Source of the DNA: Microbispora catharanthi
GTDB taxonomy: Bacteria; Actinomycetota; Actinomycetes; Streptosporangiales; Streptosporangiaceae
DNA: 64,000 nucleotides
Reading direction: 5' to 3'
NCBI RefSeq assembly: GCF_006334915.2
Contig: NZ_VDMA02000014.1
Coordinates: 1 to 64,000 of the forward strand
Shown here: positions 1 through 64,000 of the stretch, one piece after another
How the letters are laid out: every line of letters begins with the position of its first letter
How positions within the stretch are numbered: the first letter of the stretch is position 1
Program-made: the position numbers and the translations under genes
Notes under the pieces: generated by a model
What the model was told of the DNA's origin: nothing
The model's database searches: none
Seen by the model: the letters and a program-made list of their open reading frames with translations, nothing else

Positions 1-1
1 C

Positions 2-1189
2 GGCGTCACGCAGCCGCCCATCGGGGCCGGTGCGGAGTTCACCTATGAATTCACCGCGCCCACCCCCGGGACCTACTGGTTCCACCCGCACTCCGGCCCG
101 CAGCTCGACCGCGGTCTGTACGCGCCGTTGATCGTCGAGGATCCCCACGAGCCGCTGTCGTACGACAAGGAGTGGGTGGTCGTCCTCGACGACTGGCTGG
201 ACGGCGTCACCGGCACTCCCGACCAGGTCCTCGCCGAGCTTCGCAAGGGCATGATGGGCGGGATGAGCCATTCCACCGGCGACCACGCCGGGATGGACGG
301 CATGGACATGGGGGCGATGGGCGGCACGGACATGAGCACGCCCAGCCCAGGGGGCGGCTCCCACATGCTGATGGGCGCCGCCAGCGACCTGCTCGGCGGG
401 GACGCTGGCGACGTGGCCTACCCCTACTTCGTCCTGAACGGCCGTCTGCCGGCGGCACCGGAGACCTTCCGCGCCAAGCCCGGCACGCGGGTGCGCATCC
501 GCTTCATCAACGCCGGTGCCGACACCGCCTTCCGAGTGGCTCTCGGCGAGCACAAGATGACTGTCACGCACACGGACGGCTTTCCCGTTGAGCCAGTGCC
601 GACGGATGCGCTGCTGCTCGGCATGGGGGAGCGCTATGACGTACTGGTGACCCTGAAGGACGGCGCGTTCCCGCTGGTCGCCGTCGCGGAGGGCAAGAAC
701 GGTGCAGCCCGTGCCGTGATCCGCACCAGTGCGACGGGCCGGGCGCCTGGCGTGAACGCGCAACCGGCACAGCTCAAGGGGACGATCGTCCGCTATGACG
801 AGCTTCGCCCTGCGCAGACCGCGAGATTGCCGTCGAAGGGGGCCGACCGCACGATCAGGTTGGAGTTGACCGGCAGCATGATGGCCTACAACTGGGCCAT
901 CAACGGCAAGCCGTACGATCCGAAGGTCATCCATGCGGTGCGAACCGGTGAACGGGTTCGGCTGTCGTTCGTCAACCGCACGACCATGTGGCATCCCATG
1001 CACCTGCACGGTCACACATTCGCGTTGGCAGATAACGGAATCCGCAAGGACACCGCGATCGTGCTGCCGAACACCACCTTGGACGTCGATTTCGACGCCG
1101 ACAACCCTGGCACGTGGATGATCCACTGCCACAACGTCTACCACGCCGAGGTCGGCATGATGACAACGCTTGGCTACCTCCAGGCCTGA
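2..1189 (+). CDS. Multicopper oxidase, Met-rich CueO-like (5' end outside window)
   Basis: Likely oxidises Cu(I) at the cell surface using oxygen, giving copper tolerance. The frame is open from base 2, so the N-terminus lies outside the window. Visible copper ligands are an HPH motif near position 90 (first type-2/3 site), HPMHLHGH at about 990-1013 and HCHNVYHAEVGMM at about 1123-1161 with the type-1 Cys, His and axial Met. A Met/His-rich insert at about 250-375 (GMDGMDMGAMGG) resembles the CueO methionine-rich Cu(I)-binding segment. A TTG at 128 lies inside a conserved domain and is not the start. Downstream are other copper-linked genes. Laccase-like activity on phenols is possible, but the insert and context favour copper. 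Confidence 0.9.
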   Translation, partial: GVTQPPIGAGAEFTYEFTAPTPGTYWFHPHSGPQLDRGLYAPLIVEDPHEPLSYDKEWVVVLDDWLDGVTGTPDQVLAELRKGMMGGMSHSTGDHAGMDGMDMGAMGGTDMSTPSPGGGSHMLMGAASDLLGGDAGDVAYPYFVLNGRLPAAPETFRAKPGTRVRIRFINAGADTAFRVALGEHKMTVTHTDGFPVEPVPTDALLLGMGERYDVLVTLKDGAFPLVAVAEGKNGAARAVIRTSATGRAPGVNAQPAQLKGTIVRYDELRPAQTARLPSKGADRTIRLELTGSMMAYNWAINGKPYDPKVIHAVRTGERVRLSFVNRTTMWHPMHLHGHTFALADNGIRKDTAIVLPNTTLDVDFDADNPGTWMIHCHNVYHAEVGMMTTLGYLQA

Positions 1190-1210
1190 TCGTCCCTCCC
1201 CGGGGCGGTG

Positions 1211-1440
1211 GTGCGCCCTTCGCTATGGCCGCTGGTCGTGCTCAACACGGCGCTGTTCATCGTGTTGCGTTCACTTTCTTCCGTCCTCGTACCGGACGAG
1301 ATCGGCGTGCGATGGGCGCGTTCTCGGCGTTTCTGGTGGCCCTGTTCACGGAGATGTACGGGATCCCGCTGACGATCTACCTGCTGGGAAGCCGAACCAA
1401 GCGGCCCTGCCTCGTCGGCCTGTCCACCTTCGCGGCCGCT
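1211..1440 (+). pseudogene. Remnant of an isoprenylcysteine methyltransferase-like membrane protein
   Basis: The segment from about 1211 reads RPSLWPLVVLNTALFIVL in one frame, then from about 1312 it continues in another as AFSAFLVALFTEMYGIPLTI. The second part strongly resembles the core of ICMT/DUF1295-type integral membrane methyltransferases. The frame change and lack of a C-terminal half show a broken, truncated copy. Such a gene next to copper oxidases is common in actinobacterial copper clusters (from memory). Between about 1440 and 1630 I see no intact gene; the reverse strand holds a short hydrophobic stretch (AGVIAASTALLALAG) that may be another fragment. Confidence 0.55.
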
Positions 1441-1630
1441 GTCGTGGTGACGTCAAGGGACAGGCCGATCTCGCCAGGGGATAACCGGACGCGTTGCAGC
1501 ACCTCACCGGCCAGAGCAACGGCATAGCCGAGGCCCGGCCAAGGCCAGGAGCGCCGTGGACGCCGCGATCACTCCGGCTTGTTGGGGAGTGTTCGAGTCA
1601 GCGGAATCGCTGTTGGAGCTCCGCGACCTA

Positions 1631-2524
1631 TCAGGCGGGGGCGGGCTTGTACGCCGGCGAGAAGGTTCGGCCCCCGTCCTGGGACTGATAGACGGTGCCG
1701 TCATCTGCCGCTGTGAGCAGCCGGCGCCCGTCGGTAGTGGAGAAGGCTGTGGCGGGGCCCGGGACGGTTCCCTGATTCTTCCAGGTCTTCCCGCCGTCCT
1801 CGCTTCTACGAACTGTTCCGTCGGTCGCGATCCCGACGAGCAGGCCTTTGCCCGGTGCATCCAGGAAGGTGAGCAGGGGTGCGCCCGTTAGCGCAGCGAA
1901 CGTCTTTCCGCCGTTCTGGCTCACTACCGGGCCCTCCGGAGTGGTCGCGTAGAGGCGATCGGGCTGGTCGGCGGAGCCGGCCAGGTCCGCCACCTGTAGC
2001 TGTGCGCCGTCCGCCCAGGTGACGCCGTTGTCGGTGCTGCGGCGGATCCGCCCGCTCTGGCTGTCGTAGGCATACAGGCTGGCGCCTGCGGGTTGCAGGA
2101 CGTGGAAATCGGCAGTGCCTGCCTCCGATACCGTCTTCCAGGTAAGGCCGGCGTCGGTGGTGCGGATCAGCCCCAGGTGGGCGGGCGACCCAGCCGCCAG
2201 GTCGACAGCGGAAGGGTGGCCGCTGGCCAGGAAGGTCTTGGGCCCTACGACCGTGAAGCCCATATGGTCCTGAACCCGGTCGGCGATTCTGACGGCGGTG
2301 TTCGTTGCCCTAACCTGGAACAGGCCGAAGTGGCCGGCAACATAGATCGAGCCGTCTGCCGGGTCGATGCCGAGACCATGGACGTGGCCTATGCCTGGAT
2401 CCATCGAATCGCTTCTTTGCGCTCGGGTCTGGTCGACCTGATCGGCCTGGCCGACTTGGCACCCGGTCACCAACAGAGCCAGCAGGGCGACGATGCCAGA
2501 GAGGCGACGCCGGGTCGGAAGCAT
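1631..2524 (-). CDS. F510_1955-type glycosylhydrolase-like lipoprotein (BNR repeats)
   Basis: 297-residue secreted lipoprotein. The signal peptide ends in a lipobox (LLVTGCQ, residues 17-23). The mature part opens with GHVHGLGIDPADGSIYVAG, the signature of the F510_1955 family. It is followed by Asp-box/BNR-like repeats (TTDAGLTWK, STDNGVTW, SEDGGKTW, SQDGGRTF), implying a sialidase-like beta-propeller. No hydrolase activity can be shown from sequence; the family name is a database label. It is part of the BlaI/M56 copper cluster: a 16-bp dyad 40 bases upstream of the start resembles those before the DUF6153 and BlaI genes, so it is probably co-repressed. It could be a periplasmic metal-stress or cell-wall factor. 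Confidence 0.8.
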   Translation of the reverse strand: MLPTRRRLSGIVALLALLVTGCQVGQADQVDQTRAQRSDSMDPGIGHVHGLGIDPADGSIYVAGHFGLFQVRATNTAVRIADRVQDHMGFTVVGPKTFLASGHPSAVDLAAGSPAHLGLIRTTDAGLTWKTVSEAGTADFHVLQPAGASLYAYDSQSGRIRRSTDNGVTWADGAQLQVADLAGSADQPDRLYATTPEGPVVSQNGGKTFAALTGAPLLTFLDAPGKGLLVGIATDGTVRRSEDGGKTWKNQGTVPGPATAFSTTDGRRLLTAADDGTVYQSQDGGRTFSPAYKPAPA

Positions 2525-2563
2525 GGAATCCTCGTCTCGGGAACCATCCGGTTATCACAAATG

Positions 2564-2579
2564 CTACTAGGGATAGTAG
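2564..2579. promoter_or_regulatory. Putative BlaI/CopY operator 1
   Basis: CTACTAGGGATAGTAG is a dyad with perfect 6-bp arms (CTACTA/TAGTAG) and a 4-bp centre, 40 bp before the F510_1955 start at 2524. The 16-bp length, outer bases and distance to a start codon are shared with sites at 5890 and 6199. Winged-helix BlaI/CopY repressors bind TAC/GTA-type dyads of this size, so the divergent regulator at 6242 is the obvious candidate. Confidence 0.6.
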
Positions 2580-2789
2580 TAGATCGCGGTTCTCGCTCAT
2601 CGAACGTGTCTGGTTCTCGGCTGTGGGTCGAGGCCGGGGCGGCGTCCGTCGGGGTTCGATGACGATCGCGACGTCCGTTCCAGGCATTCGTGGCAGTTGT
2701 CCGGAGCATAGGCAACGGCCCAGGCCGATAGTGCGCAAGTATTCGTACCTGGATGTTCGACTTACTGGTTAAGAGGTCCTACAGAATGA

Positions 2790-3106
2790 TCAGCGGGTGA
2801 GGCGTCGCCAGCAGATGATGGCGGCGGCGAGGGTCATGAAGGCCTCGTGGATGTCGTCGCGGATCTCCCAGCGGATGCGTAGGCGGCGGAACCAGTGCAG
2901 CAGCGCGATCGTCTGCTCGATCACCCACCGACGCACGCCGAGGCCGGAGCCGTGCGGGGTGCCCCGGCGGGTGATGACGGGCTTGACCTCTGTGGCCCAG
3001 ACCATGCGGCGGTACTTGTCGTGGTCGTAGCCGCGGTCGGCATACAGCAACTTCGGGGCGTGCAGCTTCGAACCGAAGCCCAGTTCCTGGGGCAGAGGCG
3101 GCCGTG
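2790..3106 (-). pseudogene. IS5-type DDE transposase, 3' remnant
   Basis: The reverse strand encodes APKLLYADRGYDHDKYRR, then HGSGLGVRRWVIEQTIALLH and FRRLRIRWEIRDDIHEAF, the C-terminal catalytic part of IS5-type transposases, with the second Asp (YADRGYD) and the Glu (WVIEQT). The N-terminal half and first Asp are absent. The left end may keep an IS terminus near 2770-2790. It abuts the tail of the small membrane protein gene at 3107, suggesting that insertion or deletion altered that gene's 3' end. About 200 bases to its left (2580-2789) hold no gene I can see. Confidence 0.75.
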
Positions 3107-3322
3107 TCAGCGTCGGATCGTCTGGTCATTCGCGTTGTTCTCGGGGTGATCGCGCCGCCCGCCCTCGTCCCCGTGCATCCCCTTCATCATGACCATCATC
3201 ATGATCGGGCATACGAGGACGATACCGAGCACGAGCAAGGTGCCGAGAGGCATTCCCAACCAGAGCGCTCCCACGACGAGGATGGCTACCGCGATGGCGA
3301 CCAAGCCATAGTTGACCTTCAT
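3107..3322 (-). CDS. Small two-helix membrane protein
   Basis: 71 residues starting MKVNYGLVAIAVAI. The ATG at 3322 is preceded by GGGAGG five bases upstream, preferred over an ATG 11 codons earlier. Two hydrophobic stretches (about residues 5-21 and 25-43), the second Met-rich (CPIMMMVMMKGMHG), are followed by a short hydrophilic tail. Similar tiny membrane proteins accompany actinobacterial copper clusters; the function is unknown. The last residues run into the IS remnant and may not be original. A 19-bp inverted repeat lies about 145 bp upstream. Confidence 0.6.
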   Translation of the reverse strand: MKVNYGLVAIAVAILVVGALWLGMPLGTLLVLGIVLVCPIMMMVMMKGMHGDEGGRRDHPENNANDQTIRR

Positions 3323-3464
3323 TGCGGCCTCCCTTCCAATCCGTGGCAGCTTCACTCTCCTCCTGCGCCACTAGATGTGCCCAGGGGCGAAGGTCCTGGG
3401 CCATGGGTGGAGAGGTCCTCGCCTGCGTGCGGCGAGAGCCCTGCGTCCTATGCGAACTGCGCGT

Positions 3465-3483
3465 CTGCTATCTCAAATAGCAG
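3465..3483. promoter_or_regulatory. 19-bp inverted repeat, candidate operator
   Basis: CTGCTAT-CTCAA-ATAGCAG, perfect 7-bp arms with a 5-bp centre. The half-site CTGCTA resembles the CTACTA half-site of the BlaI-type sites nearby but the spacing differs (19 versus 16 bp). It lies upstream of the small membrane protein gene. It could be an operator or a weak stem-loop. The rest of 3323-3691 has no intact gene; about 3545-3670 reads protein-like in two forward frames (AVIPAGLLLALVSTALTNL, then LWVDIEDADAIIKGE), possibly a frameshifted relic. Confidence 0.35.
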
Positions 3484-3691
3484 TGCTCATGCGCTGCAGA
3501 CATGTGGGGAGGCTGGCCGTGAGGGGTTGTGGAGCCCCAGTGATGCGGTGATTCCCGCCGGGCTGCTGCTGGCGCTCGTGTCCACGGCCCTGACCAATCT
3601 TCGGTTCCGAATCGTGGATAAGGCATCTGTGGGTCGACATCGAAGACGCGGACGCCATCATCAAGGGTGAGACAGAGCAGAACGGGCTCGC

Positions 3692-4627
3692 TCAGCAGGG
3701 TAGAGGCAGCATCATGACGGCCAGGGTCGCCAGGGTTGCCGGGACGCCGAGGGCCGCGGCGATGGCCAACCAGGACAGCGGCCTCGCATGCGGCGCCCGT
3801 GGGAGTGCCGAAGGGTTGCTCAGTCGGGCGATTCTCAGCCTGGCCACCTCGGCCGTGGCAGGGTTCACGGCAAGCGCCCCCGCCGAGCAGGACGTGATCG
3901 CCAACTTCTGCAGTGCACCGATGAGTGGCGCTCTTCCATGGTGTCGCACGGCATGGTCATCGGCGGCCAACTCCAGCAGGCCGGGCAACGTCGTATGCGC
4001 GAGACGCAGCGTCCGGAGCCAGGGAATGGCAGAGCGCAACGCGTCAGCCAGCACCAGAATCAGATGGTGCTGTTGCTGTAGGTGAGCGCGCTCGTGAGCC
4101 AGCACTGCCTCGACTTCGGCCGGCTCCAATTGTTTGAGTGCGCCAGTCGTCACGACGATAGGCCGTTCTCGCGACGGCAGGCAGTAGATCAATGGCAGCG
4201 GATGCTCGAGTACGCGGACATCCGGTTCCGTAACGAGATCGCGCGCGACCACATCAAGCATCTCCCGATGCTCGCGCCGCCCCCGAACCGTACGGGCGAT
4301 TCTCGGTAGGGCCAGCCGGAGAGCTGTTGCCCCCGCTACTAGGAGTAGAGCTGTTAGAAGCACAGCCACTGGTGAGATGCGATGCCCATCCTTGGGCAAG
4401 CAGTCCGCGATCCAGTCGATGAGGCGATGGCCGGGCGTGGAAGGCCATATCAGTCCCAGGCCGGCTAGTCCCGCCAGAGCCAGGACGGCGCCGGCGACCG
4501 CGGCGGCCCACAGCGCTACGGTGGTTGCGGGCAGGCCTGCAGACCAGCGTGCGCGCAGAAGCAGGGGGCCGGCGAGATGTCCGAGCAGGAACACGCATCC
4601 GGCCAGGGCGATAAGCGCAGCGATCAT
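3692..4627 (-). CDS. M56-family (BlaR1-like) membrane metalloprotease
   Basis: 311 residues, probably a membrane zinc protease that inactivates the partner BlaI-type repressor by cleavage when a signal is sensed. N-terminal hydrophobic helices (MIAALIALAGCVFLLGHLAG, then others) precede a cytosolic zincin domain with the HExxH-like motif HERAH in EAVLAHERAHLQQQHH; further helices follow. There is no C-terminal penicillin-binding sensor domain as in BlaR1, so the stimulus is unknown. The start at 4627 is chosen for GGAGG seven bases upstream; the frame is open to 4705. It lies downstream of the DUF305 gene on the same strand. The BlaI-like regulator at 6242 is divergent from this gene set. Confidence 0.85.
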   Translation of the reverse strand: MIAALIALAGCVFLLGHLAGPLLLRARWSAGLPATTVALWAAAVAGAVLALAGLAGLGLIWPSTPGHRLIDWIADCLPKDGHRISPVAVLLTALLLVAGATALRLALPRIARTVRGRREHREMLDVVARDLVTEPDVRVLEHPLPLIYCLPSRERPIVVTTGALKQLEPAEVEAVLAHERAHLQQQHHLILVLADALRSAIPWLRTLRLAHTTLPGLLELAADDHAVRHHGRAPLIGALQKLAITSCSAGALAVNPATAEVARLRIARLSNPSALPRAPHARPLSWLAIAAALGVPATLATLAVMMLPLPC

Positions 4628-4716
4628 TCCCAGTCCTCCACCTTCTCCTGCCCAGGCTGAATGTTCCCAGGAACCGTGGGCGGCGGGGATGTCGCCGCCG
4701 CCCACCCGCCAGACTC

Positions 4717-5328
4717 TTACTGCAGGAGCTTCTTCATCCTGCTGATCTCCGCGGACTGGCTGGAGATGACGGATTCGGCCATTTGCTTGGCCGGCTCGTA
4801 AGCACCACCCGCCACTTCCTCCTTGGCCATGGAAACGGCGCCCTCGTGATGCTGGATCATCATCTGCAGGAACGCCTTGTCGAAGGCGGCACCCTTGAGG
4901 CCCTCGAGCTTCTTCATGTCCTCTTCGGACATCATGCCCGGCATGCCGTGGTCCATCGGCATCGCGTCCTCACCGGGTGCCTGCACGCCCCAGCTCTCGA
5001 GCCAGCCGGTCATCGTCTTGATCTCGGGATCCTGGGCGGCTTCGATCTGCTTGGCCAGTTCCTTGACCTGGCTGCTGGCGGCGCGCTCTTCGGCCAGCTT
5101 GGCCATCTCCAGCGCCTGGCGATGGTGCGGAATCATCATCTGCGCGAACATGACATCGGCGTCGTTGTGGTCCGCCGCGGCGCTTGTGGCAGGAGCTGGT
5201 GACTCGGTGGGCGTTCCGGACATCGATGACATGGAGGACATGTCGTGGGTGGCGCTGTCAGTGGAGCCGCAGGCGCTGACCAGGAGGCCGGCCCCGAGCA
5301 GGGCCATGGGAATGGCAAGACGCTTCAT
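4717..5328 (-). CDS. DUF305 family lipoprotein
   Basis: 203 residues. The signal peptide has a lipobox (LLVSAC) placing it on the outer face of the membrane. A Ser/Met-rich linker (MSSMSSMSG) precedes a duplicated ferritin-like four-helix domain: MMIPHHRQALEMAKLAEERA in the first half and MMIQHHEGAVSMAKEEV in the second, each with the family's His-His pair. DUF305 proteins are repeatedly found with copper resistance genes and probably bind metal through these His and Met residues; no enzyme activity is established. It sits between the DUF6153 and M56 genes on the same strand and probably shares their transcript. Confidence 0.9.
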   Translation of the reverse strand: MKRLAIPMALLGAGLLVSACGSTDSATHDMSSMSSMSGTPTESPAPATSAAADHNDADVMFAQMMIPHHRQALEMAKLAEERAASSQVKELAKQIEAAQDPEIKTMTGWLESWGVQAPGEDAMPMDHGMPGMMSEEDMKKLEGLKGAAFDKAFLQMMIQHHEGAVSMAKEEVAGGAYEPAKQMAESVISSQSAEISRMKKLLQ

Positions 5329-5370
5329 GGTGGATGCTCTCCGTGTTTAGTTGGATACAGGTGGCGCTAG

Positions 5371-5394
5371 CTCGACGGTGGACATACCGTCGAG
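5371..5394. terminator. Stem-loop between DUF6153 and DUF305 genes
   Basis: CTCGACGGT and ACCGTCGAG form a perfect 9-bp stem around a 6-base loop. It lies just past the DUF6153 stop and 43 bases before the DUF305 start. There is no U tract, so it may be a partial terminator or processing hairpin; as a DNA palindrome it could also be an operator. Confidence 0.45.
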
Positions 5395-5402
5395 TGCGCC
5401 CT

Positions 5403-5861
5403 CTACACCCGGATCACGCAGAGTTGAGCGAGGGTCGGCCCTCGAGGGCGGACTGTTGGCCCGTGAGGGATTGACCGTTGCAGAAGCAGGCGGGCCGGCA
5501 ACGCGACGAAGCGGCTCATTGCCGCGGTGACGAAGAGAAGTAGTAGGACCGAGCCGGCCAGCAGGAAGGCGAGACAGACCTGGCTACCGCTATGGCCGTC
5601 GTGGGGGAAGCTCTGCCCGCCGTCATGACGCGTGTCCGTTGCCGCCGTCGGCATGCCGGAGTCGCCGGTGTGAGCGGTATGGAGGGTCAGGATGCTCGGA
5701 GCGGAAAGAGGGCCAGGTGAGGGCTGCAAGCCATGCATGGCGAACAGTCCGCACAAGACTGCGGCAAGCAGTAGCAGGCCGCTCCAAGGAGCCAGCCTGC
5801 GCGCCACGTTGCCCGTAGTCACAGCGGACACCCTACTGATAGGGACGTACGCTTTCCGCAT
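5403..5861 (-). CDS. DUF6153 family membrane protein
   Basis: About 152 residues. Helix one (SGLLLLAAVLCGLFAMHGL) is followed by an extracytoplasmic His/Asp-rich loop (TRHDGGQSFPHDGHSG), then helix two (VCLAFLLAGSVLLLLFVTA) and a basic tail ending in LCVIRV. This layout, with the MHGL motif and a Cys entering helix two, matches DUF6153, a small actinobacterial family of unknown function whose His-rich loop suggests metal binding. Adjacent GTG (5864) and ATG (5861) codons could both start it; an internal GTG at 5831 is also possible. A BlaI-like dyad ends about 30 bp upstream, so a very short leader is likely. A second small dyad (CCCTACTGATAGGG, 5831-5844) overlaps the start. Confidence 0.7.
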   Translation of the reverse strand: MRKAYVPISRVSAVTTGNVARRLAPWSGLLLLAAVLCGLFAMHGLQPSPGPLSAPSILTLHTAHTGDSGMPTAATDTRHDGGQSFPHDGHSGSQVCLAFLLAGSVLLLLFVTAAMSRFVALPARLLLQRSIPHGPTVRPRGPTLAQLCVIRV

Positions 5862-5889
5862 CACGGGGCAAAGCGTCGCGCCGTCGCGG

Positions 5890-5905
5890 CTACTAACTGC
5901 AGTAG
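5890..5905. promoter_or_regulatory. Putative BlaI/CopY operator 2
   Basis: CTACTAACTGCAGTAG: arms CTACT/AGTAG with a 6-bp centre and the same 16-bp length as the site at 2564. It lies about 30 bp upstream of the DUF6153 start, where it would overlap the promoter. The remaining sequence to 6198 carries no gene I can support. Confidence 0.6.
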
Positions 5906-6198
5906 TGAGCTGGAGTTGGGTGGCTGGGCGCTCGCGGTCTGGGTAGTACGGCTCGTTCAGGGCACCGGACTACCGGCGACAGGTACGCGCCCACTCTCGA
6001 CGCGGCCTGTTCGGTGGGTCAAGCAGGCGGAGAGATCAAGGCACCGCCATACGGCCATGCCACTCCAACCGCAGGCCTCCTATCGAGGTGACGTCGCCGG
6101 TGATTTCAGCGCCTACAGGGGACGGTGGCGCGTAATTCAGGGCCTTGACCCGTGTTGCCTATGGTCAGGAATACCAGCTTTGTGGTAATGGGGCTGAT

Positions 6199-6214
6199 CT
6201 ACTATCGTATTTAG
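6199..6214. promoter_or_regulatory. Putative BlaI/CopY operator 3 (degenerate)
   Basis: CTACTATCGTATTTAG keeps the left CTACTA half-site and the outer TAG of the right half, at the same 16-bp length as the other two sites. It ends 27 bp before the regulator's GTG start, the place expected for autoregulation. The right arm matches less well, so affinity may be lower. Confidence 0.5.
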
Positions 6215-6241
6215 GGGAAGAGAGCTGAGGGCGGAGGGGAC

Positions 6242-6601
6242 GTGCGGGAGTTCGGCAAGCTCGAGGCGGCGGTGATGGACTGCGTCTGGGCTCTCGGCCG
6301 ACCTGTGTCCGTACGTGAGGTGCTGACCGAGCTGCAGAAGAGCCGCGATATCGCCTACACGACGGTGATGACGGTGATGGACACCTTGCACGGCAAGGGC
6401 TGGCTGCGTCGTCGGAAGGAAGGTCGTGCCTACAGTTATGAGGCCGTGGCCTCGCGCGAGGCGTACACGGCCCGTCTGATGCGAGATGCGCTCGCCACGA
6501 GCAGCAACCAGGCCGCCGCATTCGTGCACTTCCTCTCCGAGTTGACTCCGGCCGAGGTGGACGCGCTCCGCCAGGCTCTGAAGATTGTGCCGCCGGCCTG
6601 A
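6242..6601 (+). CDS. BlaI/MecI/CopY-family transcriptional repressor
   Basis: 119 residues. The N-terminal winged helix begins MREFGKLEAAVMDCVWALG and continues VREVLTELQKSRDIAYTTVM, the typical BlaI/MecI/CopY recognition region; the C-terminal third (about residues 80-119) is a dimerisation helix pair. GTG start with GGAGGGG just upstream. It is divergent from DUF6153-DUF305-M56, and the M56 protease is its likely antagonist, as BlaR1 is for BlaI. Three CTACTA-type dyads at 2564, 5890 and 6199 are its probable targets. The role as a copper- or envelope-responsive repressor is inferred from neighbours. Confidence 0.88.
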   Translation: MREFGKLEAAVMDCVWALGRPVSVREVLTELQKSRDIAYTTVMTVMDTLHGKGWLRRRKEGRAYSYEAVASREAYTARLMRDALATSSNQAAAFVHFLSELTPAEVDALRQALKIVPPA

Positions 6602-6652
6602 ATATTGCTCGGCTGGGTCGAAGATCCAGGCGCTGTGGATGCAATCTGGTGA

Positions 6653-7084
6653 TCACACTGGTACGTGCGGCCGCGCTTCGATGCCGATCCTGTCCGTGAC
6701 CATTTCTTGGAAGTGCGCGCATGAGGTGAAGTCCTCATGGTCGCAGTTCAGCGCGCATCGGATGAGCTCCAGCGAGGCTTCCGCCTGGGCGATGCGCCGC
6801 CTCAAATCGTTCTCGAGACGCCGTAGAATGACACGCCGTTCCGCCGGCTCCCTGGCTGCGATCATCTCCCGGATGTCGTCGAGCCCGAACCCGGCTTCCT
6901 TCGCCCGCAGGATGACCGCGATTCGGTACAGATCATCGGGACCATACCGGCGGCGGTCGCCTCCGATCCGCGCCGGCTCCAGCAGGCCGACGGACTCCCA
7001 GTGGCGTAGGACGTGCGTGGCCAGGCCGAAGTGTTCCGCCACCTGTCCGATGCTCATCGCCGGAGGGTTCGAGTTTGACTTCAT
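6653..7084 (-). CDS. MerR-family transcriptional regulator
   Basis: 143 residues from ATG 7084 (MKSNSNPPAMSIGQVAEHFG). The N-terminal MerR helix-turn-helix (IGQVAEHFGLATHVLRHWES, then GDRRRYGPDDLYRI) is followed by a long dimerisation helix (ERRVILRRLENDLRRRIAQAE) and a short effector tail with Cys residues (RCALNCDHEDFTSCAHF), which could bind a metal or react with a redox signal. Its start codon lies inside a 22-bp dyad shared with the divergent methyltransferase promoter, so it probably controls both itself and that gene. An upstream in-frame extension to 7165 is unlikely because it would run into the neighbouring gene. Confidence 0.85.
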   Translation of the reverse strand: MKSNSNPPAMSIGQVAEHFGLATHVLRHWESVGLLEPARIGGDRRRYGPDDLYRIAVILRAKEAGFGLDDIREMIAAREPAERRVILRRLENDLRRRIAQAEASLELIRCALNCDHEDFTSCAHFQEMVTDRIGIEARPHVPV

Positions 7085-7098
7085 GTCGACATTAAGTC
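7077..7098. promoter_or_regulatory. MerR-type operator/promoter
   Basis: A 22-bp near-perfect palindrome (GACTTCATGTC / GACATTAAGTC halves, one mismatched pair) lies between a -35 TTGACT (7075-7080) and a possible -10 CATGGT (7100-7105). The spacer is 19 bp, the long spacing that MerR activators correct by twisting DNA. The methyltransferase ATG at 7113 is seven bases after the -10, implying a leaderless mRNA. Confidence 0.65.
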
Positions 7099-7112
7099 GC
7101 ATGGTGGGGCAC

Positions 7113-7886
7113 ATGTACAACGACGAGATGCCCCCTGTGCCAACCGAAGATCTCAACCCGCTCATCCGGCTGCTCGACGTGGCCGACGCATCCGCTGGAG
7201 CGGCGGCCCTCCGTGCCCGCTCCTATGAACTGCTCCACATCGCCCCCGGTGTCCGAGCGGTCGATGTCGGGTGCGGCACCGGCCGCGCCGTGGCGGAGAT
7301 GAACGAGCGTGGGGCCGAAGCCGTCGGCATCGACGCCAGCGTGCAGATGATCGATGAGGGCCGTCGGCGCCGGCCGGATCTGGACCTGAGGGTGGGCGAC
7401 GCCTACGAGCTGTCCCTGCCGGACGGCTCTGTGGCGGCCTACCGGGCCGACAAGGTGTACCACGAGCTCGACGACCCGGCGAAAGCGCTCGGTGAAGCGT
7501 TCCGTGTGCTCACTCCCGGCGGGCGAATCGCCCTGATCGGCCAGGACTGGGAGAGCTTCATCATCGACTCGGACACTCCCGCGATCACCCGCACCATCGT
7601 CCAGGCGCGCGCGGACACGGTTCCGAATCCTCGCGCCGCTCGCCGCTACCGCAATCTCCTGCTCGACGCCGGGTTCGAGGACGTGGCGGTAGAGGTCCGC
7701 ACCGGCATCTTCACCGACGCCACCATGCTGCCGATGCTGTCGGGAATCGCCGAAGGAGCCTCCGCGGCCGGCGCGCTCGACCGGGAGCAGGCCGACATGT
7801 GGACCGCCGAGCAGGCTACGCGGGCCAAGGCGGGGCGGCTCTTCCTTGCGATACCGCTCTTCCTCGCCTCGGCAGGCCGGCCCTGA
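7113..7886 (+). CDS. Class I SAM-dependent methyltransferase
   Basis: 257 residues. The SAM-binding motif I is [17 protein letters not shown], motif II includes [14 protein letters not shown], followed by [19 protein letters not shown] and [14 protein letters not shown], the standard order of a Rossmann methyltransferase. It resembles UbiE/MenG-like small-molecule methyltransferases; the substrate cannot be told. The ATG at 7113 is favoured by its position seven bases from a MerR-type -10; 7101 and 7128 are alternatives. It is divergent from, and probably activated by, the MerR regulator, suggesting a detoxification role. It ends next to a degraded copper ATPase gene. Confidence 0.85.
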
Positions 7887-8688
7887 CGAGAACGGCTACC
7901 GGTGTCGCTGGACGCTACTTCGAGGCGCGGTCCAAGCGGCGTGCGGGTGCGGCGTTGCGTGCGTTGCTGGAACTGGGCGCCAAGGATGTGGCCGTGCTCC
8001 GCGACGGGGCCGAGGTGCGCATCCCCACCGGTGACCTCGCGGTGGGTGACCACTTCGTCGTCCGGCCCGGGGAGAAGATCGCCACCGACGGCGTCATCGA
8101 GGAAGGCAGCTCTGCGGTCGACGCCTCGATGCTCACCGGTGAGTCGGTCCCGGTCGAGGTGCGGGCCGGGGGATGCGGTGACCGGGGCCACGGTCAATGC
8201 CGGAGGCCGGCTGGTCGTGCGGGCCACCCGGGTCGGCTCCGACACCCAGCTCGCCCAGATGGCGCGCCTGGTGGAAGACGCCCAGACCGGCAAGGCACGT
8301 GCTGCCCGCCGACAAGGTCGATGTGGTCAAGAGGCTGCAGGCCGAGGGCAAGACCGTCGCGATGGTCGGCGACGGGGTCAACGACGCCGCGGTGCTGGCC
8401 CAGGCCGACCTCGGCTTGGCGATGGGCACCGGCACCGACGTGGCCATCGAGGCCGCCGATCTGACCCTGGTGCGGGGTGATCTGCGGGTGGCGGCCGACG
8501 CGATCCGGCTGTCACGACGCACGCTGCGCACGATCAAGGGCAACCTGTTCTGGGCGTTCGCCTACAACGTCGCGGCCCTGCCGCTGGCCGCCGCGGGGCT
8601 GCTCAACCCCATGATCGCCGGCGCGGCGATGGCGTTCTCCAGCGTCTTCGTCGTCAGCAACAGCCTGCGCCTGCGCAGCTTCCGCTGA
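7885..8688 (+). pseudogene. P1B-type copper-transporting ATPase, degraded (copA-like)
   Basis: Pieces of a heavy-metal P-type ATPase occur in order but in three frames. First frame: [20 protein letters not shown] through [10 protein letters not shown] (actuator domain with TGES). Second frame from about 8165: [20 protein letters not shown]. Third frame from about 8300: [20 protein letters not shown] and the last two helices. Missing are the N-terminal metal-binding domain, the first membrane helices with the CPC motif, and the phosphorylation loop DKTGT, whose loss marks a large internal deletion. No working pump is possible. It is the expected fourth member of a copper cluster with the oxidase and BlaI genes. 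Confidence 0.85.
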
Positions 8689-8695
8689 TCGCTGG

Positions 8696-8732
8696 CCGAG
8701 GGGCCTCCGGCAGTCTGCCGGAGGCCCCTCGG
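8696..8732. terminator. Strong stem-loop terminator
   Basis: A perfect 17-bp stem (CCGAGGGGCCTCCGGCA and its complement) with a 3-base loop, starting eight bases after the ATPase remnant's stop codon. There is no long U run, as is common in actinomycetes. Confidence 0.8.
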
Positions 8733-9069
8733 TTACACAGAGGAGCGAGGCGGCCTTGTCGACTGCGTACGGATCGAGTGTCCGCAAAGGTTGACAGACC
8801 GTTGACAGACCCAACCTACTATGAGATGCCGTAGATCTGTCTCCTCAGAGTGTGCGCCGGAAAGTAGGCGCGGGATCGGCCAGATCGTGCCCGTGCACCA
8901 TCGTGAGCAGGCATTTTGTCGCCAACTCCGGATCCTATCGATCGCCAGTTCACGTTGTGTCGACGCGGTGAGATGCCCCAGCAATGGTGCGAATACGGAT
9001 CAAACGCGACTAACCAACCGCCCCTTCTGTAGCATTCCGCCCAGTAGTTGGACAAAGGAAGGCGTCAGC
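8733..9069. other. Non-coding leader region with direct repeat
   Basis: No gene seen. An 11-bp direct repeat GTTGACAGACC occurs twice back to back (8790-8800 and 8801-8811), each copy containing a TTGACA that could be a -35; TACTAT at about 8817-8822 could be a -10, but its spacing from either copy (about 9 or 20 bp) is poor. The remaining 240 bases form a long leader to the NlpC/P60 gene. I looked for a c-di-AMP riboswitch, often found before such genes, and could not recognise one. Confidence 0.4.
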
Positions 9070-10065
9070 GTGGCCATGGCGGGCGTGCCGGTGAGGTTTG
9101 GGCGGGTGGTCGGGGCGGCGGGCCTAGCCGTCATCGTGCTGCTACCGCTCAATGGGGCGGCCGCCGAACCGCAACCCACCATCGCCCAGGCCAGAGCGAA
9201 ACTTGAGAAGCTCAACGACCTGGCGGGAAAGGTCGTCGACCGCTACAACCTGGCCAACGAGCGGTGGAAGAAGATCAGAAAAGACTACGGCCGCCTGAAC
9301 AAGGACTACAAGCAGCAGCAGAAGACCGTCGACCTGCTACGGGACGATCTCGTCCGGCTTGCGATCAGCACGTATCAGTTCGGTGGCATGAGTAGCGGAA
9401 GACTCGTCACCAGCGACGACCCGCGGTCCGTGCTGAGCGGCATGGCCTTGTTCGACTACATGGCGGCCGACCGCGCCGAATCCCTACGGACCTTCGAAAC
9501 CGCCAACCAGGCGCTCAAGTACAAGTACGGCAAGGCGAAAGAGGCATTGGCCGAGGCAGGCAAGGCACGAGACACGCTGGCGGAGGAGAAGGCCAAGGCA
9601 GAGCGCATGGTCGCTCAGCAGACGAGGTTGCTGCGCAGATTAGGCCAATTCCGGGCTGGAGACCCGAACAGCCCCGGGATTGCCTACACCGGCCCTGCCT
9701 CGGGGAACGCGCGGGTCGTGCTGCAGTTCGCGTACAAGCAGATCGGGAAGCCGTACCAGTGGGGTGCCACAGGACCGAACTCGTATGACTGCTCAGGGTT
9801 TTCCCAGGCCGCCTGGCGTCAGGCGGGGGTTGAACTGCCCCGCACGACCTACGAGCAGTGGAGTTGGGGTGCTAACAGACGGGTCCCGTTGGACCTGAGC
9901 CAGTTGCAGCCGGGTGATCTGCTCTTCAGCAAGGGACTGGGGCATATGGGCATCTACGCCGGTGACGGCAAGATGGTGCACGCTCCGCAGACCGGTGACG
10001 TCGTCAAGGTCGTCGATCTCGATGACTACTGGTGGGGACGGCTTGCGGGTGCCGTCCGTCCTTGA
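9070..10065 (+). CDS. Secreted NlpC/P60 peptidoglycan endopeptidase
   Basis: 331 residues; cuts peptide stems of peptidoglycan. The GTG start at 9070 is preceded by GGAAGG. A signal peptide (VGAAGLAVIVLLPLNGAAAE) is followed by a coiled-coil region at about residues 35-200, as in RipA/CwlO-type hydrolases. The NlpC/P60 domain occupies the last 110 residues, with catalytic Cys in PNSYDCSGFSQAAW, His in GLGHMGIYAG and a third polar residue in HAPQTGD. The coiled coil usually blocks the active site until a partner such as FtsEX relieves it. It stands alone between a terminator and a damaged aminotransferase gene. Confidence 0.88.
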   Translation: MAMAGVPVRFGRVVGAAGLAVIVLLPLNGAAAEPQPTIAQARAKLEKLNDLAGKVVDRYNLANERWKKIRKDYGRLNKDYKQQQKTVDLLRDDLVRLAISTYQFGGMSSGRLVTSDDPRSVLSGMALFDYMAADRAESLRTFETANQALKYKYGKAKEALAEAGKARDTLAEEKAKAERMVAQQTRLLRRLGQFRAGDPNSPGIAYTGPASGNARVVLQFAYKQIGKPYQWGATGPNSYDCSGFSQAAWRQAGVELPRTTYEQWSWGANRRVPLDLSQLQPGDLLFSKGLGHMGIYAGDGKMVHAPQTGDVVKVVDLDDYWWGRLAGAVRP

Positions 10066-10238
10066 CGGTGACTCCTGCTTGAACATGGGTGCTCGCTGCA
10101 TTCAGCCATTGATCAGCAGGGAAGGCAGGCGGGGGCCCGGACCAGGTCGCTCGGGACGAGGGGTTCTGGCGAGCTGTCACTCGGCAGTATCGGGTCAGCC
10201 CGAATTTCGTCAACCTGGAGAACGGCTATTACGGGATC

Positions 10239-11282
10239 ATGCCCGAGCCGGTCCGGCGCGCCTATCACCGCAACGTGGACCTGCTGAATGAACAGAACTC
10301 CTCCCTGCTGCGCACTACCTACAAGCCTGAGGCCGACCAGATCAGGCAGCGTGTGGCCGAGGCGCTCGGTGCGTCCAGGGACGAGATCGCCTTCACCCGC
10401 GGCGGTACTGAGGCGCTGCAGAACCTGATCGCCGGCTACCGGCGGCTCCAGCCGGGTGACGCCGTGATGTACGCAGACCTCGACTACCACAGCATGCAGT
10501 ACGCCATGAACTGGCTGGCCGACCGCCGGGGTGTGCGGGTGGAGCGCATGGTCGTTCCCGAACCCGCGACGCGTCAGGCCGTACTGGACGCGTATGAGCG
10601 GGCGCTGCGCGAGCATCCGCGGGTCAGGCTGCTCCTGCTCAGCCACATGAACAATCGCACTGAAGGCGTTGACGTGATCGTCGACGCCGCCCACTCCTGG
10701 GGACAGCTCGACTTCACGATCGACGACCTCGGAGCCGACTTCGCCGGCTTCTCCCTGCACAAGTGGATGGGGGTGCCGCTGGGCGCGGGGTTCCTCTACA
10801 TCCGCAAGGGGCGCCTGCCGGACATCGATCTCGCCTTCTGCGACGAGACCTATCCCGCGAACGACATCCGCTCACGGGTCCATTCCGGCACGCTGGATGT
10901 GGCTCCCATCCTCACGGCCCCCGTCGCGCTGGACTTCCACAACACTCTGGGAGCTGCCGTCAAACAGGCGCGGCTGCGCTTTCTCCGCGACCGCTGGGTC
11001 CATCAGGTGCTCGACATCCCCAACGTGGAGATCCTCACTCCCGAGGACCCCGCCATGTACGGCACGATCACCGCGTTCCGTATCACGGGCCGGACCTCCG
11101 AGGCCGACAACGTGGCGATCAGAAAGTATCTGCTCGACCGCTACCGGATCTTCACCGTGCGCCGGGGAGGACCCGCCAGGGGCGACTGCGTACGGGTGAC
11201 CCCCGCGCTGTTCACCTCACGCGATGACGTGGACCTCCTCGCCACAGCCATACGAGACGTCGCCAGGCGCTTCTTCGCCTGA
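10239..11282 (+). CDS. Class-V aminotransferase, probably defective
   Basis: Resembles isopenicillin-N epimerase-like/cysteine desulfurase-fold PLP enzymes. The PLP lysine is in FAGFSLHKWMGVPLGAG and the cofactor Asp in VDAAHSWGQLDF. Two faults are visible. Conserved family sequence (DEGFWRAVTRQY through ENGYYG) continues in frame upstream of the ATG at 10239 back to about 10140, but no start codon occurs before an in-frame TGA near 10109. Also SHMNNRTEGVDVIVDAA lacks the roughly 15-20 residues usually found between the NNRT and GVDVIVDAAH motifs. The gene is therefore likely inactive, or starts within a conserved domain. Neighbours are a cysteine-synthase-like gene and an exporter. Confidence 0.6.
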   Translation: MPEPVRRAYHRNVDLLNEQNSSLLRTTYKPEADQIRQRVAEALGASRDEIAFTRGGTEALQNLIAGYRRLQPGDAVMYADLDYHSMQYAMNWLADRRGVRVERMVVPEPATRQAVLDAYERALREHPRVRLLLLSHMNNRTEGVDVIVDAAHSWGQLDFTIDDLGADFAGFSLHKWMGVPLGAGFLYIRKGRLPDIDLAFCDETYPANDIRSRVHSGTLDVAPILTAPVALDFHNTLGAAVKQARLRFLRDRWVHQVLDIPNVEILTPEDPAMYGTITAFRITGRTSEADNVAIRKYLLDRYRIFTVRRGGPARGDCVRVTPALFTSRDDVDLLATAIRDVARRFFA

Positions 11283-11468
11283 CAGATTCGTCCCGCGTGT
11301 TTATCGCTGGTGGATATGCGAAACCTTCAGTCTGGTTACATGCAGCATCTTCTCTCATTATTCGTCATGTTTTATCTTTCCGGTAATGGACCATGATCGG
11401 GTAAATTGTCGGGCTGCAATACCCTGTGTTCGCGTGGCTATCGACTGCCGCTGGGCACAACATCGGTG

Positions 11469-11885
11469 ATGTGTAACGGGGAATTCTCGGGTACGACGGC
11501 GGAGCAGCCGAGTGCCCTGAGACGAGTGCGGAAGAGCCGGGTGCCGATCGCCATCGCGATGGTACTCGGGCTCTTCTTCCTGCACGTAATCACCTGCTGC
11601 ACGATCGATCAGGTTCATCCGCGCCACCACGATGTCGTCGGCATCGGCGCAGCCTCCACGGACGACGATGGATGCGATCACTCCTCACCACATCCGGAAT
11701 GCTGTGAGGAGTCCGACGGTCTCTGGGTCCGGGCTCTCGACGGCGACGACCCTCTCCATCTTGAGGCGATCGTCAGAGCCCTTTTGACAGAGGAACCACC
11801 TGCTTCAGGCCCGCCCGTCCGGCGCGAACCCTCCCATATCCCGCATGCAGTGGAACCGTACGCTTTGTGCGTGTTGCGCATATAA
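11469..11885 (+). CDS. Hypothetical membrane-anchored protein
   Basis: 138 residues from ATG 11469; GTG 11526 is an alternative start. One hydrophobic helix (IAIAMVLGLFFLHVITCC, about residues 28-46) is preceded by basic residues, then an acidic His/Cys-containing outer segment (DDDGCDHSSPHPECCEESD) and a tail ending CVLRI. The layout recalls DUF6153 proteins without a second helix. No family is recognised. The 180 bases before it (11283-11468) are AT-richer than surroundings and hold no gene. It precedes the cysteine-synthase-like gene by about 100 bp. Confidence 0.45.
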   Translation: MCNGEFSGTTAEQPSALRRVRKSRVPIAIAMVLGLFFLHVITCCTIDQVHPRHHDVVGIGAASTDDDGCDHSSPHPECCEESDGLWVRALDGDDPLHLEAIVRALLTEEPPASGPPVRREPSHIPHAVEPYALCVLRI

Positions 11886-11986
11886 ACCCACCGCCTGCTC
11901 GCCGTCAGTGAGCGCAAGGCAAGGCAGGAACCGTCCGGCACCCGTATTTCCTATGCTGGTGCCACGACCTCGGTGGGTTGACAACA

Positions 11987-13075
11987 ATGAAAACAACGAT
12001 TCATTCCATGCTGCCCTCATTCATGGGCGTGCCTGCTCCGATTCAGGCGACACCCCGTGTCGGGAACACACCCGTCATGTGGATCCCGGTGAAATCCCAG
12101 GAGAGCGGGTTCTGGGCGAAACTCGAAGGGTTCAATCCGGGGGGTATCAAGGACCGGCCGGCTCTTCACATGGTGCGCAGCGCCCGCCGCCGTGGACAGC
12201 TCAGGCCGGGAGGCGTGATCGTCGAGTCCACAAGCGGCACGCTCGGGCTCGGCTTGGCGCTGGCCGGGATCGTCCACGGACACCCGGTCACGCTGGTCGC
12301 CGATCCGGGTCTGGAGCCGCTGATGGCGCGGCTGCTGCGCGCGTACGGCGCACGCCTGGAGATCGTGACGGCGCCCCATCCGGTCGGCGGCTGGCAGGAA
12401 GCGCGGAGGGAACGGGTCCGGCAGTTGATGGACGAACTCCCCGACGCCTACTGCCCGGACCAGTACAACAACCCCGACAACGTCGCGGCATACACGACAC
12501 TGGCCGCCGAACTCGTGACGCAGTTGCCGTGGATCGACGTCCTGGTCTGCGCGGTGGGTACCGGCGGCCACAGCGCGGGAATCTCCCGGGCGCTGCGGCA
12601 GACCTTTCCCGACCTGATGCTGATCGGCGTCGACACGATCGGCTCCACCATCTTCGGACAGCCTGCCCGGCCACGGCTCATGCGCGGACTGGGCAGCAGC
12701 ATCCACCCGCGCAATGTGGACTACCCGGCGTTCTCCGAAGTCCACTGGGTCAACCCCGCCGAAGCGGTGCACACCTGCCGTGCTCTGGCGGCCCAGCACT
12801 ACGTCTCCGGCGGCTGGAGCACCGGAGCGGTCGCACTGGTCGCCGACTGGGTCGCCAGAACAAGCCCTCCGGGGACGGCCATCGTGGCGATCTTTCCCGA
12901 CGGACCATGGCGCTACTGGAACACCGTCTTCGACGACGAGTACTGCACAGCCAACCGTCTGCTGGAAGCCGCCCCGGCGGAACATCCCGACGAGATCTCT
13001 CAACCCTCGGAACGGGAAGTCGCCCGCTGGACGCGCTGCACCGCGGTGATCGACCCGATCGGGGTCCGGGCATGA
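11987..13075 (+). CDS. PLP-dependent cysteine synthase family protein
   Basis: 362 residues, fold type II PLP enzyme. The Schiff-base lysine is in [13 protein letters not shown], the substrate-binding loop is [16 protein letters not shown] and the phosphate-binding glycines are in [13 protein letters not shown]. The divergent loop (STSGT rather than TSGNTG) marks the CysK-like subfamily whose substrates are mostly unknown; it may make or break cysteine or another beta-substituted amino acid. The ATG at 11987 is chosen over a TTG nine bases upstream. Its stop overlaps the MFS gene start by four bases (ATGA), so the two are translated together, suggesting that the exporter handles its product. 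Confidence 0.82.
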
Positions 13076-14325
13076 TCGCCGCCTTCGGCTCGTTCAGCCC
13101 GGCCGTCCGCCTGCTGCTGATCAACCAGTTCGGCATCAATGTCGGCTTCTACATGCTCGTGCCCTATCTCGCCGATCACCTCTCCGGTCAATTGGGCCTG
13201 GCGGTGTGGCTGACTGGGCTGCTGCTCGGCCTGCGCAATTTCAGCCAGCAGGGCATGTTTCTGCTCGGCGGCACCTTGTGCGACCGGTACGGCTACAAGC
13301 GCCTGATCATGGCGGGATGTGGCCTGCGCACGGTCGGATTCGCCCTGTTCGCCGTCTCGACCTCCGTTCCCGCCCTTGTCGGCGCCTCGGTGCTGACCGG
13401 GCTCGCCGGAGCCTTGTTCAACCCGGCAGTGCGGGCCTACGTCTCCGTCGAGGCTGCGGACCGGAAGGTCGAGGCCTTCGCCTTGTTCAACGTCTTCTAC
13501 CAGGCGGGCATCCTGACCGGACCACTGGTCGGCGTCCTGCTGATCTCGGTCGACTTCCGGCTCACCTGCCTTGCGGCCGCCGCAGTCTTCGCCGCGCTGA
13601 CGGCACTGCAGGCCTGCTGGCTACCCGGACGCCGCGGCACCACCGCGAGCTCGGCGCGGCCCGTGCTCGCCGACTGGAAGGAGGTCGCCACCAACCGGCC
13701 TTTCGTGACGTTCTCGGCCGCGATGTTCGCCTCGTACGCCCTGTCCTACCAGATCTACCTGGCGCTCCCGCTGGAGTTGCACCGGCTCGGCCATGGTCAG
13801 GCATCGATAGCGGTGATGTATACCTTCACCGCGCTACTGGCAGTGGCCGGCCAGGTCCGCCTCACCTCGTTCGCCAAGGCCAGGTGGCAGCCGGAGCAGG
13901 CCATCACGCGTGGCCTGGCCGTGATGGGCATCGCTTTCCTGCCCACACTGCTCACCGCGCAGCTCCCGCATACGCCCTGCTGCACGGCGGCGACGACCAC
14001 GGCTGTGCTTCTGTCCGCCATGGTCCTCACAGCCGGGGGCATGCTGGTCTTCCCGTTCGAGATGGCCATGATCGCTACGCTGGGACGGCAAGAACTGACC
14101 GGCACCTACTACGGGCTCTACAACGCCTTCTCCGGGCTCGGCATTCTCCTGGGCAACTTGGCCAGCGGCTGGGCAATGGACCAGGGCGAGAGCCACGGCG
14201 TACCAGCACTGCCCTGGCTCCTACTCGTGACCACTGGCTTCGCCTCAGCGGTGACCATACGGAGACTGAACCAGACAGGACGGCTCCGAACCAGAACGGC
14301 GCCGGACCTGACTTCCACCGGTTGA
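13072..14325 (+). CDS. MFS transporter, probable exporter
   Basis: 417 residues with about 12 hydrophobic helices. The loop between helices 2 and 3 reads [17 protein letters not shown], the MFS motif A (G-x-x-x-D-R-x-G-x-x-R/K). The layout fits drug or amino-acid exporters of the DHA1 type. The start codon is inside the last codons of the cysteine-synthase-like gene (ATGA overlap), with no separate promoter, so they form a two-gene unit. An inverted repeat at 14332 ends the unit. The substrate is unknown; a cysteine-derived amino acid is a reasonable guess. Confidence 0.85.
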
Positions 14326-14331
14326 CCCGAA

Positions 14332-14357
14332 GGCCCGGCGTCGAAAGCCGCCGGGCC
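14332..14357. terminator. Stem-loop between convergent MFS and MarR genes
   Basis: GGCCCGGCG and CGCCGGGCC form a perfect 9-bp stem with an 8-base loop, seven bases past the MFS stop; it may serve both directions. Confidence 0.7.
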
Positions 14358-14413
14358 ACACCGGACGTCGCCGAGGGGATCTCTCCGAGCGGCGCGGTAT
14401 CGCGTGGCGAGGG

Positions 14414-15031
14414 TCAGATTTCCTTGTGGGGGGAACCGCCCCTGCTGGTGACTTTGCTGCCGATGCTTTCAAGGGCTGCGAGTTCGGGCGACGTGAGGGC
14501 GTCAATGAAGAGGTTGCGTACGGCGGCAACGTGCCCGGGTGCGGTCTTGACGACCTTGGCGTACCCCGCATGGGTGAGCGTGGCGTTTGTCCGCCGACCG
14601 GCGCCTGGGCGGCGGATGCGCCGAAGAAGGCCCTGCTTCTCAAGGCGAGCGGCGACGTGCGAGAGCCGTGACAGGGATGCCGACGCGGCTTGGGCCAGCT
14701 CGCTCATCGACAGGGTGCGGTCCGGCTGTTCCGACAGCAGCGCCAGAACCATGTACTCGAAGAAGGTCAGCCCGGCGTCGCGCTGCATCTGGGCATCCAG
14801 CACAGGGGGAAGCTCGGTCATCAACGCGACCGCAGCGAGCCACGCCGCACGCTCGTCCGCTGTGAGCCACCTCGGCTGCGCGTCGTTGTGCTCCGCGGCC
14901 CCCTCGATGACCTCCTCGGGCGACTCCTGAGCATCGGCTGGTGGCATGACGAGACCACTCGGATCTGACTCGTTGGTTGCCACCAGGAGAGGCTGTCTGC
15001 TTGCGCGTTCCTTCAAGTCCTCTTGACCCAT
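14414..15031 (-). CDS. MarR-family transcriptional regulator
   Basis: About 205 residues from ATG 15031. The MarR core lies in the C-terminal 145 residues: AQMQRDAGLTFFEYMVLALL, then MSELAQAASASLSRLSHVAA (recognition helix) and RLEKQGLLRRIRRPGAGRR with the wing. The first 60 residues are acidic and low in complexity, so the start is uncertain; ATG codons at 14947 and 15061 are alternatives. I chose 15031 because it clears the end of the upstream secreted-protein gene by 26 bases, fitting a two-gene unit. It is convergent with the exporter gene and could regulate it. Confidence 0.78.
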   Translation of the reverse strand: MGQEDLKERASRQPLLVATNESDPSGLVMPPADAQESPEEVIEGAAEHNDAQPRWLTADERAAWLAAVALMTELPPVLDAQMQRDAGLTFFEYMVLALLSEQPDRTLSMSELAQAASASLSRLSHVAARLEKQGLLRRIRRPGAGRRTNATLTHAGYAKVVKTAPGHVAAVRNLFIDALTSPELAALESIGSKVTSRGGSPHKEI

Positions 15032-15057
15032 CGGGTTATTGCTGCTGAAAGGAGCCC

Positions 15058-15399
15058 TCATACCCGCTCTGTTGTCCCCCGCTGCCCGGAGAGCACCCAT
15101 CCTCGGCGAATGCCGACCCTCACGTGCCCGGCAGGGCAAGTCCTGACTCTGCCGACGCAGCGGGATCGCGGCCGCCTTGCGACGCTGAAACTCACAGAAC
15201 ACGGAGGTGATGCCGCCCCGACTGATGTCGAGGCGGTCGTGCGTCCATACCGATCACGATCACGCGTGATCGCCTGGTCTATCGCATCGTCAAAGCCGAT
15301 CGCGCCGTCACAAGCGACGGCGGGGGATGCCGCTGTTGCCAGACTTGCGCATGCGGCGATGACTGCGGCTGCCGCAGGACGGCAGACCTTGTTGGCCAT
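15058..15399 (-). CDS. Small secreted protein, unknown
   Basis: 113 residues. A clear signal peptide (MANKVCRPAAAAVIAACASLATAA...AVA) is followed by a short Asp-rich segment (CDGAIGFDDAIDQAI); the rest is Arg/Ser-rich and low in complexity, so the C-terminal part may be non-native. GGAGGA lies about nine bases before the ATG. A 19-bp inverted repeat at 15480 lies about 80 bases upstream. I do not recognise a family. Confidence 0.45.
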   Translation of the reverse strand: MANKVCRPAAAAVIAACASLATAASPAVACDGAIGFDDAIDQAITRDRDRYGRTTASTSVGAASPPCSVSFSVARRPRSRCVGRVRTCPAGHVRVGIRRGWVLSGQRGTTERV

Positions 15400-15479
15400 G
15401 AGGGGATGTTCCTCCGTGATGGAGCACCAGAGGCGGTAACGGGAACATAAGGTCCGATGCCGGTCTGTGGGAAGACTTT

Positions 15480-15498
15480 CTCCTACATTGCGTAGGAG
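15480..15498. promoter_or_regulatory. 19-bp inverted repeat, candidate operator
   Basis: CTCCTAC-ATTGC-GTAGGAG, perfect 7-bp arms with a 5-bp centre, the same geometry as 3465-3483 and a CTCCTA half-site like the BlaI-type CTACTA. It lies about 80 bp before the small secreted protein gene; the BlaI-like gene at 15852-16232 is the nearest candidate regulator. The remaining bases to 15851 hold no gene I can support. Confidence 0.4.
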
Positions 15499-15851
15499 GA
15501 GGTGTGAACGACAGCCTTACCGCCACTCTCACTCCAACCTGGAGTCGGGCGATTCGCTGGGCCAGCAGGCTCTAAGGCATCTCCCTCGCCGCCTGGGGAG
15601 CGGGGAGTGAGGTTGAGCCGATGAAGCGCGCCGATCACCGAGGTTGACCGTACGGCCGACGCGCATGGGACCGGGCGACTAAGCGAAGACGGGGCCAAGA
15701 GGGCGACAACCACAGCGGTCAGAATGCGGAACTTTGCGGTGACGGCGAGGGGCAGCCGGTGACGCAGGCATGGCGCCGGTGCGACAGAAGGGCCGGGGAG
15801 GTTTCCGTGATCAGGTACAACGCCAGAGGCAGGACCAAACCATTCGGACTA

Positions 15852-16232
15852 TCACTCGTCGTTTTCGTTGTTCGTGGTCCGGTCGGTCAGAGCGTCGAGG
15901 AGTCTCTGAGCGTCATCCGGGTCGACGCTCTCAGCGAACCTCGTCAGGACGGGTCCTCTTTCCGGAAGGTCGGCGAGTGCATCGAGCATCACGGCGACGA
16001 CGTGCTCTTCACGAGTCCGCACCGGCGCGTAGGCGATGGCGGTGCCTGTGCGGTTGCGCGTGAGGATGCCCTTCCGGGAAAGCCGATCGGCGACCGTCTG
16101 GACGGTCGTGTAAGCCAGGGCTTGGCCGCGTCCGGTGTTGAGAGGCTCAAGTAGCTCGCGGATCAGGAGTGGCCGGTTCGCTGCCCAAAAGCACTCCATG
16201 ACTGCTCGCTCCAGCGGCCCGAACTCGGCCAT
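15852..16232 (-). CDS. Second BlaI/MecI/CopY-family regulator
   Basis: 126 residues from ATG 16232 (MAEFGPLERAVMECFWAANR), preceded by GGAGG six bases away; the frame is open further upstream but without a ribosome site. Winged-helix residues include RPLLIRELLEPLNTGRGQAL followed by AYTTVQTVADRLSRKG, matching the family. The acidic C-terminus ends NNENDE. Unlike the 6242 copy it has no M56 protease beside it. Its target may be the 15480 dyad. The DUF4396 gene upstream on the same strand is separated by a hairpin and about 320 bases, so they are probably separate transcripts. Confidence 0.85.
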   Translation of the reverse strand: MAEFGPLERAVMECFWAANRPLLIRELLEPLNTGRGQALAYTTVQTVADRLSRKGILTRNRTGTAIAYAPVRTREEHVVAVMLDALADLPERGPVLTRFAESVDPDDAQRLLDALTDRTTNNENDE

Positions 16233-16485
16233 CCAAGGCCTCCACTTCTCCGGCCATGCCCGCCGCCATTGCCGCACCGGTGGCGACCCTGAAACGGACC
16301 ACAGTAATCGTGTCCGCCGGCCGGGTCTGAGGCAACTCAGCGGTACCAGGAGTGAGCCAGGACGACCTCAGCATCGCCCGGGTGGCACTCCTCGATGTGA
16401 ACGATCACGACTGGGACCTCGAATTGGCGAACTGGTGGCGTTGGCGGTTAGTCCCCTGGCGCCCCGCAACATCGGAGCGGCATGC

Positions 16486-16524
16486 ACATGCCGGCCACCG
16501 CTGTAAGAACCGTGGCCGGCATGT
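16486..16524. terminator. Stem-loop terminator after DUF4396 gene
   Basis: ACATGCCGGCCAC and GTGGCCGGCATGT form a perfect 13-bp stem with a 13-base loop, 32 bases beyond the DUF4396 stop. The stretch 16233-16485 between this and the BlaI-like gene is non-coding as far as I can see. Confidence 0.7.
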
Positions 16525-16555
16525 TCGGGGCCTGCTGAGCTGAGAGGCGACCTGT

Positions 16556-17098
16556 TCAGTGATGGTAGGCGTGGACGACGGCGTGTCCCTTGCCCTTGCT
16601 GATGATCCACTTGTTGATCGGTGTGGTGACCAAGAAGGCGATGAGCAGGGAGAGCGCCAGGGAAGTCCAGAACACTGCGGACGTCAGGGTGGCTTCCATG
16701 GCGCCGGGGATGGCCAGCATGACGCTGTTGTCCACGATCTCCATGACGATGATGGACACGGTATCGGCTGCCAGCGCCAGTTTGATCGCGCTGCCCCAGC
16801 CCACCCCGGCCCTGCGCAGGGGGAGCAGGGTGAGGAGGTAGCCGAAGAAGAAGGCGAGCACGACTGCCACGGCAATGGACGGGGCGTTGCCCCAGCCGAA
16901 CGCAGTGGCGATCACCAAGCCCAGGACCTCACCGATGGCGCATCCGGTTAGGCAGTGCAGCGTCGCCGATGCCGCCATACGCCAGGACACCTTCCCCATG
17001 GAGGGGTCATGCTGCGCATGGTTGCTGTGAACATGCGCCGCCAGGTGCTGTCCGGTGTAGTCATGTCCGTTGTGGTCGTGGTGCTGCTGCTCCGTCAT
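16556..17098 (-). CDS. DUF4396 family membrane protein, His-rich ends
   Basis: 180 residues. The N-terminus is very His-rich (HHDHNGHDYTGQH, AAHVHSNHAQHD) and the C-terminus ends VVHAYHH. Between them are four hydrophobic segments, beginning with the family motif ATLHCLTGCAIGEVLGLVIA, whose Cys and His could bind metal. DUF4396 proteins often occur with copper genes in actinobacteria; the activity is unknown, possibly metal binding or transport. A ribosome site TGGAG lies a few bases upstream. The promoter region holds a nested inverted repeat with a CCCCC/GGGGG core (17137-17178), typical of CsoR-type copper control. Confidence 0.85.
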   Translation of the reverse strand: MTEQQHHDHNGHDYTGQHLAAHVHSNHAQHDPSMGKVSWRMAASATLHCLTGCAIGEVLGLVIATAFGWGNAPSIAVAVVLAFFFGYLLTLLPLRRAGVGWGSAIKLALAADTVSIIVMEIVDNSVMLAIPGAMEATLTSAVFWTSLALSLLIAFLVTTPINKWIISKGKGHAVVHAYHH

Positions 17099-17136
17099 GA
17101 CATCTCCAGAGGGCCGATTAGGGGGACGTGGCGATT

Positions 17137-17178
17137 ACTTGCCACAAGTTATACCCCCCGGGGGTATCTCTGGCAAGT
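17137..17178. promoter_or_regulatory. Nested inverted repeat, probable CsoR-type copper operator
   Basis: The core is ATACCCCC-C-GGGGGTAT (17151-17167), perfect 8-bp arms around one base, the G/C-tract dyad bound by CsoR-family Cu(I) sensors. Outside it are further perfect 8-bp arms, ACTTGCCA (17137-17144) and TGGCAAGT (17171-17178). It lies about 40-80 bp upstream of the DUF4396 gene. No csoR gene is in this window. Confidence 0.65.
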
Positions 17179-17352
17179 TCTCGTGGGATGCAGCCTGCGC
17201 CCAAAGAGATTTGAGGGAGTAGCAGTAAGCCGGCATGGCGAAGGCGGCAGGTGGCCCTCGAAGTCGGTGGCGGGGCCGTCGAGCAAAGCGGCCTAATGCT
17301 GGGCGGGTCGGGTCTCTGAGTCTGTCGGTCCCAGGCGTTAGTCTCGGCTGTC

Positions 17353-17600
17353 GTGGCTCTGGCGATCGATACATCGAACCCCTTCCGCTAGCCCAGCGAG
17401 CTGACCAGGCTCGTCCGCGCTGTGCACGAGGCGTCCGACAACGACGAAGCCAGGTGGATCGAGCGGAAGAGCACGCTCGACCTCGCCGGGAGCGGTGCCG
17501 TTCACCACCTCGTCCGTCAGATTGGGCTTCTCGAATCGCCGCTTGGCCGGAGACCGCCCCGCCACCCGCGATGCTCAGGGTCGACCACCTTCACGCCCTG
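17353..17600 (+). pseudogene. Remnant of an AlbA_2-type ATP-binding/DNA-binding domain protein
   Basis: From GTG 17353 the frame reads ALAIDTSNPFR, stop, then ELTRLVRAVHEASDNDEARW and IERKSTLDLAGSGAVHHLV, after which homology moves to another frame as LGFSNRRLAGDRPA. This matches the opening of actinobacterial AlbA_2/schlafen-like proteins (EADWIEWKS...ILGFANR). An in-frame stop, a frameshift and loss of everything after about 70 residues make it a relic. The following bases to 18037 hold no gene I can support, apart from a small stem-loop. Confidence 0.55.
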
Positions 17601-17736
17601 GATGTCACCGTTGCGCGGCGGGTCGAGGACAACTTGCCCGCGATCAACACGGCCGCAAAAGAGATCGCCGACCCTCCCGAAGGAGGATCGGCGTCCAGAG
17701 AAGTTTCCCCTTGTTCTAGGTGCCCCCGGCCAGGGA

Positions 17737-17754
17737 CGCCGCAAATCTGCGGCG
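17737..17754. repeat. Small stem-loop in gene-free stretch 17600-18037
   Basis: CGCCGCA-AATC-TGCGGCG, 7-bp perfect stem with a 4-base loop. It may be a leftover terminator. The surrounding bases show a faint likeness to a tRNA 3' half, discussed and rejected separately. Confidence 0.35.
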
Positions 17755-18037
17755 CTCTAACCTGCGGTTTCCCTCGGCCGTCTCGTCGTTGAGGCCCGCG
17801 CCGAGGTGGGCAGGGGAGGCGGGGCCCGATAAGTCCCCTGTTCCGGGTGGATACCCGCATTCGGGACAACAACCGCTTCGGTGACTCTGCTGGCCGTGAT
17901 CTCCGCAGTCGTGTCGTTCCGGCGGCGTATTCACGAGCCCGCGCTGCGGCCTGAAGCCGCTGGACCGCCGCTCTTGAGAGCACCGGTACTGGCCGGATCG
18001 ACCGGATTCTGTCGGCGGGTCGCGGCATGATCTCGCC

Positions 18038-18481
18038 ATGAGCCAACTCGCGGTGAACTTTGAGGTGGATGAGGCGGTTGCAGCCGCCCTTACCTCAGGA
18101 AGCTGGGTGATGGAGGCGATTGCCCGGGAACGGGAGTTGGAGAGCCTCTCGCAGCCCTGGTCGCGTCCGGCCGGCTGGACCGAAACGGACGGTGTCAGGC
18201 TGCGGATCGAGGCCAGGAAGGTCCGCCGCGAAATGGTGGACCGGCTTTCTCGGGAGCGGGGTGCCGCCCGGCGAGCTGCTGTGATCTGTCTCGCGCGGCC
18301 TTCATTGAACGGCTACGCCGAGGAGCTCGATCTTGCTCTCTCCGGCTCGGACGGGTGGACCGTCGTCGAGGTGGCCGCGCTGTTCACCGTGATGCGAGAC
18401 CGGGATTTTCAGTACGGGGAGGACGTGTGGCTGTCGCGGGTGCTGGAGCTGGCGCTGAGCTTCGGCGATGGGAGCCTGTGA
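18038..18481 (+). CDS. Hypothetical protein coupled to DUF4132 gene
   Basis: 147 residues, soluble, charged (MSQLAVNFEVDEAVAAAL at the start), predicted mainly helical. No family recognised. It ends LALSFGDGSL with its TGA overlapping the GTG start of the DUF4132 gene by four bases (GTGA). The two may be a coupled pair, or the N-terminal part of a longer DUF4132 protein split by a frameshift at the junction: some DUF4132 proteins carry a helical N-terminal region like this one. A CATGAT six bases before the ATG could be the -10 of a leaderless transcript. Confidence 0.6.
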   Translation: MSQLAVNFEVDEAVAAALTSGSWVMEAIARERELESLSQPWSRPAGWTETDGVRLRIEARKVRREMVDRLSRERGAARRAAVICLARPSLNGYAEELDLALSGSDGWTVVEVAALFTVMRDRDFQYGEDVWLSRVLELALSFGDGSL

Positions 18482-20445
18482 AGCCGCTCATCCAGGCTGT
18501 GACCGACAGCGGCGTCGAGGCCGGCAAGCGCCGCCGGCTGCATCGCCTGATCGCAAGCGTGTTTCAGACGGATCCGGAGGCGTTGCCGTTGTCGGCGCTC
18601 GTGCTCTGCGACGAATGGGCCATGGTTCTGCGCGATCACCTCGGCGACACGCCGGCGGCGGAGCTGGTGCGGCTCGTCGACCACCTCTGCGCGCTCAACG
18701 GGCCACGACCCACGAAGGCGTGGCGGAAGCGGTGCCTGGAGTTGCTCCGGCCGGACGGTGCGAAGGAGTTGGTGCGGGTCGCACTGGGCGCCTTCGACCG
18801 GATCACCGAATGGAACACCCACTGGGGCACGGCCCGGCTGACCGTCTCGGACGCCAACGTGGACGTGGCCCGCGGGTTCGTCTGGGCCGCCACCCTCCTA
18901 CAGGCGGAAAACGTCGTGCCGGCGCTGACGGAGCTCGCCCTTCGCACCGCGGGGGTCCGCCGGGACGTGCGGGAGGACCTGAAGCTGGCGGGGGCCGCGA
19001 TCAACGCGCTGGGTGACTGCGGGGATCCGGCGGCCATGGAGTCGCTGTGGTGGCTGCAGCGGACGATCCGGCATCGGGCACTGCGGAAACAGGTCGACAC
19101 CGCGCTCAACGCCGCCGCCGCTCGCCAGGGGATCACACCCGGCCGACTGCTTGAGCGCAGCGTCCCCGATCACGGTCTCGGCCCCGACGGGACGCTGAAG
19201 CGCACGATCGGCGACTGGACCGCCGTGCTCGCGGTCGAGGACGCGATGACCGTACGGCTCGGCTTCCGATCGCCGGACGGCACCACGGTCGGCACCGCGC
19301 CCGCCGCACTGAAGGAGACCGCCGACCTGAAGGCGCTCAAGGCCCTGCGGAAGGAGATCCGCCAGACGCTGTCGGCCGAGCGGGCGCGTCTGGAGGGGCT
19401 GTTCACTGTGGACCGGGCGTGGCCGTACGAGGAGTGGGCCAGGTACTACCGGGACCATCCGATCACGGGGGCCGTGGCGCGTGGGCTGATCTGGGAGGTG
19501 GATGGGAGAAGCTCCCTGCCTGCCGAGGCCGAGCCGGGGTCTCACGTCCGGCTGTGGCACCCCGCCCGCGCCACTGTGGAGGAGGTCGTCGCCTGGCGCG
19601 AGACGGTGACCGAGCGGCGGCTGCGCCAGCCGTTCAAGCAGGCCTTCCGCGAGATTTACCTGCGCACCCCCGCCGAGGAACGGACCCGCGTCTACTCCAA
19701 CCGCTTCGCCGCTCACATCGTCGACCACCCCCGGCTGTACGCGCTGCTCAAGGAGCGCGACTGGCAGACCAACTGGCTGGGGCCGTTCGACGGCGGCTAC
19801 GACGCGGAGGCCAAGAAGGAGTTGGCCGAGGGTGCATGGCGGGTCCGATTCCGCTACGAGACCGCGGCCGTCGATGCCGGCCATGAGGTGATTCTGGCCG
19901 CCACCGACCAGGTGCGCTTCGACCGGCGGGAGGGGCGTGCCTTCCGCCAGGTCGACCTGGCCGAGGTGCCGCCGCTGGTGTTCAGCGAGGCGATGCGGGA
20001 TGTGGACCTGTTCGTGGCGGTCACCTCGATCGCCACCGACCCGGAATGGGTGGACCGCGGCGAGGACCCGCACCATGCCTATTGGAGAGAGACGTCCTTC
20101 GGCGTACTGCCGCCGTCTGCCCAGGTGCGCCGCGACGCGCTGGCGCGGCTGCTTCCCCGTACGGCTGTCGCCGACCGCTGCACCCTCACCGACCGTTTCC
20201 TGGTGGTCCGGGGTGACCTGTGCACCTACAAGATCCATTTGGGCAGTGCCAACATCCTCATGGATCCGGGCGACGTGTACCTGTGCATCGTCTCCGCGCG
20301 CAAACGCGACGCCAGACTGTTCCTGCCCTTCGAAGAGAACGGCCAACTGTCCCTCATCCTCAGCAAGGCGTTCCTTCTCGCCAACGACAGCACGATCACC
20401 GACGAGGCGATCCTCCGGCAGATCCAGCGAAAGCGCCCTGCTTGA
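18478..20445 (+). CDS. DUF4132 domain-containing protein
   Basis: 655 residues from GTG 18478, with GGGAG just before. The N-terminal 250 residues are helical, HEAT-like (LIASVFQTDPEALPLSALVL). The middle and end match DUF4132: the conserved stretch PFKQAFREIYLRTPAEERTR, then YSNRFAAHIVDHPRLYALLK, and a C-terminal beta-rich domain with YKIHLGSANILMDPGDVYLC. DUF4132 proteins often carry WGR/MolR-like modules and have unproven roles, some suggested in conflict or molybdate-linked regulation. No catalytic motif is seen. It overlaps the preceding gene by four bases and is followed by a terminator shared with the next, convergent gene. Confidence 0.8.
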   Translation: MKPLIQAVTDSGVEAGKRRRLHRLIASVFQTDPEALPLSALVLCDEWAMVLRDHLGDTPAAELVRLVDHLCALNGPRPTKAWRKRCLELLRPDGAKELVRVALGAFDRITEWNTHWGTARLTVSDANVDVARGFVWAATLLQAENVVPALTELALRTAGVRRDVREDLKLAGAAINALGDCGDPAAMESLWWLQRTIRHRALRKQVDTALNAAAARQGITPGRLLERSVPDHGLGPDGTLKRTIGDWTAVLAVEDAMTVRLGFRSPDGTTVGTAPAALKETADLKALKALRKEIRQTLSAERARLEGLFTVDRAWPYEEWARYYRDHPITGAVARGLIWEVDGRSSLPAEAEPGSHVRLWHPARATVEEVVAWRETVTERRLRQPFKQAFREIYLRTPAEERTRVYSNRFAAHIVDHPRLYALLKERDWQTNWLGPFDGGYDAEAKKELAEGAWRVRFRYETAAVDAGHEVILAATDQVRFDRREGRAFRQVDLAEVPPLVFSEAMRDVDLFVAVTSIATDPEWVDRGEDPHHAYWRETSFGVLPPSAQVRRDALARLLPRTAVADRCTLTDRFLVVRGDLCTYKIHLGSANILMDPGDVYLCIVSARKRDARLFLPFEENGQLSLILSKAFLLANDSTITDEAILRQIQRKRPA

Positions 20446-20647
20446 TCAAGATGGCCGCACCGATCGGAGCGGGCACCATGCGACAGAGTTGAGCCCTCGG
20501 CGCTGCCGTGCACACGGAAGGCTACGGCCGGGTCCTCCAGCCGAGGCTCCTGCTGGGGCGGGAGCGGAGGGTCCGGCGACGGCGCCGAGATCACTTCGGC
20601 TGTGCCGGCTCGGGTCTGCGCCATTGGGGAAGTACTGGAGCCGACAC

Positions 20648-20692
20648 GGAGAGGGTCCCGCCGGGACGCTGACGCGACGGCGGGACTCTCCC
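20648..20692. terminator. Bidirectional stem-loop terminator
   Basis: An imperfect stem of about 16 bp: GGAGAGGGTCCCGCCG pairs with CGGCGGGACTCTCC (one bulge), between the convergent DUF4132 and PxKF genes and 15 bases beyond the latter's stop. The 200 bases from 20446 hold no gene. Confidence 0.65.
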
Positions 20693-20706
20693 TTGATCCG
20701 GCTCTG

Positions 20707-23700
20707 TCAGCGGAACCGGAACAGCGCCCAATGTTGGGTGCCGTCGGCCAATGTGACGTTCAGCCGCCTGCACTGGCCGGCCCACGCCTTGTCGGTCTTC
20801 CAGACGTACGTGTACTGATCCTTCGCCGCGTCGTACGACAGCGGCGATCCACCCGCGGTGACCGCCTGCTCGACCGAGTCCGTCTGACCCAGGGAGCAGG
20901 AAACCTGGCCCGACGCCGGAGAGCCCGCCGCGAAGACGTCCATCCCGCGGTAACCGCCGAGGCCGAACTTCACCGGGATCGCCTGGCCGGCCTGGACGGC
21001 GTTGACCGTAGGCGGGTTGTCCACCGGTGGCAGGAATCCACGGAAGGGCCACGGCGCCGACGCCACCTTGACGGTACGGGAGGTGGAGACCGACCCGCCG
21101 TCGCCGTCGCTCACCGTCACTGTGGCGGTGAACGTGCCCGGACCGTAGGTGTGGGGCAGGAAGCACGGCGACAGGGCCCCGTCGAGCACGCCGGGCGCCG
21201 TCCCGTCCCCCCACCTGACGGTGCAGGTGTGCTGGTCGGCGATGCCCGGGTCGGAGAACTCGATCCGCGCGCCGGACCCGTCCACGGCCACCGTGCCGAG
21301 CACCGGGGCGGCGTTGCCGACGGTCAGGATGGTGGTGTCCGACGCCGAGGCGCCCTCGGCGTCCACAGCGGTCAGTGTCGCGGTGAAAACGCCGTCGTCC
21401 GAGCAGGTGACCGACGCCTGCGGGCCGTCCCCCGTGACGTCGCACGGACCGTCGACCGTCCACGACGACGTGACTCCGGCGGCGTCATCGGTGACGGTGC
21501 CGGAGAGTGGAAGGGCCGCGCCCTCGACCCCGGACACACCGTCTCCGGCCTCGACCACCGGCGGCCTGTCGGCCTTGTCGTTGTCGGTGATCCACGCCAT
21601 GCCGACCTCGCCGGGCAGCACCTTCCGCCCGTCGGACGCGGTCATGGCGCCGATCTTGAGCCGGAACGGCTCAGGAGATTCCACCGCGGTGTCGTCGATC
21701 GCGGTCGCGGTGACCACGCCGCTGGGATGCTCGCTCGTCAGCGTCAGCGTCCCGGTGGCGGGCCCGACGTCGCCGGGGCCGTCGTCCGGGCCGGCGGCCG
21801 GCTCGACGATCGACCACGGCACGGACACGCTCTCACCCGCCGGCGGCGCCGGGTTCACGGTCACCGTGAAGTCGCCGGACGTGCCCTCGGCGATCCTGGG
21901 CGCGGAGACCGACACACCCAGCACCTCGTCGTCCCGGATCGTCATCGTGGCGGGTTGCCCGGCGCTGCCGTTGGCGACCTCGCCGACCGAGACGGTGAAC
22001 GTCTCGTCCGCCTCCGGGATCGCGTCGCCGTTCACCGCGAGGTGAACCACGTGCTCGGTCTCGCCTGGGGCGAAGCGGATCGTCGCGTCCGAGGCCACAT
22101 AGTCGTCGTTCGCCTTGGCCGAGCCGTCGGCGGTGGCGTACGCGGCCACGACCTCCTTGCCGCTTGGCTTGGACAGATGGAACGTGATCGGTGTGTCGGT
22201 GAGGCTGGTTCCCCCCTCGGTCACCGTCGCCGGCTCGACCGAGACGACGGGCCCCTCGTCGTTGTCGGCGATGGTGCCCGTCGCCTGGGCGCGCGTGATC
22301 GTCAGCCCGAGCCGGGCCCCCGTCAGCGCGAGCGTCACGGTCTCGTCGTCCTCGTCGATCGCGTCGTCGGCCACGTCGACCGGAATCGACGCCTGCGTCT
22401 CACCGGCCGATACGACCACCGTTCCGGTGCCCAGCGTCGCGTCGTCCTCGCCCGCGCTGCCGGGCCGCAGCGACCAGGTCAGCGCGACGTCGTCACCCAG
22501 GGCGTGATCCAGCTTCACAATGAACGCCCCGTCGTCCGCCTCGCTCAACGCGGCGTCCTCGACGGTCGCGTTCACCCACGACGCCGGCAGCTCGAGGTCC
22601 GGGTCGGACGCCGGCCGGGTCAGCGCGAGGGCGTTCCACTTCGAGGCCGACACCTGGAGGAACACCCGGCCGGGCAGGTTGACGACCGCCGGCATGCCGA
22701 CCGGGGCGCTTCCGCCGGTGCCGGTGGCTCCGAAGAGGTTTCCGCCCCAGGCCAGCATGGAGCCGTCGGCGCGGATCGCGAGGGTGTTCATCGAGTCGTC
22801 GTGATCCACCGCGACGACCGGCGCGCCCTCGGGGAGGGCCACCGAGGTCGGCACGCTGGTGCTCTGGCCGCCGGCGAAGCCGAGGGCGTCCAGCTCGTGG
22901 TTGGTGTTCTGGCCCCACATGGACACCGAGCCGTCCTCCTTCAACGCGACCGCTGAGTCACCCGAGGAGGACACGTCGACCACCCCGCTGCCGCGACCCA
23001 GGTTGGTCACCGTGTTGGGCAGGTACGGCGACGTCGGTGTGTTGAGCGCCCACGGCCGCCCCAGGACCGGATCGGTGTCGCCGCAGGAGAGCAGGGTGCC
23101 GTCCTTCTTGAGGAAGAACACGACGCCCGAGGCAGCGGCGATCTGGCGGATGTCGCTCAGCCCCGGGATCGCCGTCGCGTACGGCTTGTTCTGGGAGGAG
23201 GTGCCGAGGCACTTCTGAACACCCCAGGACGTGACGGTTCCGTCGTCCATGAGCGCGTAGAAGGCCTGCTCACCCGCCTCGATGTCACGGACACCCCGCA
23301 GCGGCGTGTCCGGCCCGGTGAGCACCAGCCCCGGGACGTTGCGCGATGTCATGGTCGAGCCGTCGCCGAGTTGCCCGTTGCCGTTGAACCCCCAGGTCGC
23401 GACCGTTCCATCGGTTCGCACCGCCGCGACCTGGTCGCCGTGGGCGGAGATCCGGGTGACACCGGCCAGCGTGCCGGCCCCGCCGACGCCGAGAGGCGAC
23501 ACCGGGGTCGCCCGCTGCGACACGGTCGAGCCGTCTCCCAGTTGACCGTGGTCGTTCATGCCCCAGGCGCGCACCGTGCCGTCGCTCAGCACGGCGAAGC
23601 TGACGCGGAAGCCCGACTCGACCTGGACCGCGGTGCCGGGCAGGACGGTCTGCTGCGGGGCGTCGAACTCGCCACCCAGCGTCCCGGTGCCGACCTGGCC

Positions 23701-25698
23701 CAGCGTGTTGTGACCCCAGCCGTACGGCTTCGCGGTCAAGCCGCCCGGCGGCGCGTCCGGCGAGCCGCTGTCGCAGTCGTCGTCGACACCGTTGCCGATG
23801 AATTCGATCTGTCCGGGGTGCACCGCCGCGTCGCTGTCGTCGCAGTCGGTGGTGGCCGTCCAGCCGTCACCGTCGGCGTCCTTCCGGAACACCAGGACCG
23901 ACCAGCCGCGCGTGACGCGGTGTCCGTCGGCATCGGTGGCTGTGGCGACGACCTCATGGCTTCCCGGTGTGTCCGGTGCCTTCCACGACAGCGACTCGGT
24001 CCCGTCGGCCGGCCTCCTGTCCACGGCCCAGCTCACCTCGGGCGCGCCGCCGTCGTCGCTCACCGTGACGGAGAACTCGGCCGTCTTGCCGGTCTCGACC
24101 GTGATCTGGGCGCTCTCCGGCGCGCTCCGGTCGATCTTCGGGTCGTCGCCCTTGCGCGTCACCGTCACGCCGCTCCAGGAGTACGCGACCCGCCCGGCGT
24201 CGTCGCTCACCCGCAGGCCGATGACCGGCGAGCCCGGCTCGTCGAACATCGCCGACGGGGTCTGCCCGGCCGCATCGTCGAAGTCGCGGTCGCCGTCCAG
24301 ATCCCAGGCGTACGACGAGATCGTCGCCCCCTGTGCCGCGGTCGAAGCGGACCCGTCCAGCCTGATCGACTGCCCCTCGGGCGCCGTGTACGGGCCTCCC
24401 GCCTGCGCGACAGGATGCGTGTCCGGCACTCCCGCGTCGCCCGCCAGCGCGTCGGTGATCGCCTGCCAGCCGCTGAGGCCCTCCTGCACGGCCGCGGCCG
24501 TCTTGGCATGCGCGGCGATCTGCGCGGCCAGCGCGTCCCGCACGGTCTGCGCGGTGTAGGGGCCGGCGGCCGCGCGGATCCGGTTCTCGAACTCCGTGAT
24601 CTGCGCGCCGGTCAGCCCGCTCTCCCGCAGCACGCGCCGCTCGTCCGGGGTGAGGCCCCGCTGCTTGACCCGGCTCCCGAAATCCGCGGCGAAGGCGAAC
24701 GCCTTGTCGGCGTCCTCGCCGAACAGCGCCTTGATGTCGTTTAGCTGGGCCGAGGTCCGCGCCAACTGCCCGGCCAGCGCCTGGTGCAGGTCACGAACCT
24801 CACGCGCGTGGACCAGGGCCCACTCCCCGTCACCCGCCTGCTGCGCGCCCTTGTACGCCTCGACCCCGCGCAACAAGGCCTGAAGCAGCGACGCCTCACC
24901 CGCCATGGCATCAGTCGAGACGTCGTCGTCGACCTTCTCGGGAATCACCGGCCGATCAAATTCGGGATTCGGTGGGTCGGCATAGATGCCGATGTAATGT
25001 ATCGCCCGACTGAACTGCAGATTGGCGAACTTTCGATGGATGGGGGTGGAAAAGTCTTTCTTCTCCAGCGCACACGCGACGGGGTTGCCGAGAGCGCAAC
25101 CCCCCTGAAGCGCCGTGTCAAGCATGTCCCCTGCCGCGCGGGCGTCCAGCCAACGCTCCCTGTACGCCTGGTACTCGTCCAACGCCGCGCTTTTCAGACT
25201 CGCCAGCGCGGCGTCGGGCGCAGGGGTCCGCGCGAGGGCCAGTACCTCGATCTGGCCGCTGTACCAGCTGTCGTCCGCCGCGTCGAAGTACCCGTCCTGG
25301 CAGGTGTCGACGACAACGGCGTATTTTCCTGGAGGGAGATTTCCAGCGGGCGAGGTGATGCCGATCACCTCGCCCATGACAAGGGATTCGTCCTGCACCA
25401 CCGCGTTGGGCGTACCGACGACGTCGTCGAGGTGCTGCCCCTCTGAGGGCGGCCCATCCGGCACCAGGTAGATGTCACTGACCGGGTAGACGAAGTCATT
25501 CAGCCCGCCGTCGCAGTCGTCCTTGTACGTGAGCACGGTCGACGCGATTTCGATCCTGCTGTTGGGGCCGTACACGCCGTTCCCACTGAGGAGAATCCCG
25601 TCTGCCCTGGCTGGTGGCGCCGAGACCACCACGCCTGTCGCGACGGTCATCGCCATCGCCAATAGGGACGTTACCGCCCGTCTCCACCGGTTCACCCG
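20707..25698 (-). CDS. Giant secreted multidomain protein: PKD, MopE, RCC1, Calx-beta, PxKF
   Basis: About 1663 residues. GTG 25698 (GTGAGG ribosome site) gives a classic signal peptide ending SAPPARA; an ATG eight codons earlier is possible. In window coordinates, N to C: beta-rich start and helical region (25600-24450); PKD-like domain (about 24420-24170); a MopE-type calcium-binding motif, DADGDGWTATTDCDDSDAAV (about 23880-23760); RCC1 repeats of a beta-propeller (23720-22650; AWGMNDHGQLGDGST, TWGFNGNGQLGDGS); three Calx-beta-like domains with DDE/DNDE ends (22560-21600); PKD-like repeats (21550-21060); and a C-terminal PxKF domain (IPVKFGLGGYRG). No enzyme motif. Probably a calcium-stabilised cell-surface or secreted binding protein. 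It stands alone next to a recombinase relic. Confidence 0.85.
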   Translation of the reverse strand, partial: RVNRWRRAVTSLLAMAMTVATGVVVSAPPARADGILLSGNGVYGPNSRIEIASTVLTYKDDCDGGLNDFVYPVSDIYLVPDGPPSEGQHLDDVVGTPNAVVQDESLVMGEVIGITSPAGNLPPGKYAVVVDTCQDGYFDAADDSWYSGQIEVLALARTPAPDAALASLKSAALDEYQAYRERWLDARAAGDMLDTALQGGCALGNPVACALEKKDFSTPIHRKFANLQFSRAIHYIGIYADPPNPEFDRPVIPEKVDDDVSTDAMAGEASLLQALLRGVEAYKGAQQAGDGEWALVHAREVRDLHQALAGQLARTSAQLNDIKALFGEDADKAFAFAADFGSRVKQRGLTPDERRVLRESGLTGAQITEFENRIRAAAGPYTAQTVRDALAAQIAAHAKTAAAVQEGLSGWQAITDALAGDAGVPDTHPVAQAGGPYTAPEGQSIRLDGSASTAAQGATISSYAWDLDGDRDFDDAAGQTPSAMFDEPGSPVIGLRVSDDAGRVAYSWSGVTVTRKGDDPKIDRSAPESAQITVETGKTAEFSVTVSDDGGAPEVSWAVDRRPADGTESLSWKAPDTPGSHEVVATATDADGHRVTRGWSVLVFRKDADGDGWTATTDCDDSDAAVHPGQIEFIGNGVDDDCDSGSPDAPPGGLTAKPYGWGHNTLGQVGTGTLGGEFDAPQQTVLPGTAVQVESGFRVSFAVLSDGTVRAWGMNDHGQLGDGSTVSQRATPVSPLGVGGAGTLAGVTRISAHGDQVAAVRTDGTVATWGFNGNGQLGDGSTMTSRNVPGLVLTGPDTPLRGVRDIEAGEQAFYALMDDGTVTSWGVQKCLGTSSQNKPYATAIPGLSDIRQIAAASGVVFFLKKDGTLLSCGDTDPVLGRPWALNTPTSPYLPNTVTNLGRGSGVVDVSSSGDSAVALKEDGSVSMWGQNTNHELDALGFAGGQSTSVPTSVALPEGAPVVAVDHDDSMNTLAIRADGSMLAWGGNLFGATGTGGSAPVGMPAVVNLPGRVFLQVSASKWNALALTRPASDPDLELPASWVNATVEDAALSEADDGAFIVKLDHALGDDVALTWSLRPGSAGEDDATLGTGTVVVSAGETQASIPVDVADDAIDEDDETVTLALTGARLGLTITRAQATGTIADNDEGPVVSVEPATVTEGGTSLTDTPITFHLSKPSGKEVVAAYATADGSAKANDDYVASDATIRFAPGETEHVVHLAVNGDAIPEADETFTVSVGEVANGSAGQPATMTIRDDEVLGVSVSAPRIAEGTSGDFTVTVNPAPPAGESVSVPWSIVEPAAGPDDGPGDVGPATGTLTLTSEHPSGVVTATAIDDTAVESPEPFRLKIGAMTASDGRKVLPGEVGMAWITDNDKADRPPVVEAGDGVSGVEGAALPLSGTVTDDAAGVTSSWTVDGPCDVTGDGPQASVTCSDDGVFTATLTAVDAEGASASDTTILTVGNAAPVLGTVAVDGSGARIEFSDPGIADQHTCTVRWGDGTAPGVLDGALSPCFLPHTYGPGTFTATVTVSDGDGGSVSTSRTVKVASAPWPFRGFLPPVDNPPTVNAVQAGQAIPVKFGLGGYRGMDVFAAGSPASGQVSCSLGQTDSVEQAVTAGGSPLSYDAAKDQYTYVWKTDKAWAGQCRRLNVTLADGTQHWALFRFR

Positions 25699-25764
25699 AA
25701 CCTCACCGACTCCCGTTTCCATCCGGCATCCGTTCGACCTGTCAACGGGAGAGTGACGGAGGAG

Positions 25765-26120
25765 GCCTGGTAGCCACTTGGGAGGCGCTTAAGGCGGCTT
25801 TGGGGGATACAGATGCGGACTATGCGTTCTGCCAACGTCTGCGGGCCCGCTTCACAGAGCTGGAACGTGAGCGCCGGACCAAGGCGCAGGAGCTTGCCGA
25901 TGCCGAGGCGAGTCCGCCCGCTCGCGACCACCCAACCGGCCTGCTCCACAAGATCCCCATGCTCCAGACGAAGCTCGCTGAGCTGCCCGAAGAGCTCCAG
26001 CGTGAGCTGCTCACGGCCTTCCGTCTGGAGATCCGCTATGACGCCCGCCTTGGGGTGGCGTTGATCCGAATCAGCCTGGACCACGAGACGATCGAAGGAG
26101 TCGCGGCGAGGGCGGAAGAA
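25765..26120 (+). pseudogene. Serine recombinase (integrase), C-terminal remnant
   Basis: The forward frame reads FCQRLRARFTELERERRTKA, then LADAEASPPARD, LLHKIPMLQTKLAELPEELQ and RELLTAFRLEIRYDARLGVA. This is the coiled-coil and terminal domain of large actinobacterial serine recombinases (RARFTELE...LPELREELFEAFRLEIRYD). The catalytic N-terminal domain and the zinc-ribbon domain are absent. The remnant ends about 60 bases from the 3' end of tRNA-Arg, where an integrase of an element inserted in that tRNA would lie. It marks the right edge of the accessory region. Confidence 0.65.
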
Positions 26121-26136
26121 CTTCCCGGAAACGAAA

Positions 26137-26165
26137 ACAGGCGCCTGCCGGAGGCAGGCACCTGT
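26137..26165. terminator. Stem-loop terminator downstream of tRNA-Arg
   Basis: ACAGG-C-GCCTGCC and GGCAGGC-A-CCTGT form a 12-bp stem with one mismatch and a 3-base loop, 17 bases beyond the tRNA 3' end on the transcribed strand. Confidence 0.65.
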
Positions 26166-26182
26166 GCCGAAGATTTGGTGAG

Positions 26183-26255
26183 TGCCCCCGGCAGGATTCG
26201 AACCTGCGGCACCCGCTTTAGGAGAGCGGTGCTCTATCCCCTGAGCTACGGAGGC
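26183..26255 (-). tRNA. tRNA-Arg (anticodon CCT)
   Basis: 73 bases on the reverse strand. Acceptor GCCTCCG/CGGGGGC, D-arm with TAGCTCAGGGGATAGAGC, anticodon stem CCGCT/AGCGG around loop CTCCTAA, so the anticodon is CCT reading AGG. T-arm GCAGG-TTCGAAT-CCTGC, discriminator A; the CCA is not encoded. Every stem pairs normally. The 3' end faces the recombinase remnant. Confidence 0.95.
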
Positions 26256-26364
26256 GCACGATGTGCACCAGTAAGCCTAGCGAAAGGTTGGGCCCGCTCG
26301 CGCCTTCCCTGGGGGTGTCGTTTCGAGGTCGCCGGTCATCAGCGGGCTGACCTGCGGTAAAGGC

Positions 26365-27003
26365 ATGGCAAGTGGTTGTACGCCGACCGCGGGAGGGTGG
26401 TTACCGTCGCTGGCCGTGACCGTAACGCGACGTGGATCCGTGCGCGGGCTGCGATCGGTGGTGCTCGTCGCGGCGCTGCTCGTGCCGGCGATCCTTGCCT
26501 CGGGCATGCTCATGGCTCACTTCGCCGGCTACGGGGAACGGGTGCGGAGCGACTTCTCACGCACCGCGGCCGTACGTGCGACACCGGCGGGGACGGCGGA
26601 TGAGAAAGGCGCCGGAGCAGCCGGCGGGACCGCGGGAGACCGGACTCTCGCCGGCACGCCCGGTACGCGGCCGACTGTGCTGCCGAATCTCGCGGATGGA
26701 CAGGAGGTCCGGAGGGCCGACGTGGTTCCGATGGCGGGGACGGCGCGGAAGCCCCTGCTGAACCCGACCCCGGTGCCCGAACCGTCCGGTCCCGCGCGTC
26801 TCTACGAGGGGCTCGTACGGATCCTGCCGATCGCCCAACCCGTCCATGAGGTCGTCCACGGGGACGCGCCGAAGGTGAGCCGGCCGGTGAAGAAGCCGGA
26901 ACCTCGTGAGAAGACGACCTTCACGTGCGCGCCGGAGTGGCGGGACACGTGGCTGTGGGAGCTCTGCCGCGAACGTGAGGGCCAACCCGAAGTCGGGCGA
27001 TGA
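26365..27003 (+). CDS. Hypothetical membrane-anchored protein
   Basis: Up to 212 residues. One hydrophobic helix (VVLVAALLVPAILASGMLMA, about residues 31-52) is followed by a Gly/Ala/Thr/Pro-rich extracytoplasmic stretch and a basic C-terminal part with KPEPREKTTFTCAPEWRDTW and two Cys. The start is uncertain: ATG 26365 or a GTG near 26416; neither has a good ribosome site. No family recognised. It precedes an M15 peptidase gene by 130 bp, whose leader has its own ribosome site. Confidence 0.5.
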   Translation: MASGCTPTAGGWLPSLAVTVTRRGSVRGLRSVVLVAALLVPAILASGMLMAHFAGYGERVRSDFSRTAAVRATPAGTADEKGAGAAGGTAGDRTLAGTPGTRPTVLPNLADGQEVRRADVVPMAGTARKPLLNPTPVPEPSGPARLYEGLVRILPIAQPVHEVVHGDAPKVSRPVKKPEPREKTTFTCAPEWRDTWLWELCREREGQPEVGR

Positions 27004-27132
27004 GCTGGAAGCGCGCAAATGCGACGTGACCGGTCGATAGCACTTATGCGAACCGGGGCTCGGGCACAGAGGGCGCTGTAGTAACGTGCGTCCCTGACCC
27101 AGGTCACGAGTTCGCAAACGGGGGAGTCGATC

Positions 27133-28269
27133 GTGCCATCTCCTCGATCAGCCAGGCTGATCGCGGTCGTCACGGTGATGACTTCGCTGGCCGTCTCCGC
27201 GCCGCACGGCACGGCCGCGGCGGCCTTGGCCGGCACCACGACCGCGGAGGGCTCCGCGAACGCTCGCACGGAGGCCGCCGGGGAAAGCGCCCGGGCCGGC
27301 GTGCTCGACAAGGAGCCCACCACGCTGACCGAGCTGCGGCGAGAGGCCCAGAAGGCGTACAAGTCCATCGAGGACGCGAACAGGGTGCTGGTGGCGCGGC
27401 AGAAGAAGTTCGGCGCCGTCGAGAAGGAGCTGGCGACCAAGCTGCAGGGTCTCCAGCAGGCCACGGCGGAGCTCAACAAACTGCGCAAGCCGCTGTCCGA
27501 CCTCGCCTCGTCCATGTATCAGGACCCCTCGCTCGACGGACTCAGCCCGTTCTTCAGGGCGGGAAACGGCACGGAGACGCTCCGGAGGATCGCCGACCTC
27601 GATCACCTTGTCGCAGGGCGGAACAACGTGCTCGGCGACGCGGTGAAGCTGCTGGAACGGCAGCAGCAGCTCGCGCAGGAGGCGCAGGAGCTCCGGGCGG
27701 CCAGCCTCCTGCAGGAGGCGCAGCTGAGCGCGCAGGTCACCGCGCTGCGCAAACGCTCCACCACGCTGGTCCGGTCGCTGACCAAGGCGCTGATCAAGCT
27801 CGGCGTGAAGATCGGCGATGGAAGGGCCGGCGGCTGCGACCCGACCAGGATCGGTCAGGCGGAGCAGTACCCGAACGGCCTGCTGCCCAAGAACATCCTG
27901 TGCCCCCTGCCGCAGGCCGGAGAGGAGCTGCGGGCGGACGCGGCGATCGCCTTCGCCGATCTCAACATCGCCTACAAGAAGCGCTTCGGCGCCCCGATGT
28001 GCATCTCCGACAGCTATCGCAACCTGGGTGAGCAGCAGTCGATCTACTATCGGCGGCCCGGTTTCGCGGCCACTCCAGGGAAGAGCAACCACGGTCTGGG
28101 ACTCGCCGTCGACCTGTGCGGCGGAGTGCAGAGCTTCCGTTCTGTGCAGTTCAACTGGCTGGAGGCCAACAGCAAGCGGTATGGCTGGATCCACCCCGAC
28201 TGGTCGTATCACAGCCCCTTCGAGCCCTGGCACTGGGAGTACGACCCCAAGCTCGGCGCACAGCTCTGA
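27133..28269 (+). CDS. Secreted M15-family D-alanyl-D-alanine carboxypeptidase
   Basis: 378 residues. GTG start with GGGGGAG six bases upstream, then a signal peptide (LIAVVTVMTSLAVSAPHGTA). A coiled coil spans about residues 60-230 (LRREAQKAYKSIEDANRVLV). The C-terminal 120 residues are a VanY-like M15B domain with the zinc motifs SNHGLGLAVDL (His and Asp) and EPWHWEY (His), plus an SYRNLGEQ segment. It trims D-Ala from peptidoglycan stem peptides or cross-links outside the membrane. The coiled-coil-plus-hydrolase layout parallels the NlpC/P60 protein at 9070. Confidence 0.9.
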   Translation: MPSPRSARLIAVVTVMTSLAVSAPHGTAAAALAGTTTAEGSANARTEAAGESARAGVLDKEPTTLTELRREAQKAYKSIEDANRVLVARQKKFGAVEKELATKLQGLQQATAELNKLRKPLSDLASSMYQDPSLDGLSPFFRAGNGTETLRRIADLDHLVAGRNNVLGDAVKLLERQQQLAQEAQELRAASLLQEAQLSAQVTALRKRSTTLVRSLTKALIKLGVKIGDGRAGGCDPTRIGQAEQYPNGLLPKNILCPLPQAGEELRADAAIAFADLNIAYKKRFGAPMCISDSYRNLGEQQSIYYRRPGFAATPGKSNHGLGLAVDLCGGVQSFRSVQFNWLEANSKRYGWIHPDWSYHSPFEPWHWEYDPKLGAQL

Positions 28270-28389
28270 CGGGTGCGCTACGCCGGGTTCAAGGAGATGC
28301 TCCCGCAGGTCACGCGTGACCAGCGGGCCTGGCGGCAGGCCGGGGCGAGCACCGCCTGATCGGCGTCATCCGCCGCCGGACAAGGCCGA

Positions 28390-29121
28390 TCAGTGAGGGT
28401 GAATGGTCATCGATAGCCTGCCCTGTGCCTGTGCCTGGGCGAGCTGGGCCGCCTGCCCGGGGGTCGTGGCCAGCACGAGCAGCGCGCCGCCGTCCGTACG
28501 GCCCGGTGGCCGGGCGATCACTCGCACCTCCTGGGCGACGGTCCGGGCCTGGAACGGGCCGTCCTCGAAGGCCGCCAGGATGTCGATCACGTCTCCCGGC
28601 GACAGCAGACGGGCGGCGTCGGGGTCGGCGATCCTGACCGGCGTCGCGACCATCCCCGGCTCCGCGGCCGAAGCTCCCGCTTGCGCGGTCGAAGTCCCTG
28701 GCGCCGCTGCCTGACCACCACCGGCCGACCCGTCGGGCACCTGACCGTCGGAGCCCTCCCCACTCGGCTCGTGCCGGCCGGACGGCTGCCCGGCCAGGGT
28801 CTGTCGGAACAGGCCCGGACCGAGCAGCCGTGCGTCGGTGAGGAGTTCGCCTCGGCGCAACGAGCCGGCGAGCACGCGGCCCGAGACCGGGGCGCCGGGC
28901 GCGTACGCCCCGGCGGGCACCGTGTCGGGCGGAAGCCGTACGACCACCACGTCGGAGGCGGCCAGCCGGCCTCCGGCGAGGTCGTGGGCGGCGGCGAGGA
29001 CCTCCACCCCGTCAGGGGAACGGACGGCAAGCAGCACGCAGGCCACCGCCAGACCGGCGAGGACGGCGGCGATCGGACGGCGACGGCGCGCCGTCAGCCG
29101 TCTCAGATCACGCATGACCAT
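28390..29121 (-). CDS. SAF-domain protein, CpaB/RcpC-like
   Basis: 243 residues. A basic N-terminus (RRLTARRRRPIAAVLAGLAV) carries one membrane helix, followed by a SAF domain (VLAAAHDLAGGRLAASDVVV through GRVLAGSLRRGELLTDARL), a Gly/Ser/Gln-rich linker at about residues 110-155, and a second conserved part (ARLLSPGDVIDILAAFEDGP). This matches the Flp-pilus assembly CpaB/RcpC family, which stabilises the pilus channel. No other tad/flp genes are in the window, so the role is uncertain. It is six bases downstream of the mtnP stop and probably co-transcribed with it. Confidence 0.75.
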   Translation of the reverse strand: MVMRDLRRLTARRRRPIAAVLAGLAVACVLLAVRSPDGVEVLAAAHDLAGGRLAASDVVVVRLPPDTVPAGAYAPGAPVSGRVLAGSLRRGELLTDARLLGPGLFRQTLAGQPSGRHEPSGEGSDGQVPDGSAGGGQAAAPGTSTAQAGASAAEPGMVATPVRIADPDAARLLSPGDVIDILAAFEDGPFQARTVAQEVRVIARPPGRTDGGALLVLATTPGQAAQLAQAQAQGRLSMTIHPH

Positions 29122-29127
29122 CTCGTG

Positions 29128-29934
29128 TCAGGGGAGCTCGATCGGCAGCTTGATCCCGTCGAGGGCGTTGCCGCAGGGGCAGGGGCGCTCCTCCGGAAGG
29201 GCCTCGACGACCTGTGCGACCAGAGTGCGCATCCGCTCCACGTTGGCGGCGAAGAAGGCCAGCACCTCTTCGTGGGTGACCCCCTCACCGGCCTCCACGC
29301 CGGCGTCATGGTCGGTCACGAGGGCGAGCGTCGTGTAGCAGAGGGCCAGTTCGCGGGCGAGCACGGCCTCGGGGTGCCCGGTCATACCGATGATCGACCA
29401 GCCCGCGCCCGCGAACCACTTCGACTCGGCCCGGGTGGAGAAGCGGGGCCCCTCGACCACGACCAGAGTGCCGCCGTCGACCGTGTCCCAGCCCGTCTCG
29501 CGCGCCGTGGCCACGGAGGCCGCCCGGCCGGAGGGGCAGTAGGGGTCGGAGAACGACACGTGAACGGCCCCGCCCGTGTCGTAGTAGGTCTGCTCGCGGC
29601 TCTGTGTGCGGTCCACGAGCTGGTCGGGGATCACGAGGGCGCCCGGCCCGATCTCCGGTCGCAGGGATCCGACCGCACTGGGCGCGAGCACCTGGCGGAC
29701 GCCGAGGGACCGCAGGGCCCACATGTTCGCCCGATAGGGGATGCGGTGGGGAGGAAAGGTGTGGCCGCGGCCGTGCCGTGGGACGAACGCGACGGTCCGC
29801 TCGCCGATGCGGCCCACGGTGATCGAGTCACTCGGCGGGCCGTACGGCGTCGTCACGTCGATCTCTTCGGCGTCCTCCAGCAGCGAGTAGAACCCCGAGC
29901 CGCCGATGACCCCGATATCTGCGCGATTGACCAT
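29128..29934 (-). CDS. mtnP: S-methyl-5'-thioadenosine phosphorylase
   Basis: 268 residues; splits methylthioadenosine, a by-product of polyamine and other SAM reactions, with phosphate to adenine and methylthioribose-1-phosphate. The family signatures are IGVIGGSGFY at the start, VAFVPRHGRGHTFPPHRIPY (phosphate and substrate site), and SIIGMTGHPEAVLARELALC. The length is typical. A -10 TAGTGT sits exactly six bases before the ATG, implying a leaderless mRNA. A purine nucleoside phosphorylase preference cannot be wholly excluded. Confidence 0.9.
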   Translation of the reverse strand: MVNRADIGVIGGSGFYSLLEDAEEIDVTTPYGPPSDSITVGRIGERTVAFVPRHGRGHTFPPHRIPYRANMWALRSLGVRQVLAPSAVGSLRPEIGPGALVIPDQLVDRTQSREQTYYDTGGAVHVSFSDPYCPSGRAASVATARETGWDTVDGGTLVVVEGPRFSTRAESKWFAGAGWSIIGMTGHPEAVLARELALCYTTLALVTDHDAGVEAGEGVTHEEVLAFFAANVERMRTLVAQVVEALPEERPCPCGNALDGIKLPIELP

Positions 29935-29940
29935 GGGCCG

Positions 29941-29946
29941 ACACTA
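29941..29946 (-). promoter_or_regulatory. -10 box of leaderless mtnP promoter
   Basis: TAGTGT on the reverse strand, six bases before the mtnP ATG, so transcription should begin at or next to the start codon. The same spacing is seen before galU, rsmI, metG and the tetR-like gene. Confidence 0.6.
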
Positions 29947-29996
29947 GCGAACGGCGCCGCACACCCGCCGTGTCCCGCCGGCCCCTGTGGATAACC

Positions 29997-30335
29997 TCAG
30001 GCGGCGGCGGTGGAGCCGGACGACGACGTGCTCGACGACGTGCTCGGCGAGGAGGTGCTCGACGAGCTCGTGGAGGTCGCGGGCTCCTTCTTGCCCGAGT
30101 CGCCGGACGACTTCGAGGACGACGTCGTCGTGGTGGACGTGGTCGTCGACGAGCTCGACGAACGGCTGTCGGTCCGGTAGAAGCCGGAGCCCTTGAACAC
30201 GATGCCAACGGCGGAGAAGACCTTGCGCAGCTTGCCCTGGCAGGCCGGGCACTCCGTGAGCGGGTCGTCAGAGAACTTCTGGACGGCCTCCAGCTGCTCA
30301 CCGCAAGCGGTACAGGCGTACTGGTAGGTAGGCAC
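29997..30335 (-). CDS. FmdB-type zinc-ribbon protein with disordered Ser/Thr tail (Ruc-like)
   Basis: 112 residues from GTG 30335 with GGAGGAG upstream. The first 40 residues form a zinc ribbon: PTYQYACTACGEQLE and LTECPACQGKLRKVF (two CxxC pairs). The rest is extremely Ser/Thr-rich (SSSSSTTTSTTTTSSSK) and must be disordered. This architecture and the place beside fthC-galU-glp match mycobacterial Rv0991c (Ruc), a redox-regulated chaperone whose cysteines release zinc under oxidation. By analogy it may hold unfolded proteins during oxidative stress; this is inference. A FmdB-type regulatory role is the older label. Confidence 0.8.
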   Translation of the reverse strand: MPTYQYACTACGEQLEAVQKFSDDPLTECPACQGKLRKVFSAVGIVFKGSGFYRTDSRSSSSSTTTSTTTTSSSKSSGDSGKKEPATSTSSSSTSSPSTSSSTSSSGSTAAA

Positions 30336-30451
30336 TCGCTCCTCCTGAGACTGGCACTCGACCGGGTCGATTGCTAATGGTAAGCAGTCAACAAGCCCAA
30401 ACGCCACTCCAGCCCGGTTTATTGCCCCGCGCCGTCCCATTCGCTCACCCT

Positions 30452-30494
30452 GCGAACCGTCGGCGAACCGTCGGCGAACCGTCGGCGAACCGCC
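30452..30494. repeat. 11-bp tandem repeat
   Basis: The unit GCGAACCGTCG occurs three times in a row (30452-30484) with a fourth partial copy, followed by two looser repeats of CGATCCGGC. It lies in the short gap between the antiporter stop (30563) and the FmdB-like gene. Confidence 0.7.
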
Positions 30495-30562
30495 CGCGAT
30501 CCGGCCTGCGATCCGGCCCGCATCCGCTCGCGAAAATTCCAGACAACCCCGGGCGGCGGCGG

Positions 30563-32068
30563 TCAGCCGCCGCGTTCGCCGTACCAGCCGGCGAGCTTGC
30601 CACGGCGGCTGACGGCGCGCAGGCGGCGTTCGACCGTCTCCCGCTGGGCGGCCGTGGTGACCACGAGAAGCTGGTCGCCCGCCAGCAGCCGGGTCGTCTG
30701 CGTGGGCACGAACGACTGTCCCTTCCGCACGACGAGCGTGACCATGGTGTTCGCGGGCAGCCGGAGCTCGAAGATCTCCACGCCGTGCATGAGCGAGCCG
30801 GGCGGAATGCGGACCTGCAGCAGGTCGGCGTTCAACTCTCCCAGCGGCGCGGCCTCCACGTCGAGGTCGCGGGCCTCGCCCTCGGCCGCCAGGCCGAGCA
30901 GCCGGGCGAGGTACGGCAGAGTGGGCCCCTGCACGATCGTGAACACGATGACGATGATGAAGACGTCGTTGAACAGGCCCTTCGCCCCCGGCAGGCCGGC
31001 GGCCCAGGGGATCGCGGCCAGCACGATGGGCACCGCGCCGCGCAGCCCGGCCCACGACAGGAACACCTGCTCGCGCCACGACAGCGAGCCGAGCCGCAAA
31101 AGCCGCACCACCGCGCCGGACACCAGGACCGACGCCGGGCGGGCGAGCAGGACGAGCAGCAGGCCCGACACGAGGGCCGGGACGATCACGCCGGGCAGTT
31201 CGCGCGGATCGGCCAGCATGCCGAGCATGACGAACAGCCCGATCTGGGCGAGCCAGGCGGCGCCTTCCGCGAAGCCGCGCGTGGCGGCGCGGTGGGGGAG
31301 CCGGGCGTTGCCCAGGATCAGCGTCGTCAGGTACACCGCGAGGAACCCGCTGCCGTGCAGCAGCGTCGCCCCGCTGTAGGTCACGAACGCCAGCGCCAGC
31401 ACCGCGATCGGGTAGAGGCCGGAGGCGGGCAGCGCGACCCGGCGCAGCGCGTACACCCCCGCCGGGCCCACGGCGAGGCCGAGGGCCGCGCCGATGACCA
31501 GTTCGACGGCGGTGTCCAGCAGGACGTGCGGCAGCGAGAGGGTCAGCGACGAGCCCGCGCTCAGCATTATCACGAGGATGACGGTCGGGGCGTCGTTGAA
31601 GCCCGACTCCGCCTCCAGGATCCCGGCGAGCCGGGGCGGCAGCGGCAGCCGTCTCAGCACGGAGAACACGGCCGCCGCGTCGGTCGACGCCAGGAACGCG
31701 CCGAGCAGCAGCGCCATCCGCCACTCCATGCCGAGCAGGGCGGCGACGGTCACCGCGAGCACGACGACGCTGACCGCGATCCCGACCGTGGCGAGCACGA
31801 GCGCGGTCGGCACGGCGTCGCGTACGTGGTTCCAGTTGGTGGTGAGACCGCCCTCGGCGAGGATCACGGCGAGGGCGATCATGCCGAGCTGCTGGGCCGT
31901 CTGGGCGTTGTCGAAGTTGATGCCGACGATGCCGCCCTCACCGAGCAGCAGGCCGATGCCGAGGAAGATGAGCAGCGTGGGAAGGCCGGTGCGGTGCGCG
32001 ATCCGTACGGACGCGATGGCCGCGATGACGACGGCGGCGGACAGCAGCAGCCAGACGTTCAGACCCAC
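30563..32068 (-). CDS. CPA-type K+/Na+:H+ antiporter with RCK_C domain (CvrA/NhaP2-like)
   Basis: 501 residues. About 12-13 membrane helices cover residues 1-400, with the CPA core motif ILEAESGFNDAPTVILVIML containing the ion-binding Asn-Asp pair. The cytosolic end (about 410-490) is an RCK_C/TrkA_C-like domain (GVEIFELRLPANTMVTLVVR) that would bind a nucleotide or cation and gate the pump, as in CvrA/NhaP2 K+/H+ antiporters. The GTG start has GGGAGCG just upstream. It probably exports K+ or Na+ against protons for pH and volume control. It lies 33 bases downstream of fthC on the same strand. Confidence 0.85.
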   Translation of the reverse strand: MGLNVWLLLSAAVVIAAIASVRIAHRTGLPTLLIFLGIGLLLGEGGIVGINFDNAQTAQQLGMIALAVILAEGGLTTNWNHVRDAVPTALVLATVGIAVSVVVLAVTVAALLGMEWRMALLLGAFLASTDAAAVFSVLRRLPLPPRLAGILEAESGFNDAPTVILVIMLSAGSSLTLSLPHVLLDTAVELVIGAALGLAVGPAGVYALRRVALPASGLYPIAVLALAFVTYSGATLLHGSGFLAVYLTTLILGNARLPHRAATRGFAEGAAWLAQIGLFVMLGMLADPRELPGVIVPALVSGLLLVLLARPASVLVSGAVVRLLRLGSLSWREQVFLSWAGLRGAVPIVLAAIPWAAGLPGAKGLFNDVFIIVIVFTIVQGPTLPYLARLLGLAAEGEARDLDVEAAPLGELNADLLQVRIPPGSLMHGVEIFELRLPANTMVTLVVRKGQSFVPTQTTRLLAGDQLLVVTTAAQRETVERRLRAVSRRGKLAGWYGERGG

Positions 32069-32101
32069 CCGCTCCCTTCGCCGTCCCTTAGGCCAATCTT
32101 G

Positions 32102-32668
32102 TCACATCTGTACCAATCGGGCGATTCCGCTCGGGAGGGCGGCGAAGCGTACGCGCTGGTCGTGGGGCTCGGTGGGAACCCCTTCGATCAGCTCGCCCTC
32201 GTGCAGGAGCGCCACCGTCGGCACGTTCGGCCCCACGCGGGCGAGCGCCCGGTCGTAGAAGCCGCCGCCGCGGCCGAGCCGTACGCCGGTGACCCGGTCC
32301 ACGGCCAGGGCCGGCACGATGACCAGCGCGGCGGTGCGGATCGCGTCGACGCCGCGCCGGACGTCCACCGGCTCCATGATCCCGTTCGGGCCGGGCGCCA
32401 GCGAGTCGGGACCGTCGTACACCGCCCAGTCGAGCTCGCCGTCCGCCCGCTGCACCGGCAGCATCACCGTGGCGCCGTGTTTCCACAGGGCCAGGATCAG
32501 CCCCTGGGTGGACGGCTCGGTGCCGGTCGACCAGTAGCAGGCCACCAGCCCCGCCATCTGCACCCACGGCTGGTCGAGGAGTAACTCCCTGATGGCCGCC
32601 GACGACTCGCGCAGCGTCCTGGGATCGAGTTCCGACCGGCCGCGCAGGATACGCCGACGCAGGTTCAT
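32102..32668 (-). CDS. fthC: 5-formyltetrahydrofolate cyclo-ligase
   Basis: 188 residues; converts 5-formyl-THF with ATP to 5,10-methenyl-THF, salvaging stored folate. The ATP/Mg-binding motif GVRLGRGGGFYDRALA and the N-terminal MNLRRRILRGR with DPRTL are typical, as is ACYWSTGTEPST. The ATG at 32668 is preferred over a TTG nine bases upstream. It is divergent from galU with only 33 bases between the starts, the same arrangement as Rv0992c-Rv0993 in mycobacteria. Confidence 0.9.
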   Translation of the reverse strand: MNLRRRILRGRSELDPRTLRESSAAIRELLLDQPWVQMAGLVACYWSTGTEPSTQGLILALWKHGATVMLPVQRADGELDWAVYDGPDSLAPGPNGIMEPVDVRRGVDAIRTAALVIVPALAVDRVTGVRLGRGGGFYDRALARVGPNVPTVALLHEGELIEGVPTEPHDQRVRFAALPSGIARLVQM

Positions 32669-32689
32669 CTTGTCCAAAGACTGCTCCGT

Positions 32690-32695
32690 TAGTGT
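32690..32695 (+). promoter_or_regulatory. -10 box of leaderless galU promoter
   Basis: TAGTGT, six bases before the galU ATG, in the 33-bp divergent gap with fthC. There is no ribosome-binding sequence before the ATG, consistent with leaderless translation. Confidence 0.6.
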
Positions 32696-32701
32696 CTACT
32701 C

Positions 32702-33607
32702 ATGGCTGACTTCGATCCCGTGACCAAAGCCGTCGTGCCCGCCGCGGGTCTCGGCACCCGCTTCCTTCCCGCGACGAAGGCGACCCCCAAGGAGATGCTG
32801 CCCATCGTCGACAAGCCGGCCATCCAGTACGTGGTGGAGGAGGCCGTCTCCGCCGGGCTGCTCGACGTCCTCATGGTGACCGGCCGCAACAAGCGCTCGA
32901 TCGAGGACCACTTCGACGTAGCGTACGAGTTGGAGGACGCTCTTCGCGCCAAGGGCGACGAGGAGCGGCTCAACCAGGTGAAGGAGCCTGTCGACCTCGC
33001 CACCATGCACTACGTGCGGCAGGGTGAGCCCAAGGGCCTCGGCCACGCCGTCCTGTGCGCCAAGCAGCACGTCGGCCACGAGCCGTTCGCCTGCCTGCTC
33101 GGCGACGACATCATCGACCCCCGCGACCCGCTGCTCAAGCGCATGATCGAGGTGCGCGCGACCTACGGCGGCAGCGTCGTCGCGCTGATGGAGGTGCCAC
33201 GCGAGCATGTCTCCCTGTACGGCGCCGCCGCCATCCTGCCGACCGACGAGGACGACGTCGTCCGCGTCACCGACCTCGTGGAGAAGCCCCCGGCCGACGA
33301 GGCGCCCTCGAACTGGGCCATCATCGGGCGGTACGTGATCGATCCCGCCGTGTTCGACGTGCTGGAGCGGACCCCGCCCGGGCGCGGCGGCGAGATCCAG
33401 CTCACCGACGCCCTGCGCACCCTGGCCTCGATGGGCCCGGAGGAGGGCGGTCCGGTGCACGGCGTGCTGTTCCGCGGCCGTCGCTACGACACCGGCAACA
33501 AGCTGGAGTATCTGCAGACCGTGGTGCAGTTCGCCGCGAACCGGGACGACCTCGCCCCCGAGTTCCTGCCGTGGCTGCGGGAGTTCCTGAACAAGTCCGG
33601 ACAGTGA
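32702..33607 (+). CDS. galU: UTP--glucose-1-phosphate uridylyltransferase
   Basis: 301 residues; makes UDP-glucose from UTP and glucose-1-phosphate for cell-wall and storage polysaccharides. The nucleotide-binding motif AVVPAAGLGTRFLPATKATP with KEMLPIVDKPAIQYVVEEA is at the N-terminus; CLLGDDIIDP supplies the metal Asp and VTDLVEKP the sugar site. First gene of the galU-glp-moaC-mog-rimJ-sepX run, followed by glp after four bases. Confidence 0.95.
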   Translation: MADFDPVTKAVVPAAGLGTRFLPATKATPKEMLPIVDKPAIQYVVEEAVSAGLLDVLMVTGRNKRSIEDHFDVAYELEDALRAKGDEERLNQVKEPVDLATMHYVRQGEPKGLGHAVLCAKQHVGHEPFACLLGDDIIDPRDPLLKRMIEVRATYGGSVVALMEVPREHVSLYGAAAILPTDEDDVVRVTDLVEKPPADEAPSNWAIIGRYVIDPAVFDVLERTPPGRGGEIQLTDALRTLASMGPEEGGPVHGVLFRGRRYDTGNKLEYLQTVVQFAANRDDLAPEFLPWLREFLNKSGQ

Positions 33608-33611
33608 GCCG

Positions 33612-34796
33612 ATGAAGCCCGTCGACCGCCATCTCGCCGGCATCCTCGCGACGGTGCGCCCGCTCGCACCGCTCGAGGTCGAGATCGAGGCCGCCCTCGG
33701 CGCCGTGCTGGCCGAGGACGTCGCCTCGCCCGTCGCGCTGCCGCCGTTCGACAACTCGGCGATGGACGGCTACGCCGTACGGGCCGAGGACGTGGCCGCC
33801 ACGCCCGTCACACTGCCCGTGATCGGCGACGTGGCGGCGGGGGACGGCGGGCTGAACGCCCTCGGCCCCGGCCTGGTCACCCGCATCATGACCGGGGCGC
33901 CGATGCCCGTCGGCGCCGACGCCGTCGTGCCCGTGGAGTGGACCGACGGGGGCACCGCCCGCGTACGGATCGACAGGCCGGCGCCGGTCGGCAACGCGAT
34001 CCGGCGGGCGGGTGAGGACGTGCGGGCGGGCGACGTGGTGCTCCGCGAGGGCGCCAGGATCGGGCCCGCCCAGATCGGCATCCTCGCCGGGGTCGGCCGG
34101 CGCCGGGTGCTGGTGCGGCCCCGGCCGAGGGTGGTCGTGCTGTCCACGGGTGCCGAGCTCGCCGAGCCCGGCACCCCGCTGGGCGCGGGCCGCATCTGGG
34201 AGTCCAACAGCTTCATGCTCGCCGCGGCCGTACGCGAGGCCGGGGCGGAGGGGTTCCGGGCCGGTTCGGTGACCGACGACCCCAAGGAGTTCATGGACAC
34301 GCTGGACGCCCAGCTCCTGCGGGCCGACGCCGTGATCACCAGCGGCGGCGTCTCGATGGGGGCGTACGAGCCGGTCAAGGAGGCCCTGTCCCCGCTGGGC
34401 ACGGTGACCTTCGAGAAGGTCGCCATGCAGCCGGGCATGCCGCAGGGCTTCGGCGTCGTGGGGCCCGACCGCGTGCCGATCTTCACGCTGCCGGGCAACC
34501 CGGTCTCGTCGTTCGTGTCGTTCGTGCTCTTCGTCAAGCCCGCTCTGCGGGCGATGCAGGGTCTCCCGGCCGGGCCGCCCCCGACCGTACGGGCCACGGT
34601 GACCGCGCCGCTGCGGTCTCCCGAGGGGAAGCGGTCATACCTGCGGGCCGTGCTTGCCGGGGAGACCGTGGCGCCGGTGACCCGGCAGGGCTCGCACCAG
34701 CTCGCGGCGCTGGCCGGGGCGAACGCGCTGATCGTGGTGCCGGAGGACGTGACCTCGCTGCCCGAGGGCGCCGAGGTGGAGGTGATACCGCTATGA
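33612..34796 (+). CDS. glp: Gephyrin-like molybdotransferase Glp (MoeA family)
   Basis: 394 residues. MoeA inserts molybdate into adenylated molybdopterin. Domain order is normal: MoeA N domain (FDNSAMDGYAVRAEDVA), the MPT-binding domain (VVVLSTGAELAEPGTPLGAG ... DAVITSGGVSMGAYEPVKEA, LPGNPVSSFVSFVLFVKPAL) and the C-terminal MoeA domain. The setting between galU and rimJ-sepX is that of Rv0994/Glp; in corynebacteria Glp binds FtsZ and the membrane receptor GlpR. The adjacent moaC and mog also support molybdopterin work, so it may do both. Four bases after galU; overlaps moaC by four bases. Confidence 0.88.
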   Translation: MKPVDRHLAGILATVRPLAPLEVEIEAALGAVLAEDVASPVALPPFDNSAMDGYAVRAEDVAATPVTLPVIGDVAAGDGGLNALGPGLVTRIMTGAPMPVGADAVVPVEWTDGGTARVRIDRPAPVGNAIRRAGEDVRAGDVVLREGARIGPAQIGILAGVGRRRVLVRPRPRVVVLSTGAELAEPGTPLGAGRIWESNSFMLAAAVREAGAEGFRAGSVTDDPKEFMDTLDAQLLRADAVITSGGVSMGAYEPVKEALSPLGTVTFEKVAMQPGMPQGFGVVGPDRVPIFTLPGNPVSSFVSFVLFVKPALRAMQGLPAGPPPTVRATVTAPLRSPEGKRSYLRAVLAGETVAPVTRQGSHQLAALAGANALIVVPEDVTSLPEGAEVEVIPL

Positions 34797-35269
34797 AGCT
34801 GACTCACGTGGACGAGTCGGGCGCCGCCCGGATGGTGGACGTCTCAGAGAAGGACGTCAGCGCGCGTACCTCCGTCGCGACGGGCCGGGTGCTGCTGTCG
34901 CCGGAGGCGGTGGCCGTGCTCCGCGCGGGTGACGTGCCCAAGGGCGACGCGCTCGGCGTCGCGCGGATCGCCGGGATCATGGGCGCCAAGCGCACCCCCG
35001 ACCTCGTGCCGCTGTGCCACCCGATCGCCCTGACCGGCGTGAAGGTCGACCTGGCCGTCGTGGACGAAGGGGTGGAGATCACCGCCCGGGTCCGTACGGC
35101 CGACAGGACCGGCGTCGAGATGGAGGCGCTCACGGCCGTCACCGTCGCGGCGCTCGCGCTGGTGGACATGGTCAAGGCGGTGGACCCGACAGCGGTGATC
35201 AGCGATGTTCGGGTCGAGGAGAAGACGGGCGGCAAGACGGGCCACTGGACCCGGTCCGGACAGGAGTGA
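34793..35269 (+). CDS. moaC: Cyclic pyranopterin monophosphate synthase
   Basis: 158 residues; second step of molybdopterin synthesis, forming cPMP from the MoaA product. Conserved parts are MVDVSEKDVSARTSVATGRV, the LVPLCHPIALTGVKVD substrate loop, and VEMEALTAVTVAALALVDMV with the dimer helix; the catalytic Lys and Asp near VEEKTGG and KAVD are present. The ATG overlaps the glp stop (ATGA). No moaA is nearby. Confidence 0.93.
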   Translation: MKLTHVDESGAARMVDVSEKDVSARTSVATGRVLLSPEAVAVLRAGDVPKGDALGVARIAGIMGAKRTPDLVPLCHPIALTGVKVDLAVVDEGVEITARVRTADRTGVEMEALTAVTVAALALVDMVKAVDPTAVISDVRVEEKTGGKTGHWTRSGQE

Positions 35270-35273
35270 GGGC

Positions 35274-35750
35274 GTGCGCGCGTTGGTGGTGACGGTGTCC
35301 AACAGGGCGTCCGCGGGCGTCTACGAGGACCGCTCAGGGCCGCTGCTGGCCTCCCTCCTCGAGGAGGCGGGCTGCGACCGGGTGGACGGGCCCCGCGTGG
35401 TCCCCGACGGGGACGCCGTCGAGGCCGCGCTGCGCGAGGGCGTCGCCGAGGGCTACGACGTGATCGTCACCACGGGCGGCACCGGGGTGACGCCCCTCGA
35501 CCTCACCCCGGAGATGACCCGCCGGGTGCTGGACCGGGAGATCCCCGGCATCGCCGAGGCCATACGCCAGTTCAACCGGGAGAAGGTGCCGACGTCGATC
35601 CTGTCCCGCGGTCTCGCCGGGCAGGCCGGCAGGACGCTGGTGGTCAACCTGCCCGGGTCCTCCGGCGGCGTACGGGACGGCATGGCCGTGCTGACCACGA
35701 TCCTGGGTCACGTGGTCGATCAGATCCACGGCGGCGACCATGCCCGCTGA
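35274..35750 (+). CDS. mog: MogA/MoaB-family molybdopterin adenylyltransferase
   Basis: 158 residues; adenylates molybdopterin before metal insertion by MoeA. The motifs are VIVTTGGTGVTPLDLTPEMT and LVVNLPGSSGGVRDGMAVLT, with YEDRSGPLLASLLEEAG at the start. GTG 35274 follows the moaC stop by four bases with a GGAG overlapping that stop. It ends within the same operon, 67 bases before the acetyltransferase gene. Confidence 0.9.
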   Translation: MRALVVTVSNRASAGVYEDRSGPLLASLLEEAGCDRVDGPRVVPDGDAVEAALREGVAEGYDVIVTTGGTGVTPLDLTPEMTRRVLDREIPGIAEAIRQFNREKVPTSILSRGLAGQAGRTLVVNLPGSSGGVRDGMAVLTTILGHVVDQIHGGDHAR

Positions 35751-35817
35751 GGAGTCCGCCGAGACCGGGGCGCGTCCCGCGTGGCGCGTTGACCGCGTTC
35801 CGGTGGATGATTGACGA

Positions 35818-36459
35818 ATGGATCGACTTCGCGGCTGGCCGGCATCCATGGCCGAGGGGCCCGTCGGGCTGCGGCCGCTGCGCCTGCGTGACGTGCGGGA
35901 CTGGCGCGACACCCGGTTGCGTAACGCCGAATGGCTCCGGCCCTGGGAGCCGAGCAACCCGGAGACCCCGCTGTTCCGCACCGGTCTCGGGCCGTACGTC
36001 TCGATGGTCGGCACGCTGCGCCGCGAGGCCCGCCAGGGGCTCGCCATGCCCTGGGTCGTCACGTACGAGGGACGCTTCGCCGGGCAGCTCACCGTGGGGG
36101 CGATCGTGTGGGGGTCGGCCCGCTCCGCGCAGGTGGGCTACTGGGTCGACGGTGCGCTCGCCGGGCGGGGCATCATTCCGACGGCGCTCGCCATGGCGGT
36201 GGACCACTGCTTCTTCACGACCGGTTTACACCGGCTTGAGGCCAACATCCGGCCGGAGAACCACGCCAGCCGCAGAGTCGTGGAGAAGCTCGGGTTCCGC
36301 GAGGAGGGCATCCGCCGGCGTCAACTGCACATCGACGGCGCCTGGCGCGACCACATCTGCTACGCGCTGACCGTCGAGGACGTGCCGCGCGGACTGCTCG
36401 TCCAGTGGCGCCGCACCATGAACTCGGCCGCCCGCCGCAGCGAGTCCAGCCCCGGTTAG
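35818..36459 (+). CDS. GNAT N-acetyltransferase, RimJ-like
   Basis: 213 residues. The GNAT core reads GLRPLRLRDVRDWRDTRLRN, VGYWVDGALAGRGIIPTALA (acetyl-CoA loop with R-G-x-x), and HRLEANIRPENHASRRVVEK-LGF, the RimJ/RimL signature. It is likely to acetylate a protein N-terminus or a small molecule. The place between mog and sepX matches Rv0995 (rimJ) in mycobacteria. No ribosome-binding sequence stands out, so it is probably translated from a leaderless or coupled message. Confidence 0.85.
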   Translation: MDRLRGWPASMAEGPVGLRPLRLRDVRDWRDTRLRNAEWLRPWEPSNPETPLFRTGLGPYVSMVGTLRREARQGLAMPWVVTYEGRFAGQLTVGAIVWGSARSAQVGYWVDGALAGRGIIPTALAMAVDHCFFTTGLHRLEANIRPENHASRRVVEKLGFREEGIRRRQLHIDGAWRDHICYALTVEDVPRGLLVQWRRTMNSAARRSESSPG

Positions 36460-36846
36460 GAGACGGCGCCCGGCCGGCTGCAATCGAAGGGCAAGCCGAT
36501 CACTAGCGGGCGCTGTGATGCTCCGTGGCGGTAACCGAAACCGCGCCACGGGAGGCATCCGCATGAGGAACCGGACTCCGTCCATCGCACCCCGGCCGCC
36601 GCTGGCCCACCGGTAGCGGGTCCTCATCGCGAGCGACGCGCGTGGCCTGTGGGAACCACGGGCTCGCACGGGATCGAATTACATGAAGAGCTTTGACGAT
36701 CTCGCGACACACCGGACTGAATGCTCGTCATTCAGTGACACACAGTCCTACGGTGCGTGACGTGAACACCTCTCCGCCGACACAGGGCCACGGACGTGTT
36801 CACCATGCCCTCGGGCGCGCCCGTACGGCGGTCCGGAGGTGGCCGC
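36460..36846. other. Non-coding gap before sepX/glpR, with inverted repeat
   Basis: No gene recognised. An imperfect inverted repeat at about 36519-36564 (GATGCTCCGTGGCG with CGCCACGGGAGGCATC) can fold into a stem of about 14 bp and may end the upstream operon. The sepX leader probably lies in the last 150 bases. Confidence 0.45.
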
Positions 36847-37560
36847 ATGGGTAGCGCCCTGCTCTACCTCGCCATCGTCGTCATGTGGCTCAGCGTCCTG
36901 CTGCCCATGTGGCTGCGCCGGGACCGGCACACCGACGACGAGCTGTTCGAGGAGCAGGCGGAGGCGTTCACGCTGTCCGAGCCGCCCGCCGTGGACGACT
37001 CCGCTGAGGCCGCCGGTTCCGACGACGCTTCCGACGGCGCCTCCGGCGGCACCGGTGACGCGGACGGCGGCGACGCCGACACGGTCGTCACCCCGCCGGC
37101 CGTGTCCGCGGGCTCCGCCGATCCCGCCGCGTCCTCCGCTGCGGAGACCGTCACCCCGGACCAGATCGCGGCGGAGCGGCACGCACGGGCCCGCCGTGTC
37201 GCCGCCCACCGCCGCGCCAGGATCCTCGCCCGGCGCCGGCGGCGGCTCCTGTGGAGCATCCTGCTCGTGCTGGCCTCCGTGGTCACCGCGGCCGTCCGCG
37301 TGATGCCCTGGTGGGCCGTCGCGCCCTCGGGCGTGCTCCTCGTCGGCTATTTCGCCGTGCTGCGCGTGGCCGTACGCGCGGATAGGGAGCAGCGGGAGAA
37401 GGCCGCCCGGGCGCGGGCCGAGCACCTGCGCCGCCGGCGGGAACGCCGCCGCGCCCTGGCGGCGGCGGCCCGCGAGGCGGAGATCATCAAGTTCGAGGCG
37501 CGCAAGCGCGTCCAGGTCTTCGACCAGTACGCCGACGGGCGCCGCGCGGCCGGAGACTGA
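36847..37560 (+). CDS. SepX/GlpR-like divisome membrane protein
   Basis: 237 residues from ATG 36847, with GGAGG seven bases upstream; the frame extends to 36796. Helix one is at the N-terminus (LLYLAIVVMWLSVLLPMWL), then an acidic, disordered stretch (about residues 30-110) of the kind that binds Glp in corynebacteria, then two more helices (LLWSILLVLASVVTAAV; VAPSGVLLVGYFAVLRVAV) and a charged cytosolic tail rich in Arg/Ala (REAEIIKFEARKRVQVFDQY). The layout and synteny with galU and glp fit SepX (Streptomyces) and GlpR (Corynebacterium), which steady FtsZ rings. Assignment is by context and topology. Confidence 0.75.
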   Translation: MGSALLYLAIVVMWLSVLLPMWLRRDRHTDDELFEEQAEAFTLSEPPAVDDSAEAAGSDDASDGASGGTGDADGGDADTVVTPPAVSAGSADPAASSAAETVTPDQIAAERHARARRVAAHRRARILARRRRRLLWSILLVLASVVTAAVRVMPWWAVAPSGVLLVGYFAVLRVAVRADREQREKAARARAEHLRRRRERRRALAAAAREAEIIKFEARKRVQVFDQYADGRRAAGD

Positions 37561-37610
37561 GTCGGTGGCGCGAACACCCCGGAGAGTTTGCTAATCTAGT
37601 CGAGGTCGTT

Positions 37611-37687
37611 GGGGCTATAGCGCAGTCCGGTAGCGCACTTCGTTCGCATCGAAGGGGTCTGGGGTTCAAATCCCCATAGCTCCACCA
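37611..37687 (+). tRNA. tRNA-Ala (anticodon CGC)
   Basis: 77 bases including an encoded CCA. Acceptor GGGGCTA/TAGCTCC (one G-U pair), D-arm stems GCGC/GCGC, anticodon stem CTTCG/CGAAG with loop TTCGCAT, so the anticodon is CGC for GCG codons. T-arm TGGGG-TTCAAAT-CCCCA. The 3' 45 bases are repeated at 42150, showing that an element has entered here and regenerated the tRNA. Confidence 0.95.
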
Positions 37688-37691
37688 CGAC
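37643..37691 (+). repeat. attL: left 49-bp direct repeat in tRNA-Ala
   Basis: The last 45 bases of tRNA-Ala (from the anticodon loop to the CCA) and the four following bases are repeated perfectly at 42150-42198. The repeat starts TTCGCATCGAAGG and ends CACCACGAC; the sequences differ immediately outside. This is the usual target duplication left by a tyrosine integrase using a tRNA 3' half as core site. Confidence 0.9.
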
Positions 37692-37724
37692 AGAGGCCGG
37701 TTCCGCCCAGCGGGACCGGCCTCT
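37692..37724. terminator. Terminator after tRNA-Ala (element side)
   Basis: AGAGGCCGGTTCCGC and GCGGGACCGGCCTCT form a 15-bp stem with one G-U pair and a 3-base loop, starting five bases beyond the tRNA. The element brings its own terminator for the tRNA it restores; the other 3' copy has a different one. Confidence 0.8.
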
Positions 37725-37759
37725 CTGCTTCTCTGAGTGACTAACTGAGTGACTAAGCC

Positions 37760-38152
37760 TCACGGGGAGGCGGCGGCCTCCCAACCGTCGTACTCACCGT
37801 GGTACCGAGCAGCTAGGGCATCGAAGAGGTTGCCCGTCTCCCGTACGAAGTCGGGTGAGACCACCGCGTTTGTTTCACAGGTCACCGGCCAGCTGTCTGG
37901 GTACTCCGGGGAGGGCTTGCCGACCTCAGTACGCAAGCTGTACTCGGCACTGTCGGCATCCTTGGCGATGCTTTGAGCAGCCTCGAGAGTCGGGGCGTAC
38001 AGATAGAAGATCACGTGTCGAGGCTGCTCAAGATCGGCACCGGCCTTGACCAGCTGATTCATCACCATTAGGTCCTTGTGCTTGATCCCAAGCTGGGGTG
38101 ACCGCTCCTCCAGATCGACTTGCTCACGCTTCTTTCTCCGAAACGGCCACAT
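37760..38152 (-). CDS. RraB-domain protein (RNase E inhibitor-like)
   Basis: 130 residues. A short basic start (MWPFRRKKREQVDLEE) is followed by a single RraB-like domain: DLMVMNQLVKAGADLEQPRH, then VIFYLYAPTLEAAQSIAKDA and LFDALAARYHGEYDGWEAA, the hallmark end of the family. RraB proteins bind RNase E and slow mRNA decay in enteric bacteria; in actinobacteria the target is not proved. On an integrated element such a protein could tune host RNA decay, but this is inference. It is the gene nearest attL, on the reverse strand, downstream of the decayed integrase. Confidence 0.75.
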   Translation of the reverse strand: MWPFRRKKREQVDLEERSPQLGIKHKDLMVMNQLVKAGADLEQPRHVIFYLYAPTLEAAQSIAKDADSAEYSLRTEVGKPSPEYPDSWPVTCETNAVVSPDFVRETGNLFDALAARYHGEYDGWEAAASP

Positions 38153-38192
38153 GCGACATCCTTCGTAATCTTGGTCGGCCTGAAGATCTTAT

Positions 38193-38930
38193 TCAGTCGG
38201 AGAAAAGCTGATCCATGGCTTCAGCCCCTTCAAGGAGCACCGGGCGGAGTTGCTTGCGGTAGACGGTCTCGGTGACCTTCGTGTTGCTGTGACCCACCAG
38301 GCGCGAGATGTTCTCGATCGGCACTCCGCTGGCCGACAGCAGCGACACGAAGCTGTGCCGCATCTTCCGGGGCGTCCACTCCTTCTCGTTCAGTCCCGCC
38401 TTCTTTACCACCTTGCGGAAGGCGCGCCGTACGTTATGAGAGTCGAGAGCAGTCCCCACCGCAGAGGCGAAGACGAGGCCATGGTCCTGCCATCGGGCGC
38501 CAGCCGCTTTTGCGCGCGACGGCCTGCCGCTCACGGTGAGCTTTGAGCGCGTCCGCACAGCGCTTCGGCATGGCGAGCGTCCGGCGAGACTTCTCGGTTC
38601 TCGTGTCCCCGCCAGCCCGGACGGACCGCCACACCATGATTGACGGCGGCTCGCCCTCCAAGTCCACATGTGACCAGGTCAACGCGCGCAACTCCTCGGT
38701 CCGGGCGCCGGTCAGGAGTGAAACCACGATGTAGGCGTGCATACTCGTTCCTTCGGCCGCCGCGAGCACCGCTTCGGCTTGGTCGAGCGTGAGCGACTTC
38801 GACGGGCGCCCCTGTCTGCCCTTGGGGATCTCGCACAGCATGACCACGTTGCGCTTGACCTTGTCCCGGGCCTGAGCGCGAGAGACCGCACGGACGAGGA
38901 TCAAGCCGCCTTCGGCGGATTGCCGTGAGA
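38193..38930 (-). pseudogene. Tyrosine recombinase (integrase), frameshifted and truncated
   Basis: The reverse strand reads SLTLDQAEAVLAAAEGTSMH and LLTGARTEELRALTWSHVDL (catalytic Arg I) in one frame to about 38510, then DHGLVFASAVGTALDSHNVR, TPRKMRHSFVSLLSASGVPI (Arg/His region) and LVGHSNTKVTETVYRKQL (His/Trp position and Tyr nucleophile) in another. The frame change falls at an AAAA run (GCAAAAGCGG). The SAM-like N-terminal DNA-binding domain is missing upstream of about 38930. Its position next to attL suits an integrase that used tRNA-Ala. With these faults it should be dead, fixing the element. Confidence 0.85.
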
Positions 38931-38944
38931 AGAGGTCCGGCGGG

Positions 38945-39979
38945 GACTATTCAGGATGCCGGTCGTGCATCACGCGTACGGACCTCCCGTCTACCGCCTC
39001 GTACTCCCGCCGGTTTGGCCACGCCTCGGGCGCCCTCTCTACACCGCTTGTCGGGATGAGATCACTTTAATGTGCAGGGACGGGAGGGAAGGGCGCAAGC
39101 ACAAGAGGGGCGGCGGGCTCGACGATCCAGAGCAGAAGGCGGGCCACCAGGGGGAGGACCCGCCGGGGAAGGAATCGGCAGAGGAGAGGGCTGTTTCCAG
39201 AGCTGTCTTCCAGTGACACCGTGAGGGGGTCGAACGACGGTGGGAGGCACAGCGCAGCCAAGAAGCCATCACGGCCCGCACTCCCGAAGGGGAAAGCACG
39301 CGGACACAGGTTGTGTCTACCGCTGGGCCGCGCGCCCGCCCCGCCGGCGGGCTGCGGCTCTCCGGCCGGTCCCGCCGGCAGGCGGCGCGCACCCTGCGCC
39401 GACAAGCGGCGCGGTGTTCAACCGATGGCGGCAAAGCGGCAATGTGCGAAAAGTGATCTCTCTCCCCAAAAGGTGAACGGGTCGTTGGCCACGAGCGGCA
39501 CCACGACGCCGAAGAACCCGGAGACCACAAGGGCGACGCTGGCAGACGGAAGGAGAGAGGAAGAAGGAGCGGGAAGAGGGGGCGGGGCGGAAGGTGCAGG
39601 AGAAAGGGCCTTGGGGCGCTGCCCCAAACCCCGGGGCCTCCGACTCCGAGAGGGGGCCGCGCAGAGCTGGCGCCGTAGGTGGCTGGGCTGGAAGTCCTGA
39701 TCGCTCGCCCGCCATCGACCCAGGCAGAGCCCAGCAGCCCGGCTCCTCCAGGTCAAGCCCAGCCGTGCCAGCAGGACAACCAGCGCGCGAGGAAGGTCAC
39801 CGGGAGGCAGGTACACGCAAGGCAGGGCTTGACCCTCCGTCCCCGGCCCGCTGTCGTTTCGCGATGGGTCGACGGCAGACGAGAGATCAGGCCAGCGGAT
39901 AATGTGCGGGTCCGCACGAGCGTGGGAGAACCCGGTGGTTCGAATGCGAATTTCGGCGCAGGAGGCCGTCATAGGTCTG
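38945..39979. other. Long non-coding, purine-rich segment of the element
   Basis: I see no convincing gene in this 1 kb; open frames here have no family features. The forward strand is strongly purine-rich at about 39070-39200 and 39530-39605 (runs of A/G such as GGAAGGAGAGAGGAAGAAGG). A hairpin TTGGGGC-GCT-GCCCCAA lies at 39611-39627. It may hold the remains of the element's replication, transfer or excision control region. Confidence 0.5.
39611..39627. repeat. Perfect 7-bp hairpin with 3-base loop
   Basis: TTGGGGC-GCT-GCCCCAA, next to ACCCCGGGGCC. Similar GGGGCGCTGCCCC hairpins are common in actinomycete mobile DNA and phage intergenic regions (from memory). Confidence 0.55.
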
Positions 39980-40282
39980 ATGAGCTTGGCATTCATAGAG
40001 ATCCGCACCGTGAGTTACCGTCGCGATCCGACGCTCCTGGAGTGGATTGACGGCCCGGAGGATTACCACGAGCAGATACGGGTGATCGCCGACATATGCC
40101 ACAACTTGCCCGGAAGTCTTGGATCGCGCAGCAAGCGGCAACGGGAGCGAAGGGCCAGTGAGAGCCTGAGACTCCTTCTGCAAGGAGCAGACGACGCACA
40201 TACTCAATGGGTCCGCACCCGTCTTGACGAGCTCGGATATGACTACCACTCGTTGCTCGGGAAGCCCGATCGAGAGGTCTAA
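39980..40282 (+). CDS. Hypothetical small element protein
   Basis: About 100 residues from ATG 39980, which has AGG four bases before it; the frame is open to 39902 and other starts are possible. Soluble and charged: FIEIRTVSYRRDPTLLEWID, EDYHEQIRVIADICHNLPG, a basic patch (SRSKRQRERRASES) and an end HSLLGKPDREV. No family recognised. The spread of conserved-looking hydrophobic and aromatic positions suggests a real protein, but evidence is limited to frame and context. Confidence 0.45.
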   Translation: MSLAFIEIRTVSYRRDPTLLEWIDGPEDYHEQIRVIADICHNLPGSLGSRSKRQRERRASESLRLLLQGADDAHTQWVRTRLDELGYDYHSLLGKPDREV

Positions 40283-40556
40283 GTTGGGCACTGCCTCCGC
40301 CGAGCGGGGGCACACGCTCTCGGAAAACGCTGTCAAGCGATGGCAGCGAACGGAAGCGCTAACGCAGGTCACCTGTCATGCGAAGCGATTCGCCGCAGGT
40401 AGAGAGCGCGCGGAAATCGAACCCGGCCTACAGATCGACTGGTCCGCATCACCGCGCTCCGCCTACCTTGGATGCGTGACCAACTGCGTGCCCAAACCGG
40501 TGCTCAGCGAGGGGGCCGCGTACAGCAATCCGGCTGGTCATGATAGTCAGGGTGAC

Positions 40557-40997
40557 GTGCATGAGCATGCGGTCATTCTGAATGAGTTGGCGCAGGACAT
40601 TCGTCCGGTGTCGTGGGGTGTCGTCTGGTTCGAGGGGCTAACAGCTGAGGACCAGTTGGTCGTGCTACGCGATCTCGCCTACTACTGCATTCAGGCTGGT
40701 GCCGTCGTCGAGGATGGGCCGGAGAGTGTCCTCTTGGCGGGGATACGGGTCACCCACACTCCGGCGGTGCTGATAACGCGGGGGCGACTGGCTGAGCAAC
40801 TGGCGAAGATCATCAATTTGCCACAGGACGAGCGCGTCAAGGCATTCCGTCTTCTGGTCGCGCTTCTGGCTGTCGCGGACGGGCGCCGACGTGAGCGCTA
40901 CTGCGCAGGCGGATGCAGCCACGCATGGCACCAACTGAGGAACCGGCGCGAAACGGAACGGCCACTGCCCAATCGTAAAAGGGGTGTGGACCCCTGA
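40557..40997 (+). CDS. DUF5958 family protein
   Basis: 146 residues from GTG 40557 (AGGGTGAC just upstream); the open frame extends much further left but without family likeness. The sequence HEHAVILNELAQDIRPVSWG, VVLRDLAYYCIQAGA, THTPAVLITRGRLAEQLAKI and KAFRLLVALLAVADGRRRER matches DUF5958, a small actinobacterial family often in mobile or accessory DNA. It is helical; no function is known. The last 20 residues, after the family's usual CSHAWH end, look added. From 40998 to 41223 I see only a doubtful short frame. Confidence 0.75.
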   Translation: MHEHAVILNELAQDIRPVSWGVVWFEGLTAEDQLVVLRDLAYYCIQAGAVVEDGPESVLLAGIRVTHTPAVLITRGRLAEQLAKIINLPQDERVKAFRLLVALLAVADGRRRERYCAGGCSHAWHQLRNRRETERPLPNRKRGVDP

Positions 40998-41223
40998 GTG
41001 AGATGAACCTGGTCGACCTGGTGCTGTACAGCAACCGCTACAGCAAGGCCGCCTCACACGACCACACACCACCGGCCCGTAACTGCCTCTTCAGTAGGGC
41101 GACGAGCCCACCACGTCATGACTGGCTCCCGTTTGCAACCAGGCAGCAGAGGGACAGGGCCCTACAGAAGTTGGACCGAAGGCCGAGGCAAAATGACGGC
41201 ATAGCGCAGATTAGGACTGCTAG

Positions 41224-41514
41224 CTAGTCGAAGTCACCATCAAATTCATCTCCGTTGCCATAACTGATAGTGATGATATCGACGGCACCAATGGGAAAGC
41301 GGAGGTATACCCATAAGCCCTTACGAGGCGAAACTACTTTGATCGACCGATCAGCAGGATAATCCGCGCTATGCCAGCGTTTTTCCCAAGTCTTCTCGTC
41401 GTCCAGTGTCGAGAGAAGTTCATCGATCAATCCCCGATCGCTTACTGCGGCTCGCTCCCTCCACTCTGTGATCACACGCAGACTTTGTGGAGTGACCCGC
41501 AGCAGCTTCGCCAT
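41224..41514 (-). CDS. Toxin-like small protein of a putative TA pair
   Basis: 96 residues. It starts MAKLLRVTPQSLRVITEWRE and has a beta-rich second half (IKVVSPRKGLWVYLRFPIGA, VDIITISYGNGDEF) with a very acidic end. The size, helix-then-strands layout and place two bases after an equally small partner resemble RelE/ParE-fold or other type II toxins, but no family is recognised and no catalytic residue can be named. It would be translated from the same message as its partner. Confidence 0.5.
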   Translation of the reverse strand: MAKLLRVTPQSLRVITEWRERAAVSDRGLIDELLSTLDDEKTWEKRWHSADYPADRSIKVVSPRKGLWVYLRFPIGAVDIITISYGNGDEFDGDFD

Positions 41515-41516
41515 CG

Positions 41517-41822
41517 TTACTCCTTGAGGATCTTCCGCACCTCGTCTAGGTCGATCAACTCCTCAGGCCGCACCGGCGTTGAGGCGGCGATGCGTAGAGC
41601 CTGCCGATCCTCCGGCTTGAGGTTGACCATCAGCTCAACACTGTCCGCGAATGTGATGAGGTGGTCAACGTTAGATGTTTGTCTGAAGGCGGCTATTGCA
41701 CTGTAGAGGTTACGGAAGACCTCACGGCGCTCCGCGTCACTCAATTCGTCATAGACCATTAATGCGCGAGAGATGTCCAAATCTTCACTCTCGGCACCCA
41801 GAGGGATATTTACATCTGCCAC
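41517..41822 (-). CDS. Antitoxin-like small acidic protein of a putative TA pair
   Basis: 101 residues, acidic and helical: MADVNIPLGAESEDLDISRA, MVYDELSDAERREVFRNLYS, LRIAASTPVRPEELIDLDEV, ending RKILKE. It precedes the toxin-like gene by two bases, the usual antitoxin-first order. No DNA-binding ribbon or helix-turn-helix is evident. The gap between this gene and attR (41823-42149) holds no gene I can support. Confidence 0.5.
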   Translation of the reverse strand: MADVNIPLGAESEDLDISRALMVYDELSDAERREVFRNLYSAIAAFRQTSNVDHLITFADSVELMVNLKPEDRQALRIAASTPVRPEELIDLDEVRKILKE

Positions 41823-42149
41823 ATTGATCTCCCCGTGACGACTAACGGCTCTCGCTCACCATAAGGGGACGCGCTGCATGATCGGGGCGGGACAACCAAA
41901 TTGGCAAGATTCGGCGACCTCCCAGTGCTCCGCTGGCGGAGCCGGTCCAGCCTGGTTCCGCCCGGGCGAAGATCCCTAACCAGTCGTAGCGTCGAGCAAG
42001 GCAAGCCCCCCGATCTCCAGGCACGCGAGGGAAGGTGACTAACTGGGTGACGACCGGCACGAACAACCACGGCCTTACGCGAACGACAATGAACGGTCTT
42101 GGCAGCTCAGGCAGCACCTTCCTCCAGATCGCATCACCCGCGAATTGGC

Positions 42150-42198
42150 TTCGCATCGAAGGGGTCTGGGGTTCAAATCCCCATAGCTCCACCACGAC
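42150..42198 (+). repeat. attR: right 49-bp direct repeat (tRNA-Ala 3' half)
   Basis: A perfect copy of 37643-37691: the anticodon-loop-to-CCA half of tRNA-Ala plus four bases. No tRNA 5' half precedes it, so it is not a gene. It sets the right edge of a 4.5-kb integrated element. Confidence 0.9.
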
Positions 42199-42200
42199 GA

Positions 42201-42234
42201 AGGCCCGTCAGGTGATCCACCTGGCGGGCCTTTT
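42201..42234 (+). terminator. Rho-independent terminator, original tRNA-Ala terminator
   Basis: AGGCCCGTCAGGTG and CACCTGGCGGGCCT form a 14-bp stem with one G-U pair and a 3-base loop, followed by TTTT. It lies just after attR, so before insertion it would have ended the tRNA transcript. Confidence 0.85.
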
Positions 42235-42525
42235 CGCTGCTCGGGAGCCGGATGCCACCTGCGGCTAGCGCTCTGTCAACGCCCCTGAAGGTGAGTGGGA
42301 AGCCTGGTTTCCCGCGCCTTGGTCGGCCGGCGCCGGCTGGAGGCCGAGGAGAGCAGGGCCGCGGTCGGCGGCTGTCTCCCGTGGAGTCACGTGGAGGAGA
42401 CGCGGAGGAACCCTTGGTGTTCCACAGGAGATGCGGGCAGGGCCTTGACGCTCCGTGGAGATTGAGGGGTCGCCTCTTTCCCGGCCCTTTCCGCCCCATG
42501 TGGTCCACTGGCCGGAGGGGACAGG

Positions 42526-43968
42526 ATGAACCTGCAGGGCCGCTTCTCCATCACCAGCCGCATCACCCTGTTCACCGGGGTGGTGGCGACCCTGCTGTGC
42601 GCGCTGCTGGCCCTGCTCCTCATGACGGCCGTGCACCGCTACGCCAGCGACACCGTCACCAGGGAGGTCGCGGCGGCGGGCGGCCGCGTGGCCGTCCAGA
42701 TGGAGCGGGGACAGCTGGCCTACCCCCTTGCCGAGCGCGAGTTCCGCCACCTTCAGGTGGTCGACCCGTCCGGCCGCGTGGTCGCTTCGACCCCCGATGT
42801 GCGGGGCATGCCGAGGATGGCGCGCTTCATTCCGCGGGACAGCAGGAACAGCGCGACCTGCGTCGTGTGCGGCGGCATCTTCGCGGCTGCCGACTGCAAC
42901 ATCGTCGTGGCGCAGTGGGCGCACCGCGCGGGCGAGAGGTGGATGGTCTACAGCGCTTCCCCGGAGGTGCCCCCGTGGGTCGACCCCCGCTTGGCCGGGC
43001 TGGTGGGAGTGGGCGCGGCGGCGCTGGCCGCGGCGATCACCTACCTCGGCTACCGGAACGTACGGGCATCGCTCAGGCCGGTGAACGCCATTCGGGCGGA
43101 GCTCGACGAGATCAACGGGGACTGCCCCAGTCGCCGTGTGCCGGTGCCGGCCACGGACGACGAGATCCAGGGGATGGCCGAGAGCGTCAACCACACGCTC
43201 GGCCGGTTGGACACCGCGCTGCGGCAGGTCCAGAGCGCGCTGCGGCAACAGCGTGAGTTCGTCTCCAACGCCTCCCACGACCTGCGCACTCCGATAGCGG
43301 CCATGCGCGCGGAGGTGGAGGACGGGCTTCTCGCGCCGCAGGAGACCAGCGTGCCCGAGCTGGGTTCGGTCCTCCTGCCCAGCCTCGACCGGCTGCAGGC
43401 GATCGTGCACGACCTGCTCACCCTCGAACGACTCGACCACGGCATGCGCGGAGATCAGCACCGGCTCGATCTGGCCGAGGTCGTGGCCGCTGAGCTGCGC
43501 AACCGCCGTCACCCGGCCAAGCGGATCGAATCCGCCCTCCAGCCCGGGGCGCTCGTGCTGGGCGACAGGGTGGGTCTGGCCCGCCTGCTGACCAACCTTC
43601 TCGACAACGCCGAACGGCACGCCTCCTCGACGATCACCGTGTCCGTACGGCACGAGCCCGGCGGCGACGGCGGCGATCGCCGCTTCCCCCAGGGGAGGGC
43701 GGTGCTGGAAGTCGTCGACGACGGGCCGGGCATCGAACGGGACAAGCGCGAGATGGTGTTCGACCGGTTCACCCGGTTGGACGCGGCTCGCAGCAGGGAC
43801 GCCGGGGGCGCGGGGCTGGGACTGCCGATCGCCAGGCAGATCGCGCAGACCCACGACGGCAGCCTGACGATCGAGGACAGCCCCGTCGGCGCCCGCTTCG
43901 TCCTGTGCCTCCCGTCCGCCCCTGCCGAGGTGACGACGGCACCGGCCGACGACAGCCTGTCTTCCTGA
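42526..43968 (+). CDS. Orphan sensor histidine kinase
   Basis: 480 residues. Two membrane helices (about residues 14-37 and 155-175) enclose an outer sensor region of about 115 residues that contains an unusual Cys cluster (SATCVVCGGIFAAADCN). A HAMP-like linker (LRPVNAIRAELDEING) leads to the phospho-acceptor H box FVSNASHDLRTPIAAMRAEV, then the N box LLTNLLDNAERHA, G1 EVVDDGPGIER and G2 GGAGLGLPIARQIA of the ATPase domain. GGAGGGG precedes the ATG. No response regulator is adjacent, unlike most such kinases, so the partner is elsewhere or lost. The 290 bases between attR and this gene hold no gene. Confidence 0.88.
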   Translation: MNLQGRFSITSRITLFTGVVATLLCALLALLLMTAVHRYASDTVTREVAAAGGRVAVQMERGQLAYPLAEREFRHLQVVDPSGRVVASTPDVRGMPRMARFIPRDSRNSATCVVCGGIFAAADCNIVVAQWAHRAGERWMVYSASPEVPPWVDPRLAGLVGVGAAALAAAITYLGYRNVRASLRPVNAIRAELDEINGDCPSRRVPVPATDDEIQGMAESVNHTLGRLDTALRQVQSALRQQREFVSNASHDLRTPIAAMRAEVEDGLLAPQETSVPELGSVLLPSLDRLQAIVHDLLTLERLDHGMRGDQHRLDLAEVVAAELRNRRHPAKRIESALQPGALVLGDRVGLARLLTNLLDNAERHASSTITVSVRHEPGGDGGDRRFPQGRAVLEVVDDGPGIERDKREMVFDRFTRLDAARSRDAGGAGLGLPIARQIAQTHDGSLTIEDSPVGARFVLCLPSAPAEVTTAPADDSLSS

Positions 43969-43987
43969 ACCCCCCGGTCCGCGAGAA

Positions 43988-44905
43988 TCACCTTCGGCCT
44001 TCCACCTCGGACAGACCGAAGATCCTGGCGGCGTTGTCGTGACAGACCGCGCGCAGCCACCCGTCCCCGAGCTCCAGGCCGGCGAGGGCCGACAGCGCCT
44101 CCGCGTACGGGTAGGGGATGTTGGGGAAGTCGGTGCCGAGCAGGACGCGGTCCTGAAGCTCCAGCAGCAGCGGGACGGCATCCCGGGGGAAGGGCGCGGT
44201 CTCCTCGGTGAAGCCGGTGAAGGCCATCGTCGTGTCCAGGCAGACCGCCGGATGACGCAGGGCCAGGGCGAGGAACTCGGCGTACTCGGGAGTGCCCATG
44301 TGGGCGATCACGAGCGGCAGCCGGGGATGCCGGGCGAGCAGGGCCGCGATCGGCTCCGGCCCGGTGTGCGGGCCGGGGGCCGGGCCTGATCCGCAGTGTG
44401 TCACCACCGGGACGCCGTGATCCTCCAGCAGCCCCCAGACCTCGTCGAGCAGCGGATCGTTCGGGTCGTACCCGCCGACCTGGAGGTGCGCCTTGAACAC
44501 CCGGGCACCCGCCTCGACCGCCCGCGCGACGTATCGCGCGGCGCCGGGTTCGGGGAAGAACGTCGCCGTGTGCAGGCAGCCGGGCACCCGGGCGGCGAAG
44601 CCGGCGGCCCAGTCGTTCAGCCACTCCGCCATGCCGGGCTTGTGGGGGTAGAGCATGGAGGTGAACGCCCGCACGCCGAACGCCCTGAGCCGTTCGACGC
44701 GGTCGTCCTCGGGCAGCCGGTAGGTGATCGGCCAGGTCCGGCCGACGAGCGGCCCGGCGGAGTCGAAGTACGCCCACACCTTGGTCAGGACGCGTTCCGG
44801 CATGAAATGGGTGTGGACGTCGATCAGACCGGGCAGGCCCAGCCTCCGCCAGAACGCGTTCACGTGTCGGATGTCGTCGTCCGCGGCAAGTGTCTCGTCC
44901 GGCAT
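43988..44905 (-). CDS. Amidohydrolase-2 family protein (ACMSD-like TIM barrel)
   Basis: 305 residues. Metal-binding signature LPGLIDVHTHFMPERV (HxH) at residues about 25-40; further ligands in VPVVTHCGSGPAPGP and LPLVIAHMGTPEYAEF, and the catalytic Asp in DRVLLGTDFPNIPYPYAEAL. This is the layout of amidohydrolase-2 enzymes, which hydrolyse or decarboxylate small acids; the substrate is unknown. A possible -10 TAGCGT lies eight bases before the ATG. It is convergent with the histidine kinase gene and lies beside the YafY-type regulator, ten bases beyond whose stop codon it starts, so the two may be co-transcribed. Confidence 0.85.
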   Translation of the reverse strand: MPDETLAADDDIRHVNAFWRRLGLPGLIDVHTHFMPERVLTKVWAYFDSAGPLVGRTWPITYRLPEDDRVERLRAFGVRAFTSMLYPHKPGMAEWLNDWAAGFAARVPGCLHTATFFPEPGAARYVARAVEAGARVFKAHLQVGGYDPNDPLLDEVWGLLEDHGVPVVTHCGSGPAPGPHTGPEPIAALLARHPRLPLVIAHMGTPEYAEFLALALRHPAVCLDTTMAFTGFTEETAPFPRDAVPLLLELQDRVLLGTDFPNIPYPYAEALSALAGLELGDGWLRAVCHDNAARIFGLSEVEGRR

Positions 44906-44916
44906 GACCTCAGACG

Positions 44917-45873
44917 CTACCCGCCCCCCGCCGCCCGGTAGCGCTCGGCGAGCGCACGCAGGTGGGCGCGCAGCTCGGGCGGGTCGAGCACGGTGAAGGG
45001 CACGTCGAGCGCGGTGAGGAAGGCCGTCAGATTGTGAAGTGAGTCGCCGCCTGTCTCCAGCACGCAGGCGTCCGCGCCGTCGGCGCGCAGCAGGCCGGCC
45101 GCGGCGGTGAGCCTCGCGCCCATGACCTCGACGGGCGCGTGCAGCCTCACGACGGCAGGGTGCCTCCAGGCGGCCGAGCCCGCCCCGCGTACGACGTGGG
45201 CGGCGGCGTCGCCCTCGGGTGGTTCGCGCGGGGTGAAGCGGGGGCCGTTGGGGGTGCGGAGCCGCACGCGGTCGGCGCGGAAGGTCCGCCAGTCGCGCCG
45301 GTCGACGTCCCAGGCCAGCAGATACCAGCGCCGCCCGGTGAACACGAGCCGGTGCGGCTCGGCCGTGCGGCGCCCCTCGTCGCCCCGGTGGTCGAGGTAG
45401 TCGAAGCGCAGGGTCTCGTGGTCGCGGACGGCCGCGGCGATCGATGTCAGCGTCTCCGGATCCACGGTGGGGCCGTGGCCCGGCACCGCGACCGTGGCGG
45501 CGCGTACGGCCTCGATCCGGTGCCGCAGCCGCGACGGCAGCATGCGCTGGAGCTTGGTGAGCGCGCGCAGCGAGGTCTCCTCGATGCCGGTCACGGTGCT
45601 GCCCGCGGCGGCCTGCAGGCTGACGACCACCGCGACGACCTCCTCGTCGTTTAGCAGCAGCGGGGGCAGGGCGGACCCCGCGCCCAGCCGGTAACCGCCG
45701 GCCGTGCCGGTCGTCGAGTGGATCTCGTAGCCCATGATGCGCAGCCGCTCGACGTCGTTGCGCACAGTTCTGGTGGTCACCGCGAGCCGGTCCGCCAGCT
45801 CGGCGCCGGACCAGCCGGGCCGCGCCTGGAGCAGCGCCAGCAACCGCAGCAGCCGTACGGAGGTTTCCAGCAT
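44917..45873 (-). CDS. WYL-domain (YafY/DeoR-type) transcriptional regulator
   Basis: 318 residues from ATG 45873 (MLETSVRLLRLLALLQARPG); the frame runs 14 codons further upstream. The N-terminal helix-turn-helix reads WSGAELADRLAVTTRTVRND-VERL, followed by a WYL domain (HRLVFTGRRWYLLAWDVDRR, RADRVRL) and a C-terminal WCX extension (LHNLTAFLTALDVPF). Such proteins sense nucleotides or small ligands through the WYL domain. It is divergent from a VOC protein gene about 80 bp away, a common pairing in actinomycetes (from memory), suggesting that it controls that gene. Confidence 0.88.
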   Translation of the reverse strand: MLETSVRLLRLLALLQARPGWSGAELADRLAVTTRTVRNDVERLRIMGYEIHSTTGTAGGYRLGAGSALPPLLLNDEEVVAVVVSLQAAAGSTVTGIEETSLRALTKLQRMLPSRLRHRIEAVRAATVAVPGHGPTVDPETLTSIAAAVRDHETLRFDYLDHRGDEGRRTAEPHRLVFTGRRWYLLAWDVDRRDWRTFRADRVRLRTPNGPRFTPREPPEGDAAAHVVRGAGSAAWRHPAVVRLHAPVEVMGARLTAAAGLLRADGADACVLETGGDSLHNLTAFLTALDVPFTVLDPPELRAHLRALAERYRAAGGG

Positions 45874-45952
45874 GGCCACAGTCTCCCGCGCGTTGCGGAA
45901 CCGCACGTTCCTCAAGGCCTCCTAGCGTTCATCTCCGACGAAGGGAGCACGA

Positions 45953-46363
45953 ATGTTGCGCGGAATGACGACCGTGAGTTTCCGGGCGGACGACGTCGAG
46001 CAGGCGAAGAGGTGGTACGCGGAGCTGCTCGGTGTGGAGGCGTACTTCGAGCGCCGGGGACCGGACGGGCGGCTCGCCTACGCCGAGTTCCGCCTCGGTG
46101 ATTACCAGCACGAACTGGGACTGATCGACCGCCGCTACGCGCCGCACGACGCGGGCGGGCCGGGCGGGGCCGTCGTCTACTGGCACGTCGACGACGTGAC
46201 GGCGAGCCTGGCCAGGCTGCTGTCGATGGGCGCCGCCCAGCACGAGGCGCCGACGGAGCGCGGCCCCGGGTTCGTCACCGCCTCGGTCGCCGACCCGTTC
46301 GGCAACATCGTGGGGATCATGTACAACGCCCACTACCTGGAGGTCCTCGACGGCCGCGCCTGA
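45953..46363 (+). CDS. VOC (glyoxalase/bleomycin-resistance-like) family protein
   Basis: 136 residues. Two beta-alpha-beta-beta-beta modules: VSFRADDVEQAKRWYAELLG with YAEFRLGDYQHELGL, then AVVYWHVDDVTASLARLLSM with VASVADPFGN-like FGNIVGIMYN, the usual end of these proteins. Metal ligands would be a His and Glu in these strands, and dimers form the active site. AAGGGAG precedes the ATG at a good distance. It is divergent from the YafY-like regulator; the substrate is unknown. Confidence 0.85.
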   Translation: MLRGMTTVSFRADDVEQAKRWYAELLGVEAYFERRGPDGRLAYAEFRLGDYQHELGLIDRRYAPHDAGGPGGAVVYWHVDDVTASLARLLSMGAAQHEAPTERGPGFVTASVADPFGNIVGIMYNAHYLEVLDGRA

Positions 46364-46433
46364 AAGTCGCAGCACCGTGCGCCGCCCACGAGGCGCATAC
46401 GGCCATCGCAGAACGCGGGGTGCCCGGCCGGGT

Positions 46434-47807
46434 TCAGCCGAGGCCGGCGTACTGGCGGGGGCGCAGGGCCTGGGCGCGCAGCGCGGCGAGCGCGGCGCGC
46501 CGCCCGGCGTCCGTGAGCCGCCACGGCACGGCGCCCGCCGCACGCCTCGCGCTCTCGGACGCTCGGCCCACCGCCGTCTCCAGGGCTGGGCCCGTCGCCT
46601 CCGGCGTGTGGGCCGCGGCCTCCAGCCCGAGGGCGTCGAGGCGGTGCCGGAGCCGGGCGAGCGGGCCGGTGAGGTCGGCGCCGCCGACCCGGCCGCCGTC
46701 CGTGGCGCGCCAGCCCTCGCCGTTGACCACCTCGGCGACCCGGTCGCGCAGCTCGCCGTCCCGCACCACGTCGCGGTCCACCAGGATCATCAGTGCCGAC
46801 TCGCGGATGGAGACCTCGAAGTCGTGCTCCCCGGGGGCGGGGACGAGCAGCGTGGGCGCGGCCGCCTCCCACATCGCGGCGCGGTCGTCCAGCAGGTTCC
46901 TGCCCGTGGTGGTGAGCACCAGCCTCCGGCCGCTGCGCCGCAGCGCCCCGAGATCGTGTACGGCGATCTGCCGCAGCTCGGTGAGAGCGGGTACGTCGGC
47001 CTCGCCGCGCACCACCCCGGACCTGGTCCGATTGCCCCAGCCGAACCGGTCGGCCGCCTCGGCGGCCACGGCACGCCCGACGTTGAGCCGCTCGGTCAGG
47101 CGGACCCCGGTGCGGGCCAGGCCGAGCAGCCAGCGCAGCGGTTCAAGGTGCGGCTCGTCCGGAGCCGCGATGGGGGCGTGCAGCCGCACCTCGAAGGGCT
47201 GGGCGAGCTCGCGGCGGGCGGTGCCGCGTCCGAGCACCCAGCGGTTCAGCCGCTCGCCGTGGACCCGGTGCAGCCAGCAGTCGCCGCCCAGCTCGGCGCG
47301 GGGCGCGGTGAGCCAGCGGCGGGTCAGCTCCTCACGGTCCACCGGGTCGCCGGTGACGATGGCCAGCTCCAGGGCGGCCGCGCACGCGACGTGCGCCCCG
47401 AGCTCCTCAGGCCCCATGATCGAGCTCCACGACAGCTCGGCGACGTCCGGGGGCAGCACCCCGGTGGCCTCGAGCTCACGGTGGTAGGCCGCGGCCCCGG
47501 CCTCCTCGCCCTCCCTGGCGTACGTCAGCAGGATCCGGGCGGTGGCCGGGGAGTCGCACAGGGCGGCGTAACGCTCCATGCCCGCGAGCCTGAGCAGCCG
47601 GCCGAGGGCCCTGGCGATGGTCGCCTGGTCGCCCGGCACCTTGATCGGCAGCGTGTACCAGAGGAACTCGCACACGTCGAACTGGCTGATGGTCTCCAGC
47701 GCCTCGCCGCCGGCGAGCCACTCGACCGCGACGCGGGCGGGCTCGGCGATGTCCGGCTCGGAGCGCTCCAGTTGGGCGAGGAGCGCGGCGACGTCAGGTG
47801 CGGGCAT
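46434..47807 (-). CDS. Hypothetical protein, actinobacterial, helical
   Basis: 457 residues starting MPAPDVAALLAQLERSEPD. Long and mostly helical, with Trp/Arg motifs (FDVCEFLWYTLPIKVPGD, LRLAGMERYAALCDSP, LGGDCWLHRVHGERLNRW) and a winged-helix-like section near the end (ELRQIAVHDLGALRRSGRRL-VLTTTGRNLL) like that of large DUF-type proteins with terminal HTH domains. No catalytic motif. I do not recognise the family. The start is inferred from the first Met before conserved-looking sequence; no clear ribosome site precedes it. Confidence 0.65.
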   Translation of the reverse strand: MPAPDVAALLAQLERSEPDIAEPARVAVEWLAGGEALETISQFDVCEFLWYTLPIKVPGDQATIARALGRLLRLAGMERYAALCDSPATARILLTYAREGEEAGAAAYHRELEATGVLPPDVAELSWSSIMGPEELGAHVACAAALELAIVTGDPVDREELTRRWLTAPRAELGGDCWLHRVHGERLNRWVLGRGTARRELAQPFEVRLHAPIAAPDEPHLEPLRWLLGLARTGVRLTERLNVGRAVAAEAADRFGWGNRTRSGVVRGEADVPALTELRQIAVHDLGALRRSGRRLVLTTTGRNLLDDRAAMWEAAAPTLLVPAPGEHDFEVSIRESALMILVDRDVVRDGELRDRVAEVVNGEGWRATDGGRVGGADLTGPLARLRHRLDALGLEAAAHTPEATGPALETAVGRASESARRAAGAVPWRLTDAGRRAALAALRAQALRPRQYAGLG

Positions 47808-47923
47808 GACCCGCAGTCTGCCGTATCGACCCCATCGTTGACGACGACCCGGCATCACTCGCGACCACCCCCCCTCTGGGTGCACCTTAGGGCGCGACGT
47901 ACGCGCCCAACCATACGGGGGTG

Positions 47924-49531
47924 TCAGATCCACGAGTCGAACAGCATCCTCGCGTGCCAGGAGTCGTACGGGATGGACTCGGCGGCGATCACGGGATAGA
48001 GCCACCCGAAGTTCACCAGAGCCAGGAGCACGAACGCGCCGACCACGGCCGTGCCGGTCACACGCCGGTTGGGCTGGGCCGGATTCTCCCTGCCGATGAT
48101 CAGCCCGCAGGCCAGCACGAGTGCCAGGATCATGAACGGCACCATCGGCATCGCGTAGAACATGAACATCGTCCGGTTGTCCGCGATGGCGAAGTAGAAC
48201 CACGGCAGCCATCCGGCGGCGTAGCCGAGCAGCACCGCGCCCGCCCGCCAGTCGCGGGTCGCGACGTACCAGGCGATCATGCCGATCAGCGCGAGCACAC
48301 CGGCGAACCAGATGACCGGCGTTCCGGTGCCGAGGACCGCCCAGGAGCAGGAGGCGGCGCCGCAGTTCTTCGGCGACTCGTAGAAGAACGCCACCGGGCG
48401 CAGCAGCAGCGGCCACTGCCACGGCTCGGACTGGTACGGGTGGCTCGTCTCCAGACCGGTGTGGAAGGTGAGCACCTGCTTCTGGTAGTCGAACCACGAG
48501 CGGAGCGAGTCGATGACGAAGTAGACCGGGCCGCTCGAAGTGGCCTGGTCCCAGTTGCGGCCGTATCCCTTGTCGGTGACGAACCACCCCGTGAACGACA
48601 GGACGTAGGTGACGATCGGGACGACCGCCATCCACGCGGCGGCGAGGGGCAGGTCGCGTCGGACGACCACGCCGTACGGCCGGGGCGTTCCGACGGCCCG
48701 CCGGGCGCCCGCGTCCCACAGCAGCGACATGATCGCGAAGGCGGCGATGTAGAAGCCGCCGGTCCACTTGGTGGCCATGGCCAGGCCGAGGCACACCCCG
48801 GCGGCCAGGCGCCAAGGCCGCAGGCCCAGCCGCGGACCGTCCGCGGGCGACCCCGCCTCGCGCCAGTCCGCGAGCCGGCCGCGGGACCAGTCCCGGTCGG
48901 CCACGAGGCAGGCGAAACCGGCGAGCACCCAGAACATCAGGAAGATGTCCAGCAGCGCCGTACGGGACAGCACGAAGTGGAGGGCGTCGAGGGACAGCAG
49001 CAGGCCCGCCGCGCAGCCGAGCAGCGTCGAGCGGGTCATCCTGCGGGCGGTGCGGGCGAGGATCAGGATGGACAGCGTGCCGAGCAGCGCGGCGGTGAAG
49101 CGCCAGCCGAACGGGTTCGCTCCGAAGATCATCTCGCCGAAGCCGATCAGCCACTTGCCGACCGGCGGGTGCACCACGTAGGAGGCGCACTCGCCCACCG
49201 AGCCGCACTGCTTGAAGATGTGCTCGTTGCCGGCGAGCAGGAGCTTGTCCGCGCCGTCCACGAACTGCCGTTCGACGCCGTACTTGACGGTGGCGAAGGC
49301 GTCCTTGGCGTAGTACGTCTCGTCGAAGACGACCGAATGCGGTGTGCCCAGCCGGTAGAACCGGAGGAACCCGCCAAAGAGGGCGACCAGGATGGGGCCG
49401 AGCCAGCCCCACATGGCGCTGCCGGGCATGGGCGGCACGAGCCGGTCGCGCAGGGAAACCGCGGGAGCGTTGTCCTGTGGTCCCTCTTCCGGCTGCTCGA
49501 ACGCCTTGTGAGAATAGTCGGTCACGGCCAC
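47924..49531 (-). CDS. pmt: Protein O-mannosyltransferase (GT39)
   Basis: 535 residues, about 11-12 membrane helices. Transfers mannose from polyprenyl-phosphate-mannose to Ser/Thr of secreted proteins at the outer face of the membrane. The catalytic loop after the first helix is SVVFDETYYAKDAFATVKYG with the essential Asp-Glu; the second loop has YVVHPPVGKWLIGFGEM, also conserved in PMT proteins. GTG start at 49531. It is divergent from rsmI, as Rv1002c is from Rv1003. A polyprenyl-phosphate-mannose synthase must act elsewhere, perhaps related to the GT2 at 52460. Confidence 0.93.
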   Translation of the reverse strand: MAVTDYSHKAFEQPEEGPQDNAPAVSLRDRLVPPMPGSAMWGWLGPILVALFGGFLRFYRLGTPHSVVFDETYYAKDAFATVKYGVERQFVDGADKLLLAGNEHIFKQCGSVGECASYVVHPPVGKWLIGFGEMIFGANPFGWRFTAALLGTLSILILARTARRMTRSTLLGCAAGLLLSLDALHFVLSRTALLDIFLMFWVLAGFACLVADRDWSRGRLADWREAGSPADGPRLGLRPWRLAAGVCLGLAMATKWTGGFYIAAFAIMSLLWDAGARRAVGTPRPYGVVVRRDLPLAAAWMAVVPIVTYVLSFTGWFVTDKGYGRNWDQATSSGPVYFVIDSLRSWFDYQKQVLTFHTGLETSHPYQSEPWQWPLLLRPVAFFYESPKNCGAASCSWAVLGTGTPVIWFAGVLALIGMIAWYVATRDWRAGAVLLGYAAGWLPWFYFAIADNRTMFMFYAMPMVPFMILALVLACGLIIGRENPAQPNRRVTGTAVVGAFVLLALVNFGWLYPVIAAESIPYDSWHARMLFDSWI

Positions 49532-49625
49532 GCCGACAGATTACTGGTGAGTCCCCGCCAAGGACACGGGTCGCGCGTGGATTGGGCCAACCGGCCGCTC
49601 GTCGATGAATGTTTCACGCCCGCCA

Positions 49626-49631
49626 TAGGGT
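49626..49631 (+). promoter_or_regulatory. -10 box of leaderless rsmI promoter
   Basis: TAGGGT, six bases before the rsmI GTG, in the 106-bp divergent gap with pmt. There is no ribosome site before the start. Confidence 0.6.
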
Positions 49632-49637
49632 GGATGC

Positions 49638-50459
49638 GTGCTCGTTCTCGCCGCAGCCCCGATCGGCCAGCCCAAAGACGCGTCCCCACGGCTGCGCGAG
49701 GTGCTCGCCGCGGCCGACGTGATCGCTGCGGAGGACACCCGCCGGCTGCGGCGGCTCGCGGCCGACCTGGAGATCGCCATCGGGGGCCGCGTGGTGTCCT
49801 ACTACGACGCCAACGAGAGTGCCAGGGCCGCCGAGTTGCTGGAGGCGCTGCGCGAGGGACGGACCGTCGTCGTGATCACCGACGCGGGGATGCCGGGCGT
49901 CTCCGACCCCGGCTATCGGCTCACCCGCCTCGCGGTCGAGGCCGGTCTGCCCGTGACGGCGCTGCCCGGCCCGTCGGCGGTGACGACCGCCCTCGCCGTC
50001 TCCGGCCTGCCGAGCGACCGGTTCTGCTTCGAGGGGTTCCCTCCGCGAAAGCCGGGGGAGCGGGCCAGGCGGCTGGCGGCGCTGGCGGCCGAGGAGCGCA
50101 CGATGGTGTTCTTCGAGGCGCCGCACCGCCTGCACGCGACCTTGGAGGCGATGGCGGAGGCCTTCGGCGCGCAGCGGCCCGCCGCCGTCTGCCGGGAGCT
50201 CACCAAGACCTACGAGGAGGTGCGGCGCGGCGGCCTCGGCGAGCTGGCCGAATGGGCCGCGGGCGAGGTCAGGGGCGAGATCACGCTGGTGGTGGCGGGA
50301 CGGACCGCCGAGGAGGCCGCGCCGGGCATCGAGGAACTGGTCGAGGAGGTGGCCAGGCGCGAGGGCGCGGGCGTGCCACGCAAGCAGGCCATCGTCGAGG
50401 TGGCCAAGTCGGCCGGCGTCCCCAAGCGCGACCTCTACAACGCCGTCCACGGCGTCTGA
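49638..50459 (+). CDS. rsmI: 16S rRNA (cytidine-1402-2'-O)-methyltransferase
   Basis: 273 residues; methylates the ribose of C1402 in the 16S rRNA decoding centre. SAM-binding TP-methylase signatures: AAPIGQPKDASPRLREVL, VIAAEDTRRLRRLAADL, VVITDAGMPGVSDPGYRLTR and LPGPSAVTTALAVSGL. The C-terminal extension is RKQAIVEVAKSAGVPKRDLY. Length and order are normal for RsmI. Start GTG with a leaderless -10 box. Confidence 0.93.
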   Translation: MLVLAAAPIGQPKDASPRLREVLAAADVIAAEDTRRLRRLAADLEIAIGGRVVSYYDANESARAAELLEALREGRTVVVITDAGMPGVSDPGYRLTRLAVEAGLPVTALPGPSAVTTALAVSGLPSDRFCFEGFPPRKPGERARRLAALAAEERTMVFFEAPHRLHATLEAMAEAFGAQRPAAVCRELTKTYEEVRRGGLGELAEWAAGEVRGEITLVVAGRTAEEAAPGIEELVEEVARREGAGVPRKQAIVEVAKSAGVPKRDLYNAVHGV

Positions 50460-50555
50460 CCCAGGGAAACGCCGACCCCGGGAAAACGCCCGACCCCGGG
50501 AAACGCGATCCGCGGCGCCTGACCCCCGGACGGGGGCCGGGCGCCGCGTGCCGGG

Positions 50556-52091
50556 TCAGCGGAGCGAGGGGCGGCGCCGCGATGACGGGCGCAGTGAAGA
50601 CGGGCGCAGTGGCGACAGGCGCAGGGAGGACAGCCGCGGCGAGGGGCGGCCCAGCAGACCGGCGGCGGTGATGCCGGCGGCGAGGCAGGCGAGCGGCACC
50701 GCGGGCAGCAGGTAGCGGTAGTCGAACTCGGCAGTCGCCGCCGGGGCCAGGATCAGTCCCACCGCCCCCAGCCAGGGCAGCAGTTCGGGCCCGCCGAGGT
50801 CGCGCCAGCGTCGCGCCACGCCGTACAGGCCGAACAACAGCAGCAGGCCCAGCACGATGCCCGGCAGCCGTACGACCTTCTGGTAGCCGATCATGATGTC
50901 CGACCACGGCGAGACCACGTGCGTCGCGGCCGGGCCGTTCTCGTACGCCTCGGCGTCCTTGTCCGTGGTGCTGTGGTAGGAGCTCCACTTGGGCAGCTTG
51001 CGGGTGTACTCGTTGTCGAACTCGTACTGCAGGAAGGTCTTGGCGTCGGGGAACCGCGGGCGGCCCCACTGGAAGGCGCGGAAGAAGTCCTTGGCCACCG
51101 CGGCCAGGTAGTCGCCCGGCTGGGACAGGATCGCCTTCTTCGCGAACGCGCTGGCGTTCGCGTTGATCTCCGGGGTGAACTTCATGCCCGAGCCGAAGAC
51201 GTGGAGCTGGTTCTGGTCGTCCCACCACAGGTACGCCTGCGCGGACAGGCCGCGGTCCTTGGGCGCGACGTTGATGCAGAGCAGCGCCAGCTCGAGCTCG
51301 CGGCGCTCGTCGATGTTCATCTTGTGGCAGTCGGCGAACAGCGACGTCCTCATGTAGAGGATCACCCCGTCGCTGTTGGTCATCGCGAACTGGCCGTTCA
51401 CCGCCTTGAACCAGCCCATGTAGGCGAGCACGGGCAGCGCGCACGCGGCGATCATGGCGGCGATCGGCTTCCAGCCCGCCCGCTTGATCACCAGATAGGC
51501 CACGACCAGGGCGAGGATGGGCAGGCCGATGCTCCGGGTCAGCGCCGTCAGCGCGAGCAGCAGGCCGACCACGGTCCCGCCCTGCCAGGTCATCCGCTCC
51601 CGCCACAGCACGAGCGTCACCACGCCCACGACGAGCAGGATGAACATGGTGTCCGACATGATCAGCTGTTCGAGCTGGATCTGGTAGGCGTCGAACATCA
51701 CGGGGGCGGCGGCCAGCGTCGCCCCCCAGCCTGGCATCCCAAATTTTCTGGTCAGCAGCGCATAGATAAGGAACGCCGCCGCCAGGCCCATGAGGTGCTG
51801 GGTCAACACCACGAGCGAGAAACTGTGGAACGGCTTGAGCAGCAGCAGCCAGAAGCTGTACCCGTCGGGGCGGATCGGGTGCGGACGCGGGCGCAGCGCC
51901 ACGGACACGTAGTCGTAGGAGTCGTTGAACCACATGGCCGGGCCGAAACCCAGCATCGTGACGATCCGCAGCACGAAGGCGACGCCGAGCGTGACCGCGA
52001 AGACCCGGTGGCGGCGCAGCAGGGCGAGCGGACGGCCCCAGCCGCCGACCGGGGAGGCGTTCACCGACGGAGGATCCGCGATCGCGACCAT
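50556..52091 (-). CDS. GT39-like membrane glycosyltransferase
   Basis: 511 residues with about 10-12 membrane helices. The first outer loop has WFNDSYDYVSVALRPRPHPI, with an acidic pair typical of GT-C enzymes (D..D), then a second loop RSIGLP and an extended outer domain (residues about 240-360). It probably uses a polyprenyl-phosphate sugar; the acceptor is unknown. The C-terminus ends in a degenerate Ser-Leu-Arg repeat (SPRLSSLRLSPLRPSSLRPS) encoded by short GC-rich repeats. ATG 52091 is preferred over the preceding TTG. Convergent with rsmI, with repeat-rich DNA (CCCGGGAAACGC units at 50462-50510) between. Confidence 0.8.
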   Translation of the reverse strand: MVAIADPPSVNASPVGGWGRPLALLRRHRVFAVTLGVAFVLRIVTMLGFGPAMWFNDSYDYVSVALRPRPHPIRPDGYSFWLLLLKPFHSFSLVVLTQHLMGLAAAFLIYALLTRKFGMPGWGATLAAAPVMFDAYQIQLEQLIMSDTMFILLVVGVVTLVLWRERMTWQGGTVVGLLLALTALTRSIGLPILALVVAYLVIKRAGWKPIAAMIAACALPVLAYMGWFKAVNGQFAMTNSDGVILYMRTSLFADCHKMNIDERRELELALLCINVAPKDRGLSAQAYLWWDDQNQLHVFGSGMKFTPEINANASAFAKKAILSQPGDYLAAVAKDFFRAFQWGRPRFPDAKTFLQYEFDNEYTRKLPKWSSYHSTTDKDAEAYENGPAATHVVSPWSDIMIGYQKVVRLPGIVLGLLLLFGLYGVARRWRDLGGPELLPWLGAVGLILAPAATAEFDYRYLLPAVPLACLAAGITAAGLLGRPSPRLSSLRLSPLRPSSLRPSSRRRPSLR

Positions 52092-52174
52092 CAAAGTCGC
52101 GCGGAGCCGACCGCCTGCTTCAGCCGGCGGGTGCGTCCGCGCTTCCTCCCCTCGAATTTCGCCGGTTCCTTCGA

Positions 52175-52396
52175 ATGGACACCCGCGGGCATGTGGCGGA
52201 AAACCACGCCACCCGGCCGGAGTTCCGGCACTTCACCTGCGGGCATACCGCGCACGCCGACGTGGCCGGCGCGCTGAGAATTCTCCGGGCCGGGCTCGTC
52301 CTCTGCGACGCCGCTTGGCCGGCGACGCGGGGAGCCCGCCGCTCCAGCGGTGGGTGGAGTCACGGTTACAGAATGCCAGCCGTTTCGCGGACTTGA
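52175..52396 (+). pseudogene. TnpB (IS605/IS607-type) C-terminal remnant
   Basis: The frame reads GHVAENHATRPEFRHFTCGH followed by TAHADVAGALRILRAGLVL, matching the zinc-ribbon tail of TnpB proteins (xxFxCxxCGxxxHADxNAAxNIL). The first CxxC half and RuvC domain are gone, and one Cys of the ribbon is changed. About 75 residues end at a TGA. The 5' boundary is near 52140. It is a scar of an IS200/605-like element lying between two glycosyltransferase genes. Confidence 0.6.
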
Positions 52397-52459
52397 CTCG
52401 GACGCTACTGGGAAGCGGGCATCATTGGTGTCCTGCCGTCATATGCGAGGAGTTGCGAC

Positions 52460-53698
52460 GTGGAACTTACCGTTGTCATGCCATGCCTCAATGAGGCCGA
52501 GACCGTTGAGATCTGTGTTCGCAAGGCTCTCACCTGCATGCGCGAGAACGGAATCGACGGCGAAGTGGTCATCGCCGACAACGGCAGCACCGACGGCTCG
52601 CAACAGCTGGCCCGTGACGCGGGCGCCCGGGTTGTCCATATTGACGAGAAGGGCTACGGCAACGCCCTGATCGGCGGCATCCGCGCCGCCCGAGGCAAGT
52701 ACGTCATCATGGGCGACGCCGACGACTCCTACGACTTCACCAGCCTGATGCCCTTCGTCGAGCAGCTCCGGGACGGCGCCGAGCTGGTCATGGGCAACCG
52801 GTTCCGCGGCGGCATCGCCCCGGGGGCCATGCCCCCGCTCCACCGCTACCTGGGCAACCCGGTCCTGTCGTTCATCGGCCGGCTGTTCTTCCCCAGCGCG
52901 ATCGGCGACTTCCACTGCGGACTGCGCGGCTTCCGCCGTGACTCGATCCTGCGGCTGGGGCTCCAGACCGGCGGCATGGAGTTCGCCTCCGAGATGGTCG
53001 TGAAGGCGACCCTGCAGGGGCTCGACGTCCGCGAGGTGCCGACCACGCTGTCGCCCGACGGCCGCTCCCGCCCGCCGCACCTGCGCTCCTGGCGGGACGG
53101 CTGGCGCCACCTGCGCTTCCTGCTGCTCTACAGCCCGCGCTGGCTGTTCTTCATCCCGGGCCTGGTGCTCATGAGCCTCGGTCTCGTCGCCGGGGCCGCG
53201 CTGACGTTCGGCCCGGTCTACATCGGCAAGCTCGCCTTCGACGTCGACACGCTGGTCGGCGCGTCCGCGATGGTGGTCAGCGGTTTCCAGGCCGTGCTGT
53301 TCGCGTTGTTCACCAAGGTGTACGCGGCCGAGGAGGGCTTCCTCCCCGAGGACCGGCGCATCCGCAGGCTGGTGGACGTCGTCACGCTGGAGAAGGGCCT
53401 GCTCGCGGGTGGCGCCCTGGCCGTGGCCGGTCTCGTCGGCCTCGTGGCCTCGCTCGCCCACTGGGGCGGCCGCGGCTTCGGCGAGCTGATCCCGGCCGAG
53501 TCGCTGCGCCTCGTCGTGCCCTCGGCGACCGCGTTCGTCATGAGCTTCCAGACGATCTTCGCGTCGCTGTTCATCAGCATCCTCGGCATTCGCCGTACGC
53601 GGGAGAACCCGGTCGACATCGCGGCGTCCGCCGCCGAGGAGGCCGCCGAGGCCGTCAGCCGCGAGTCCGAGACCGCCGGTCGCGAGTCCGTGGCCTAG
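52460..53698 (+). CDS. GT2 polyprenyl-phosphate glycosyltransferase with membrane tail
   Basis: 412 residues. The N-terminal GT-A domain starts MELTVVMPCLNEAETVEICV and has the nucleotide-sugar motif VIMGDADDSYDFTSLMPFVE and VMGNRFRGGIAPGAMPPLHR; the C-terminal half has four hydrophobic helices (WLFFIPGLVLMSLGLVAGAA, and others). It resembles bacterial dolichyl-phosphate-glucose/mannose synthases that make lipid-linked sugars for GT-C enzymes such as the nearby pmt. The specific sugar is not known. The GTG start has AGGAG upstream. A 9-bp stem-loop follows. Confidence 0.85.
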   Translation: MELTVVMPCLNEAETVEICVRKALTCMRENGIDGEVVIADNGSTDGSQQLARDAGARVVHIDEKGYGNALIGGIRAARGKYVIMGDADDSYDFTSLMPFVEQLRDGAELVMGNRFRGGIAPGAMPPLHRYLGNPVLSFIGRLFFPSAIGDFHCGLRGFRRDSILRLGLQTGGMEFASEMVVKATLQGLDVREVPTTLSPDGRSRPPHLRSWRDGWRHLRFLLLYSPRWLFFIPGLVLMSLGLVAGAALTFGPVYIGKLAFDVDTLVGASAMVVSGFQAVLFALFTKVYAAEEGFLPEDRRIRRLVDVVTLEKGLLAGGALAVAGLVGLVASLAHWGGRGFGELIPAESLRLVVPSATAFVMSFQTIFASLFISILGIRRTRENPVDIAASAAEEAAEAVSRESETAGRESVA

Positions 53699-53718
53699 GG
53701 ACGCCACCGGCGTTTTAA

Positions 53719-53740
53719 CCCGGGGAGTCATCTCCCCGGG
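53719..53740. terminator. Stem-loop after GT2 gene
   Basis: CCCGGGGAG-TCAT-CTCCCCGGG, perfect 9-bp stem, 20 bases after the GT2 stop and just before the metG promoter. Confidence 0.7.
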
Positions 53741-53745
53741 GCCGA

Positions 53746-53751
53746 TAGGAT
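53746..53751 (+). promoter_or_regulatory. -10 box of leaderless metG promoter
   Basis: TAGGAT, six bases before the metG ATG; no ribosome site is present. Confidence 0.6.
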
Positions 53752-53757
53752 TCGCAC

Positions 53758-55344
53758 ATGGCGGCTACAGGAACGACTGCATCCGGGGAGTCGGCGTTCT
53801 ACGTGACGACGCCGATCTACTACGTCAACGACGCCCCGCACCTGGGCCACGCCTACACGACCGTCGCGGGCGACGTGCTCACCCGCTGGCACCGCCAGCG
53901 CGGCGAGAAGGTGTGGTACCTCACGGGCACGGACGAGCACGGTCAGAAGATCATGCGTACGGCCGAGGCGAACGGCGTGTCACCCCAGGAATGGTGCGAC
54001 AAGCTCGTCGAGGACGCCTGGAAGCCGCTCTGGGAGCACCTCCAGATCGCCAACGACGACTTCATCCGCACCACCGAGCCGCGTCACACCGACCGCGTCC
54101 AGGAGTTCGTGCAGGACCTGTACGACAAGGGCGAGATCTACAAGGGCGGCTACGAGGGGCCCTACTGCGTCGGCTGCGAGGAGTACAAGTCCCCCGGCGA
54201 CCTGCTGGAGGGCGACCTGTGCCCGATCCACAAGCGCCCGGTGGAGTGGCTGAAGGAGGAGAACTACTTCTTCAGGCTCTCGGCGTACGGCCCGCGCCTG
54301 CTCGAGTTCTACGAGCAGAACCCCGACTTCGTCCAGCCCGCCTCGGCGCGCAACGAGGTCGTGCAGTTCGTGAAGCAGGGCCTGCAGGACCTGTCGATCT
54401 CGCGGTCGACCTTCGACTGGGGCGTCCCGATCCCCTGGGACTCCAAGCACGTCATCTACGTGTGGATCGATGCGCTGCTCAACTACGCCACGGCCGTCGG
54501 ATACGGCTCCGACCAGGCGAAGTTCGACGCCACCTGGCCGGCGAACGTGCACCTGGTCGGCAAGGACATCCTCCGGTTCCACGCGATCATCTGGCCCGCC
54601 ATGCTCATGGCGAACGGCCTGCCGCTGCCGGGGCGCGTGTTCGCCAACGGCTGGCTCATGGTCGGCGGCGAGAAGATGAGCAAGTCCAACCTCACCGGCA
54701 TCTCGCCCCGCGATCTGACGAGCCACTTCGGCGTGGACGCCTACCGCTACTACTTCCTGCGGGCGATCCCGTTCGGCCAGGACGGCTCGTTCTCCTGGGA
54801 GGACTTCTCCGCCCGCTACACCTCCGAACTCGCCAACGACTTCGGCAACCTGGCATCCCGGGTCGCGGCGATGATCGGCAAATATTTCGACGGAACCCTT
54901 CCCGAGGCGAAGGACGCGGGTCCCGCGGAGCAGGCGATCGCGGACGGCCTGGCCGCGGCGGCGGCCCAGGCGGACACCATGATCGGTGACAACCTGGACT
55001 TCGCCGGCGGCATCGGCGCCGTCTTCGACTTCGTCAAGCAGGTCAACGGTTATCTGAGCGACCAGGCGCCGTGGAAGGTGGCCAAGGACGACTCGCCCGA
55101 GGGGCAGGCGCGGCTCGCCACGATCCTCTACACGGCGGCCGAGTCGCTGCGCGCGATCGCGGTCCTGCTCCACCCGATCATGCCGGCCACGAGCGCCAAG
55201 CTGTGGGCGTCCCTCGGGGCGGAGCCGCACCTGGGCGTGCTCGCCGACCAGCGGATCGCCGACGTCGCCACCTGGGGCAGGCTGCCCGCCGGGGCGCAGG
55301 TCGTCAAGGGCGAGATCCTCTTCCCGCGGCTGGAGAACGCCTGA
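53758..55344 (+). CDS. metG: Methionyl-tRNA synthetase
   Basis: 528 residues; charges tRNA-Met. Class I signatures: HIGH as APHLGHAYT near residue 25 and KMSKS as GGEKMSKSNLTGI near 305. The zinc-finger Cys residues are in YCVGCEEYKSPGDL and GDLCPIHKRP. The C-terminal anticodon-binding helical domain ends the protein; the extra tRNA-binding domain of some MetG proteins is absent. It starts the metG-tatD-rsmA run, which matches Rv1007c-Rv1010. Confidence 0.96.
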   Translation: MAATGTTASGESAFYVTTPIYYVNDAPHLGHAYTTVAGDVLTRWHRQRGEKVWYLTGTDEHGQKIMRTAEANGVSPQEWCDKLVEDAWKPLWEHLQIANDDFIRTTEPRHTDRVQEFVQDLYDKGEIYKGGYEGPYCVGCEEYKSPGDLLEGDLCPIHKRPVEWLKEENYFFRLSAYGPRLLEFYEQNPDFVQPASARNEVVQFVKQGLQDLSISRSTFDWGVPIPWDSKHVIYVWIDALLNYATAVGYGSDQAKFDATWPANVHLVGKDILRFHAIIWPAMLMANGLPLPGRVFANGWLMVGGEKMSKSNLTGISPRDLTSHFGVDAYRYYFLRAIPFGQDGSFSWEDFSARYTSELANDFGNLASRVAAMIGKYFDGTLPEAKDAGPAEQAIADGLAAAAAQADTMIGDNLDFAGGIGAVFDFVKQVNGYLSDQAPWKVAKDDSPEGQARLATILYTAAESLRAIAVLLHPIMPATSAKLWASLGAEPHLGVLADQRIADVATWGRLPAGAQVVKGEILFPRLENA

Positions 55345-55346
55345 CC

Positions 55347-56204
55347 ATGTCGCGTGAGCGTCCCGCGCCGCCCGAGGCGCTGCCGGCGGAGGTGTTCGAC
55401 AGCCACTGCCACCTGGACATCATGGTCGGCAACCGGCAGGCGTCCTCGGGCGATCCCGTCGCGCTGGCGGCCCAGGCGGCCGGGGCGAGCGTCGCGTCGA
55501 TCCTCGCCGAGGCGAGGTCGGTCGGCGTGACGCGCCTGGTGACGGTGGGATACGACCTGCCCTCCTCGCGGTGGAACGCCGAGGTGGCGGGCGAGCACCG
55601 GGACGTCTACGCGGCCGTGGCCATCCACCCGAACGAGGCGCACGCCTCCACGCCCGAGGTCCTCGCCGAGATCGAGGACCTCGCGCGGCGGCCGCACGTG
55701 CGGGCGGTGGGGGAGACCGGACTCGACTACTTCCGCGACTGGGCGTCGAAGGACGACCAGCACGCCAGCTTCCGCGCGCACATCGAGATCGCCAAGCGGA
55801 CCGGCAGGGCCCTGGTCATCCACGACCGCGACGCGCACGACGACGTGCTCGCCGTGCTCGCCGACCAGGGCGCCCCCGACGTGGTGGTCTTCCACAGCTT
55901 CTCCGGCGACGCCGAGATGGCCAAGCGGTGCGTGGACGCCGGTTACTTCATGTCGTTCTCCGGCCCGGTGACCTACAAGAACGCCGGATATCTGCGCGAG
56001 GCGGCGGCGGTGGCCCCGCCCGAGCTGATGCTGGTCGAGACCGACGCCCCCTACCTGCCCCCGACGCCGCACCGGGGCAAGCCCAACGCGCCCTACCTGA
56101 TCCCGCTCACGCTCCGCTGTCTCGCGGAGGTCAAGGGCATGGACGTCGCCGACCTCGCCGCCCGGATCACGGCCAACGGCGAGACCGTCTTCGGCGCCTG
56201 GTAG
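55347..56204 (+). CDS. tatD: TatD-family metal-dependent hydrolase/DNase
   Basis: 285 residues. Metal ligands: [13 protein letters not shown] (HxH), [14 protein letters not shown] (Glu), [12 protein letters not shown] (His), [14 protein letters not shown] (His) and [15 protein letters not shown] (Asp), in the TatD order. It is a 3'-5' exonuclease or hydrolase in DNA repair and turnover. ATG two bases after the metG stop, translationally coupled. rpfB, which usually follows tatD in actinobacteria, is missing. Confidence 0.92.
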
Positions 56205-56223
56205 CGCGGGGGACACTGGAGGC

Positions 56224-57111
56224 ATGAGTCTGCTCGGGCCGGTCGAAGTGCGTGCACTCGCGGAGAAGCTGAACATCCGGCCGACGAAGAAGCTGGGGCA
56301 GAACTTCGTGATCGACGGCGGCACCGTCCGCCGGATCGTCCGGCTCGCCGAGGTCGCACCGCACGACGTGGCGATCGAGGTCGGGCCGGGGCTCGGCTCG
56401 CTCACCCTCGCCCTGCTCCCGGAGGTCGCCGAGGTCGTCGCCGTGGAGATCGACCCGGTGCTGGCGGAGCAGCTGCCGCTGACGGTCGCCGAGCGGGCCC
56501 CCGAGGTGGCCGGCCGGCTGACCGTGGTGCACGCCGACGCGCTCAAGGTCGGGCCCGCCGAGCTCGGGACCGAGCCGACCGCGCTGGTCGCCAACCTGCC
56601 GTACAACGTGTCAGTGCCGGTCGTGCTGCACCTGCTGGAGGTGCTGCCGTCGCTGCGGCGCGGGCTGGTGATGGTGCAGTCGGAGGTCGCCGACCGGCTC
56701 GCCGCGGCGCCGGGGTCGCGCATCTACGGCGTTCCCTCGGTCAAGGCCGCTTGGTATGCCGACGTGCGCCGGGTCGGTCCGGTCGGGCGCAACGTCTTCT
56801 GGCCCGCGCCGAACGTCGACTCCGGCCTGGTCTCGCTCGTACGGCGGGAGCCGCCGGCGACGACGGCGACCCGCGAGGAGGTGTTCGCCGCCGTCGACGC
56901 GGCGTTCGCCCAGCGCCGCAAGACGCTGCGCGCCGCGCTCGCCTCCTGGGCCGGAACGGCGGCCGCCGCGGAGAAGGCCCTGCTCGGGGCCGGGATCGAC
57001 CCCTCGGCGCGTGGGGAGCAGCTGAGGGTCGAGGACTTCGCCCGCATCGCCGAACAGCGGGTCGCGCCGGCGGCGCACCAGCCGGGTCAGATCGGCCGGC
57101 GGCCGAGGTAG
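56224..57111 (+). CDS. rsmA: 16S rRNA (adenine-1518/1519-N6)-dimethyltransferase
   Basis: 295 residues; dimethylates two adjacent adenosines in the 3' loop of 16S rRNA (KsgA). Signatures [30 protein letters not shown] (SAM site) and [19 protein letters not shown] (NLPY catalytic motif). A TGGAGGC ribosome site precedes the ATG. It follows tatD by 19 bases. Its 3' end overlaps the convergent TIGR03086 gene by 25 bases. Confidence 0.95.
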
Positions 57112-57677
57112 GCCAGCAGCACGGCCACTTCGCCGGCGTCGTCGCCGGTTTCCAACGCGGGAGCGTACGCGCCGTAGGCCCGCAGCGGTTCGACGATCCG
57201 GGTGGCGACCTCCATCAGCGGCAGGGCCATCTCCGGGGTGAGCGGCGAGGGCTGCCCCGTGGCCACGGCGATGTCCCAGGCGTGCACCGCCGCGTCGAGC
57301 GCGCACGCGCCGGCCGCGAGCCATGCGGGCATGGGGCCCTGGGGGAGCGGCACCGGCACCTGCTCGGCGTCGTCGTCCACCGTCGCCCAGGCGCGGGCCG
57401 AAGCGTCCAGCCCCGCGGCCAGGTGCGCTCGGGGGTCGCCCTCGATGCGGCCGGAGGGCGAGAACGGGTCCTCGGAGGGCCACGCCCCACCGGTGATCGC
57501 GGCGGCGAAGGCGATCTGGTCCCCGGTCGCGTGCTGCAGCACCTGGGTGACCGACCACTTCTCGCACGGAGTGGGGGAGTCCCACGCCTCGTCGCCGACG
57601 CCCGCGACGGCGTCGCGCAACGCGTCGTGCGCCTGGGTCAGCAGGGTCCGCCAGCTCGCCGTCGTGGTCTCGTTCAT
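57087..57677 (-). CDS. TIGR03086-type DinB-fold metal-binding protein
   Basis: 196 residues. The N-terminal helical bundle reads [20 protein letters not shown], the mycothiol-dependent maleylpyruvate isomerase/DinB_2 pattern with the first His; the other His ligands are in [17 protein letters not shown]. Mycothiol-dependent transferase or detoxification activity is possible but not shown. GGAGAGG precedes the ATG. Divergent from the TetR gene; the 97-bp gap contains paired direct repeats, so it is the likely target of that regulator. Confidence 0.85.
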
Positions 57678-57702
57678 CGGTGTTTCCTCTCCTCGTTCAG
57701 AC

Positions 57703-57756
57703 CGGAATGTTCCGTTCCGCTACTGAGGACTATAGCAGAACGGAATGTTCTGTTCC
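57703..57756. promoter_or_regulatory. Paired direct repeats, probable TetR operators
   Basis: CGGAATGTTCCGTTCC (57703-57718) and CGGAATGTTCTGTTCC (57741-57756) differ by one base, with starts 38 bp apart, in the divergent gap between the DinB-like and TetR genes. Each contains a GAAT-GTTC core, and AGAAC-ggaat-GTTCT around the second is an inverted repeat. This is the layout of tandem TetR sites. Confidence 0.65.
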
Positions 57757-57761
57757 ACTGC

Positions 57762-57767
57762 TACTGT
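57762..57767 (+). promoter_or_regulatory. -10 box of leaderless tetR-like promoter
   Basis: TACTGT, six bases before the ATG at 57774 and five bases after the second repeat, so the operator covers the -35 region. Confidence 0.6.
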
Positions 57768-57773
57768 GAGCGC

Positions 57774-58442
57774 ATGCCGAAGCAGATGGACGACCACGGT
57801 TCCAGCGGCCTCGCCGGACGGCGGGGCCAGGCGGCGCGCAACGACGCCGCCATCCTCGACGCCGCCAGGGAGGTCTTCCTCGCCGATCCGAAGGCGCCGG
57901 TCGCGGCCGTCGCGGAGCGGGCCGGGGTCGGAATGAGTGCGCTCTACCGGAGATATCCCGGCAAGGAGGACCTGCTGCGCAGGTTGTGCCACGACGGTCT
58001 GCGTCGCTGGATCGAGGAGGCGGAGGCCGTCGAGACCGAGCCGGATGCCTGGAAGGCCCTCGTCGTCTTCCTCGAACGGATCGTCGACGCCGACGTGCAC
58101 TCGCTCACGGTCCACCTTGCCGGCACCTTCACGCCGACCGAGGAGATGGGACGCGACGCGCAGCGGGCCGGGGAGATGATGGGCCGGCTGGTGGAGCGGG
58201 CCCACGCGACCGGGCGGTTGCGCCGTGACGTCGTCGCCGACGACTTCGGTCTCGTGCTGGAGGGGTGCGCCGCCGTCCGCCTGCCCGATCCGGAGCGTAC
58301 GCGGGAGCTGCGGCGGCGCTTCCTGTCGATGGTGCTCGACGGTGTCGCCGGAGCCGATGTGACCGGGGACGACGTGGCGGCTCTCCCCGGCCCGGCTCCG
58401 CAGCCGGGCGAGCTGAACTGGCGATGGCGACGGTCGGGTTAG
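57774..58442 (+). CDS. TetR-family transcriptional regulator
   Basis: 222 residues. The TetR helix-turn-helix reads ILDAAREVFLADPKAPVAAV-AERAGVGMSALYRRYPGKED (split here for length), preceded by a basic N-terminus (SSGLAGRRGQAARND). The C-terminal ligand domain (LVVFLERIVDADVHSLTVHL and the helix after it) matches the family dealing with solvents, antibiotics or cofactors. ATG 57774 is leaderless. The divergent DinB-like gene and the repeats between them suggest that it represses both. Confidence 0.88.
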   Translation: MPKQMDDHGSSGLAGRRGQAARNDAAILDAAREVFLADPKAPVAAVAERAGVGMSALYRRYPGKEDLLRRLCHDGLRRWIEEAEAVETEPDAWKALVVFLERIVDADVHSLTVHLAGTFTPTEEMGRDAQRAGEMMGRLVERAHATGRLRRDVVADDFGLVLEGCAAVRLPDPERTRELRRRFLSMVLDGVAGADVTGDDVAALPGPAPQPGELNWRWRRSG

Positions 58443-58548
58443 TCGGATCTGACCGAAATTGATCATTGCGGACGTGTATCGGCTCTTGCGGCCTATCTGG
58501 GGTGAGACGACGATCTCCGGTACTTGTGCACTTTTCTCCGGAGGACTC

Positions 58549-59580
58549 ATGCTCCCCAAACGTTCCGCCGCCCTGGCCGCCGCCCTCGCCACCGCCGTCG
58601 TGAGCGCGCCCGTCACGCCCGCCGCCGCGCGGACCGGTGCGTACACGGCGACCGCGACGGCGACCGTTTTCGCCCCCAACCCCGTGCAGCAGCTCGGCCT
58701 GCAGGACCTCACCGACGCCAAGGACGCCGACCTGCCCGAGCTGGGGCCGGCGTACACGAAGGTCACGCTGACCGACCTCGACGGCTCCGGCACGCTCACC
58801 GGCCGGTACGTCGTCGTGAAGAGCTCGACCGGCGGCGCCGCCAAGGCCGCCGACGGCGCCTTCCCGGCCTACCACCGTGACGTGGACCAGTTCGAGCAGG
58901 TCATGGGCTACCACTGGGTGACCACCGCGCAGCACTACATCCAGTCGCTCGGCTTCGGCAGCACGCTGCGGCCGGTGAACCAGCGGCAGATCGAGTTGCG
59001 CATCAACCAGTACGGCGGCGACAACTCCTTCTTCCGCGAGGACAAGGCCAACATCACCCTCGGCAAGGGCGGCATCGACGACGGCGAGGACGCCGAGGTG
59101 ATCGTCCACGAGTACGGCCACAGCGTCCAGGACGGCCAGGTGCCCGGTTTCGGCACCACGCTGGAGTCCGGCGCGATCGGCGAGGCCTTCGGCGACTATC
59201 TGGCCGTGGCCGTGAGCAGCTGGGCGACCGGTGTTCCGACCAGGACGGACGAGGCCTGCGTGGCCGATTGGGACTCGGTGAGCTACTCGAGTGCCCCGCA
59301 CTGCCTGCGCCGGCTGGACGGGACCAAGCACTACCCCGAGGACGTCAGGGGCGAGGTCCACGCCGACGGCGAGATCTGGTCCCGCGCCCTGTGGGACATC
59401 CGCCGGGTGCTCGGCGACCGGAAGGCGAGCACCCTGATCATCGAGGCGCAGTTCGACTTCGCCCCCGGCACCACGTTCAAGGCGGCCGCCGAGGCGACCG
59501 TCGCCGCTGCTCGGCGTCTCTACGGCGCGAGTGCGGCGAGCGCCGTCACCGGTGCGTTCGCCGACCGCGGCATCCTCTGA
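58549..59580 (+). CDS. Secreted zinc metallopeptidase (M36/M4-like)
   Basis: 343 residues. GGAGGA precedes the ATG; the signal peptide ends SAPVTPAAA. The zinc signature VIVHEYGHSVQDGQ (HExxH) and the third ligand in GEAFGDYLAVAVSS (GAIGEAFGDY) define a gluzincin of the thermolysin/fungalysin type. The usual fungalysin prodomain is reduced to about 100 residues (YTKVTLTDLDGSGTLTGRYV). Secreted protease for nutrient release or processing. A strong terminator follows; it is separate from the next protease gene. Confidence 0.85.
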   Translation: MLPKRSAALAAALATAVVSAPVTPAAARTGAYTATATATVFAPNPVQQLGLQDLTDAKDADLPELGPAYTKVTLTDLDGSGTLTGRYVVVKSSTGGAAKAADGAFPAYHRDVDQFEQVMGYHWVTTAQHYIQSLGFGSTLRPVNQRQIELRINQYGGDNSFFREDKANITLGKGGIDDGEDAEVIVHEYGHSVQDGQVPGFGTTLESGAIGEAFGDYLAVAVSSWATGVPTRTDEACVADWDSVSYSSAPHCLRRLDGTKHYPEDVRGEVHADGEIWSRALWDIRRVLGDRKASTLIIEAQFDFAPGTTFKAAAEATVAAARRLYGASAASAVTGAFADRGIL

Positions 59581-59585
59581 GCGCC

Positions 59586-59620
59586 GTGCCCCGCCCGGTC
59601 GGGCATTTCGGGCGGGGCAC
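59586..59620. terminator. Strong stem-loop terminator
   Basis: GTGCCCCGCCCG and CGGGCGGGGCAC, perfect 12-bp stem with an 11-base loop, five bases past the metallopeptidase stop. Confidence 0.8.
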
Positions 59621-59706
59621 GCCCCGGGGGCACTTCCGACGGGGGTGCGGGTGCTCCGGCGGAGCGACTTTGACGTGATCAACTAGCCTTCCCGTTCCGT
59701 CGGATC

Positions 59707-59726
59707 AGTGTGATTTACATCACACT
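59707..59726. promoter_or_regulatory. CRP-type site
   Basis: AGTGTGATTTACATCACACT contains the exact CRP consensus TGTGA-N6-TCACA with 7-bp perfect arms. It is 246 bp upstream of the trypsin-like protease start and after the metallopeptidase terminator. A 10-bp direct repeat GATCAGTGAC occurs twice shortly after it (about 59740-59760). Actinobacterial CRP proteins use this consensus, with cAMP. Confidence 0.7.
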
Positions 59727-59971
59727 GGAACCCTGGCTGGATCAGTGACGATCAGTGACGGGTCTGCGACGGCGGCCTCTGTGATCAGCGAAAACGTGAC
59801 GGTGCTGTGAGGGATTCGGGCGGCGACGGAAGTCGCGATCTTGACCGACCGACCAGACTGAAACGACTTAAGGCGGTCACAAGCCACAAATCCTCAGATA
59901 GCTTCTTACTCGTCCTTTACTGACGGATGGGGCGCAAGTGGCGCCCGACGATCAGACCAGGGAGTAGTAAG

Positions 59972-61477
59972 TTGAAGCGCACCCTCACCCTCGGCGGCAT
60001 CGCGGTCGGCATGCTGGCCGCCGCCGCTGTCGCCACCCCCGCTGCACAGGCCGACACCGACGTCGCCCCGCCCATCAACCTGGCCAACACGAACTTCGCG
60101 GCCAAGCAGGTGGCGGCGTTCTGGTACGGCCAGAACAAGGCCAACCTCGTCAACGCCACGCCGTACAACGTCGAGACGACGCTGCCCACCAAGCACGTCT
60201 CGACCGGTGGCGCCTCCGCGGACAGCAAGGCCGGCGTCGTCGGCTCCAGCGGTGACAAGAAGGCCACCAGCGGCACGTCGAAGAACGTCAACCTGCCGAA
60301 GACCACCGGCAAGGTGTTCTTCATCGGCGCCGACCACAAGCCGCACTGGTGCTCGGCCACCGCCGTGCAGAGCCAGTACAAGAACCTGGTCGCGACCGCG
60401 GGTCACTGTGTCTACGACACGGTGAGCAACAAGGACACCCTCGACAAGTGGGTGTTCATCCCGGGTTACTACCAGGGCAAGACCCCGTGGGGCATCTACG
60501 TGGGTAAGACCGCGTACACCCACTACGACTTCGACGTGTACGAGGACGGCGACCGCGACTACGCGTTCGTCACCGTGTACAACGGCGTCCTGCCCACCAG
60601 CGTCTCGACCGACAAGGTCAAGAACTGGGTGGACAACCGCACGTTCGAGACCAGGGCCGAGGCCGAGAAGGCCCAGAAGGAGCTGGAGCTCAAGAGCACC
60701 GGCTTCGCGGGCAAGATCGTGCCGGTGGTGGACTACACCAAGCGGGTCCCCCTCCGCACGCCGGACTCGACGAAGGCGCCCGCCACTCGCGACCAGCTCG
60801 GCGGCAACACCGACGCGAACCGGACCACCCTGGAGAACCAGGCCAAGAACAACGGCACCTCCACCTACGCCGACAAGACGTGGGGCACGGTCGTCAGCCG
60901 GGTCTCCAAGGGCGAGTTCGGCAACGGTGGCTGGTCGTCCGACGGCAAGGCCTTCTACTTCGCCAAGGACAACGGCTGGTACAAGGCGACCTACTGGGGC
61001 AACTTCGACGTCGACTACAAGCTGCGCGGCAGGCTGGTCGACATCGCCCTCAAGGACGTCGGCACCCTGGGCGCCAACGTCGGTGGGCAGGGCCTGGCCT
61101 ACAACCAGAAGATCGGCACGTCCGTCTTCGTGTTCGGTTACCCGAGCGGGTCGCACCCGGACGGCAACTACGCCTTCACCGGCAAGACCCTCAAGTGGAG
61201 CTACGGCAAGACCTTCAAGGCGGCCGCTCCGTCCATGAAGGCCGAGGAGCTGGTGGGCATCAAGTCCTCCTTCACCGGTGAGGGCTCGATCGGCTCGTCC
61301 TGGCTGTACCGCTACAGCAGCACCAAGCGTCTCGGTTACCTGAACGGTGTGACCATCGCGGTCTCCGACACCGACGGCAACAAGCGCATCGACACCAGCG
61401 TCTCCCCGTACTTCGACGGTGAGACCCTGGCCGTCTACCAGTACGCCGCGAAGTTCGCTTCCGGCAAGATCGTCTGA
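59972..61477 (+). CDS. Secreted trypsin-like serine protease
   Basis: 501 residues from TTG 59972 with GGGAG seven bases upstream; this start places the signal peptide (LKRTLTLGGIAVGMLAAAAV) at the N-terminus. The trypsin fold has His in NLVATAGHCVYD and Asp in GDRDYAFVTVYN. The Ser region reads FTGEGSIGSSWLYRYS rather than the usual GGASGGPW, with an extra residue or a changed catalytic loop, so activity is less certain. A helical insert (EAEKAQKELELKSTG) and GVT-containing C-terminal repeats lie between. A CRP-type site upstream suggests carbon or starvation control. Confidence 0.8.
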   Translation: MKRTLTLGGIAVGMLAAAAVATPAAQADTDVAPPINLANTNFAAKQVAAFWYGQNKANLVNATPYNVETTLPTKHVSTGGASADSKAGVVGSSGDKKATSGTSKNVNLPKTTGKVFFIGADHKPHWCSATAVQSQYKNLVATAGHCVYDTVSNKDTLDKWVFIPGYYQGKTPWGIYVGKTAYTHYDFDVYEDGDRDYAFVTVYNGVLPTSVSTDKVKNWVDNRTFETRAEAEKAQKELELKSTGFAGKIVPVVDYTKRVPLRTPDSTKAPATRDQLGGNTDANRTTLENQAKNNGTSTYADKTWGTVVSRVSKGEFGNGGWSSDGKAFYFAKDNGWYKATYWGNFDVDYKLRGRLVDIALKDVGTLGANVGGQGLAYNQKIGTSVFVFGYPSGSHPDGNYAFTGKTLKWSYGKTFKAAAPSMKAEELVGIKSSFTGEGSIGSSWLYRYSSTKRLGYLNGVTIAVSDTDGNKRIDTSVSPYFDGETLAVYQYAAKFASGKIV

Positions 61478-61511
61478 GACTAGCTCTCTGACGGTCTGAC
61501 TGGACCACAGG

Positions 61512-61541
61512 AAAGGGCCCGGCCTCCCGCCGGGCCCTTTT
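61512..61541 (+). terminator. Rho-independent terminator
   Basis: AAAGGGCCCGGC and GCCGGGCCCTTTT form an 11-12-bp stem with a short loop and T run, about 35 bases after the protease stop. Confidence 0.9.
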
Positions 61542-61601
61542 CGCGTGCGGGCACGGTTGATCAGCGGAAACTCGCGAGATGTCCCCAGGGGCGTGTGACG
61601 C

Positions 61602-61607
61602 TAAGCT
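61602..61607 (+). promoter_or_regulatory. Candidate -10 box before sORF-ispE
   Basis: TAAGCT, eight bases before the ATG at 61616. With no ribosome site, the sORF would be leaderless. Spacing is slightly longer than for the other leaderless boxes. Confidence 0.45.
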
Positions 61608-61615
61608 CGGATCTC

Positions 61616-61720
61616 ATGGTCAGGCACAGACGACGTGGCCCCGCCCGTCGCCCAAAACCAGGACGACACGCACCGGGACGACACGCGCGAGGACGGCACG
61701 AGTCGGTGAACGGGCGATGA
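61616..61720 (+). CDS. Putative 34-residue Arg/His-rich leader peptide coupled to ispE
   Basis: An ORF of 34 codons starting MVRHRRRGPARRPKPG and containing GRHAPGRHARGRHE-like Arg/His repeats. Its TGA overlaps the ispE ATG (ATGA). ispE itself has only a poor ribosome site, so translation of this ORF may load ribosomes onto ispE. Such an Arg-rich run could pause and regulate. The alternative is a chance frame; the codon composition is Arg-heavy and the overlap is suggestive rather than conclusive. Confidence 0.4.
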   Translation: MVRHRRRGPARRPKPGRHAPGRHARGRHESVNGR

Positions 61721-62643
61721 GCGCGATCAGCGTGCGCGTGCCGGCGAAGGTCAACCTCCAGCTCGCGGTCGGCCCGCTGCGCGATGACGGCTACCACGAC
61801 CTGGTGAACGTCTTCCATGCGGTCTCGCTGTTCGACGAGGTCACCGCCGCCGAGCCGCTCGACGGGGACCCCTCCGCCGCCCCGCTGGGGGTCAGGGTCG
61901 AGGGGGACCTCACCGGAGAGGTTCCGGTGAGCGACGACAACCTCGCCGTCCGGGCCGCCAGGGCGCTGGCCGATCGGGCGGGCCGTTCCTACCGGGCCGA
62001 TCTGCTGATCCGCAAGTCGATCCCGGTGGCGGGCGGCATGGCCGGGGGGAGCGCCGACGCCGCCGCGGCGCTGGTGGCCTGCAACGAGCTGTGGGGCCTC
62101 GGCCTGCCCGTCGAAGACCTGATGGAGATCGCCGCCGATATCGGTAGCGACGTGCCGTTCGCGCTGCTCGGCGGCACCGCCGTGGGCACCGGACGCGGCG
62201 AGCGGCTCGCTCCGCTGGAGACCGCCGGGGTCTTCCACTGGGTCTTCGCGCTCGCCGACGGCGGTCTGTCCACCCCGAGGGTGTACGGCGAGTGCGACCG
62301 GCTGCGCGAGGAGGCGGGGGTGGCCGCGCCCACGCCCGCGGTGAGCGAGGCCCTGCTCGCCGCCCTGCGCGAGGGCGACGCGAAGTCGCTCGGGCAGGCG
62401 CTGTCCAACGACCTCCAGCCCGCCGCCCTGGCGCTGCGCCCCTCGCTCGCGGGCACGCTCGCCCTGGGGCGTGAGCACGGGGCGCTCGGCGCGATCGTCT
62501 CCGGGTCCGGTCCCACCTGCGCCTTCCTGGCCGAGTCGGCCGAGCGGGCGCACGAGCTGGCCGCCCTGATCAAGGACGTGGACGGCTGCCGCGCCGTCGT
62601 CACCGCCCACGGGCCCGTCCCCGGGGCCACCGTGGCCGGATAA
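61717..62643 (+). CDS. ispE: 4-diphosphocytidyl-2-C-methyl-D-erythritol kinase
   Basis: 308 residues; ATP-dependent kinase of the non-mevalonate isoprenoid pathway. GHMP kinase motifs: VRVPAKVNLQLAVGPLRDDG at the start, PVAGGMAGGSADAAAALVAC (ATP-binding glycine loop) and AIVSGSGPTCAFLAE near the end. The position downstream of rsmA matches Rv1010-Rv1011. The ATG overlaps the stop of a short upstream ORF. Confidence 0.95.
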   Translation: MSAISVRVPAKVNLQLAVGPLRDDGYHDLVNVFHAVSLFDEVTAAEPLDGDPSAAPLGVRVEGDLTGEVPVSDDNLAVRAARALADRAGRSYRADLLIRKSIPVAGGMAGGSADAAAALVACNELWGLGLPVEDLMEIAADIGSDVPFALLGGTAVGTGRGERLAPLETAGVFHWVFALADGGLSTPRVYGECDRLREEAGVAAPTPAVSEALLAALREGDAKSLGQALSNDLQPAALALRPSLAGTLALGREHGALGAIVSGSGPTCAFLAESAERAHELAALIKDVDGCRAVVTAHGPVPGATVAG

Positions 62644-62655
62644 GCTTGACGGGCG

Positions 62656-64000
62656 ATGAATCTGGTCAATCTGGAGTCCGTCTCCCACGCCTTCGGGCCC
62701 AAGCCCCTGCTCGCCGACGTCTCTCTCGGGCTGGAGGAAGGCGACCGGATCGGCGTCGTCGGCCGCAACGGCGGCGGCAAGACCACGCTCATCTCGATCA
62801 TCGCCGGGGCGCTGAAGCCCGACAGCGGCCGGGTCACGCATACCCGCGGCCTGCGTGTCGGCACGCTCTCCCAGCGTGACCAGTTCGACCCGGACACCGC
62901 GGTGAAGGACATCGTCCTGGCCGGCCGGGCCGAGCACGAGTGGGCCGGTGACGCCGCGATCAGGGAGATCCTCGCCAACCTGCTCGCCGACATCGACCTC
63001 GCGGCTCCCGCGGGCGCGCTGTCGGGCGGTGAGCGTCGCCGTACGGCCCTGGCGCGGCTGCTGATCGAGAAGCACGACCTGCTGATCCTCGACGAGCCCA
63101 CCAACCACCTCGACATCGAGGCCATCGCCTGGCTCGCCGGGCATCTCGTCCAGCGTAAGTCCGCGCTGCTCGTCGTCACCCACGACCGGTGGTTCCTCGA
63201 CGCGGTCTCCACCCGCACGTGGGAGGTCGTGGACGGCTCCGTCGAGCGATACGAGGGCGGCTACGCGGCGTACGTGCTGGCCAAGGCCGAGCGGGCGCGG
63301 ATCGCGCAGGCCGCGGAGGAGCGCCGGCAGAACCTCATGCGCAAGGAGATCGCCTGGCTGCGGCGCGGACCGCCGGCCCGGACCTCCAAGCCCAAGTTCC
63401 GGATCAACGCGGCCGAGGCGCTGATCGCGAACGAGCCGCCGCCGCGGGAGACCGTCGAGCTGCTGAACTTCGCCTCGGCGCGGCTCGGCAAGACCGTCGC
63501 GGACCTGGAGGACGTGACGCTCCACGCGGGCGGCCCGGCATCGGGTCCGCTGGTGCTCGACCACTGCACCTACCAGTTCGGCCCGGGGGACCGGATCGGC
63601 CTGATCGGGGTGAACGGCTCGGGCAAGTCGTCGGTGCTGCGCCTGCTGTCCGGCACGGTCGAGCCCGACTCCGGCCGTATGGTGCGCGGCAAGACGGTGC
63701 GGCTCGCGCACCTGTCGCAGGAGCTGGCCGAGCTGGACCCCACGCGGCGGGTGCTGGAGACGGTCGAGGAGATCCGCAAGTACGTCCAGGTGGGCAAGAA
63801 GGAGTGGTCGGCCTCCCAGCTGCTCGAACGCCTCGGCTTCCGGGGCGAGGCGCAGTGGAAGGTCGTCGGCGACCTGTCGGGCGGCGAGCGGCGGCGACTT
63901 CAGCTCCTCAGACTGATCATGGACGAGCCGAACGTCCTGCTGCTCGACGAGCCGACCAACGACCTCGACATCGAGACGCTCACCGAGCTGGAGGACCTCC
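62656..64000 (+). CDS. ABC-F family ATPase (3' end outside window)
   Basis: At least 448 residues, cut by the window end. It is a duplicated ATP-binding protein without membrane helices. First domain: GVVGRNGGGKTTLISIIAGA (Walker A), LSGGERRRTALARLLI (signature) and LLILDEPTNHLDIEAIAWLA (Walker B). A linker arm (RIAQAAEERRQNLMRKEIAW) follows, then a second Walker A (GLIGVNGSGKSSVLRLLSG) and a second LSGGERRRLQLLRLIMDEP. ABC-F proteins act on ribosomes as translation factors or confer antibiotic protection; the short arm is closer to housekeeping Uup/EttA types. It starts 12 bases after ispE. Confidence 0.88.
   Translation, partial: MNLVNLESVSHAFGPKPLLADVSLGLEEGDRIGVVGRNGGGKTTLISIIAGALKPDSGRVTHTRGLRVGTLSQRDQFDPDTAVKDIVLAGRAEHEWAGDAAIREILANLLADIDLAAPAGALSGGERRRTALARLLIEKHDLLILDEPTNHLDIEAIAWLAGHLVQRKSALLVVTHDRWFLDAVSTRTWEVVDGSVERYEGGYAAYVLAKAERARIAQAAEERRQNLMRKEIAWLRRGPPARTSKPKFRINAAEALIANEPPPRETVELLNFASARLGKTVADLEDVTLHAGGPASGPLVLDHCTYQFGPGDRIGLIGVNGSGKSSVLRLLSGTVEPDSGRMVRGKTVRLAHLSQELAELDPTRRVLETVEEIRKYVQVGKKEWSASQLLERLGFRGEAQWKVVGDLSGGERRRLQLLRLIMDEPNVLLLDEPTNDLDIETLTELEDL

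What the first reader, a model, noticed from the sequence alone, without database searches (positions are those of the whole stretch)
37643..42198. 4.5-kb element fixed in tRNA-Ala(CGC) by a dead integrase
Perfect 49-bp direct repeats of the tRNA 3' half bracket a segment with a frameshifted, truncated tyrosine integrase, an RraB-domain protein, a DUF5958 protein, an unknown protein and a TA-like pair. The tRNA is intact only because the element regenerated its 3' half. So small an element without its own replication genes is either a decayed integrative element or a satellite.
Basis: seen in the sequence. Interest (0 to 1): 0.7.

Follow-up and report, generated by a model that had tools for sequence, protein, structure and literature searches.

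The report
Stranded remnant of a bacterial hitchhiker
In a soil actinomycete, a 4.5-kb leftover of a self-transferring DNA element sits in a tRNA gene: it has lost its genes for moving and copying but keeps DNA sites that moving would use, and a conserved hairpin that may be an unrecognised working part of this family of elements.

Summary

A ~200-nt non-coding hairpin (39693-39893) also survives: it shows compensatory changes, has no Rfam match, and lay near AICE genes in 17 of 20 chosen loci against 1 of 20 controls. It was opposite in strand to the replication gene in 26 of 26 loci, and occurs in plasmid pMR2 where no gene is listed. I propose a single-strand origin or transfer site, untested. 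Only 3 of 9 att-bounded units keep both arms and hairpin, so plain decay is likelier than a maintained satellite.

The parts
37611..37687 (+). tRNA-Ala(CGC), target gene; its 3' half is now the element's copy (inferred)
   Evidence: ARAGORN; Rfam tRNA
37643..37691 (+). left att core (49 bp), from the first base of the anticodon loop to 4 bases past the tRNA
37692..37725 (+). element-type hairpin and T-rich terminator-like sequence behind the tRNA (type A), shared with 7 of 20 relatives
37737..37753 (+). left arm-type repeat GTGACTAACTGAGTGAC, 94 nt from the core start
37760..38152 (-). RraB-domain protein (130 aa), cargo between att and int; 83% identical relative beside an att-like site and an int fragment in Streptosporangium minutum
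   Evidence: pairwise dN/dS 0.16
38193..38904 (-). tyrosine integrase remnant: residue 142 to C-terminus of a 377-residue relative, frame change near residue 273
38905..39109 (.). probable deletion scar (inferred) where full relatives carry int N-terminus, xis-like gene, RepSA and tra; a piece (38931-39060) is 86% identical to G036
39110..39330 (.). conserved non-coding block E, 87% to Microbispora corallina element L088, where it lies next to a rep gene lacking about 97 N-terminal residues
39693..39893 (.). block A: conserved ~200-nt imperfect hairpin found with AICE genes (proposed single-strand origin or transfer site)
39944..40282 (+). unknown protein (112 aa, FIEIR and CHNLPG motifs), cargo
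   Evidence: low-confidence model, no fold match (86, 90)
40306..40447 (.). conserved non-coding block B
40563..40997 (+). DUF5958 protein (144 aa), cargo
   Evidence: relatives
41020..41146 (.). conserved non-coding block C
41224..41514 (-). second gene of a two-gene pair (96 aa, unknown)
41517..41822 (-). first gene of the pair (101 aa, unknown)
42035..42051 (+). right arm-type repeat GTGACTAACTGGGTGAC, 115 nt before the distal core
   Evidence: same offset in L048, L082, L109, L110
42150..42198 (+). distal att core, the original host tRNA 3' half (inferred)
42199..42245 (+). host-side terminator-like sequence (type B), as behind the tRNA in G007

Best explanation
[not shown]
Against: Excision and mobilisation were not tested. 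No ancestor with the same cargo plus full machinery was found. Three of nine att-bounded units keep both arms and the hairpin, which a maintained satellite would also show.
Confidence: 0.86

Rival explanations
1. A non-autonomous AICE satellite: a maintained lineage of 3-4.5-kb elements that keep the cis sites (att arms, hairpin) and are excised, replicated and transferred by full AICEs.
For: Window, L110 (Microtetraspora fusca, 4,228 bp) and L109 (Planotetraspora, 2,896 bp) share tRNA, arms and hairpin; only int pieces (and in L110 a weak GntR piece) of the AICE proteins searched were found. L110 also has blocks B and C in the same order. The genome holds five other full-length hairpin matches, each with AICE-type genes nearby, so replication or transfer helpers may exist. 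RraB looks constrained (dN/dS 0.16 against one relative).
Against: The int pieces start at different residues (142, 167, 218), so the truncations look independent. Only 3 of 9 units keep both arms and hairpin. L109 and L110 were found through their int remnant, a biased sample. No close second integrase was found in this genome. Element DNA is not clearly more similar between genera than host DNA (about 80-88% against about 80-85%).
Confidence: 0.1
2. Not an element but a local tandem duplication or recombination scar of the tRNA 3' half that trapped foreign genes.
For: In G013 both copies are followed by the same terminator, as a duplication would give.
Against: In the window the two copies have different terminators; integrase remnant, paired arm sites at fixed offsets and an empty site in G007.
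Confidence: 0.02
3. Phage satellite or prophage remnant.
Against: No DNA match in 50,697 phage records. Five cargo proteins against PHROGs gave one weak hit only (20 residues of RraB, E 0.007, unknown function). The fuller relative carries RepSA and FtsK-type genes.
Confidence: 0.02

Closest known systems
AICE (actinomycete integrative and conjugative element, pSAM2 type)
   Different: No xis, rep, tra, GntR or NUDIX gene found in the unit; integrase broken
CIME (cis-mobilizable element; definition seen in PMC5704250)
   Same: Lost integration and transfer genes, kept attL and attR
   Different: Derived from an AICE; no functional element found in tandem here; mobilisation untested
AICE remnants and DAICEs at Streptomyces sites (PMC9513070, passages seen)
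   Same: Partial integrase, cargo and two direct repeats; empty sites in relatives; accretion at a tRNA
   Different: That paper's DAICEs keep traB; ours has none, matching its smaller unnamed remnants; another family and tRNA
Plasmid pMR2 of Micromonospora rosaria (NC_006910)
   Same: Carries the same kind of hairpin (2867-3022, 79.6% identity over 92% of a hairpin from genome G520), opposite in strand to its annotated replication initiator
   Different: Has annotated integrase, excisionase, replication and FtsK genes

Membership tests
AICE | site-specific integration at a tRNA with att direct repeats | tested here: met
AICE | functional integrase and excisionase | tested here: not met
   int from residue 142 with a frame change; no xis hit
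AICE | replication initiator gene | tested here: not met
   no rep hit in the unit
AICE | FtsK/TraB-type transfer gene | tested here: not met
   no tra hit in the unit
CIME | lost integration and transfer genes | tested here: met
CIME | retained attL and attR | tested here: met
CIME | can be mobilised in cis by an incoming element | not testable with these tools
   needs an excision or mating assay
DAICE as defined in PMC9513070 | traB kept, int and/or rep missing | tested here: not met
   no tra in the unit; definition seen
Phage satellite | phage-type genes or phage relatives | tested here: not met
   (cargo proteins only)
Single-strand origin (block A) | folds as a large hairpin, fixed strand relative to rep | tested here: met
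   opposite strand to rep in 26 of 26 loci with a rep hit
Single-strand origin (block A) | acts on one strand only | tested here: inconclusive
   wobble-pair counts 15 against 10 on pairs predicted on both strands
Single-strand origin (block A) | directs second-strand synthesis; loss gives ssDNA accumulation | not testable with these tools
   needs a plasmid assay

The most novel reading that the evidence does not exclude
Block A is an undescribed, widespread cis element of actinomycete conjugative elements: a 155-200-nt hairpin acting as a single strand (second-strand origin or TraB loading site). Small units such as this one are AICE satellites that persist by keeping it together with the attP arms.
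Probability: 0.12. Interest if true: 0.7.

Novelty: new member of a known kind. Interest (0 to 1): 0.4.

Why it matters
The 4.5-kb unit is an ordinary remnant, useful as a clean example of AICE decay outside Streptomyces. The hairpin it led to may matter more. [quoted passage not shown] A conserved hairpin found next to AICE genes in more than one family gives a concrete, deletable candidate for a missing replication or transfer site, and a marker for decayed AICEs that gene searches miss.

Tried and rejected
Rejected: phage satellite; defence cargo (one hit in five proteins, E 0.052); toxin-antitoxin by fold (AF2 of the 96-aa protein from two sequences, pLDDT 49, not used for a fold search); fold of the 112-aa protein (pLDDT 64, best Foldseek E 1.4). 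A strand preference of block A from wobble pairs looked large at first (G-U 200 against C-A 13 on the rep-sense strand). It shrank to 15 against 10 on the 41 pairs predicted on both strands, so I treat it as unproven. That strand does fold better in 28 of 28 sequences with RNA and 27 of 28 with DNA parameters. clt against sso could not be separated. Loci with rep but no tra hit in the fetched stretch carry A (L197, L204), and so do loci with tra and no rep hit (L203, L207). Against universality: of 59 loci searched with the model, 23 had a match at E 0.01 or better and 36 had none. The 36 include L081 and L087, which have integrases (and L087 a rep-like gene); some loci may be cut before the hairpin. 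The 13-kb G005 unit, with int and a tra-like match, also has none by BLAST. Function of blocks B and C: not found. pSAM2 itself (AJ005260) is not in the collections, so the hairpin was not checked there; a likeness of our arm repeats to pSAM2's is recalled only.

Rows dropped: searches left out loci that are the window's own DNA; one search did not print protein-level integrase rows; alignment A1 used 28 of the 31 sequences listed (L165, L169, L085 left out). The 20 loci were picked by me, favouring finished genomes. L194 and L207 among them contain the sources of some query proteins, but also match queries from elsewhere. L189 and L190 are near-identical copies in one genome.

Full report
OBSERVATION. 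The repeat is 49 exact bases, 4,507 apart, and begins at the anticodon loop of tRNA-Ala(CGC). A 33-base part of the core has no third copy in the assembly within 3 mismatches. GC is 0.62 inside and 0.72 in nearby flanks.

HOST. Fifteen genomes of the genus are held, own included.

EMPTY SITE AND DIRECTION. In 20 relatives fetched around the same tRNA, the sequence right after the tRNA falls into types. Type A (as behind the intact tRNA here) is in 7 of 20: G012, G001, G003, G004, G008, G014, G036. Type B (as behind the distal copy here) is in 6 of 20: G010, G006, G013, G009, G007, G002. Two of 20 (G011, G005) have a third type and five have further kinds. G007 is the cleanest empty site: tRNA and type B terminator, then 233 nt (224 in the window) to where the downstream host DNA aligns again (97 of 100 bases equal across the tRNA end). 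So the distal copy is most simply the old host end, and the element supplied the present tRNA 3' half with a new terminator. Five of 20 relatives have at least one further core copy (G013, G009, G005, G029, G019), so this tRNA is an integration hotspot.

ARM SITES. GTGACTAACTGAGTGAC lies 94 nt after the left core start and, with one mismatch, 115 nt before the distal core. Allowing 4 mismatches, the left offset is 94-95 in 13 of the 37 sequences scanned, window included; two of the 13 are second fetches of the same genomes (L079 = L031, L150 = L048). It is 105 in L080 and L082 and 113 in L084. The right offset is 115 in the window, L048 (and its repeat L150), L082, L109 and L110, and 125 in L084. 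Both attP arms of the dead unit therefore look whole. That these repeats bind the integrase is inferred from their paired, fixed positions.

OTHER SMALL UNITS. Of 9 att-bounded segments compared, 3 keep both arms and block A (window; L109 Planotetraspora, 2,896 bp; L110 Microtetraspora fusca, 4,228 bp). G013 keeps A without arms, G029 and G019a keep one arm, and G009, G019b and the 13-kb G005 unit keep none at up to 3 mismatches. The int pieces of the first three start at residues 142, 218 and 167, so the deletions look independent. L109 and L110 were found through their int remnant, a biased sample.

BLOCK A. A search of 341 family genomes with window 38905-42149 gave matches in 200 of 341; that figure mixes A, B, C, E and the cargo genes. 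Many listed rows are the same non-coding ~190 nt. Twenty-eight sequences align. RNAalifold gives 44 pairs on the plus strand, 11 with changes on both sides, and 63 pairs, 17 with such changes, on the minus strand. Single-sequence z-scores are -3.2 and -6.0 as RNA on plus and minus and -5.6 as DNA on minus. Rfam has no match there at E up to 5. A covariance model found it in 28 of 296 genomes of the class and 9 of 114 genera, under filters that lose weak matches, including two families other than that of the window. That one of these is Streptomyces is inferred, where 21 of 23 plasmid records matching such a hairpin are Streptomyces.

BLOCK A AND AICE GENES. I chose 20 A loci and fetched about 10 kb on each side. 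Of these, 17 of 20 have int, xis, rep, tra, GntR, NUDIX or a linked small gene at E 1e-6 or better, against 1 of 20 control stretches elsewhere on the same contigs. L199, L201 and L205 had none. In L189, L190, L193 and L263 A lies just behind the NUDIX gene (query families). In this genome the other five full-length A matches (C20, C29, C33, C44, C66) each have AICE-type genes nearby. Of 27 loci listed for the strand test, 26 had a rep hit and A is on the opposite strand in 26 of 26. L082 and L194 are the same element; the 27th, pMR2, had no tblastn hit but its annotated replication initiator is also opposite. pMR2 carries A where PLSDB lists no gene; that gene table is incomplete by its own description. 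Against universality: 36 of 59 loci searched with the model had no match.

MECHANISM. In the cell the unit should be inert: no close integrase (next best 36% over the C-terminus), passive copying with the chromosome, cargo possibly expressed. RraB, the 112-aa protein and DUF5958 show pairwise dN/dS of 0.10 to 0.57 against relatives, which speaks for working genes in those lineages rather than for the unit itself; the two-gene pair had no relative among the loci. Re-mobilisation by a cognate AICE is inferred.

LITERATURE. PMC9513070 (passages) describes Streptomyces sites with only a partial integrase, cargo and two direct repeats, and accretion; [quoted passage not shown] PMC5704250 (passages) defines CIME. 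PMC3218068 (passages) surveys AICEs and mentions remnants. PMC3583192 (passages) and PMC4170104 (passages) describe dso, sso and clt in Streptomyces plasmids. PMC4595007 (search listing and start of abstract only) reports a single-strand origin in ICEBs1. My searches touching sso or clt in AICEs listed no title or abstract start that describes this hairpin. They cover open-licence papers only and I read passages of few, so I do not claim that it is unpublished.

Noticed in passing
window 39693-39893; also L274:2871-3024 (pMR2) and many loci: Conserved 155-200-nt hairpin found with AICE genes, with no Rfam match; candidate single-strand origin or transfer site.
   Followed up: partly
window 40306-40447 and 41020-41146: Two further conserved non-coding blocks (B, C) that follow block A in the same order and strand in several genomes, with different genes in between, as if cargo were swapped between fixed spacers.
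   Followed up: partly
[not shown]
   Followed up: partly
L084 (Streptosporangium minutum) 1669-2294: Same terminator, RraB gene and an int fragment beside an att-like site, 82% DNA identity, suggesting an old att-RraB-int arrangement shared between genera.
   Followed up: partly
G000 contigs C20, C29, C33, C44, C66 (L254-L258): Five other AICE-like regions in the host genome, each with a hairpin match.
   Followed up: partly
L088 and L163: Two Microbispora elements share a rep gene lacking its N-terminus that lies next to block E, beside the same non-coding stretch as in the window.
   Followed up: no
window 26182-26255: A second tRNA gene, tRNA-Arg(CCT), in the window; its surroundings were not examined for integrated elements.
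   Followed up: no
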